The position numbers and the translations under genes were made by a program. The notes below the pieces were generated by a model. That model saw nothing but the letters and a program-made list of their open reading frames with translations. It was not told where the DNA came from and did not search any database. Below, piece by piece: positions 1 to 64,000 of a stretch of 64,000 nt of DNA (its first letter is position 1; each line of letters begins with the position of its first letter). Source of the DNA: Providencia vermicola (GTDB lineage Bacteria > Pseudomonadota > Gammaproteobacteria > Enterobacterales > Enterobacteriaceae); the NCBI RefSeq assembly GCF_020381325.1, contig NZ_JAGSPI010000010.1, positions 124,001 through 188,000 on the forward strand, written 5' to 3'.

Positions 1-50
1 AGATTTGCTAATCTTAAGCCCAATGGTTGGAACGAAAAGGAGTGAGGCGC

Positions 51-1253
51 TTGTTACATACATTATTAAATGAATTTCGCACCTCAAAAAATTCAAAAAC
101 ACAAAAACTGAAAGTGCTTTACCGATTAATTCTCAATCATGGGCCAATTCGAGCCGAGATGCTCGCTACACTCGCGAGTATGAAGCCAGCCACCTGTGCC
201 AGGCTGCTAGATGAGCTGAGTAAATGCCAATTAATTTCAACCTCTGAGCTGGGTGAATCCACAGGAGGACGTAAGCCCATTTTGTACAGTATCAACCCTG
301 CGGATGGTTACCTTGTTGGTATTGAAATGAGTGATATCTATTCCACCATTGTTTTACAAAACCTAAAACTTGAAATTCTAGGGATGGTGAAAGTCAAATA
401 TGAGCACTTAGAAACGGCTGAGAACATGCTTGACCATCTGCTTGGTAAAGTCGATTCACTACTTGCTGAACATCAACTTAGCCTAGAAAATCTGCTCGGT
501 ATCGGCATTGCTATCGACCATATTTTAGAGCGTGACAAGCTCCCTTATCATCAATACAACTCGCGCATTAAAGGACTCTACGACTACATTACCCAAAAAG
601 TACCGTGCTTTGTGCTACTGGGAAGCGGGATCAGTTTTGCCGCATTTGCCGAATACCGATTACGTTATACGTCTGATAGCCAACGATTTTTATTTACCAC
701 TTGCGACACGGACATTCGCAGCTGCACGATCATCAATAATCATTACGCACCCGCACCAATTAGCACTGCGCAGGCATTTGGCCATACAACGATTGATATT
801 AATGGGCAACGCTGTGAATGTGGCTCGTTTGGCTGTTTAAAGCAGTACAGTTCGTTATCCGCCATAAAATCTCGGGTGATCCAACAGCTCAGATTAGGTA
901 AAAACTCGGTCATTAATGATCTTGTTAATAATGAAGCCGATATTAACTACCACACAATTTTCCAAGCGCTGACATTAAACGACACCATTTGTCTCGAAGC
1001 TCTTGAAGAAGCAGCTTATTATTATGGAATCGCTATCGCGAATGCTATTTTAACCACTCAAGCAGATGTCGTTGTTTGTGGTGGAACCTTAACACCCAAA
1101 AATCACTTCTTTGAAATGACGAAAAAATCTATTGAAGAAAAATTAGCCGCCTTTCCCCATATCCAAACACGTATTTATGCAGCCAATGACTCTTATGAAA
1201 TTGTCGCACAGGGTGCAGGGGGGATGGTAATGGAAAATTACCTTTCAGATTAA
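51..1253 (+). CDS. ROK family transcriptional regulator (NagC/Mlc-like)
   Basis: This is a 400-residue protein with an N-terminal winged helix (about residues 15-75) followed by a ROK sugar-kinase-like domain. The ROK zinc-binding motif is visible as CECGSFGC near residue 260. The usual N-terminal phosphate-binding signature of ROK kinases is not recognisable (the equivalent stretch reads GIEMSDIYST), as expected for a ROK repressor without kinase activity. The frame opens after a stop at 15-17 and offers TTG27, GTG42 and TTG51. AAGGAG at 37-42 sits 8 nt before TTG51, so I chose that start. The family senses sugars or sugar phosphates; the ligand and targets here are unknown. thiM follows after 77 bp and may be unrelated in function. 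Confidence 0.8.
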   Translation: MLHTLLNEFRTSKNSKTQKLKVLYRLILNHGPIRAEMLATLASMKPATCARLLDELSKCQLISTSELGESTGGRKPILYSINPADGYLVGIEMSDIYSTIVLQNLKLEILGMVKVKYEHLETAENMLDHLLGKVDSLLAEHQLSLENLLGIGIAIDHILERDKLPYHQYNSRIKGLYDYITQKVPCFVLLGSGISFAAFAEYRLRYTSDSQRFLFTTCDTDIRSCTIINNHYAPAPISTAQAFGHTTIDINGQRCECGSFGCLKQYSSLSAIKSRVIQQLRLGKNSVINDLVNNEADINYHTIFQALTLNDTICLEALEEAAYYYGIAIANAILTTQADVVVCGGTLTPKNHFFEMTKKSIEEKLAAFPHIQTRIYAANDSYEIVAQGAGGMVMENYLSD

Positions 1254-1330
1254 CGACTTCTTTCATTAAAAGGGATAGAGTGTAGAATAAATCCACTATT
1301 TTATACTCTATTATGCAGAATGAGGGGATC

Positions 1331-2110
1331 ATGACCGAATTTGAACATATCAACGATGCTGTAAGATCACAGATATTACAGCAACTTCACAGCACATCCC
1401 CTCTCGTTCACTGCATGACTAATGATGTCGTTCAAACCTTTACCGCAAATGTCCTATTAGCGCTAGGCTGTTCCCCCGCGATGGTCATTGAACTCGAAGA
1501 AGCCGAGCAATTTGCAACTATGGCAAATAGCCTATTAATCAATGTCGGCACACTCACGGCGGATAGGCAACAAGCCATGAAATACGCTGTACACAGTGCA
1601 AATACCGCAGGAACGCCTTGGGTTCTTGACCCTGTTGCCGTTGGTGCTTTAACTTTTCGTACCCATTTTTGCCATGAGCTTCTTGGCCTTAAACCTGCTG
1701 CAATTCGGGGCAATGCATCCGAAATTATGGCATTAGCAGGTAACAGTCTCGGTGGCCGGGGAGTCGACTCTCTAAACTCCACTGATGATGCCCTTCCTGC
1801 AGCACAATCACTAGCCAAACAAGCAAACACGATTGTCGCCATCAGTGGTGAAATTGATTATGTCACTGATGGCAAACGCACCATTGCAATCGAAGGTGGG
1901 GATATTTTAATGACTCGCGTAGTTGGAACGGGATGCGCACTATCCGCTGTCGTTGCCGCTAGCTGTGCGCTATCTGGTGATAGGCTACAACATGTTGCAA
2001 CCGCTTGTACACTAATGAAGCTGGCAGGGGAAACAGCGACACAGCGCTGTCGCGGTACCGGTAGCTTTATCCCAGAGTTTTTAGATGCACTTTATCAATT
2101 AAATCCATAA
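1331..2110 (+). CDS. thiM: Hydroxyethylthiazole kinase ThiM
   Basis: This 259-residue enzyme phosphorylates 4-methyl-5-(2-hydroxyethyl)thiazole in the thiamine salvage pathway. The protein follows E. coli ThiM closely: the substrate-binding segment [20 protein letters not shown] near the N-terminus, [11 protein letters not shown], the RGNASEI loop and the catalytic glycine-rich [12 protein letters not shown]. An upstream in-frame ATG at 1313 would add six residues; GAGGGG at 1322-1327 places the start at 1331. thiD, which often accompanies thiM, is absent, and I see no TPP riboswitch in the short leader. It is convergent with the WaaY-like gene. Confidence 0.93.
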
Positions 2111-2138
2111 ATTCACCAATAAGAAAACTTAATTAAGT

Positions 2139-2843
2139 CTATAACCGAGTTTTCTTACCTCGTAATTTTCTAGACCAATGCCGAAAGTTATCCCTAAAAC
2201 GAATAAACCGATAAGCCCCGTTTTTTTTGTCTGGCTCAATACCATAAAAACGTTTTAAGGCGATTAAGTCATTTGCTTTACATATGGTTAAATTTCCGTA
2301 ATCAGACAAATCAATCACTTTCAGTCCCTTCTCTGTCAAGACAAAGTTTCCTGCATGAATATCATTAGAAGATAAACCATAGCGATGAAGTTGGTCGATA
2401 ACCGATTTCATTTCAGCATAATAAGGCGTTAGCTCATCCAGTTCTGACAGGACAGTTCCTTCAACATATTCAGCAATAATCCACGTTTCAACTGATTCGC
2501 GGCATTGCATTTTTTCTGCCACAAAATAGATGTCATTTGTAACAGTGCAGCCCTGATTTTGTGCGGAGACTAAACGCGTTAATAAACGTGAATAAAATGG
2601 GCCAGATAACATACGCATCACTCGTTTTTCAATGCGTTTATCCCGCTCTTTTTCACATTTGATAATATAATTTTTGCCATTTAGTTGAATACGTTCGACA
2701 CTTCGTTCTGCATTTCCACTGCCTAAATCTTTACCGACAATTCGTCCATCAATATAGTCAGTCATGACTTGCCAAAAATCAATTTCACCTGTTTTTTGGT
2801 AAGTTATGAAGTCGCCTCTTTGTTTTTTTATAATTTTTTGCAT
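2139..2843 (-). CDS. waaY: LPS core heptose(II) kinase-like protein (WaaY/RfaY family)
   Basis: This 234-residue protein resembles WaaY (RfaY), which phosphorylates heptose II of the lipopolysaccharide inner core in the cytoplasm. It has a small-kinase architecture: the Brenner-type catalytic segment NDIHAGNF is followed by VIDLSDYG, the DFG-like metal site, at about residues 160-185. The longer frame begins at a TTG at 2864; I prefer ATG2843 (MQKIIKK), although neither has a strong Shine-Dalgarno site. The next genes on the same strand make UDP-glucuronate derivatives, supporting an envelope role. The assignment to the family is good; the exact phosphorylation site is inference. Confidence 0.75.
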   Translation of the reverse strand: MQKIIKKQRGDFITYQKTGEIDFWQVMTDYIDGRIVGKDLGSGNAERSVERIQLNGKNYIIKCEKERDKRIEKRVMRMLSGPFYSRLLTRLVSAQNQGCTVTNDIYFVAEKMQCRESVETWIIAEYVEGTVLSELDELTPYYAEMKSVIDQLHRYGLSSNDIHAGNFVLTEKGLKVIDLSDYGNLTICKANDLIALKRFYGIEPDKKNGAYRFIRFRDNFRHWSRKLRGKKTRL

Positions 2844-2994
2844 GACAAAACGCCCGCTTTTCAATCAATCAGCGGATGCTAACAAATGAAAAAAGACATT
2901 TCTTAGCGATTCTTGCAAAAATAGTTCAAAAATAAAGAAGTTGTGGAATACCGCACAAAACGAGCGGTTTTTAGGAAAGAAAAGGTGAGAAATA

Positions 2995-3013
2995 GGCTGG
3001 CAAACTGCCAACC
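2995..3013 (-). terminator. Possible hairpin terminator after ugd
   Basis: The arms GGCTGGCA and TGCCAACC around AAC form an 8-bp stem (one G-U pair on RNA) just downstream of the ugd stop on the minus strand. The following sequence is only weakly U-rich, so termination may be inefficient. Confidence 0.45.
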
Positions 3014-3031
3014 CATTCTTACTATTAATAT

Positions 3032-4198
3032 TTAGTCATTACCAAATAAATCACGAGTATAGACTTTATCGGCCACATCTTCGATTTCAGGCACCATACG
3101 GTTGGCTAAGATGATGTCGCACTGGGCTTTAAATTCCGCTAAGTCATTGACCACTTTTGAGCGGAAAAACTCGGTTTCTTTCATGACAGGCTCATACACC
3201 ACCACTTCAATACCTTTGGCTTTGATGCGCTTCATGATGCCCTGCACCGCAGAGGCACGGAAGTTATCTGAACCCGCTTTCATCACTAAGCGATAAACCC
3301 CCACTTTACGTGGCGCTTTAGCAATAATTGCGTCCGAAATGAAATCCTTACGGGTACGGTTGGATTCGACAATCGCGTTAATTAGGTTATTCGGGACGTC
3401 ATCGTAGTTGGCGAGCAATTGCTTGGTGTCTTTCGGTAAACAATAACCGCCGTAACCGAATGATGGGTTATTATAATGGCTGCCAATGCGTGGGTCTAAG
3501 GAGACTCCCTCAATAATTTGGCGTGCATTTAAACCACGGCTTTCTGCGTAAGTATCCAGCTCATTAAAATACGCGACGCGCATTGCTAAGTAAGTGTTAG
3601 CGAACAGTTTAATGGCTTCGGCTTCGGTTCCATCCGTGAATAACACGGGAACGTCTTTTTTGATGGCACCTTCAAGCAGCAAATCCGCAAAAATTTGCGC
3701 GCGCTCAGAACGCTCACCGACCACAATACGGGACGGATGCAAGTTATCCCACAATGCACGGCCTTCACGTAGAAATTCGGGGGAGAAAATCACGTTGGTG
3801 TAGCCAAATTCTTCCCGTAAACGTGCGGTAAACCCGACAGGAATGGTCGATTTTACGATAATCGTGGCAGTTGGGTTGATTTCATTCACATCGTGAATAA
3901 CCGATTCCACCGATTTGGTATTGAAATAGTTGGTTTTTGGGTCGTAGTCTGTTGGCGTCGCAACAATCACGTACTGCGCCCCCGTATAAGCGTCCACTTT
4001 ATCTTCCGTGGCGCGGAAATTCAGTGTTTTTTCCGTTAAAAACTGTTCAATCTCCGTGTCGACAATCGGTGATTGGTGGTTGTTCAACATCGCCACTTTT
4101 TCGGGAATGATATCCACCGCAACCACTTCGTGGTGTTGTGACAGTAACATGGCGTTAGATAGACCGACGTAGCCGGTTCCTGCGATTGCTATTTTCAA
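3032..4198 (-). CDS. ugd: UDP-glucose 6-dehydrogenase
   Basis: This 388-residue enzyme oxidises UDP-glucose to UDP-glucuronate with two NAD+. The N-terminal Rossmann motif is [10 protein letters not shown] (residues 7-16), and the active-site cysteine lies in [15 protein letters not shown] near residue 255. The length and the ending fit the short enterobacterial Ugd class (E. coli Ugd has 388 residues). It lies 44 bp downstream of the epimerase gene on the same strand, probably co-transcribed, and would supply its substrate. UDP-glucuronate feeds capsule, O-antigen uronic acids and the L-Ara4N lipid A modification. Confidence 0.95.
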
Positions 4199-4242
4199 AC
4201 TTGCCTCTCAAATCCTGCTACGGATATTACAGGTTGTTGATA

Positions 4243-5244
4243 TTATTGATGGTAATAAGAACGATACCAATCAACAAACGCCTGAACACCCTGTTCAATA
4301 GAAACCTGTGGGCGATAACCTGTTACATTAAACAGGTCTTCAGTATCTGCCCAAGTTGTGTATACATCCCCAGCTTGCATCGGTAAAAAGTTTTTAATTG
4401 CTTCTTTTCCAAGGGCTTTTTCTAACGCAGAAATAAACTCAATCAGCTTAACTGGCTGTCCATTACCAATATTATAGATACGATACGGTGCGCTGCTTTG
4501 CGCTGGCGATGCTGAATGATTGTTTGGGTCTGCTTGAGGGATTATATCGGAAATTCGTATCACCCCTTCGACAATATCATCAACAAAAGTGAAATCGCGG
4601 CTCAGATTGCCGTTATTATAAACATCAATAGGTTCGCCCGCTAAAATAGCTTTAGTAAATTTAAATAATGCCATATCAGGACGCCCCCATGGCCCATACA
4701 CCGTAAAGAAGCGCAAACCTGTTGTTGGCAACTGATATAAGTGTGAATAGGAATGGGACATTAATTCATTGGCTTTCTTTGTTGCAGCATACAATGAAAT
4801 GGGGTGATCTGTAGGCATGTCTGTGGTAAATGGCGCACTATCCGTCACACCGTACACAGAACTAGAAGAAGCATACACCAGATGCTTCACTTTCGCTTGA
4901 CGGCAGCCTTCTAAAATCGACAAATGCCCAGTTAAGTTACTATCCGCGTAAGCAAATGGATTTTCTAACGAGTAACGCACACCGGCTTGAGCGGCAAGAT
5001 GGATCACTCGGTCAAACTGCTCTTGGGTGCATAGTACTCTGACCGTTTCACGATCCGTCAAATCAAGGTGAATAAAGCGGAATAAGGGATGCTGCTCTAA
5101 TAAATGTAAACGAGATTGTTTAAGACCCTGATCGTAATAGGCATTTAGGTTATCAATTCCAACAACTTCATGCCCATTTTCTAATAAGCGCTGACACAAT
5201 CTAAAACCAATAAAACCTGCACTTCCCGTGACCAAGTATTTCAT
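4243..5244 (-). CDS. NAD-dependent epimerase, UDP-glucuronate 4-epimerase type
   Basis: This is a 333-residue extended short-chain dehydrogenase. It shows the Rossmann motif TGSAGFIG at residues 6-13 and the catalytic SSSSVYG and YAATKKANE (Tyr and Lys) near residues 125-160. The segments LAAQAGVRYSLENP and FFTVYGPWGRPDMA are typical of UDP-glucuronate 4-epimerases, which make UDP-galacturonate. It lies directly upstream of ugd, so the pair would run UDP-glucose to UDP-glucuronate to UDP-galacturonate. Related family members act on other UDP-sugars, so substrate is inferred from family features and context. Confidence 0.85.
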   Translation of the reverse strand: MKYLVTGSAGFIGFRLCQRLLENGHEVVGIDNLNAYYDQGLKQSRLHLLEQHPLFRFIHLDLTDRETVRVLCTQEQFDRVIHLAAQAGVRYSLENPFAYADSNLTGHLSILEGCRQAKVKHLVYASSSSVYGVTDSAPFTTDMPTDHPISLYAATKKANELMSHSYSHLYQLPTTGLRFFTVYGPWGRPDMALFKFTKAILAGEPIDVYNNGNLSRDFTFVDDIVEGVIRISDIIPQADPNNHSASPAQSSAPYRIYNIGNGQPVKLIEFISALEKALGKEAIKNFLPMQAGDVYTTWADTEDLFNVTGYRPQVSIEQGVQAFVDWYRSYYHQ

Positions 5245-5427
5245 ATTTATCGTCTTCTAGCATTAAACCATTCATAAAGCTCAAAAGAGCACCAAGTTCC
5301 ACAGAAAAAATTAACTTAATTTAAGACAAAAAAAACAGTGGATGGTTTTATGGTTAGAATAATAATGTGTAAAAAAACGGTGAATTTTAAGGAAGTATTA
5401 AGATTTCAAAAATCGACATAAAAGAAA

Positions 5428-5453
5428 GCCGCAAGTTTGCTACAACCTGCGGC
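5428..5453 (-). terminator. Rho-independent terminator of the phosphoglycerol transferase gene
   Basis: The arms GCCGCAAGTT and AACCTGCGGC (one mismatch) enclose a short loop. On the minus strand the stem is followed by TTTCTTTT. It lies 17 bp beyond the stop of the 5470-7125 gene. Confidence 0.75.
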
Positions 5454-5469
5454 CAATCATCACAATTTA

Positions 5470-7125
5470 TTAAGTCCCGTTTTTATCTGCCGCTTCCAAT
5501 GTGCGATAAAGGTAATTACGGTAACTATCTAACAGTTTTTGGTCCTCACAATCATTGAGTTTGCCATCACATAAATGACGCATTTTGATATTTGCTTCAT
5601 AGAATGGGGAAATCTTTAGGTTTGCTCTTTCCAGCAAAATTCCACCCAAGAATGAAATATCGGTTAATTTCCCTGTTTTGATTGCAGTACCTGATTTTAA
5701 ATTGTCCCGCAATGTAAATTGCGTTAAATACGCAGGGGATGAAAATGGTGAATCGTACTGATTTAGGCTAATACCTGGTTGATGGTCACCAAAATATAAA
5801 AACATTAACGGGCGGTCGCGCTTATCAATAAACTCAGCGAAATCTCGCATTGCGCCATCAGATGCGGTAATTTTTTCCATATAATGGCTAAATTCACCAG
5901 CAGCATCTTTATGTTTAATTTTATCTTTTATACCGAAATCATCACTGTGTGTTTCTTTATAGGGTCCATGTTCATACATGGTCAAAGAGAAGATAAAAAC
6001 TGGCTTATCCGTCTCTTTTGCTAAGATTTCTTTGACGTATTTCAGCATGTCGTCCGTACTAATAGTCCACAGATTATCTTGTAATTTTCCTGGGTACCCG
6101 AATTCCTGCGGCTGAATAATTCTATCCACACCTAATGTTTCGTATGCATGTCCCGAATGATAAGCCCCTTTATTAAATGGCGTCAGCACAACGGTATAAT
6201 AACCATTAGCTTTCATTTCTTTAAATAAGCTATTTTTCAGGTTATCAACAATAAAGTAAAACACCCCACTTTTTTGTGCCCCAAAATCATCACTATTTAG
6301 CCCTGTTAATGCTGAAAACTCAGATAACCAAGTGCCACCACCAAAGGTTTGGACTCGCATTTGACTATGGGCAGTGACCCCTGCATCTTGCTGGAACATA
6401 AATAAATTAGGGAGTTTAGTGCCTTCTGGCAAATCATAAATATGCGGGTCAACTGTTGATTCTTGCAGTAATAAAACAATATCTGGTTTTTCTGATGGTG
6501 TATCATTTTTCAATGATACTGTTGCTGCTTTTTCAATAAAATAATCCGCAGAGCCTGAAAATACAGGTGAATGATAAGTGGAATTTTTTGCAGACATAAT
6601 AATGTTGGTGACTGTTCCACGGCCTTTTGGCAACGTTTGTGACCACCGATCATAATAATGGGCACTTGCAAAATTAATGGCAAAATAGCCCACCACAACT
6701 AATAGCACACCGATAATACGTGGAACTCGTGATTGGCTTGGCTTAATTAAACGCCAACTAATGATGCCATTAACTACCAATAAAATGAGTAGCCCAACTA
6801 ATGCGACGCCAGCTAACCAATAATGGCTTAATGTGCCCATATTGGAAGTGTCGGTCATGATGTTAATATCGGTAAAAAAAAGCTGTTCTTTGTAGTAATG
6901 GACCTTTAGCTGATTTAGGAATTTTATGATAATGAACAGAGTACTGGTGATGACAACAGAAAATAACCAACGAGCTGTTAATACCATTAAAATACCGAAC
7001 AAAACGGCATATACACTGACCGATATAAGTGCGGGATAAATCACGCTACTTTTCTCAAATACCAAGAAAAGAGAGCCAATAAAAATCAATGCCAGATAAA
7101 AGCCTGCAAATAACTTTTTCTTCAT
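5470..7125 (-). CDS. LTA synthase family phosphoglycerol/phosphoethanolamine transferase
   Basis: This 551-residue inner-membrane protein has about five N-terminal transmembrane segments and a periplasmic sulfatase-fold domain from about residue 210. Family landmarks visible are the metal-site Glu in VLLLQEST, the nucleophile-type Thr in FGGGTWLSE (compare GKTSDSE in LtaS), and the metal-binding FGDHQP near residue 450. Family members move glycerol phosphate or phosphoethanolamine from a lipid to glycans at the cell surface. In a Gram-negative the acceptor could be LPS core, capsule or periplasmic glucan; the neighbours waaY, ugd and the epimerase favour an envelope polysaccharide. The open frame starts at a GTG at 7137; ATG7125 is preferred. 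Confidence 0.8.
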   Translation of the reverse strand: MKKKLFAGFYLALIFIGSLFLVFEKSSVIYPALISVSVYAVLFGILMVLTARWLFSVVITSTLFIIIKFLNQLKVHYYKEQLFFTDINIMTDTSNMGTLSHYWLAGVALVGLLILLVVNGIISWRLIKPSQSRVPRIIGVLLVVVGYFAINFASAHYYDRWSQTLPKGRGTVTNIIMSAKNSTYHSPVFSGSADYFIEKAATVSLKNDTPSEKPDIVLLLQESTVDPHIYDLPEGTKLPNLFMFQQDAGVTAHSQMRVQTFGGGTWLSEFSALTGLNSDDFGAQKSGVFYFIVDNLKNSLFKEMKANGYYTVVLTPFNKGAYHSGHAYETLGVDRIIQPQEFGYPGKLQDNLWTISTDDMLKYVKEILAKETDKPVFIFSLTMYEHGPYKETHSDDFGIKDKIKHKDAAGEFSHYMEKITASDGAMRDFAEFIDKRDRPLMFLYFGDHQPGISLNQYDSPFSSPAYLTQFTLRDNLKSGTAIKTGKLTDISFLGGILLERANLKISPFYEANIKMRHLCDGKLNDCEDQKLLDSYRNYLYRTLEAADKNGT

Positions 7126-7195
7126 CAGTTTTACCACAAGTTTAATATGATAGGTTTGCTATGGGGTACTACTATAGCGGATCGAAACACTCTAT

Positions 7196-9064
7196 TTATT
7201 CAACGAAAATGCCTTTATCTCGTAAATAGTGCCCATCGCCTTTGCGACGAGTAAAACCGCTTTTATCAAAAAACTCAAGAATTTGTATCGCAAGTTTTCG
7301 ACCAATCCCTAACTCATTACGAAAATCAGCAGCAAAAATGACGTCATTTTCCAAACAATGGCGGCGGATTAGTGATGCAAAATGATTAATTTGCTCATGG
7401 CTATAGTAACGATCACGCACGATAGCGGTGATTAACCCCATTTGAGCCGCTTTTTTGAGCACTCGGCGCATAGTCTCTTCTTCATGCCCAGTTTCTACCG
7501 CTAAATCACGTACCCACCATGCCTCATTGCGTGTCAATAAAGGGAAAATTTGTTGCCAAATCACTTCCTGCTGGGCATCAAAAATCAGTCCATGCTGCGG
7601 CATATGCAACCAACCGCGCGTTTGCTTAATCGTTCCATTTTCAATCAAGTCATTGATTAATTTGAAAACTAACGCATCACTCATTGAAGGCAGTGCCATA
7701 CGTTTTAAACGCGCTTTTCCAACGCCTATTTGGTCGCTATGTACTTCATTAAATTTTTCAAGCGTTTGAATTAATCGGTCTTTCGCAGTTTGTGCTTTAA
7801 ACGCAGAGAGAACGCTATTCCCAACATGTTCTGCATCCGTTTGCACCAATATGCTTTCAAGTACATCACCTGTTAACTGCCTAGCCCAACCATAGTCTTG
7901 TAGGTCTAATTCACCTTGAGGAAGTTGCAGCTTGAAATGCGTTAGCTCATCACCTTCTTTCGATAATAAAGCTAACCAATCTAAAAATTCTGGAAGGCGC
8001 TTTCCTCGACGAGGAGAGGTTAATCTGAGCACTCTAGCCCCTCCTAATGTTTGGCGGGCACTGATATCTCGAATAATCAATCGGTCATTATCAGCTAACC
8101 ATAATGGGGTATCTAAAATTAACTCGGCAAGAACAGGGGTTTCACCTTGCTCAACCAATAAAGAAACTCGCCCAGTGATATGACTTGCACCATGGTATAA
8201 GTGGACAGGCTGCCAATGCTTAATGAGCGAGTCACACTCCAGTTCAACAATCACACGATTAGCGATAAATGCAGGTTTTTCAGCCAGTAACCAATCACCT
8301 CGGGTGATATCTTCTTTATCAATATCACCTGAAAGATTTAATGCAACACGGTCACCCGCCTGTGCAAAATCTGCAGGTTGATTTTGCCGATGGATTCCCC
8401 TAACGCGCACTTGCTTATCTGCACCTGTCACCCACAATGAACCGCCAACTTGAACCTGGCCTGCAAGGGCCGTTCCTGTCACAACAATCCCTGCGCCTTT
8501 AACATGGAAAACACGGTCTATCGCTAAACGAAAACGACGTTGTAAATTTCCATGTGTTCCACTTTGCTGATGTAACTGCTGCAAATATTCGCGTAATGCA
8601 TCAATACCACGTCCATCTAAGGTCGAGGTGATAAACAAAGTCGCATTAGGCCAACCTTGTTGAGATAATTCAGATTTAACCTGTTCAGCCACCTGTTCAA
8701 TACGTAAATCATCAGCGCGGTCTGCTTTCGTTAAAATAACTGTGATATTTTGGCAACCTGCAAGCCTTAAAATAGACAAGTGTTCAAGAGTTTGCGCCAT
8801 CACGCCATCATCACACGCCACGACAAGTAGTGCATGATTAATCCCGCCGATTCCCGCCAACATATTAGCTAAGAACTTTTCATGCCCTGGAACATCAATA
8901 AAACCAATAGCACTACCATCACGTTGAGGCCAATAGGCATAGCCCAAATCGATAGTCATCCCACGCTTTTTCTCTTCAGGAAGATGCGCAGTATTTACAC
9001 CTGTAATTAGTTGAATTAATGATGTTTTCCCATGATCAACATGGCCTGCAGTTGCGAAAATCAT
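7196..9064 (-). CDS. selB: Selenocysteine-specific elongation factor SelB
   Basis: This 622-residue GTPase carries selenocysteinyl-tRNA(Sec) to UGA codons marked by a SECIS hairpin. The GTPase motifs are [10 protein letters not shown] (residues 7-16), DVPGHEKF near 60 and TKAD near 110. They are followed by EF-Tu-like beta-barrel domains and C-terminal winged-helix repeats (about residues 370-620) that bind SECIS RNA. Length matches E. coli SelB (614). Its ATG overlaps the selA stop by 4 nt, so translation is coupled. The client fdoG, with its UGA codon, is 14 kb away in the same window. Confidence 0.97.
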
Positions 9065-10452
9065 GAAAGTAAAACCTGTAATAGTGCATGTTCATCATCG
9101 AGGCAGCGCAAATCTAGCCACAGTTTCCCATCTTTCATTCGTCCAATCACAGGTTCAGATAATTGGCGCCAATGAGACGCTAACTGCTCCAATGTACCGC
9201 CTTTACCATTGAGAGGCGCAAAGGTAATCGCAAAGCTTGGCAATCTATCAATAGGTAATGAACCACTACCAATTTGTGACAAGCAAGGTTCAATTTCAAC
9301 GATAAACTTGTCACCATAGAATGCCTGTAAAGCCACTAACACATTATCTGCACCACGACGAATTGTCTCAGGGTCACGCGTTAACCAACGTAATGTCGGT
9401 AAATCATTGGCCAGTTTTTCAGGAGTAAGATAGAGCTTTAATGTCGCTTCCAGTGCCGCTAGCGTCATTTTGTCGACCCGTAAAGCACGTTTTAATGGGT
9501 GTTTTTGTATAGCATCAATCCATTTTTTCTTCCCAAGAATGATCCCTGCTTGTGGGCCTCCTAGCAGTTTATCTCCTGAAATAGAAACCAAATCAATACC
9601 TTGAGCGAGATAAGTATGAGGCATAGGCTCCGCAGGCAAACCGTATGCCGTCATATCAATCATGGAGCCACTGCCTAAATCAATCGCTGTGGGAAGCTGG
9701 TATTTTTTTCCTAACTCAGCCAGTTCATGGCCTTCAACCTCAGCGGTGAAGCCTTCAATGCTATAGTTACTGGTATGCACCTTCATTAATAGTGCGGTGT
9801 GCTCATTAATCGCATTTTCGTAATCACGTAAGTGAGTGCGATTAGTGGTACCCACTTCAACCAGTTGACAACCCGCTTGAGACATTACATCTGGCACACG
9901 AAAAGCACCGCCAATTTCAACCAACTCGCCGCGAGAAACAATCACTTGCTGACCATTTGCCACCGTTGCAAGCAACAATAAGACTGCTGCGGCATTGTTA
10001 TTTACAATACAAGCATCCTCTGCGCCCGTGAGTTCGCAAAGTAAGTCTGCAATTGCGCGATCCCGATGACCACGCATTGCGCCATCAAGAGAATATTCTA
10101 ATGTGACAGATGAACTCATCGCTTTGCTAACTGCATCAATCGCTGTTTTGGACATCACCGCTCGCCCAAGATTGGTATGCAAAACCGTTCCCGTTAGATT
10201 AAAGACATTTTTTAATGCACTTTGGCCTAATTCATCGTGGCGTTTAGCAAGCTCTTTTAGCCAGTCAATATGCCAATCTGGTAGCTGTCCCTGCTGAGAG
10301 ATACACTTTCGCGCTTGTTCCTGCATTTCACGTAAACACGTGGTGACCCAATGCAACCCCGACTGTTCAACCAATATTTGCACTTCATCAAGCTGCAATA
10401 GTTTGTCAACTGAGGGTAATTGTCGATATAACGCTAAGTTTGCTTCCACCAT
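9061..10452 (-). CDS. selA: L-seryl-tRNA(Sec) selenium transferase SelA
   Basis: This 463-residue PLP enzyme converts seryl-tRNA(Sec) to selenocysteinyl-tRNA(Sec) using selenophosphate. The PLP lysine motif [14 protein letters not shown] is present near residue 295, together with [16 protein letters not shown] and [13 protein letters not shown] in the N-terminal half. An in-frame GTG at 10458 could add two residues; ATG10452 follows AAGAGAA and gives exactly the E. coli length. It sits 22 bp downstream of fdhE and overlaps selB by 4 nt, forming an fdhE-selA-selB run. selC and selD are not in the window. Confidence 0.97.
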
Positions 10453-10474
10453 AGTCACTATTCTCTTTTACAAC

Positions 10475-11410
10475 TTACTTTTCGCCAGGAAACAGGAAAG
10501 GGTTAATACTGCTACGAGCAAAGCCTTCTTCTTCCATACGCGCATCAAGAATAATTGAGGCTAAATCATCCGCAACGGCTTCCACTTTGGCTTCTTTTTC
10601 TTGGTAAAGAATTTTAAGATAACTGCCGCAATCGCCGCAACTTTCCGCCTTCACCGCCGCATTTTCATCATCAAGAGACCAATAGTTTAACTTACCTGTT
10701 TGCTCGCAGTTGCTACACTTCACTCGTACCATGTGCCATTCGGTTTCACACAAGTTACAGTGTAAATAGCGTAAACCTTGAGAAGTCCCAATTTGAACAA
10801 TGCTAGAAACAGGCATGCTATTACACACAGGGCAAAAATGACGATGATCACCGTGTTCTGCACGCGCTTTACCTGGAATATTCGCCGCCATTTGCGCCCA
10901 ATAAACAGAAAGCGCAGCCCAGATAAACATAGACTTATCTGCTGGTACCTTTTCAAACTCTTCATTTAATAACGCTGTCGCCATGGCTTCTAATTCGTTT
11001 TCAGATGCCTTATCTAAATTTTCGAGCGCTGGACGTACAGATTCAGGAACAACTGGCATTAATTCTGCAATTATTGATTTTAATAATTTATGCCAATGTG
11101 TTGTACGAGGCAGTGTTTTAGCATCCAACGGCGGATTATTGGTATGAGTTGCACGCTCTAAAACCACTGTCATATCAATATCTAGTGGATTATCATGCTG
11201 TGCATTATGTTGTGCAGTTGCCACTTCAGCTGCAAAGCTAAGATAGTCAGCAAAAGGGTGTTCCCCAATACCTAGCTCTTTCAGTCTCTCTGCTCGACGT
11301 TGGTATAAGCTTTTTAAGTTAGGGAACAAAACTGGTGGGATAAAGCCAATGCCTTTTTCTTTTAACCTTTCTTGTCCTAACTCTTCTTTAGGAACGATAC
11401 GAATACCCAT
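10475..11410 (-). CDS. fdhE: Formate dehydrogenase accessory protein FdhE
   Basis: This 311-residue cytoplasmic protein is a folding/maturation factor for the Tat-exported respiratory formate dehydrogenases. Four CxxC pairs in the C-terminal half (in [27 protein letters not shown] and ESCGDCGSY) form the rubredoxin-like metal sites of the family. Length matches E. coli FdhE (309). In E. coli fdhE is the last gene of fdoGHI-fdhE; here it is separated from fdoI by about 7.9 kb of hexuronate genes and instead heads selA-selB. Confidence 0.95.
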
Positions 11411-11708
11411 TGCATTCTCTCTTCTTTATTTTTGAACGATTTTTTGAGCATATAGAGTAACCCTACACACTAATTGATCGTTCCTATTTTATGCCATCAG
11501 CAAAAATTGCTGCTATTAACTGCTCAGGATAAAACAAAATTGCCTAGGTCGCTAGCTTGGCACCTTTGTATCTATGCGGGGATTGATCTAATAAGGGTTT
11601 TAGCGGTTATCATGAATAAAATAACAAAACAAATTTACCTTAAATGAGAAAGCAATTGAGCCGCGACCCATAAACTTTTCATTTATTTAGGCGGCTCAAC
11701 AAAACACA
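11411..11708. other. fdhE-exuR intergenic region
   Basis: This stretch should hold the fdhE-selA-selB promoter, but I cannot place one with confidence. Near the exuR end, GAGCCGC (11658-11664) and GCGGCTC (11691-11697) are perfect inverted arms with a long loop, a possible weak terminator. No gene is apparent. Confidence 0.4.
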
Positions 11709-12494
11709 TTAGTTTTTAATTAAATCGACAGGATAGGAGTTAAATAGATAACCATCAAAATTCGGGTCGTCAACATCAGAAAGCTCGAGTAACCGCTGCT
11801 TTACATTTTCCAAATGTTGCCACATGGCTCCTTTTGCTGCTGCTGGGTCTTTTTTAATCATCGCGGCTAAGATAACTTCATGGTCTGTCATCCACGCTTT
11901 TCGGTAATCTTTATCTGTAATACGCGCATGTAATTTAAGCCACATGGGGTTATTTTCACGCCATTCCCATGATTGCTTCAGAAGTTCAACTAACATGCTG
12001 TTGTGGGTTGCCTGTGCGATAGCAAGATGAAACTCACGATCGCCGGTTTCATCTTCCCCTGTTTTTAGCTCATCTCTTTCTCTTTTCAGAGCCTTACGCA
12101 TGTTCGCAATATCCACAGGTGTCACCTGTGTTGCGGCAAATTCCGCAATATTACTTTCTAATAACTGCCTTGCCTGAAGTAATTCAAAAGGCCCAGCAGC
12201 ATTAAGGGCCGAATCATCAGACTTATCCGCCTCTGCAACCTCTTTGTGCTCAGGCAGTGCAATCACATAAACGCCTGAGCCTTTACGCACTTCAATAAGG
12301 TTTTCAATTTCTAACATAATCAATGCTTCGCGTACAACAGCACGAGAAACATCTAGCATTTCAGCAATTTCGCGCTCTGGAGGAAGTCTGTCACCAATTG
12401 CATAGCTCATATTCGCGATCATTTGGCGTAAAGCATGGCCGACTTCCTGATAGGGGCGTTTATATTCAGTAAACTGTGTCATTACATTGGCCAT
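11709..12494 (-). CDS. exuR: Hexuronate operon repressor ExuR/UxuR (GntR/FadR family)
   Basis: This 261-residue regulator has an N-terminal GntR winged helix (residues 10-80; IGDRLPPEREIAEMLDVSRA is the recognition region) and a C-terminal FCD/FadR ligand domain with metal-type histidines in DREFHLAIAQATHN. ExuR and UxuR of E. coli repress glucuronate and galacturonate genes and respond to fructuronate or tagaturonate. A perfect TTGGTCGACCAA palindrome lies 43 bp upstream of the start, suggesting autoregulation, and similar sites precede exuT and uxuA. Only one such regulator is present here, so it may cover both ExuR and UxuR roles. ATG12482 is an alternative start. Confidence 0.9.
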   Translation of the reverse strand: MANVMTQFTEYKRPYQEVGHALRQMIANMSYAIGDRLPPEREIAEMLDVSRAVVREALIMLEIENLIEVRKGSGVYVIALPEHKEVAEADKSDDSALNAAGPFELLQARQLLESNIAEFAATQVTPVDIANMRKALKRERDELKTGEDETGDREFHLAIAQATHNSMLVELLKQSWEWRENNPMWLKLHARITDKDYRKAWMTDHEVILAAMIKKDPAAAKGAMWQHLENVKQRLLELSDVDDPNFDGYLFNSYPVDLIKN

Positions 12495-12536
12495 TCAATG
12501 AAAACATAACTTTTGTTGCTTTTAGTTTAACAGATA

Positions 12537-12548
12537 TTGGTCGACCAA
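12537..12548. promoter_or_regulatory. Putative ExuR operator upstream of exuR
   Basis: TTGGTCGACCAA is a perfect 12-bp palindrome of the ExuR/UxuR type (TTGG-N4-CCAA) placed 43 bp before the exuR start. Negative autoregulation is inferred. Confidence 0.6.
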
Positions 12549-12590
12549 AAATAGTTTTGTGCTAAACAATAGTGAGAAAAAATAAATAAA

Positions 12591-12620
12591 AAGGCGCGAG
12601 AAGCCAAATTCCGCGCCTTT
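12591..12620 (-). terminator. Rho-independent terminator of exuT
   Basis: GGCGCG and CGCGCC form the stem flanked by A and T runs. On the minus strand it reads into TTTTTATTTATTT, 20-50 bp after the exuT stop, and separates exuT from exuR. Confidence 0.85.
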
Positions 12621-12638
12621 TCAACTTACTTAAGCTGA

Positions 12639-13934
12639 TTATGATGTGGCTAAAGAACTATCTTGATTATGCTCATTTTCTTCAGGTTCTTTTTTCTCTT
12701 TAATGAGGATCCACAATACCGCTGCACCAACTAAATCAAAGACAGCTAGTGCGATAAAGAATGGTCCAAAACCAATGATACCGACAAATGCACCGATGAA
12801 TAAATTAAAGATTAACTGCCCAGTCCAAGCGCACGCACCTGCCATACCAACTGCGGTTGCAACTTCATTCTTTTTAAATAAATCTGCACCTAATGTTGCC
12901 GCAACCGTTGATAATAACTGGTGAGAAAACCCGCCAATACTAATAAGTAAAACTGCAATATATGGGTTTTCAACAATGCTCACTAAGCCAATGGTCGTCA
13001 TCAAAATAGCGCCAATAGTAAAAGTAATGCGGCGTGAGTTAATTAATGAAATTCCACGGTCATTTAAAAATTTCGCAACAAAGCCGCTTGCTAAGCAACC
13101 TAAATCAGCCATTAAGAACGGCAACCAAACAAACATTGCGATTTCTTTGAGACTAAAATTGAGTGTTTCAACAAAGAAAATAGGTACCCAAAAGTTAATT
13201 GTTCCCCAGGCAGGGTCAGCAAGAAAACGAGAAATACCGATTCCCCAGAAATTACGTTGCTTCAAAATATTCTTGATAGATGTTTTTTCTTTTTTAGATG
13301 ACTGAAGGTGTTTTTCTTGACCTTCTTCGATATACGCACGTTCTTCATCTGATAATCTTTTTGCGTCTTTAGGGTCTTTATAGAAGAAAAACCAAACAAA
13401 TGCGGCAATAATGGCTAATATACCCGCAATAATGAACGCGAATTCCCAACTATGAAATAAGATAGCCCAAGCAATTAATGGTGGCGCTAACATGGCTCCG
13501 AACGAGGTTCCCATATTAAAGACACCCGTTGCAATACCACGTTCTTTAGCAGGAAACCATGTCGATGCTGTTTTCACACCCGCAGGAATTGCGGAAGCTT
13601 CACTGAACCCCATGATTCCACGCATAAAAGCCAAACCTTGCCATGAGCCTGTTAGTGCATGCCCCATGGTAGCTAAGCCCCAAACTAATGCACAAATAAA
13701 AAACCCTAATTTCAAACCGATTGTATCAATGAAAAAACCCATGATTGGTTGACCAATTGTATAGGCTAATTGGAACGCACTCACAACCCATGAGTATTGT
13801 TCTTTCGTGATCCCTGTCGTTTCCATGATGGTTGGAGCAGCAACACCCAGTGCTGTTCTATCTAAATAGTTAATTATGGTGATGAAGCAAACCAAAAGAA
13901 TCATATACCATCGATAATGTTTTAACTTTTTCAT
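12639..13934 (-). CDS. exuT: Hexuronate/proton symporter ExuT (MFS)
   Basis: This 431-residue inner-membrane protein belongs to the anion:cation symporter family of MFS transporters and imports glucuronate and galacturonate. About 12 transmembrane segments are visible with the charged central loop at residues 190-225. The N-terminal YLDRTALGVAAPTIM and the segment GIMGFSEASAIPAGVKTASTWFPAKER are family hallmarks. ATG13934 is preceded by AAAGGCTG. It is transcribed divergently from uxuAB-uxaC across a region with several ExuR-type operators, consistent with coordinated induction. Confidence 0.92.
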   Translation of the reverse strand: MKKLKHYRWYMILLVCFITIINYLDRTALGVAAPTIMETTGITKEQYSWVVSAFQLAYTIGQPIMGFFIDTIGLKLGFFICALVWGLATMGHALTGSWQGLAFMRGIMGFSEASAIPAGVKTASTWFPAKERGIATGVFNMGTSFGAMLAPPLIAWAILFHSWEFAFIIAGILAIIAAFVWFFFYKDPKDAKRLSDEERAYIEEGQEKHLQSSKKEKTSIKNILKQRNFWGIGISRFLADPAWGTINFWVPIFFVETLNFSLKEIAMFVWLPFLMADLGCLASGFVAKFLNDRGISLINSRRITFTIGAILMTTIGLVSIVENPYIAVLLISIGGFSHQLLSTVAATLGADLFKKNEVATAVGMAGACAWTGQLIFNLFIGAFVGIIGFGPFFIALAVFDLVGAAVLWILIKEKKEPEENEHNQDSSLATS

Positions 13935-14005
13935 AATCAGCCTTTTACATTTTATATTTTTCTAGTAATCCTGAATGAATAAATGGTTAATCCAGTTAAA
14001 AAGAA

Positions 14006-14019
14006 ATTGGTTAACCAGT
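14006..14019. promoter_or_regulatory. Putative ExuR operator on the exuT side
   Basis: ATTGGTTAACCAGT is centred on the palindrome TGGTTAACCA, about 75 bp upstream of the exuT start. It resembles the known ExuR/UxuR consensus. Confidence 0.65.
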
Positions 14020-14150
14020 AGGGCAAAAATAGTTTTTAATCGATAAGTTTTCTATTTTGTTGTCCGGATTCTGCATAAAACAAAGGCTTTATTTTGTGAG
14101 CTGTCTCTTATTTTACTATTGGTCACCCAAAATTAATGAGTATTTGTGAT

Positions 14151-14173
14151 CTGGTTAACCAAATTGGTTAACC
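14151..14173. promoter_or_regulatory. Tandem putative ExuR operators on the uxuA side
   Basis: Two sites follow each other with a 1-nt gap: CTGGTTAACCAA at 14151-14162 and TTGGTTAACC at 14164-14173. They lie about 150 bp before the uxuA start. Their spacing suggests cooperative binding of repressor dimers; this is inference. Confidence 0.65.
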
Positions 14174-14318
14174 TATATAGACCTAAATGCAACATCGTGG
14201 CACAATTTTTATAAAATAAGTTAAATGGCTATCGGTTCCAAAATGCAGCATAACAAACTGGTAAAAAGCACTTATTAACCGATTAAGAAGCATCAGTAAA
14301 ATATAAACGAGGTTAAGT

Positions 14319-15506
14319 ATGAAACAAACTTGGCGTTGGTACGGACCAGCAGATCCGGTTTCTCTATCTGATATTCGTCAGGCAGGCGCAACAGGAATTG
14401 TTACGGCACTTCACCATATTCCAAACGGTGAAGTCTGGAGTGTTGAAGAAATACAAAAACGCAAAGACTTAATTGAGGCCAACCAATTAGAGTGGGCGGT
14501 AGTGGAAAGTATTCCTATTCATGAAGAAATCAAAACACATACAGGTGACTATGATAAGTGGATAGCAAACTACCAGCAATCAATGCGTAACCTCGCAACC
14601 TGTGGTATCCGTACAGTTTGTTATAACTTTATGCCAGTACTTGACTGGACTCGTACTGATTTAGAATATGAGCTACCTGATGGTTCAAAAGCATTACGCT
14701 TTGACCAAATCGCTTTTGCTGTATTTGAGATTTACTTATTACAGCGAGAAAATGCAGAGCATGATTACACGGCTGAAGAACAAGCTCAGGCAAAACAACG
14801 TGTTGAATCGATGAGCGATGAAGAAAAGCAAAAACTCATCAATAATATTATTGCAGGCTTACCTGGTGCAGAAGAAGGCTATACTCTTGAGCAATTCCGC
14901 CAGCATTTAAAACGTTATGCCAATATTGATCGCAATAAATTGCGTGAACATTTTGCTTATTTTTTAAAGAAAATCATCCCTGTTGCAGAAGAAATTGGTA
15001 TGAAAATGGCGGTTCACCCTGATGATCCCCCTCGTCCAATTTTAGGTTTACCTCGTATTGTCTCAACCATTGAAGACATGCAATGGATGGCTGATACTGT
15101 TGATAGCGATGCAAATGGCTACACAATGTGTACAGGCTCTTATGGTGTAAGAGCGGATAACGATTTAGTAAATATGATCCGTGCATTTGGCCCACGTATT
15201 TATTTTTTACATTTACGATCAACCTTACGAGAAGAAAACCCAAATACCTTCCATGAAGCAGCACATTTAGCGGGTGATGTTGATATGTATAATGTGGTTT
15301 GCGCAGTTGCGGAAGAAGAACACCGCCGCTTACAAAGCGGTTCAGGTGAATTGATCCCTATGCGCCCAGATCATGGTCACCAAATGCTCGATGACTTAAA
15401 AAAGAAAACAAACCCAGGTTACTCTGCGATCGGCCGTCTTAAAGGGCTTGCGGAACTGAGAGGGTTAGAATTAGGTATTCATCGCGCATTCTACCCCAAA
15501 AAATAA
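14319..15506 (+). CDS. uxuA: Mannonate dehydratase UxuA
   Basis: This 395-residue Fe/Mn-dependent TIM-barrel enzyme dehydrates D-mannonate to 2-keto-3-deoxygluconate. Typical segments are [16 protein letters not shown] at the N-terminus, [20 protein letters not shown] with metal-binding residues near 230, FLHLRS, and MRPDHGHQM near residue 350. Length matches E. coli UxuA (394). A GAGG site precedes ATG14319. It is the first gene of uxuA-uxuB-uxaC, separated from uxuB by 64 bp. Confidence 0.96.
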
Positions 15507-15570
15507 TTTCTTACCGTTGTACCTGACAGGCGGTCAGATGATATTGACCGCCAATCAACAGGGGATCTTC

Positions 15571-17037
15571 ATGGAAAAAAATATCGTTACTGCGTTAATT
15601 AATGCACCTCGTCCAAACTGGACAACTGACCGCCTAACCACCCGCATCGTACACCTTGGTTGTGGTGCTTTTCATCGTGCGCACCAAGCTCTCTATACTC
15701 ATCACGTATTAGAAAAAACAGACAGTGATTGGGGTTATTGTGAAGTCAATTTAATGTCTAAGCAGGATGTAGCTTTGATTGAAAACCTTAAGCAACAATC
15801 CATGTTGTATACGGTAGCAGAAAAAGGTGAAAGACATACCGAATTAAAAATTATTGGCTCAATGAGAGAAGCACTGCACCCTCTCATTGACGGCGTTGAT
15901 GCTATTATTGAAAAAATGGCTTCACCTTCTGTTAGCATTGTTTCTCTTACTGTCACTGAAAAAGGTTATTGTGCAGACCCCGCAACAGGAAAATTAGATA
16001 AAAATAACCCGCTGATTCAGCAAGATTTAGCTACGCCAGACCACCCCGCTTCCGCAATTGGTTATATCACTGCGGCTCTCAAACGCAGAGCTGAACGTCA
16101 ATTGCCGCCATTTACCGTACTTTCTTGTGACAATGTCCGTGAAAACGGCCATGTAGCTCGAGAAGCCGTTTTAGGGTTAGCGCAATTACAAAATACCAAA
16201 TTAGCCGAATGGATTGAAAACAATGTCACATTCCCCTGCACAATGGTTGACCGCATTGTTCCCGCCGCAACAGAAGAAACGTTGGCAGAAATAGCAGAAC
16301 TTTTAGGCGTTAAGGACGATTGTGCTATTGCTTGTGAGCCTTTTCGCCAGTGGGTTATTGAAGATAACTTTGTGAATGGCCGCCCCGAATGGGATTGTGC
16401 AGGGGCGCAATTTGTAGAAGACGTTGTCCCATTTGAGCTAATGAAATTAAGAATGTTAAACGGTAGCCACTCTTTCTTAGCCTACCTCGGCTACTTGGGC
16501 GGATACGCGCATATTTCTGATACGATGACCAACCCCGATTATCGTCGTGCAGCACATGAATTGATGTTAAATGAGCAAGCTCCGACTCTCGTTATGCCAG
16601 AAGAGACTGACTTAACAGCCTACGCCAACAATTTAATTGATCGCTTTACCAACCCATCGTTAAAACACCAAACATGGCAAATTGCAATGGACGGTAGCCA
16701 AAAACTTCCACAACGTTTATTAGACCCAATCGTATGGCATATCAAAAACCAATCTGATTATCGTCATTTAGCATTAGGTATCGCGGGCTGGATGCGCTAT
16801 GTCGCCGGTATCGATGAACAGGGGCAAAAAATTGATGTACGGGACCCGCTTGTCGATACTTATGCCGCCATTTATGGGAAACATGGATTACATGTTTCCG
16901 TTGTCGATGATTTACTCGCAATTGATGCAATTTTTGGCACTGAGCTCCCTCAAAACTCACACTTTGTAGCGGTGATTAAATCCGCCTATCAACAATTACT
17001 TGATATCGGCGCACGCCAAGCCGTTGCTAAGCTTTAA
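15571..17037 (+). CDS. uxuB: Fructuronate reductase UxuB
   Basis: This 488-residue NAD-dependent enzyme interconverts D-fructuronate and D-mannonate. It belongs to the long-chain mannitol dehydrogenase family: [19 protein letters not shown] gives the N-terminal dinucleotide site, [11 protein letters not shown] follows near 195, and the catalytic [16 protein letters not shown] lies near 290. The open frame extends upstream to 15517, but AGGGGATC before ATG15571 and family length support the shorter start. It is the middle gene of the operon; uxaC starts 13 bp after its stop. Confidence 0.95.
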
Positions 17038-17050
17038 ATTGGATACTGAT

Positions 17051-18463
17051 ATGAAAACATTTCTTTGTGAAGATTTTTTGCTCAATAATGATATGGCTCG
17101 CTGTCTTTATCATGACTATGCTGCATCAATGCCAATTTATGACTATCACTGCCACTTGAACCCACGTGAAATTGCAGAAAACCGCCAATTCGATAATCTC
17201 GGGCAAATTTGGTTAGAAGGTGATCATTATAAATGGCGAGGCATGCGCTCAGCAGGGATCCCTGAGTCTCTCATTACTGGGTATGAAACGAGTCATTACG
17301 AAAAATACCAAGCTTGGGCAAAAACGGTTCCTATGACGATAGGTAACCCATTGTACCATTGGACCCATTTGGAACTCCGTCGTCCTTTTGGTATCACTGG
17401 AAAGCTCTTTTCCCCTGAGACTTCGGAAGCTATTTGGCATGAAGCGAATGAAAAATTGGCTCAACCTCAATTTTCAGCTCGTGGAATTATGCAGCAAATG
17501 AACGTACATATGGTGGGTACCACCGATGACCCAACAGATTCATTAGAATATCATCAACAAATTGCGCAAGATGACACCTTCAATATAGAAGTTCGCCCAA
17601 GCTGGCGCCCAGATAGAGCTTTTAAAATTGAGCTTGATGGGTTTGTTGATTACATGGCTAAATTAGGGCAATCAGCAGATATTGAGATTCATCGTTTTAG
17701 TGATTTATTGTCCGCTTTAGAATCACGCCTAAACCACTTTGATAAACTTGGCTGTGTTGCCTCTGATCACGGTATTGAAGTACTACGTTATGCGCCAATC
17801 CCTGATGAAAGCGTTTTAGACACCATTTTGCAAAATAGATACCAACGCAAACCACTTGATGAGTTATCTATCGCCCAATTCTCTACCGCTGTACTGGTTT
17901 GGTTAGGCAAGCAATATGCTAAGCGAAATTGGGCAATGCAATTGCATATTGGTGCATTACGTAATAATAACAGCCGCATGTTTTCCCTATTAGGCGCAGA
18001 TAGCGGTTTTGACTCTATTGGTGATAATCCAGTTGCCTATCCACTGTCTCGCTTATTAGATGAAATGGATAAAAGTAATGAACTACCAAGAACCATTCTC
18101 TATTGCTTAAATCCTCGCGATAACGAGGTATTAGCTACCATGATCGGTAATTTCCAAGGTGGAGGAATTGCAGGGAAAATTCAGTTTGGTTCTGGCTGGT
18201 GGTTTAACGACCAAAAAGATGGCATGTTGCGTCAACTTGAACAACTTTCACAATTGGGCCTGCTAAGTCAATTTGTGGGAATGTTAACGGACTCACGCAG
18301 CTTTCTTTCTTATACTCGCCATGAATATTTCCGCCGTATTTTATGCAATATGCTAGGTACATGGGCCGTCAATGGGGAAGTACCTCATGATGAAACTATG
18401 TTAGGTAAACTGGTACAAGATATCTGTTTTAATAACGCAGTTAATTATTTTTCACATAAATAA
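17051..18463 (+). CDS. uxaC: Glucuronate isomerase UxaC
   Basis: This 470-residue amidohydrolase-superfamily isomerase converts glucuronate to fructuronate (and galacturonate to tagaturonate). The metal motif HxH is seen in [12 protein letters not shown] near residue 35, and further family segments are [14 protein letters not shown] and [17 protein letters not shown]. The length is identical to E. coli UxaC. With uxuB and uxuA it completes glucuronate to 2-keto-3-deoxygluconate. uxaA and uxaB for the galacturonate branch are not in the window. The start ATG17051 follows the uxuB stop directly. Confidence 0.96.
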
Positions 18464-18481
18464 GCCAAACTTTTTTACTCA

Positions 18482-18513
18482 AACCTGATACTTCCCGTAT
18501 CAGGTTTTTTTAT
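18482..18513 (+). terminator. Rho-independent terminator of uxuA-uxuB-uxaC
   Basis: AACCTGATAC and GTATCAGGTT form a perfect 10-bp stem with a 5-nt loop, followed by a T run. Confidence 0.92.
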
Positions 18514-18575
18514 TATTTTCCAAATAATGCATATACTCACCATCACTATCTATTTTGATGAGCGGCAGAACAACT

Positions 18576-19226
18576 ATGTCATTATTGCAATTTGAAGCCA
18601 ACTCCCATACGCCCTTTTTCCTCTTACTGGCCTTTATTGGCGGGTTTGTTGATGCCTGCTCATTCGTGATTTTTGAGGTTTTTACGGGGCATCTGACGGG
18701 GAACAGTATTTTAAGCATGGTGTACCTCGCCAAGTTGGATTGGCCAATGCTCCTACTTTCCGCAGTTTCTATCTGTGGCTTTTTTCTAGGGACTTGCCTT
18801 GGTTCATGGCAACGGTTAAAAAATAACTCACTGCGTGATTACCGTTTTCTGATTGGTTTATCATTTTTATTATTTACTGGGGTGTTTGCGCTCTATTTCT
18901 TCGCCCATGCTGTCTATTCTGCCAATATCGTAATATTTATTATTAGTTTATCCATGGGGTTACAAAACGGCTTTTTTAATAAGGCGGGGACTGTTGGCAT
19001 TCACTCAACGTATGTTACTGGGATGACAACATCCTGCATCAATGCTTTTTTAAAAAATGTGCAAGGTGATAGTAGCAAAAAGGTGCTGTTCCTCGCCGTG
19101 TTATCTTTTGTTCTGGGGGGATTAACGGGCGGGGTGTTATCCGTCAATTACCAATTCCTCGGTTTTTCTTTTGTGTTGGTACTGTTGGCACTGGCTTTTG
19201 TCTATAGCTTAGCGATAACCGATTAA
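18576..19226 (+). CDS. YoaK/DUF1275 family inner-membrane protein
   Basis: This is a 216-residue hydrophobic protein with about six transmembrane segments. The N-terminal FIGGFVDACSFVIF followed by FTGHLTGNSI is the DUF1275 (YoaK) signature, and a second such segment is GLQNGFFNKAG with STYVTGMTT. Function of the family is unknown. ATG18558 is an alternative start, but GAGCGG about 10 nt before ATG18576 favours the latter. It stands between the uxaC terminator and a convergent terminator, so it is probably monocistronic. Confidence 0.85.
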   Translation: MSLLQFEANSHTPFFLLLAFIGGFVDACSFVIFEVFTGHLTGNSILSMVYLAKLDWPMLLLSAVSICGFFLGTCLGSWQRLKNNSLRDYRFLIGLSFLLFTGVFALYFFAHAVYSANIVIFIISLSMGLQNGFFNKAGTVGIHSTYVTGMTTSCINAFLKNVQGDSSKKVLFLAVLSFVLGGLTGGVLSVNYQFLGFSFVLVLLALAFVYSLAITD

Positions 19227-19233
19227 CTGATAA

Positions 19234-19260
19234 AAGAAGCCCACAATTGTGGGCTTCTTA
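19234..19260. terminator. Bidirectional terminator between the yoaK-like gene and fdoI
   Basis: AAGAAGCCCAC and GTGGGCTTCTT are perfect 11-bp arms around AATT, between two convergent genes. Confidence 0.9.
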
Positions 19261-19277
19261 AGTAGACAAGATAAAAC

Positions 19278-19934
19278 TTAGTTTTTCTCTTGCTGTTGTT
19301 TTTCTTGCTTTTCTTTTTCAAGAAGTTGGCGGTACCACAGTGGATGGTGCTTTCTTGCCCAACCACGGGTCACCCAACCTTCGACCATCGCACGAACCGA
19401 GCCTTTCACCCAAATAGCCGCGTAAGCGTGAACCACAATCATAATGATCAACGCAATCGCAGAGAGTGAGTGGATCAGAATCGCTGCACGATAAACAGGG
19501 ATTGGGAAGTATTCGGCAAAATAAGGGCGCCACATGATGACACCTGTGACCACCAGCGCCAATAAGCAGATAGTGACCACCCAATACACCCCTTTTTGAC
19601 CGAGGTTATATTGACCTACATCGCCTGCTTCTTCGTTTTTCAGCACTTTGCCGATATTTTTTGCCCACTTAATATCTTCTTTATTAATGAAGTTATGGTG
19701 GAAATAACGGAAAAACATGAACACGAACAGCAAGAACATCGCCGTACCCACGAATGGATGCAAAATACGCGACAGCTGTGGCGTGCCTAAAATGTTCATA
19801 AACCAGTTCAGTGAGGGGAAGAAAAACCCTAACCCACTGATTGCTGTGAACAAAAAGCAAATCACAACCGCCCAGTGATTGATCCTTTCAATCGGCTTAT
19901 GGCGGATAATTTTGTCGTTATCATCTGGCATCAT
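19278..19934 (-). CDS. fdoI: Formate dehydrogenase cytochrome b556 subunit (gamma)
   Basis: This 218-residue membrane subunit anchors the formate dehydrogenase and passes electrons to quinone. Four transmembrane segments are visible. Candidate haem-b ligand histidines lie in [10 protein letters not shown] near residue 17 and in the last helices ([11 protein letters not shown] and VVHAYAAIW). The charged [12 protein letters not shown] tail is cytoplasmic. Its start overlaps the fdoH stop by 4 nt. The length matches E. coli FdoI/FdnI (211-217). Confidence 0.94.
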
Positions 19935-20878
19935 TTCTGATCCTCCCCTTCTTTTGATTTGGAAGTGTCATCAGATGACATTGCATTATGCAAATCTTCT
20001 AAAGCCTCTTCTTCATCTTTTTTGGAGACGCGGTTCGGACCAATACCCACATAGTGGAAGATGGCCGCCGCAAATGTTGCAGCAAAACCAACCGCAGCTA
20101 ACGGCTTCCAGATACCTTTCCAGAAAGTCACTGTTGGGCTAATTGTCGGGTTTTCTGGCAGTCCGTGGTACAACTGAGGTTTATCTGCGTGGTGTAGGAC
20201 GTACATCACGTGCGTACCGCCAACACCTTCAGGGTCATATAAACCTGCATTTGCATAGCCACGGGTTTTCAGCTCTTCAACACGCTCACCCGCCATGTTA
20301 ATCATGTCTTCTTTGCTACCGAAGTGAATAGCACCTGTTGGGCATGTTTTCACACACGCAGGTTCTTGACCCACTTCAACACGGTCAACACACAGCGTAC
20401 ATTTGTATGCACGGTTATCTTCAGGGTTGATGCGTGGTACATCAAACGGGCAACCCGCGATGCAGTAACCACAACCAATACAGTGTTCTGATTGGAAATC
20501 AACAATACCGTTTTTGTACTGAACAATCGCGCCTTCTGAAGGGCACGCCTTCAAACAGCCCGGATCAGCACAGTGCATACAGCCATCTTTACGAATTAGC
20601 CATTCGAATTTATCGTTCTCTTCCACTTCTGAGAAACGCATTACCGTCCATGACTTAGCGGTTAAATCTGTTGGGTTGTCATACACCCCAACGTTGGTGC
20701 CGATTTTGTCACGGATATCGTTCCATTCGGAACACGCGACCTGACACGCTTTACAGCCGATACAGGTCGTTACGTCGATAAGCTTTGCAACTTCTTCCTT
20801 ATAATCCCGCACCTGAGGCGCGGGAGTCAGGGAATTGGTGGCAGAGCGACGAATAATGTCCTGAGATTGCATTGACAT
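19931..20878 (-). CDS. fdoH: Formate dehydrogenase iron-sulfur subunit (beta)
   Basis: This 315-residue ferredoxin-type subunit carries electrons from the selenoprotein to the cytochrome. Four [4Fe-4S] cysteine groups are present: [35 protein letters not shown] and CTLCVDRV with CVKTC. One C-terminal transmembrane helix (about residues 255-275, [20 protein letters not shown]) anchors it at the periplasmic face, as in FdnH. It lies 11 bp after fdoG and overlaps fdoI by 4 nt. Confidence 0.96.
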
Positions 20879-20889
20879 AATTTATCTCC

Positions 20890-44847: not shown

Positions 44848-45471
44848 TTAACGATAGCCTTGCGATAGCGGAACTTCAGGATCTGGCTCACCTGTTATAC
44901 GGTTTCTTAAATCGCGACGGATAATCTCAATCGACCAAAACCAAATTAAATGCCCGAAAATTTCAGAAACATTTTCATACCAAGGTAAGTCTAAAAGTGG
45001 CGGTGTTAAGCCCATTAAAGGGAATGAAATCATATGAACAAATAACTGCGCTAATGCCCCCGCTAATAGACCTTGCCATAATTTAATTTTTGGAAAAATC
45101 TCTGCCACGATGCAGTAACCAATCGCAAAAACCAGTGAAAAGAGGATATGTGTCACACCTACCCAATTAAAAACATGTCCGGCGAATGTATACACTGCTG
45201 CATTTGGATCTACCATCCCTAACCAATCCCTTAAAAATACATAAGGTGGATTGAGAAAATTACGTGAGCAGTCCACTTGCTCAGCAACCCGGATCAGTGT
45301 TTCTGGTGAACAAGCGGCATTAAACATATCGGTTGGACTACGTGGTGGTAAAGGCACTTCAGCCCCCCACTTCACAAAGGCAGAAACAATCCCACTGATA
45401 ATACCAACAAAGAACGCAACACCATAACGACGGCGTTTTTTTTCTGTAATATAAAAGAATCCCCGAGCCAT
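44848..45471 (-). CDS. yagU: YagU family inner-membrane protein (DUF1440)
   Basis: This 207-residue protein has about four transmembrane segments and the family features [22 protein letters not shown] near the N-terminus, [10 protein letters not shown], and [15 protein letters not shown]. coli YagU (204 residues) has been linked to acid resistance; the biochemical role is unknown. It is divergent from nagK across 277 bp. Confidence 0.88.
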
Positions 45472-45748
45472 AAAACCTCTTTATTTGACTTAAGTTTTTT
45501 GAGATTTATTTATTCTCCTTTTATGAACATCCGTAAATGATATGAATCAATAAAATAATAATCACCAATAGAAATAATCACGCTCACAATTGCTACTCCG
45601 AGTTCACTGAACAGAAATAAAAACCAAAACGATAATTTCTCCAGCCACAATCTTTTGTATAATTAAGCCATCACACATGATCATTTAATTGTTTATCAAA
45701 TGGATACGTCATTATCGATGATAAACATACCATTTGGGGAAAAGGAAA

Positions 45749-46660
45749 ATGTATTACGGCTTTGACATGGGCGGAACCAAAATTGAACTGGCGGTCTTTG
45801 ATAATGAACTCAATCAAGTCTGGCAGAAACGAGTTCCGACACCTAAAAATGACTACCAAGCACTGCTGGATACCTTTCTTGTGCTCACCCAAGAAGCCGA
45901 TGAAAAATTCAATTGCCAAGGGAAAATTGGCGTTGGCGTTCCTGGTATTGTTAATCATGCAGAAGGCACCGTATTTACCACTAACGTTCCCGCAGCGCAG
46001 TACAAGCCTCTGATTCATGACTTAGCCAATGCGTTACAGCGCCCAGTAAAAGTGGAAAACGATGCCAATTGCTTTGCGCTATCCGAAGCTTGGGATCCTG
46101 AATTTAAGCGTTATCCAACGGTGTTGGGCTTAATTTTGGGTACAGGAGTGGGGGGCGGATTTGTCATTAATGGCAAAGTGTTGTCAGGGAAAAATGGGAT
46201 TGCAGGCGAAATTGGCCACATGAACCTCAGTGTTCGCGCAGCAAAACTATTAGGGGATACCGTCCCTGAAGTAACCTGTGGTTGCGGACAAACAGCTTGC
46301 TTCGAGACTTACCTTTCAGGCCCTGGGTTTGAGCGTATTTATACTGCATTTACAGGGGAAGAACGCTCTGCTATTGAAATTATTAAGCGATATCATCAGC
46401 AAAGCCCTGAAGCAGTCGAGCACGTTGAACGCTACATGTCTGTATTGGCGATGTTTATGGGGCAAGTCATTACCGTATTCGACCCCGATTTAGTCGTCTT
46501 TGGCGGCGGTTTATCGCAATTTGAAGAGATTTACCAGCGTTTGCCTGAAGTTCTACCTCAATATCTGTATGGCATTGCCACTTTACCTGCCATTGAAAAA
46601 GCCCGCTATGGTGATTCTGGCGGGGCTCGCGGTGCTGCGTTCCTCAACTTAATCGACTAA
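45749..46660 (+). CDS. nagK: N-acetyl-D-glucosamine kinase NagK
   Basis: This 303-residue ROK kinase phosphorylates GlcNAc salvaged from the cell wall. The phosphate motif is FDMGGTKIELAVFD (residues 5-18), the active-site region GVGVPGIVNHAEG lies near 62, and the zinc motif is CGCGQTACFETYLSG near 180. The length is identical to E. coli NagK. AAAGGAA precedes ATG45749; a TTG at 45734 in frame is not the start. Confidence 0.96.
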   Translation: MYYGFDMGGTKIELAVFDNELNQVWQKRVPTPKNDYQALLDTFLVLTQEADEKFNCQGKIGVGVPGIVNHAEGTVFTTNVPAAQYKPLIHDLANALQRPVKVENDANCFALSEAWDPEFKRYPTVLGLILGTGVGGGFVINGKVLSGKNGIAGEIGHMNLSVRAAKLLGDTVPEVTCGCGQTACFETYLSGPGFERIYTAFTGEERSAIEIIKRYHQQSPEAVEHVERYMSVLAMFMGQVITVFDPDLVVFGGGLSQFEEIYQRLPEVLPQYLYGIATLPAIEKARYGDSGGARGAAFLNLID

Positions 46661-46672
46661 CTTTCTTTTCAT

Positions 46673-46700
46673 ACTCCTTGGTAATTATCTACCAAGGAGT
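46673..46700 (+). terminator. Terminator of nagK
   Basis: ACTCCTTGGTA and TACCAAGGAGT are perfect 11-bp arms with a 6-nt loop. T-rich sequence follows. Confidence 0.8.
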
Positions 46701-46970
46701 TCATTTACCTTTATTTTCAGATGATAATCATTATCATCCATTTGCAAATGGTGCTAAAATAACCCAAGACCGGTTTTATTATCATTGCCATTCTCAGAAT
46801 AACTTCAGCAAATTATAAATAGAAAACAGCAAGATATTATTAAATTTGGGCGATAAAGACTTGTCTGATACAGCTTGCGACTAAAAACGCTATTATTACA
46901 TTACATACAATAAGGTAATAAACAAAAACATCCGCCGTTACCCCTTAAACAACAATAAAGAGAAGGCCTT
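46701..46970. promoter_or_regulatory. Control region of the yqiJ-flotillin-ATPase-rhomboid cluster
   Basis: This 270-bp region contains a Fur box at 46720-46738 and, 16 bp after it, an extended -10-like TGCTAAAAT, so Fur could block that promoter. A long leader of about 200 nt would precede yqiJ; it has no open gene and no RyhB-like core that I recognise. GAAGG (46962-46966) is the ribosome binding site for yqiJ. Confidence 0.6.
46720..46738. promoter_or_regulatory. Fur box
   Basis: GATGATAATCATTATCATC is a perfect inverted repeat around a single central base. It contains TGATAAT-C-ATTATCA, the exact 7-1-7 Fur recognition core. It is 232 bp upstream of yqiJ and 60 bp after nagK. Confidence 0.8.
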
Positions 46971-47606
46971 ATGGGATTGTTTTTTCAGAATAGTTTGATG
47001 TTTCCCACCATTGTTTTTAGTGGATTACTCATTATTGTTTTATTTTACTGGTTATGTGCAGCATTTGGCTTACTCGATATTGATGTCTTTAATATTGATA
47101 CCGAATTCGATGCAGGGCTTGATGCTTCAGGGTTCGCGGGCTGGCTCACCAAACTGGGCTTAGCGGGGATCCCTGTTACCATTATTCTAACCTTATTTAC
47201 GCTATTTGGCTGGGTTATCAGCTACTTTTGCGTTTATGGCTTTATCCGTTTTATTGATTCAACCCTATTACGCTACCTTGTTGGCTTTGCCGTATTTGCC
47301 ATCACACTGTTTATTTCCCTTCATCTCACTGCTTTATGTTTAAAACCCGTTCGTAAAAAACTGGTCAGCCTCAATAAACCCAAAACCGTACATCAGCTTA
47401 TTGGCAAATTAGCGACTGTACGTTCAGGGTCAGTGAGTGAACAAAATGGGGAAGCGATGTTAGAAGATGGCGGTGCAGGGTTAATTTTACAGATACGCGC
47501 ACCATCAACCGAGAATTTAAAGCGAGGCGATCGCGTCGTTATTATTAGCTATGACGCGCAGTCCCACAGTTACCAAGTCGTGACGGAAGATGAGTTCCGT
47601 CATTAG
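46971..47606 (+). CDS. yqiJ: YqiJ family membrane protein (NfeD-like OB fold)
   Basis: This 211-residue protein has three transmembrane segments (about residues 12-35, 60-90 and 100-125). A C-terminal OB-fold-like region (about 140-208; LIGKLATVRSGSVSEQNGEAM, GDRVVIISYD) resembles NfeD proteins that partner with flotillins. Length matches E. coli YqiJ (209). It is the first gene of the cluster; the flotillin gene follows after 76 bp with its own ribosome binding site. Its role is probably assembly of the flotillin complex (family-based inference). Confidence 0.88.
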   Translation: MGLFFQNSLMFPTIVFSGLLIIVLFYWLCAAFGLLDIDVFNIDTEFDAGLDASGFAGWLTKLGLAGIPVTIILTLFTLFGWVISYFCVYGFIRFIDSTLLRYLVGFAVFAITLFISLHLTALCLKPVRKKLVSLNKPKTVHQLIGKLATVRSGSVSEQNGEAMLEDGGAGLILQIRAPSTENLKRGDRVVIISYDAQSHSYQVVTEDEFRH

Positions 47607-47682
47607 TTTTCACGATATAGACAATAAACCTTTGCTTGCCTATTTAAAATAACGACCTCGTCGGAACCTATGGAGAAGAAAT

Positions 47683-49884
47683 ATGGATTTGGCTGCATTA
47701 ATGCCCTTTTTAACCATTATTGGCGGGATCATCGTCATTATTTTAGGCTTCTTTGGATTATTTAAAGCCTTCTATATCAAAGTCCCACAAGGTACCGCAT
47801 TGATTGTGAACGACATGTCGTCACAACCCAAAGTGCATTTCACAGGTGCGCTGGTTTATCCTGTTATCTATAAAAAAGAATTTATGCGAATTTCACTTCT
47901 AACATTAGAAGTGGATCGCCGTGGTAAAGACGGTTTAATTTGCCATGATAACTTGCGTGCGGATATCACTGTTGCTTTTTACTTACGTGTAAATGAAACC
48001 ACTGAAGACGTATTGAAAGTAGCAAAAGCTATTGGGGTTGACCGCGCTTCTGACCACCAAGCCGTCAGCACCTTATTTAGTGCAAAATTCTCTGAAGCAC
48101 TAAAAACAGTCGGTAAACAGTTTGATTTAGCAAAACTTTTTGAAGATCGCCAAAACTTCCGTGACCGCATCGTTGATGTGATTGGTAAAGACCTTAATGG
48201 CTATGCATTAGAAGACGTTGCCATTGACTATTTAGAGCAAACACCGAAATCTGCTCTTGACCCAAACAATATCTTTGACTCTGAAGGTATTCGTAAAATC
48301 ACTGAAATTACTGCTATCCATAACATTGAAACGAACCAAAAAGAACGTGACCAAGAGTTAGCGATTCAAAAGAAAAATGTGGAAACACGCGAAGCCAGTT
48401 TAGCACTAGAACGCCAACAAGCGGATGCGGAAGCACGTCAAAAGCGTGAAATTGATAATATTCGTTCCCGTGAACAAGCCGAAACACTGCGTGTTCAAGA
48501 AGAAGAACGCTTAAAATCGGAACAAGCACGTATACAAACTCAGCAAGAAATTGAGATTCGTGAAGAAAACCGAATGCGTGAAGTTGAAGTTGCTCAACAA
48601 AACCGCACCCGTGCCGTAGCCATTGAAGAAGAACGCGTTAGTCGCGCACGAGAACTTGAAATCGTTGCCCGTGAGCGTGAAGTTGAGCTACAACGCATTG
48701 AAAAAGAAAAAGCATTAGAAGAAGAACGCAAAAACATCTCGAATGTGATCCGTGAACGTGTTGCCGTTGAAAAAACCGTCGCACAGGAAGAAGAACGTAT
48801 TAAAGAAGTCCGTGAAGTGTCTGAAGCTGATCGTATGCGCCAAGTTACTGTAATCAACGCACAAGCCGAAGCTGAAGAGTTATTGGTTCGCCAAGTGAAG
48901 AGAGCCGAAGCCGATGAAGCGAGCGCTAAACACAAAGCGGAAGAAATCAGCACCATGGCACAAGCTGAATTAGAAGCCTCAGCCAAACAAGCAGAAGCGA
49001 AAAAACGCTTAGCAGAAGGGATTGAAGCTGAACACGCTGCGTTAGGTTTAGCAGAAGCCCGCGTTCGCCAAGCGACTGCTGAAGCAGAAGAAAAAGAAGG
49101 TTTAGTACTAGCCAATATTACCGCCGAAAAACTGTTAGCAGAAGCACGTGGCTTGAAAGAAAAAGGTTTAACCGAAGCACAAGTCATGGAAGCCAAAGCG
49201 AAAGCAGAGCAACAACAAGGGCTTGCTGAAGCCAAAATCCTCGAAGAGAAATTAGCAGCGCAAGCGCGTGGTGAAGAACAACAAGCCAACGCAAAAGAAA
49301 AATTAGGTTTAGCGGATGCAAAAGTCCTTGAAGAGAAACTGGCAGCACAAGCTCGAGGTGAAGGCCAGTTAGGTTCAGCACAAGCGGAAGTTATTCGTCA
49401 GCGCCTGAAAGCTGAAGCAGACGGCTTAACTGACAAATTCAAATCCATGGATCACCTCAGCGATACCGCACGTTCCCATGAAGAATTCCGTATGCGCCTT
49501 GAGAAAGAATTTGAACAAGCTATGGCATCTATCGATGCCAATAAAGAAATCGCTCGTGAGCAAGCGGATGTCTTGGCTGCAGCGCTTAGCAAAACCAATA
49601 TCGAAATTGTGGGCGGCGATGGTAACTTCTTCAACACCTTCTCTAAAGCACTTAGCTTAGGTAAGGCTGTCGATGGCTTTATGGATAAAAGCAGCTTCGC
49701 CAAAGAAAATGTGGAAAAACTGATTAACCGCAGTAAGGAAGATAAAAAAATCGATATTGCCGCTTTACTGAAAAACCCTGAAGTTCAAGACCTAATCAAT
49801 GGCTTTATGGCTGCAAAAGGCGCTGGACAATTAGCAAAAACCGTAACGGCAAAACCCGTTCCACCCGCTGATGACCAACTTTAG
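47683..49884 (+). CDS. yqiK: Flotillin-like protein (YqiK family) with extended coiled coil
   Basis: This 733-residue protein is clearly longer than E. coli YqiK (553 as I recall). One N-terminal transmembrane segment (residues 5-30) leads into an SPFH/band-7 domain (about 30-210; VPQGTALIVND, AIGVDRASDHQAVSTLF). A very long Glu/Ala/Arg-rich coiled coil follows (about 215-600). Within it a 29-residue unit repeats in tandem (EAKILEEKLAAQARGEEQ at about 516, DAKVLEEKLAAQARGEGQ at about 545). The C-terminal part (600-733) contains IEIVGGDGNFFNTFSKALSLG. Flotillins form ring- or cage-like membrane scaffolds. The extra coiled coil probably binds the adjacent coiled-coil ATPase. Confidence 0.9.
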   Translation: MDLAALMPFLTIIGGIIVIILGFFGLFKAFYIKVPQGTALIVNDMSSQPKVHFTGALVYPVIYKKEFMRISLLTLEVDRRGKDGLICHDNLRADITVAFYLRVNETTEDVLKVAKAIGVDRASDHQAVSTLFSAKFSEALKTVGKQFDLAKLFEDRQNFRDRIVDVIGKDLNGYALEDVAIDYLEQTPKSALDPNNIFDSEGIRKITEITAIHNIETNQKERDQELAIQKKNVETREASLALERQQADAEARQKREIDNIRSREQAETLRVQEEERLKSEQARIQTQQEIEIREENRMREVEVAQQNRTRAVAIEEERVSRARELEIVAREREVELQRIEKEKALEEERKNISNVIRERVAVEKTVAQEEERIKEVREVSEADRMRQVTVINAQAEAEELLVRQVKRAEADEASAKHKAEEISTMAQAELEASAKQAEAKKRLAEGIEAEHAALGLAEARVRQATAEAEEKEGLVLANITAEKLLAEARGLKEKGLTEAQVMEAKAKAEQQQGLAEAKILEEKLAAQARGEEQQANAKEKLGLADAKVLEEKLAAQARGEGQLGSAQAEVIRQRLKAEADGLTDKFKSMDHLSDTARSHEEFRMRLEKEFEQAMASIDANKEIAREQADVLAAALSKTNIEIVGGDGNFFNTFSKALSLGKAVDGFMDKSSFAKENVEKLINRSKEDKKIDIAALLKNPEVQDLINGFMAAKGAGQLAKTVTAKPVPPADDQL

Positions 49885-50118
49885 TTAATCAAAATCTGAG
49901 GGGCATTTTTTGCCCTTCAGACTGCTGACAAACTGATTAGGTTTGGCAGCAGGTTGGATTGGTTTTGAAAATAGACAAGGAAAATCAATTTATTGATTTT
50001 CGGCTGATAACACAAAGCAGGAAAAACCACGCTTTTATCCTGCTTTGTCAACAACCTCAGGGGCATTTTTGCCCCTATTGCCTTTTTTTTCATCCACTTT
50101 AAGGGAATTCGCTGCACC
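49885..50118 (+). other. Structured spacer: five consecutive inverted repeats
   Basis: Five stem-forming elements follow each other. TCTGAGGGGC/GCCCTTCAGA is at 49895-49921. CTGCTGACAAAC/GTTTGGCAGCAG is at 49922-49952 (one mismatch). AAAATCAAT/ATTGATTTT is at 49981-50000. ACAAAGCAGGA/TCCTGCTTTGT is at 50012-50048. AGGGGC/GCCCCT is at 50059-50076, followed by a T8 run at 50083-50090. The first and last share AGGGGCATTTTT-GCCC, suggesting duplication. The last looks like a true terminator or attenuator limiting ATPase expression relative to flotillin. Confidence 0.7.
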
Positions 50119-53100
50119 ATGTCAGATTTTCAGGAAACGGATCGCGAGCAAGAAATACTCGATAGCGCTGTTGCAGAAGGGGGCGCTTATGACATTTTAC
50201 GTAAGCGGCTGACCGAACAAGGCCAGCAACTTCACCAAAAAGCCATACAGCTCAATGAAAAACGCCTAGAAGAATTTGGTCAAAGCCAAATGGATATTAT
50301 TGGGCGTATTCGTATTCGTACTGAAAATAACTGCCAAGCCCGAGATATTGTTCGAGTGGGTGAATGGTTGTTATTTGGCTATAACGTTTTCCTTGGATTA
50401 AAAAAAGAAACGCACCTCAATGATGTATTTTCATTGTATCGATTGATTGAAAATGAAGGCGAATTTGATGTTGAAGCCGTCGATAATGAAGATACCTTTT
50501 TAAATGATACTCGGTTTATTCAGGATTTTACTGAGCTCTATACCTATTATAAAAACACCCAATTACTGCAACTTGTAGAGCGTGATGGCAAACTGCTGGC
50601 TAGCTTTCAAATCGGCGACCGCATTACCGATGTCCGCGTTTTTCGTTGGTCAATCTCAAGTGACAAACAACGTATTGAATACATTGATAATCGAGGGGAA
50701 CGCGATATCGCCCTTCCCCCTGCTTATGACTTTGAGTGGCAAAAAACCACGCGCGAAGACACCGTAAATGGCCGTTACCCTCACATTAATATCCTCGATA
50801 CCGTATTTGTTGAAACTATCGGTGGCGACTTAACCATTAAGTGTGAAAATAACACAGAAGATGGTTTGGGGATTTATCGTGAAGCAGTACTGGATAAAAA
50901 CCAGTCCCTCGACGATGCGCAAATTGAATATGCCCAAACGGGCAGCCTGATTATTTTAAAGATTTTACCTTATCGGGAAGAAAGCTGGCGCTATCTGGTT
51001 TACAACACACTGACCCAGTCTGTACAACGCATTGATGCCATTGGGCAGGCTTGCGTTCAGCTCCCTGAAGATCACGGTATTATTTTCCCAGGGGGGTATT
51101 ACCTACAAAGTGGGGAATATAAAACCTTTGAGCAGCCAATGGATGGCATGCGTTTTCGCCGCTTACGTCGCTCACCAAATGGGGAGGACGTTTTATATGT
51201 GTTTTACTCCCCCAATCAAGGCCGTATTGCACTTTTTAACTACAACCTAATTGAACGCACCCTGTCTGTTCCATTGATTGGGCACGGTTATGCCATGCTT
51301 GAAGATGGCAAAATGGTTCTGTTCGAAGGTGAAGGGGAAGAAGCCACTCGCGTCCATCCAATGCAAGTGTGGCAAACACCTTTTTATTCTGATGAATTTG
51401 CGGATAAGCAACCTACTCGAGGGGGCTTTTTTGGCCGAATTGGTAACGCAGATTTAGTCCGTGGCATTTCTGAAATATTGCATGTTGCCAAAGAGATTGA
51501 AGGCAATCATGTTTCTATCGCCCGCTATGAGCAGCTCAGCCAGCAACCTAAAAATTTATTGGATTTATACTATTGGTTTAGCGATGAGCAATGCTTAGAA
51601 ATTGGTAAGTTACTGAAAGAAATCACGCAAACCAGTGAATTAGTGCTTGATGAATATGAAAAGGTAGAAAGCATCCGCCAGCAGTCGGCTAAATCGATGA
51701 ATGAAGCCATTAGCCGCCAGAAATCACTATTATCGCTAACATTACCCGATAGCTGGGATGATATTCAGCAATTTGTTGATGGTTTAAATGCCCTAAACGC
51801 ACAACGCGGGCACTTGATTTCGCTGCGTGAATTTCGCTATATGGATTTAGAAAAACTGAGTGAAATGGAAGGCGAAATTGAAAAAAATCAACAATATGTC
51901 TCCCAAGAAACCGCCGTTTTTCTGGCTAGCGATAAAGCGCTACAACCTTTCAAAGCACAATTAACCGTTTTTGAAGAACAAACCGAAAAAGCACAAAACA
52001 GCGCCCAATTAGATATCCCAATGAATGACATGGAAAAAATGTCAGCAGATTTGGATATGCTATCTAATTTAATGGCTTCACTGTCATTCAATGATGTGAC
52101 ACAACAAACCCACATCATTGATTCTATCTCACAAATTTATGCACAGCTGAATCAGTCACGGGCTCGCTTACAACAGAAACGAAAGTCCCAAACCAGCGTT
52201 GAAACCGTGGCGCAGTTTGGCGCACAATTTCGTTTATTTAGCCAAGGGATCACCAATGCATTGTCCCTTGCGACAGACCCTGAGCGTTGTGATGATCAGC
52301 TATCAAGATTACTGGTTCAATTAGAAGAACTGGAAAGCCAGTTTAGTGGCCACGATGAGTTTCTTGATGATATCTTAGCCAAGCGCGAAGAGTTACTTGA
52401 AACCTTTGAATCTCATAAACAAATTCTCATTGATGACCGCCAGCGCCGTGCACAAAATCTGTTAACTGCCGCTGACCGCTTACTCGATAGCTTGCAACGC
52501 AGAACCACCCGCCTGCAATCTCAAGATGAGCTAAATGCATTTTTTGCCTCAGACCCCCTTGCGTTAAAAACGCGAGAAATCATCGAAAAACTGAGAGAGA
52601 TTAACGACAATGTTAAAGCCGATGATATCGATGCTCGCTTAAAAGCATCTCGTGACCAAGCTATTCGCATTCTGCGTGATAAAACCGATATTTTTGAAGA
52701 TGGCGGTAATATCATCAAATTGGGTCGCCATCGATTTAGCGTTAACACGCAAGAGCTAGACCTCACTATCTTGCCTAAAAATAACCAACTCTGGGTATAT
52801 CTCACGGGTACGGATTTTCAGGAACCGATTGAAAATGAAGAGCTCACGCAGCTACAGCCTTATTGGACGGCAACCTTAGAATCTGAGTCAGAGACAGTTT
52901 ATCGCGCTGAATACCTTGCTTATTCGATTATTTATTCTGCCGCTAAACGCCAAGACGAACTCAACATGGCGTTGTTAACCAGCGCGTTAACCTCCCCTGA
53001 AAAGCTGGAAAAAATCGTGCGCGATTTTGCAGGCCCACGCTACAAAGAAGGCTATGAAAAAGGGATTCACGACCACGATGCCATTGCAATCTTAAAAAAA

Positions 53101-55059
53101 TTAATCCCTGTCGGGGAGAGTGCCGATCTTCTTCGTTATAACCCGACTGCGCGTGCAATTGCAGCGATTTACTGGGAAATAGCCCAAAACGAAGAGTTCC
53201 CCGCTCTTTGGCCTGAACGTGCTAGAACAGCGATGAACATTCATCAACTGTTCCATAATGATAATGCCTTACTCGACCTACAAGCGGAAATTGAAGCTAA
53301 TATCAGTTTGTTTTTACAAGATAATCCTATTCAATGCCAAAGTTATGAGCAAACACAAGCTGCGGAATATCTGAGCTTTGCATTAGCACGAACGCCTATC
53401 GAACTGGTCTACAGTAAATATGCAAAAGAACTCGTTCTAGCGTTACAAGAGCGCTTAGAAGAAGCTCACATGTGGCTCGACTTCAATCGTTCCCAACAAA
53501 ATTTAGGCACACGCTACGCCCAACGTTGGTCACTTATTCAAAATTGGCTGCAAGGGCTGTGCTCAACCCCTGAATTCGCACATCTAGTACCTTACATACC
53601 TGGTGCAATTGCCATTATTATTTTAGATAAAGTGGCTTCTGTCCGTTACAGCGAAGCTGATCTTTACTTTAAAGTCAGTGGTTTACTGGGAGAACACCCA
53701 ACCATTGAAAACCAAACGCTATCACTCAGCTTAGATAATTACTTTAGCCGGATGCGTGGCCAGCGAAAACGCTTTATACCTGAATTCCGCCAATACCAAG
53801 CTTTGCGACAACGCATCGTAACAGAGGAACGTAGCCGCTTAAAATTACATGAGTTCAAAGCTAAGCCATTGAGCTCTTTCGTACGTAACAAGCTGATTAA
53901 TGATGTCTACTTACCCATTATTGGCGATAACATGGCGAAGCAAATCGGCGCACTCGGTGAAGGAAAACGTACCGACTTAATGGGGCTACTGTTAATGATC
54001 TCCCCACCTGGTTACGGTAAAACTACCTTAATGGAATACGCCGCTGATCGCTTGGGGCTGATTTTCATGAAAGTAAATGGTCCTGCTCTGGGTCATGATG
54101 TGCTTTCCCTTGACCCTGCACAGGCACCGAATGCTACCGCGAGGCAAGAGCTAGAAAAACTGAATTTAGCCCTTGAAATGGGAAATAACGTCATGCTGTA
54201 TGTGGATGACATCCAACATACACACCCTGAATTCTTACAGAAATTCATTTCCCTGTGTGATGGAACACGGCGTATTGAAGGGGTTTGGAAAAACAAAACC
54301 AAAACCTATGATATGCGCGGCAAAAAATTCTGTGTGGTGATGGCAGGGAACCCCTATACCGAATCTGGCGAAGTGTTCCGTATCCCTGATATGTTAGCTA
54401 ACCGTGCCGATATCTATAACCTCGGGGAAGTATTAGGTGGGATGGATGAGGCTTTCGCATTAAGCTATATCGAAAATAGCTTGACCTCTAACCCCGTTTT
54501 AGCCCCTTTGGCACTCAGAGATCTCAATGACTTATATCTCCTTGTGGATAAAGCCATGGGGAAATCGGTTTCAACCAATACACTGAGTTACCCTTACTCT
54601 GACGCCGAAATAAACGAAATAGTTTTAGTCATCAAACAATTAGTTAAACTTCGCGACATTGTGTTAAAGGTCAATCAGCAATATATTGCCAGCGCAGCTC
54701 AATCGGACAAATACCGCACTGAACCTGCATTTCGCTTACAAGGTAGTTACCGAAATATGAATAAACTCAGTGAAAAAGTCTCTTCTGTTATGAATGATGA
54801 AGAGCTGGAGCGGCTATTAGATGATCACTACCTCGGTGAAGCGCAATTGCTCACCACGGGTGCAGAGGAAAATTTATTAAAACTCGCAGAGTTACGAGGA
54901 ACACTAACCGAAAAAGAAGCCGCACGCTGGCAACAAATCAAGAAAGACTTTATGCGGAATAAAGCCCTTGGCGGTGATAATACCGATATTGGTGACCGAG
55001 TGGTTGTCCAACTCGCCTCTTTAGTCGAAAGTGTTCAAGCATTAGGTAAAGCCGAATGA
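50119..55059 (+). CDS. Giant coiled-coil AAA+ ATPase ('DNA repair ATPase'-type)
   Basis: This is a 1646-residue cytoplasmic protein. Residues 1-60 are coiled coil; about 60-430 is a beta-rich region with repeated short strands, possibly propeller-like. About 480-880 holds long coiled-coil segments, then a mostly helical region to 1250. The AAA+ module has Walker A in MISPPGYGKTTLMEYAADRL (about 1293-1312), Walker B in VMLYVDDIQHTHPEF (about 1356-1370), a sensor-1 Asn in VVMAGNPYTESG, and arginine-finger-like NRADIY. Homologues carry the vague label 'DNA repair ATPase' as I remember; I see no nuclease or helicase motif. Its operon position suggests a flotillin-recruited remodelling ATPase. The rhomboid gene overlaps its stop. 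Confidence 0.8.
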   Translation: MSDFQETDREQEILDSAVAEGGAYDILRKRLTEQGQQLHQKAIQLNEKRLEEFGQSQMDIIGRIRIRTENNCQARDIVRVGEWLLFGYNVFLGLKKETHLNDVFSLYRLIENEGEFDVEAVDNEDTFLNDTRFIQDFTELYTYYKNTQLLQLVERDGKLLASFQIGDRITDVRVFRWSISSDKQRIEYIDNRGERDIALPPAYDFEWQKTTREDTVNGRYPHINILDTVFVETIGGDLTIKCENNTEDGLGIYREAVLDKNQSLDDAQIEYAQTGSLIILKILPYREESWRYLVYNTLTQSVQRIDAIGQACVQLPEDHGIIFPGGYYLQSGEYKTFEQPMDGMRFRRLRRSPNGEDVLYVFYSPNQGRIALFNYNLIERTLSVPLIGHGYAMLEDGKMVLFEGEGEEATRVHPMQVWQTPFYSDEFADKQPTRGGFFGRIGNADLVRGISEILHVAKEIEGNHVSIARYEQLSQQPKNLLDLYYWFSDEQCLEIGKLLKEITQTSELVLDEYEKVESIRQQSAKSMNEAISRQKSLLSLTLPDSWDDIQQFVDGLNALNAQRGHLISLREFRYMDLEKLSEMEGEIEKNQQYVSQETAVFLASDKALQPFKAQLTVFEEQTEKAQNSAQLDIPMNDMEKMSADLDMLSNLMASLSFNDVTQQTHIIDSISQIYAQLNQSRARLQQKRKSQTSVETVAQFGAQFRLFSQGITNALSLATDPERCDDQLSRLLVQLEELESQFSGHDEFLDDILAKREELLETFESHKQILIDDRQRRAQNLLTAADRLLDSLQRRTTRLQSQDELNAFFASDPLALKTREIIEKLREINDNVKADDIDARLKASRDQAIRILRDKTDIFEDGGNIIKLGRHRFSVNTQELDLTILPKNNQLWVYLTGTDFQEPIENEELTQLQPYWTATLESESETVYRAEYLAYSIIYSAAKRQDELNMALLTSALTSPEKLEKIVRDFAGPRYKEGYEKGIHDHDAIAILKKLIPVGESADLLRYNPTARAIAAIYWEIAQNEEFPALWPERARTAMNIHQLFHNDNALLDLQAEIEANISLFLQDNPIQCQSYEQTQAAEYLSFALARTPIELVYSKYAKELVLALQERLEEAHMWLDFNRSQQNLGTRYAQRWSLIQNWLQGLCSTPEFAHLVPYIPGAIAIIILDKVASVRYSEADLYFKVSGLLGEHPTIENQTLSLSLDNYFSRMRGQRKRFIPEFRQYQALRQRIVTEERSRLKLHEFKAKPLSSFVRNKLINDVYLPIIGDNMAKQIGALGEGKRTDLMGLLLMISPPGYGKTTLMEYAADRLGLIFMKVNGPALGHDVLSLDPAQAPNATARQELEKLNLALEMGNNVMLYVDDIQHTHPEFLQKFISLCDGTRRIEGVWKNKTKTYDMRGKKFCVVMAGNPYTESGEVFRIPDMLANRADIYNLGEVLGGMDEAFALSYIENSLTSNPVLAPLALRDLNDLYLLVDKAMGKSVSTNTLSYPYSDAEINEIVLVIKQLVKLRDIVLKVNQQYIASAAQSDKYRTEPAFRLQGSYRNMNKLSEKVSSVMNDEELERLLDDHYLGEAQLLTTGAEENLLKLAELRGTLTEKEAARWQQIKKDFMRNKALGGDNTDIGDRVVVQLASLVESVQALGKAE

Positions 55060-55622
55060 AATACCCCCGCGTGACACTATTAGTCGCTTTAGTTGCTCTA
55101 TTAAGTAGCATTCAGTTGATTAATAGCCTAACGGCGGGTGAGCTTATTCATTTTGGTATTGTCCCTCGTACTCTTAGTGGGTTGATAGGGATTTTGTTTG
55201 CCCCTTTTATTCACGGAAGTTGGGATCACTTATTCAGTAATCTTCCGCCACTGATTATACTCAGTGCCCTATTACTCCATCGCACCATCAAGTTTTATCT
55301 CGTTGCTTCACTATTCATTATTGTTGTTGGCGGGCTGATGGTATGGCTAGTAGGCCGTAATGCCGTACATGTTGGCGCGAGTGGTTGGATTTTTGGGTTG
55401 TGGGGGTTGTTGATTGCCCAAGTTTTTTTGCGCCGTAAACTCGCTGATATCGCCATCGCATTGTTAGTCTTATTTTATTTCGGTGCAATGGCGACTGGCT
55501 TATTACCCGTTCATCAATATATTTCGACAGAATCCCATATTGCGGGCGCGTTATCGGGTATTTTGTTTGCTTGGTTGATCAACAAAAGGGAAAAAAACCG
55601 TCAACCCACTGAAATACGGTAA
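55056..55622 (+). CDS. Rhomboid family intramembrane serine protease
   Basis: This 188-residue protein has six transmembrane segments. The catalytic Ser is in VGASGWIFG (GxSG) and the catalytic His in ESHIAGALSG, with HGSWDHLFSN upstream in the expected L1/TM2 position. It is a compact bacterial rhomboid. Its ATG overlaps the ATPase stop (ATGA), so the two are translationally coupled. Its 3' end overlaps the convergent regulator gene by 22 bp. Substrates are unknown; YqiJ or the flotillin are candidates by context. Confidence 0.88.
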   Translation: MKYPRVTLLVALVALLSSIQLINSLTAGELIHFGIVPRTLSGLIGILFAPFIHGSWDHLFSNLPPLIILSALLLHRTIKFYLVASLFIIVVGGLMVWLVGRNAVHVGASGWIFGLWGLLIAQVFLRRKLADIAIALLVLFYFGAMATGLLPVHQYISTESHIAGALSGILFAWLINKREKNRQPTEIR

Positions 55623-56260
55623 ACACAACGCCCAGCACCCTCTAACAAATACTGTTCACGTTCAATACTCGCCTCGCTGCCTATCACTTCTTGAAAAAGT
55701 GCTAACTCTGAGCGGCAAAAATTTTGGCAAGCCGTTGCGGCGGCGCAAATAGGGCAATGGTTCTCAATAAAGAGCCAATCTTCACCCTCTTGCTCAACTT
55801 TTGCCATATAGCCTTCTTCGCTACGCACTTCGGCTAATGCGGCAAGGCACTCAGCTAACGGTAAATTTTGGCAGCGGGCAATATATTTTTCATGGCTTTC
55901 AATCTCTCTTTGGTGAATAAGCTTTTCCAAGCCATCATCGCCAAAAATAGTTCGGACAGAATCAATCAGCTGCAATGCAAGCTGAGCGTGAGTGTCAGGG
56001 AAACGCTGATGCCCCAATTCAGTTAACACCCAATTTTGCCGTGGCCGGCCAGCCCCTGTTTGTGATAAACACTGAGCCCCTTCAACTAACCCCATCGAAG
56101 TCAGTTTTTGAATATGTTGCCTTGCGGCTTCCCCTGTCATATTTAAATCGTTAGCAATCACTGACGTCGAAATCGGCCCTTTGGTTTTAATACAAAAAAG
56201 CACTTTATCGACGGCTTGTGTTAGATTTAAATTATCAAAGTAATTACTTGCATTAATCAT
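55601..56260 (-). CDS. SufR-like iron-sulfur winged-helix transcriptional regulator
   Basis: This 219-residue regulator has an N-terminal winged helix (residues 15-80; SVIANDLNMTGEAARQHIQKL). A C-terminal cysteine cluster follows with Cys169, Cys172, Cys178, Cys182 and Cys212 (HCPICAAATACQNFC...GRC), the pattern by which SufR-type repressors hold an iron-sulfur cluster. A 28-bp palindromic site lies between it and the divergent MFS gene, so autoregulation and control of the transporter are likely. The sensed signal could be redox, iron or a metal. Confidence 0.8.
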   Translation of the reverse strand: MINASNYFDNLNLTQAVDKVLFCIKTKGPISTSVIANDLNMTGEAARQHIQKLTSMGLVEGAQCLSQTGAGRPRQNWVLTELGHQRFPDTHAQLALQLIDSVRTIFGDDGLEKLIHQREIESHEKYIARCQNLPLAECLAALAEVRSEEGYMAKVEQEGEDWLFIENHCPICAAATACQNFCRSELALFQEVIGSEASIEREQYLLEGAGRCVYRISVG

Positions 56261-56270
56261 TATGCGACTC

Positions 56271-56298
56271 TATTATCCAAGTTACTACTTGGATAATA
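56271..56298. promoter_or_regulatory. Operator palindrome of the SufR-like regulator
   Basis: TATTATCCAAGT and ACTTGGATAATA are perfect 12-bp arms separated by TACT. They sit 10 bp upstream of the regulator gene and 36 bp upstream of the MFS gene, the place for a shared repressor site. Confidence 0.75.
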
Positions 56299-56334
56299 CC
56301 TCTTTTTTCTCTATTCCGTCTAGCGGGTCTCTCT

Positions 56335-57744
56335 ATGAGCAATGAAACATCGACCTTACCACAGGCTAAGTGGGCTGATTTACTCAGCGGCACCAATGCA
56401 TTACTGACTATTGCCCTTACTGGGGGCGTTGCACTACATGCTATCAATATTTATATCGTCACCACAATCTTACCCAGTGTCGTTAATGATATCGGCGGCC
56501 TCGAATATTATGCATGGAATACCACCTTATTTGTAGCTACCTCGATTATTGGGTCTGCACTCTCAAGCAAAGTGCTCGACCACTTTGGGCCAAAGTTGGC
56601 GTATTTAATCGCCCTCACCCTCTTTTCACTAGGATCCATTTGGTGTGCGGCTTCCCCATCAATGTTAATTTTACTGGGAGGACGTGCATTACAAGGACTC
56701 GGCGGGGGTATTTTATTTGCACTCAGTTATGCCCTGATCCGCATCGTCTTTACCGAAAACTTATGGTCTCGAGCCATGGGGGTAGTCTCTGGAATGTGGG
56801 GGATTGCGACATTATGCGGCCCTGCCATTGGAGGTATTTTCGCACAAGGCGGCCACTGGCGATGGGCATTTTGGGCACTACTCCCTGTAGCTGTGTTTCT
56901 TGCTATTATCGTCATGAACCAATTACCGAAAAAACAAGCTCAAACGCCACAAAAACATAAAATACCCTTCTTGGCGATTTCATTATTAGTCAATTCAGTG
57001 CTGGCAATTTCCATTGGTAGCCTATCTGACAAGCTATTGATAAATCTTATCGGTTTAGTTGTTGGTATTAGCACCCTAATTACAATGGCACGTTTAGACG
57101 GTAAAAATGGAAAGCGACTGTTACCGACAGGCGCTTATTCGCTGAAAAATCCACTTGGTGTCATTTTCTTAACCATGTGTTTACTCGTTGGCGGTATGAC
57201 AACTGAAATTTATGTGCCTTATTTCTTACAAACGATCCATCACTTTTCACCATTAACCGCTGGGTATTTAACGGCAATCATGGCAGCAGGGTGGACGGTT
57301 GGCGCATTATTTAGCGCCAATAAAACAGGAAAAATTGTATTAAAAATTATCAGAACAGGTCCTGTCATCATATCTATTTCCCTCATTATTCTCGCTGTTT
57401 TAACCCATAATCAGCAACTTATTGAATCATTACCGCTATTTATTGTGTATTTAGTCGCAATGGCGGGTGTGGGGCTCGGGATTGGTGTGTGTTGGCCTCA
57501 CCTAGTTCTGCGCGTTTTCAATGCCGCACCAGAAGGTGAAGAAAATTTAGCCTCTTCATCCATCATTACAATCCAGTTGTATGCAACTGCCCTTTCTGCT
57601 GCTTTGGTTGGTGTGGTCGTGAACAATAGCGGGTTAATGAGCCCTGGAGGAATTGTGGGCGCACAGCAAGCGTCAATTTGGTTATTTTCCCTCTTCGCGC
57701 TTAGCCCTTTGCTAGCTATCTTCTTGATCCGAAAAGTGAAGTAA
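56335..57744 (+). CDS. MFS efflux transporter, drug:H+ antiporter type
   Basis: This 469-residue protein has 12-14 transmembrane segments. Motif-C-like GPAIGGIFAQGGHWRWAFWA (about 160-180) is typical of drug:proton antiporters. A similar RALQGLGGGILFALSYALIR precedes it. It is divergent from the SufR-like regulator and shares its operator, suggesting inducible efflux. Substrate unknown. Confidence 0.82.
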   Translation: MSNETSTLPQAKWADLLSGTNALLTIALTGGVALHAINIYIVTTILPSVVNDIGGLEYYAWNTTLFVATSIIGSALSSKVLDHFGPKLAYLIALTLFSLGSIWCAASPSMLILLGGRALQGLGGGILFALSYALIRIVFTENLWSRAMGVVSGMWGIATLCGPAIGGIFAQGGHWRWAFWALLPVAVFLAIIVMNQLPKKQAQTPQKHKIPFLAISLLVNSVLAISIGSLSDKLLINLIGLVVGISTLITMARLDGKNGKRLLPTGAYSLKNPLGVIFLTMCLLVGGMTTEIYVPYFLQTIHHFSPLTAGYLTAIMAAGWTVGALFSANKTGKIVLKIIRTGPVIISISLIILAVLTHNQQLIESLPLFIVYLVAMAGVGLGIGVCWPHLVLRVFNAAPEGEENLASSSIITIQLYATALSAALVGVVVNNSGLMSPGGIVGAQQASIWLFSLFALSPLLAIFLIRKVK

Positions 57745-57746
57745 AA

Positions 57747-57773
57747 AGAAGGGAGCTTATTGCTCCCTCTTTA
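57747..57773. terminator. Bidirectional terminator between two MFS genes
   Basis: GGGAGC and GCTCCC with flanking A/T tracts form a compact stem between convergent genes. Confidence 0.75.
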
Positions 57774-59273
57774 CTAATAGGCTGATGACGCCTTTTTTGA
57801 CCGCAAGAATGCAGGCAAAACGATAATACTAATTAGCAAAACAAATATTGTTGCCACCATGACCGCTAAAAACGCATGATCAAAGGCAATATTTGCCTGA
57901 TTAACCAATAAGTTGGCTGTTTTTTGTGGTAACTTCTCCGCAACAAGTAAAGCCTCATCAATACTGTCATACACTTTATCACTAACCGCTACACCTTCGG
58001 GCAAAGAGAGCTTTAACGTATAAATCGCGCTCATCAGCCCGCCCATAAATGTCACGCCAAGCACACTACCTATTTCGTAAGCAACCTCTTCAATTGAAGC
58101 TGCCATACCTGCTTTTTCATCAGGTGCGTTTAACATCACCGTGGTCGAAGCCGTCGTAAAAATAGCGCCCAAACCAAAACCAATCAAAAAGAGGAATGAA
58201 AGTAACAGAATACCTGTTGAGGTTTGGTACACCATCGTTAAACCGACAACACCCGCTAATGTACATATAAAACCAAACAGGGTCAGTTTTACTTCACCAA
58301 ATTTATGCAGATACATGCCCGCCAATGGCGCTGCTATCACAGAAGCCAATGGAATAGGGATGATATACAACGCCGCGACAAATGGGCTATAACCTAATAC
58401 GAGCTGTAAGCGCTGGCTAAGCAATAATTCAACACCTACGATAACCACGATAGATAAAATTGCCATCATGATACCCGCGCTAAACTTAGGGTTTTTCAAT
58501 AAAGCAAAATCAATCATTGGCGATTCAGACGCCATCTGCCGGCGTTTGAATACCACCAAAAAGAAAACCCCAATCCCCCCTGCAACCACTACATTCATCC
58601 AATCAATATAAGGTTTGCCAAGCTCTTTTAATGCATAAATTGAACTAATTAAGCCAACCAGCACTAAAACAGAACCTAAAATATCGATTTTTTTATCACT
58701 TTGCCCACCACACTGCGGGATCAAGAAATAGGCAAAAGGGATAACCAGTAACACAACGGGAACATTAATCAGGAAAACAGACCCCCACCAAAAATGATTA
58801 AGCAATATTCCGCCAATTAAAGGGCCGATTGCCGCGCCTCCTGATGCCACAGCAGACCATATACCAATCGCCAGCGCCCTTTCTTTTGGATCTAAAAAAA
58901 CATGTCTTACAATGGCAAGTGTGGCAGGCATACTCACTGCAGCACCAATAGCAAGAAAACCACGTGATAAAATTAAGCTCATTGCTGTCGGTGAAAATGC
59001 CGCACACAAAGAAGCAATACCAAATAATGGTAGCCCCAATAAAAACATTCTTTTATGGCCGACTTTATCACTCAACATCCCCGCAGCAGGCAATAACCCA
59101 GCAACCACCAGCGGGTAAGCATTCATAATCCACAGTTTTTCGGATGATGTCGCCCCTAAATCGTGCGTCAATTTGGGTAATGCGGTATAAAGCACCGTGA
59201 CATCAATAACGATAAGAAACAACACACTTGAAACTAACAGAAGCACTATCCAGCGCTTGTAATCGGTTAACAT
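57774..59273 (-). CDS. smvA: MFS efflux pump SmvA (DHA2 family)
   Basis: This 499-residue protein has 14 transmembrane segments. The N-terminal IVIDVTVLYTALPKLTHDLGA and LWIMNAYPLVVAGLLPAAGMLSDK-type segments and motif C (GGAAIGPLIGGILLNHFWW) are those of QacA/SmvA pumps. SmvA exports quaternary ammonium compounds, methyl viologen and chlorhexidine. It is divergent from a TetR regulator with an ATACGTACGTAT palindrome between them, as in the known smvA-smvR pair. Confidence 0.87.
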   Translation of the reverse strand: MLTDYKRWIVLLLVSSVLFLIVIDVTVLYTALPKLTHDLGATSSEKLWIMNAYPLVVAGLLPAAGMLSDKVGHKRMFLLGLPLFGIASLCAAFSPTAMSLILSRGFLAIGAAVSMPATLAIVRHVFLDPKERALAIGIWSAVASGGAAIGPLIGGILLNHFWWGSVFLINVPVVLLVIPFAYFLIPQCGGQSDKKIDILGSVLVLVGLISSIYALKELGKPYIDWMNVVVAGGIGVFFLVVFKRRQMASESPMIDFALLKNPKFSAGIMMAILSIVVIVGVELLLSQRLQLVLGYSPFVAALYIIPIPLASVIAAPLAGMYLHKFGEVKLTLFGFICTLAGVVGLTMVYQTSTGILLLSFLFLIGFGLGAIFTTASTTVMLNAPDEKAGMAASIEEVAYEIGSVLGVTFMGGLMSAIYTLKLSLPEGVAVSDKVYDSIDEALLVAEKLPQKTANLLVNQANIAFDHAFLAVMVATIFVLLISIIVLPAFLRSKKASSAY

Positions 59274-59336
59274 AACATTCTCTCAATGAGTTTATTTGAT
59301 CATCATTTATTGGTGATCGTGCTATAATATAAATCC

Positions 59337-59348
59337 ATACGTACGTAT
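59337..59348. promoter_or_regulatory. Putative SmvR operator
   Basis: ATACGTACGTAT is a perfect 12-bp palindrome located 20 bp upstream of smvR and 64 bp from smvA. Confidence 0.7.
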
Positions 59349-59367
59349 TGAAAAGAGGTTTTCCTAA

Positions 59368-59910
59368 ATGGGACGTCAACGAACTATCGACAGAGAAAAG
59401 CTACTTGATGCTGCTGAAGATATTGTTATTCATCAAGGTGCTGCGTCTCTGACGATCGATGCAGTTGCGAAAGCGATGGGCATCTCCAAAGGGGGCGTTC
59501 AATACTGTTTTGGCAATAAAGATGCTTTAATCGACGCCATGTTTGAGCGATGGGGGCAGTCTTATGATGAAATTTTTAATCAAGCGATAGAGCGAGATAA
59601 CTCCCCAGAAGGGCAAGTTTTGGCACACATGCAAGCTACCCACCAGCACGATAAAATCGCCATGGCAAAAGGCGCGTCATTAATGGCATCACTACTACAA
59701 ACGCCTGAATACCTCGAAAGCACCCGTATTTGGTATCGGGAACGCATTGAAAACCTCGACACATCAACAGAAAAAGGTAAATTAGCTCGCATGGTATTTC
59801 TGGCTACGGAAGGGGCTTTTATGCTGCGTTATATGGGGTTAATGGAAATCGATGATAATGAGTGGCAATCTATATTTAGTGATCTAGAAAGTTTATTGAA
59901 AAATCATTAA
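59368..59910 (+). CDS. smvR: TetR family repressor SmvR
   Basis: This 180-residue regulator has an N-terminal TetR HTH (residues 10-56; LTIDAVAKAMGISKGGVQYCFG). It is divergent from smvA. The intact reading frame suggests the pump is normally repressed; loss of smvR is a known route to reduced biocide susceptibility in related bacteria. AAAAGAGG precedes ATG59368. Confidence 0.85.
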   Translation: MGRQRTIDREKLLDAAEDIVIHQGAASLTIDAVAKAMGISKGGVQYCFGNKDALIDAMFERWGQSYDEIFNQAIERDNSPEGQVLAHMQATHQHDKIAMAKGASLMASLLQTPEYLESTRIWYRERIENLDTSTEKGKLARMVFLATEGAFMLRYMGLMEIDDNEWQSIFSDLESLLKNH

Positions 59911-59933
59911 TAGCATCATTTTTTTAAATAAAT

Positions 59934-59979
59934 AATATCCTAATCCAATATTATTGGATTACATACTAAAAAGGATATT
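59934..59979 (+). promoter_or_regulatory. Nested inverted repeat covering the kinase-gene ribosome binding site
   Basis: AATATCC (59934-59940) can pair with GGATATT (59973-59979), whose GGA is part of the AAAAAGGA ribosome binding site before ATG59983. Inside it TAATCCAAT/ATTGGATTA (59941-59961) forms a second perfect stem. The mRNA could hide the ribosome binding site until unfolded. The function is inference. Confidence 0.5.
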
Positions 59980-59982
59980 ATT

Positions 59983-60882
59983 ATGAGAAAAATAATTACC
60001 CCTGCGATTCCAAGCCATAACTACCATTATCAACCTCATAGAACGAATAAAAATTTCATTTTAGATAACATAAAAAGCATAAAATCAAATAATAATGATA
60101 GGTTTAACAAACCTAACTGTAAAAAAGAATATAAATTCAATGTTGATATCCCCTATCTTGCATCAAAAGAAAAAAAATCCACGCCCATAGTAGAAAAACA
60201 AAAATCAGTACTCCCAGTAAGTAGAACCAAACTTGAAGATATCAAAACTATCGACTCTTTCGTTAGAAGAATAAAAGAAGAAAATGTTTGTTATATAGCA
60301 AAAGATAATAGAGGCGATATTCATCAAGGTTTCCTAAATACAGTAACTAAGGGAAAACCCACAGCGTTATACCTTGATAGTACCAATTGTTTAGGTCATG
60401 GTGCTTATGGAACAGCCTATCGAGTTGGAAATTTTGTGATTAAAGTTCCTTTTTATGATGCCTATAAAATAAATCCCCATAGCGATGTAAACCGCTGCTC
60501 CTCGCTACTTAATAAATTAAACAGAAATGCTAGCTTTTCAAGGGCAATAACGCTGAGTAATGGAAAAGATGTTTTGATTTCAAGATATATTTCTGGAAAA
60601 AATATTAACGATAATGCTGCTTATGACTTTGTTAAGCAAAAAGGTTATATCATTTTTGATTATAATTCCAATGGCAATGTTAAAGTGGATGATAATGGGA
60701 AAAAATATGTAATTGATGCCGACCTTATAGCGCAGCCTACTGAATTAAAACGTTATCCCTCACTAGGGACACTAAATATACGTAAAATCTATAAAAATAG
60801 ATTTATTAAAAACCCACTTGGCGCTAACGAAAAAAAACCACTCTATTATTCTGAAATAGAAAACCTTTTACCTAATAAGTAA
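59983..60882 (+). CDS. Small protein-kinase-like protein, possible secreted effector (OspG/NleH or HopBF1 style)
   Basis: This 299-residue protein is AT-rich and unlike its neighbours. Residues 1-90 are polar and probably disordered, as in secreted effectors. From 137 a kinase-like core appears: glycine loop LGHGAYGTAYRVG, then FVIKVPF (Lys154), ISRYISG as a hinge, IIFDYNSNGNVKVD (Asp226, Asn232) as the catalytic loop, and VIDADLI (Asp245) as the DFG site. Compare IHYDLNTGNMLYD and PIDF in Shigella OspG, recalled from memory. The catalytic loop is one residue longer than normal. No secretion system is nearby, so delivery is speculation. A hairpin may sequester its ribosome binding site. Confidence 0.55.
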   Translation: MRKIITPAIPSHNYHYQPHRTNKNFILDNIKSIKSNNNDRFNKPNCKKEYKFNVDIPYLASKEKKSTPIVEKQKSVLPVSRTKLEDIKTIDSFVRRIKEENVCYIAKDNRGDIHQGFLNTVTKGKPTALYLDSTNCLGHGAYGTAYRVGNFVIKVPFYDAYKINPHSDVNRCSSLLNKLNRNASFSRAITLSNGKDVLISRYISGKNINDNAAYDFVKQKGYIIFDYNSNGNVKVDDNGKKYVIDADLIAQPTELKRYPSLGTLNIRKIYKNRFIKNPLGANEKKPLYYSEIENLLPNK

Positions 60883-60892
60883 GATTATTTTT

Positions 60893-60921
60893 CTGGTATT
60901 CTCGATGAGAATACCAGTTTA
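60893..60921. terminator. Terminator between the kinase-like and zinc-ribbon genes
   Basis: CTGGTATTCTC and GAGAATACCAG are perfect 11-bp arms around GAT, followed by TTTAC. It serves the plus-strand gene and perhaps both. Confidence 0.8.
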
Positions 60922-60984
60922 CTTTGGTGAATGAGCTATCAAAACCAATAACAGACTCATCATTTAAAAATATGCACTTTAATG

Positions 60985-62154
60985 CTACTTAATGAGCCGA
61001 AAAATACCTCTTTCATCCTCAATTATAATTTGATTCAATGGCTTATGAATACCACCATCATCGGTATGCAAAATAAATACAAATAAAATCTGACAAAGTA
61101 CTGATTGAGGATAATCTCTTGGTCGATATTTTGAATATATCTGCCACCCATTTGCAAGGTATCTCTCATACATTCTTTTCATTGCATCGACAACAGAATT
61201 AGCCGCTTGCCCCTTATTGATTTTATTCGATTTTTTTTGGTGATAGATAAAAGCATCAGTAACCGTCTTAGTGATAATATGGAACACCTGCCCAACAGAT
61301 ACGTTTTCGAGTAAATTAGTAATATTTTTCGTTGTTTTTTCACCAATTTGAAAAGAAGTAAAACCATATTCAGACATTTCATGGTTAAGATAAAAAAAAC
61401 ACTCAAATAAATTATTTTCTTTACATAATGAGATTAATACATCTTTATTTTCATTGAGGAAATGAATGTTTGATAATTTATCTTCTAGTAAATCAATTAT
61501 AGCTGATAAGTTATCTGTTTCTGAAATAATAACCTCCCAGCACATCGATATTATATTAAAACTAATAGCATCTTCACTCGCCTTTAACAGTTCTAAATTA
61601 GTTACCGAGCTAATAGCCAGCACACCTTCAGTATAGAGTTTTTCGATAACATGCTTGTCAAATTCGTAACTCGGCGTCAGTTTTTTACACTTCTGACTTT
61701 CAAGGCTTTCTAAATACATTAGGTTTTCATCTGCACTATGGCGTATCAGCGCAAGTAAATAAACACAGTTTTCAAATGAGATATCGTTGATACTTATTGC
61801 TTTTTCTTTTTTAAAAAGCATCATTAACTCAATATACTCTACCTTTTCTAACCGCTCTTTTTCATTTTCAACATGAATACAATCAATACATATATGTTCT
61901 AAATTACTTAAATGACTAAAATGGCTTCTATCTTTTAATGGTTCCATTTCGCCACAGGAAACACATTGTAATTTTAAACAATAAGCTTTACAGCTTTTAG
62001 CAACTATTTCTTTTATTTCTTTCGTTTTTAACTGTGTTTTTTCTTCTAATTTAAGCATTGAATATGAAAAACGACCATTTTCATTAACTTGCCAATATAA
62101 TTGGCAAAAATATTCATATTCTTTATTAATTACATCAATAAATATAATTTCCAT
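60985..62154 (-). CDS. Uncharacterised zinc-ribbon protein
   Basis: This 389-residue protein is not one I recognise. A treble-clef or zinc-ribbon-like set, C64VSC67 and C89IDC92, occupies residues 60-95. The rest is predicted helical and polar, without transmembrane segments. A basic, conserved-looking block near residue 350 (RYLANGWQIYSKYRPRDYPQ) may be functional. AAGGA precedes ATG62154. Codon use is very AT-rich, like the kinase-like gene next to it (convergent), suggesting shared foreign origin. It could bind nucleic acid, but nothing proves it. Confidence 0.6.
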   Translation of the reverse strand: MEIIFIDVINKEYEYFCQLYWQVNENGRFSYSMLKLEEKTQLKTKEIKEIVAKSCKAYCLKLQCVSCGEMEPLKDRSHFSHLSNLEHICIDCIHVENEKERLEKVEYIELMMLFKKEKAISINDISFENCVYLLALIRHSADENLMYLESLESQKCKKLTPSYEFDKHVIEKLYTEGVLAISSVTNLELLKASEDAISFNIISMCWEVIISETDNLSAIIDLLEDKLSNIHFLNENKDVLISLCKENNLFECFFYLNHEMSEYGFTSFQIGEKTTKNITNLLENVSVGQVFHIITKTVTDAFIYHQKKSNKINKGQAANSVVDAMKRMYERYLANGWQIYSKYRPRDYPQSVLCQILFVFILHTDDGGIHKPLNQIIIEDERGIFRLIK

Positions 62155-62230
62155 ATTTTATTTCCTTGTTTTTTTATGATTTTATATTAAAAAAAACAAA
62201 AAATAGAAACTATATTTTTAGATAATAAAA

Positions 62231-62260
62231 AAGGTTCATTACGATAAAATAATGAACCTT
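62231..62260 (-). terminator. Terminator of the SLC13 transporter gene
   Basis: AAGGTTCATTA and TAATGAACCTT are perfect 11-bp arms. On the minus strand TTTTTTATTATC follows. Confidence 0.85.
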
Positions 62261-62291
62261 TGACTAACGCAATATGGTAAGACAACCGTTG
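62257..62291 (-). pseudogene. 35-bp fossil of the glmS 3' region
   Basis: Read on the minus strand in the glmS frame it encodes QRLSYHIALVKG, against [12 protein letters not shown] in the glmS copy at 63939-63973. Identity is 30 of 35 bases. It lies between the SLC13 stop and its terminator, in the same orientation as glmS. It is too short to be functional. Confidence 0.7.
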
Positions 62292-62316
62292 AAAAAATTT
62301 CCTCTTTTGATAAAAA

Positions 62317-63615
62317 CTAAGAGGGGATCACTCCCAGCAATCTAAACCAAAAATAATCCAGAGGAACTAGCAAGAGAAAAGTCAGTATAAATAATACAAT
62401 ACATAATCTAACACCATCCATTAATGGTACTTTGCCCATCCCCATAGCCACAACTATTGGTGATGCCTGATAAGGCAATAATGGTGTTGAATAACCAATA
62501 ACCTGTACCATCAGCACAGCAACCATGGGTAATCCAGTTGCACTGGAGAGAGATTCAGCCAACGGCGTATATAATGCTGGAACACCATTAGCCGTTACGA
62601 CAAAGTTTAACCCACTGGTCAACCCAACTAAGCTACCAAAATCCATAAATGGGCTATTAGGATCCAATGGCAATAATTTTTGAAGGTAAGTGCCAACAAC
62701 CATTCCGACATTAGAATAACTCACTAATGTTGCTAGGCTTAAAATCCCCGCAACATAAATACAGGTGCGAATATTTACCGCTTGAACAAATTCATCATTG
62801 GTCACAAAACCCACTTTCGGTAGCAAACATAAACACGCCGCTACTAAACCAACCCATGCAGGAGAAATACCATGAGTGGTATCTGTTATCCAAAAAAGTA
62901 AGGTTATTGCCAAAAGAATGCCTAATTTTTTCTCATTACGGCTCATCGGCGGTAATTTTTTTTGTTCAGCCATCGGCTGCAATTTGGCCGGAAATAGAAA
63001 ATAGATACTCAGAACAACTAAAAGACCTTTGATTAGCCCCAAAATAGGCATATGGAGAAATAGGTAATTTAAATAAGACAGCTTTATCCCATAGGTAGTT
63101 TCTATTGCACCAGCCATCACTAAATTCGGTACGTTGGCAGGTAATATCGTGGCTGAAAGTTGGAATGTACCAAATCCAACTGCCAGTGCTAACCCTATAC
63201 GGCCTCGGCTACCACTTTCTAATCTGACTTTATCGGCTATCGCCATCACAATCGGCATCAATAGTGCAATCCGCCCCATGTTCGATGGCATGATAAAAGC
63301 CAACCCATAAGCGAGGAGTACCACACCTGTAATCAGCTTTAACCATGAACTCGTAAAACGCCCTGAAATATGTTGAGCAATACGCTCTGCTAGCCCAACT
63401 TTATTAATCGCAAAGCCGAGGATAAAACCACTTAACACAAGCCAAAAAGCTTCTGAAGTGAATCCAGAGAAAATCACATTAGTCGGGGCTAAATGTAAAC
63501 ATGCTGCTGCGGCTAAAAACAGTAATGCCACCAAGTATTCAGGGAGTTTCCCTGTTGCCCAAAACCCAATTGTAATTGCGATAACAACCGCACTCAGCCA
63601 TTCTATCTCTTCCAT
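62317..63615 (-). CDS. SLC13/DASS family anion permease
   Basis: This 432-residue inner-membrane transporter has about 11-12 transmembrane segments. Typical blocks are FTSEAFWLVLSGFILGFAI, AFIMPSNMGRIALLMPIV near 110-125 (the SNT-like first substrate site is altered to SNM), and SGLNFVVTANGVPALYTPLAESLS near 340. Family members carry di- and tricarboxylates or sulfate with sodium. The altered site leaves the substrate uncertain. GAAGG precedes the ATG. It sits alone between a fossil glmS end and the real glmS end. Confidence 0.78.
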   Translation of the reverse strand: MEEIEWLSAVVIAITIGFWATGKLPEYLVALLFLAAAACLHLAPTNVIFSGFTSEAFWLVLSGFILGFAINKVGLAERIAQHISGRFTSSWLKLITGVVLLAYGLAFIMPSNMGRIALLMPIVMAIADKVRLESGSRGRIGLALAVGFGTFQLSATILPANVPNLVMAGAIETTYGIKLSYLNYLFLHMPILGLIKGLLVVLSIYFLFPAKLQPMAEQKKLPPMSRNEKKLGILLAITLLFWITDTTHGISPAWVGLVAACLCLLPKVGFVTNDEFVQAVNIRTCIYVAGILSLATLVSYSNVGMVVGTYLQKLLPLDPNSPFMDFGSLVGLTSGLNFVVTANGVPALYTPLAESLSSATGLPMVAVLMVQVIGYSTPLLPYQASPIVVAMGMGKVPLMDGVRLCIVLFILTFLLLVPLDYFWFRLLGVIPS

Positions 63616-63819
63616 CCACGTCGCCTTCTATTGGTTTTTATTATTGTTCAAAAAGATGATTTGATACGCCCTCAATTTTATTTTTTAATCCATCAAAAAT
63701 AAAATATGCAGACCAATGAAATAACAACAGCAAATGACGAGTTTATGAAAGTTTTTAATACGTTAGAGTCGGAGAAGAACTCGTCATTTCTAAAAAAACG
63801 AAAATTACGACTTATATTG

Positions 63820-63862
63820 AAAAAAAGCCGGTATAACCTAATTAATTATAGTTATACCGGCT
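63820..63862 (-). terminator. Terminator of glmS
   Basis: AGCCGGTATAAC and GTTATACCGGCT are perfect 12-bp arms. On the minus strand the stem is followed by TTTTTTTCAATA. Confidence 0.92.
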
Positions 63863-63886
63863 GTAATCTAAATCAGTTGATACTAA

Positions 63887-64000
<114 letters not shown>

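Follow-up and report, generated by a model that had tools for sequence, protein, structure and literature searches.

The window, i.e. the whole 64,000-nt stretch of Providencia DNA analysed here, contains four consecutive genes on the forward strand that encode a YqiJ-type membrane protein, the flotillin YqiK, a giant AAA+ ATPase and a rhomboid protease (Table 1). This gene set, with a Fur box ahead of it, had been described in the initial annotation, and it was confirmed by the open reading frame coordinates, by family searches and by a scan for the box.

Table 1. Genes and predicted regulatory features at the yqiJ-yqiK-ATPase-rhomboid locus, in window positions.
Feature	Position	Strand	Description
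Fur box, exact 7-1-7	46722-46736	.	TGATAATCATTATCA; pattern scan of window and genome
Promoter-like site	46731-46760	+	9/12, extended -10; overlaps the Fur box
yqiJ	46971-47606	+	211-aa membrane protein, NfeD2/YqiJ type, three hydrophobic segments
yqiK	47683-49884	+	733-aa flotillin with a hydrophobic segment at the N-terminus, an SPFH domain and an extended coiled coil
First hairpin in the yqiK-ATPase gap	49895-49921	+	
Terminator-like hairpin with T run	50059-50092 (stem 50059-50076)	+	Proposed attenuator
Giant AAA+ ATPase gene	50119-55059	+	1646 aa: DUF3686 (residues 38-485), DUF7902 (606-690), AAA_5 (1291-1414)
Rhomboid protease gene	55056-55622	+	188 aa; Ser109/His161, HxxxxHLxxN; ATGA overlap with the ATPase stop
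SufR-like regulator gene	55601-56260	-	C-terminal cysteines; convergent with the rhomboid gene, 22-nt overlap at the 3′ end

The assignment of the first protein as YqiJ rests on its hydrophobic segments and on the place of its gene ahead of the flotillin gene; its similarity to the Pfam family YqiJ_N is weak (E 0.59). Full-length YqiK had no match in Pfam or among solved structures, and residues 1-239 searched separately matched Band_7 with an E of 1.3e-6, exceeding the Pfam cut-off. A distant blastn search of E. coli genomes with the SPFH part of the flotillin gave no match. The ATPase domains were identified by Pfam with E values of 1e-202 (DUF3686), 6e-24 (DUF7902) and 3e-5 (AAA_5). In an alignment of 50 ATPases the Walker A motif (SPPGYGKTT) and most of Walker B (VMLYVDDIQ) were invariant, and in all 50 Walker B ends at residues 1363-1364 with Asp-Asp instead of the usual Asp-Glu. 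No peptidase domain, M41 included, was found in the ATPase with Pfam at E ≤0.01. The sequence was also read by eye with FtsH for comparison, and it has no obvious aromatic pore loop.

Further loci with this ATPase were collected from several sources. The first was a search of genome contigs with the window ATPase, which yielded 31 loci. Searches for DUF3686 matched 7 of 149 genomes in the family, 7 of 321 in the class and 8 of 398 in the phylum, together with 11 of 58 relatives of genome G508 and 16 of 119 genomes in the genus of G640. The ATPase family is therefore patchy across genomes. Plasmid records with the ATPase numbered 12, eight of which were fetched. The final set, window included, comprised 80 ATPase loci with a protein of more than 1400 aa, 70 of them non-redundant at <97% identity. 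One Xenorhabdus szentirmaii locus (L039) fell outside the 70-locus count through the length filter; its ATPase gene and its yqiJ gene both come as two ORFs, which looks like decay or misreading.

In 69 of the 70 non-redundant loci (56 of 57 in an earlier set) the ATPase gene adjoins both yqiJ and yqiK, L052 being the exception. The ATPase is thus a near-obligate neighbour of yqiJK and not a sporadic one, which upholds the coupling of these genes proposed in the initial annotation. Triads of yqiJ, yqiK and ATPase genes occur in four phyla, namely Pseudomonadota, Verrucomicrobiota (L040), Deinococcota (L105, L111) and Actinomycetota (L108, L109); Hymenobacter was seen solely in a tally. The four proteins of the window gave no match to the PADLOC defence models, and no stretch of the viral contigs searched with ATPase patterns was matched. 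At some loci (L033, L053, L054, L112, L113, L115, L116, L119 and L123) a small EF-hand/TerB-like gene of 79-114 aa is located between the flotillin and ATPase genes.

In Pfam and NCBI the ATPase family carries the name 'ATPase involved in DNA repair'. A role in DNA repair would also agree with the raised mutation rates of a Shewanella flotillin mutant (PMC1468410) and with the presence of RuvB among the weak sequence matches. The C-terminal half of the ATPase compared with solved structures indeed gave weak Walker-A matches only, to p97, Rix7 and RuvB, and nothing better than E 0.2 was found for the N-terminal half. However, the RuvB matches (E 0.003-0.03) are no better than the p97-like ones, the authors of the Shewanella study explain the mutation rates by iron chemistry (PMC1468410), and the ATPase is a near-obligate partner of membrane scaffold genes. 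We thus consider a DNA-repair ATPase very unlikely.

The triad is frequently part of a wider operon. DUF2170 and PspA genes were scored by profile searches, simple gene calling having missed both in GC-rich loci. Among the 70 loci the recurring neighbours were DUF2170 (22 loci), PspA (23), a phospholipase-D protein (18) and the rhomboid (31), and all seven genes (DUF2170, PspA, YqiJ, YqiK, ATPase, rhomboid and PLD) were present in nine loci, mostly of Pseudomonas. In two loci of Vibrio and Photobacterium (L107, L110) the phospholipase-D gene abuts or overlaps the ATPase stop, the place taken by the rhomboid in other genomes. In pQBR103, a plasmid of SBW25, the triad comes immediately after DUF2491, DUF350, DUF1190 and glutathionylspermidine-synthase genes, which form the remainder of the yjf operon. 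DUF2170 was found in 19 of 26 ATPase-bearing genomes, with 0 of 7 in the window's family and 19 of 19 in the others. The window locus has neither DUF2170 nor PspA; its genome is devoid of DUF2170 and holds a single PspA elsewhere. Therefore, the window locus is an abbreviated form of the module.

Much of this composition is already published. Ravi 2024 (PMC11237479) describes a flotillin-YqiJ-AAA+ set with PspA/CesT and sometimes, in some Proteobacteria, a phospholipase-D hydrolase, and mentions abbreviated forms. The flotillin, the YqiJ-type protein and the AAA+ ATPase are common to that module and the window; the ATPase of Ravi 2024 is a beta-propeller/coiled-coil AAA+ protein, and that of the window is shown by Pfam as DUF3686/DUF7902/AAA_5. 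The full form of that module has CesT/Tir (DUF2170) and PspA, both of which the window locus lacks. Conversely, the main text of Ravi 2024 presents no rhomboid and no RNA element (the words 'rhomboid', 'protease' and 'intramembrane' are absent from it), and the paper is not known to treat a Fur site. The initial annotation, which knew of no system with such a composition, was thus mistaken as far as flotillin, YqiJ and ATPase are concerned, and only the rhomboid is absent from the published operon. No paper joining an ATPase of this type, a flotillin and a rhomboid was found in the open-licence PMC literature. While the triad and its PspA, DUF2170 and phospholipase-D genes are known, the rhomboid as a recurrent fourth part appears to be new.

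The published triad module very probably includes the bac operon of P. aeruginosa, in which bacA encodes a DUF2170 protein, bacB a PspA-like protein, bacC an NfeD-type protein, bacD a flotillin (PaFlo3, PMC13086221) and PA14_16190 a predicted ATPase (PMC2587700). RT-PCR links bacD to PA14_16190, indicating cotranscription (PMC10948618). Unlike the window locus, the bac operon has a sigma-54 site instead of a Fur box and contains DUF2170 and PspA (PMC2587700, PMC10948618). Mutants of bacA and pa3731 display biofilm and rhamnolipid defects (PMC10948618, PMC2587700), and single or multiple deletions of SPFH genes in P. aeruginosa are reported to cause no pronounced phenotype (PMC13086221), which speaks against the model proposed below.

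The recurrence of PspA genes suggests another reading, in which the ATPase would be a Vps4-like motor disassembling an ESCRT-III-like PspA/YjfJ polymer, with the flotillin as its membrane anchor, and the Providencia form would act on canonical PspA encoded elsewhere. ESCRT-like roles of PspA with AAA+ ATPases were suggested by Ravi 2024 (PMC11237479), and the PspA gene retained in the window's genome as well as the frequency of PspA and DUF2170 genes reported above agree with this reading. ATPases outside Enterobacterales (e.g. L033, L044) carry a helical-looking C-terminal tail of 90-210 residues. Of the 22 loci with DUF2170, 21 encode such a tail, compared with 14 of the 48 that lack DUF2170, and we keep as an idea that the tail is a possible docking site for DUF2170. 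However, this link comes down to 2-3 independent pairs versus 0 and is not significant once kinship is counted. Furthermore, the window's ATPase has no tail, and 47 of the 70 loci have no PspA. Overall, we regard the Vps4-like reading as rather improbable.

Next, we turned to the rhomboid. Its gene product matches Pfam Rhomboid with an E of 6e-18, whereas a profile of the rhomboid had no match among solved structures. Ser109, His161, His53/His58 and Asn62, which make up the Ser-His dyad and the oxyanion motif, were invariant in 35 of 35 aligned rhomboids including that of the window. The rhomboid lies beside the ATPase in 31 of 70 non-redundant loci, from Providencia, Xenorhabdus, Pragia, Pseudomonas, Exilibacterium and a Spongiibacteraceae bacterium, and is absent from 39, three of which have less than 1.5 kb of sequence downstream. 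Hence, of the four-family co-occurrence that the initial annotation proposed to check, the part joining the ATPase to yqiJK stood and the part concerning the rhomboid did not extend beyond these 31 loci. Among 18 Pseudomonas loci it follows the ATPase in 10. On the ATPase tree, the presence of the rhomboid changes at least 9 times among 50 loci (7 changes being forced by well-supported branches) and at least 11 times among 70, so it was gained or lost often. Its absence from more than half of the loci argues for an accessory part of the module.

This distribution also bears on the alternative that the functional unit is the published one of YqiJ, YqiK and the ATPase, with the rhomboid as an independent protease, PSP-linked or housekeeping, that shares the operon for expression only. 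In addition to the 39 loci without a rhomboid, in Proteus P. myxofaciens (G082) has a 60%-identical rhomboid beside nagK and its yqiJK-ATPase genes elsewhere; in Providencia nagK precedes yqiJ. A search of 70 genomes detected the rhomboid subfamily in 14 of 26 with the ATPase versus 7 of 44 without (Fisher p 0.001, uncorrected for kinship). The group of 26 leaves out three of the 29 ATPase-bearing genomes then known, and several of its members supplied the query; the 44 were hand-picked from the negatives. Two more genomes have the rhomboid in a yjf/PspA setting, behind yjfK-yjfL-yjfM-yjfC-like genes in G480 and divergent from DUF2170-PspA in G889, and it is therefore tied to the PSP-type system at large. 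On the other hand, the rhomboid starts within 60 nt behind the ATPase in 20 of 26 loci, with an overlap in 11, and in a second Pseudomonas set 8 of 8 rhomboids overlap the ATPase stop by 4 nt. The same order and tight spacing recur in distant lineages with different flanks. We consider a unit restricted to the three proteins the less probable outcome.

The best NCBIfam match of the rhomboid was the rhombosortase family TIGR03902, which would imply processing of GlyGly-CTERM proteins. The score of 30 bits is far under the cut-off of 84, and GlyGly-CTERM was found in 1 of 10 genomes with such a rhomboid and in none of the proteins of the window's genome. The rhombosortase assignment was thus rejected as extremely improbable.

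The Proteus ATPases (L019-L022, L029, L037, L038, L042) are 87-88% identical to that of the window and nest inside Providencia (supports 88 and 98), hinting at a transfer of the triad between Proteus and Providencia. Together with the nagK-linked rhomboid of P. myxofaciens, this would be accounted for most simply by a triad that was lost and regained, or else relocated, in Proteus. Downstream of the rhomboid, all nine other Providencia loci share the SufR-like gene of the window; in four of them it is 2.7 kb farther away, where a penicillin-amidase-like gene is inserted. Its product scored 107 bits against TIGR02702, which is under the cut-off of 178.8.

Between yqiK and the ATPase gene is a gap of 234 bp with two hairpins, one of them terminator-like, which the initial annotation does not mention; one uninterrupted transcript across both genes therefore cannot be assumed. 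Compared with shuffled sequence (60 shuffles per gap), the folding of this gap has a z-score of -5.7. Among 43 non-redundant yqiK-ATPase gaps of 30-450 nt the median z-score was -3.1, with z<-2 in 34. In the yqiJ-yqiK gaps of the same loci, used as a control, z<-2 was obtained in 1 of 38 with a median of +0.19, and 150-nt controls gave 9 of 49 upstream of yqiJ and 5 of 49 inside the ATPase gene; the gap comparison is imperfectly matched, since lengths differ and a few Pseudomonadota gaps hold the small EF-hand/TerB-like ORF. By our own pattern, 21 of the 43 gaps have a hairpin with a T run behind it, and a role as terminator is therefore not general. In six Proteus gaps two-sided changes keep the pairing at 3 of 15 stem pairs, and the pairing breaks at 3 others. 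As a general terminator scan was noisy (24 sites versus 10.4 expected), the argument for the hairpin rests on the comparison between gaps. The hairpin is probably an attenuator or processing site that sets the flotillin above the ATPase. The presence of such a hairpin between the genes for flotillin and ATPase is apparently new.

The exact Fur box TGATAATNATTATCA is the sole site in the window at ≤2 mismatches, with none itself, where 0.49 such sites are expected. The promoter-like site that overlaps it is weak alone (15 such sites in the region versus 19.1 expected). The genome of 4.24 Mb contains three exact 7-1-7 sites, and 19 at ≤1 mismatch versus 2 for the backwards pattern. The second exact site immediately precedes a sitA-like metal-transport gene; the third has a short ORF next to it and is located in a gap close to rsmC. 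The 7-1-7 form fits the box; the 19-bp Fur consensus had no match within 3 mismatches. Of nine other Providencia loci, two of which are near-copies (L049 of L017), seven carry the box with ≤2 mismatches within 400 bp upstream of yqiJ. The loci from P. vermicola and P. stuartii, with 3 and 4 mismatches, have a poor box or none. Three of the six Xenorhabdus loci reached the threshold of ≤2 mismatches, as did one Proteus locus, leaving 7 of 8 fetched Proteus loci without such a box. A general Fur link of the module was thus ruled out, the box being mainly confined to Providencia, and this distribution makes the predicted Fur control a trait of the Providencia lineage rather than of the module. 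The Fur connection made in the initial annotation was upheld for this lineage.

Knock-out of a Shewanella flotillin led to less free iron, less siderophore and more killing by peroxide (PMC1468410), which by analogy is consistent with an iron link. The amount of this flotillin was lowered rather than raised in a fur mutant of Shewanella (PMC1468410), and this does not fit plain Fur repression.

From the observed gene content and order, catalytic residues, conservation, hairpin and Fur site we infer every contact and activity of the following model. We propose, and judge the matter evenly balanced, that the genes encode a PSP-type membrane-surveillance module consisting of a scaffold, an ATPase motor and a rhomboid, tied to iron in Providencia. 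YqiJ and YqiK would form an oligomeric inner-membrane scaffold, as suggested by relatives such as QmcA-YbbJ, one of the pairs of SPFH proteins and NfeD partners that build cages (PMC13086221). The ATPase may be the dedicated motor of this scaffold: a putative beta-propeller/coiled-coil N-terminus would bring it to clients bound on the scaffold, and the AAA+ ring would remodel or extract membrane proteins or membrane-bound polymers. In full versions of the module the client or partner would be the ESCRT-III-like PspA with DUF2170 as chaperone, both of which the Providencia form appears to have lost from the locus. The co-encoded rhomboid would cut transmembrane substrates gathered in the same microdomain. 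The more specific proposals of the initial annotation, that the ATPase docks on the flotillin by its coiled coils and hands substrates to the rhomboid, were neither supported nor contradicted by the results. The hairpin after yqiK, as a conserved element, would pass part of the transcripts into the ATPase-rhomboid half, resulting in many scaffold subunits per motor. Finally, Fur would tie the Providencia version to iron limitation, and the module may be used in envelope stress.

HflKC-FtsH likewise joins an SPFH cage to an AAA+ partner, as we suggest for flotillin and ATPase, but FtsH is a protease and the system has no rhomboid. HflKC faces the periplasm (PMC2636767). In Bacillus subtilis, YqgP-FtsH shows a bacterial rhomboid at work with an AAA+ protein in the control of membrane proteins and metals; it differs in having no flotillin, in FtsH itself being a protease and in its unrelated genomic setting (PMC7231995). 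The closest composition is that of the mitochondrial SPY complex SLP2-PARL-YME1L, with an SPFH scaffold, a rhomboid and an AAA+ protein on one membrane (Wai 2016, cited in PMC13365137). YME1L is a membrane-bound metalloprotease, whereas no peptidase domain was detected in the window's ATPase; SLP2 is stomatin-like, and the Arabidopsis version of the complex is described without a rhomboid (PMC13365137). The likeness is an analogy only. More speculatively, and in our view doubtfully, the module could be a separately evolved bacterial counterpart of SLP2-PARL-YME1L, in which a flotillin cage confines a dedicated giant AAA+ remodeller and a rhomboid in one microdomain, an RNA attenuator conserved across phyla sets the ratio of motor to scaffold, and iron starvation switches the system on in Providencia.

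For bacterial flotillins, which are poorly understood, the proposed module would supply a dedicated partner that is driven by ATP and whose chemistry can be tested, and it would link a rhomboid without a known substrate to a defined membrane scaffold. The hairpin between scaffold and motor genes offers a simple explanation for how a single operon may yield a scaffold of many subunits along with a scarce motor. Should flotillin, ATPase and rhomboid act together, they would constitute a bacterial SPFH-AAA-rhomboid hub whose parts differ from those of the mitochondrial one.
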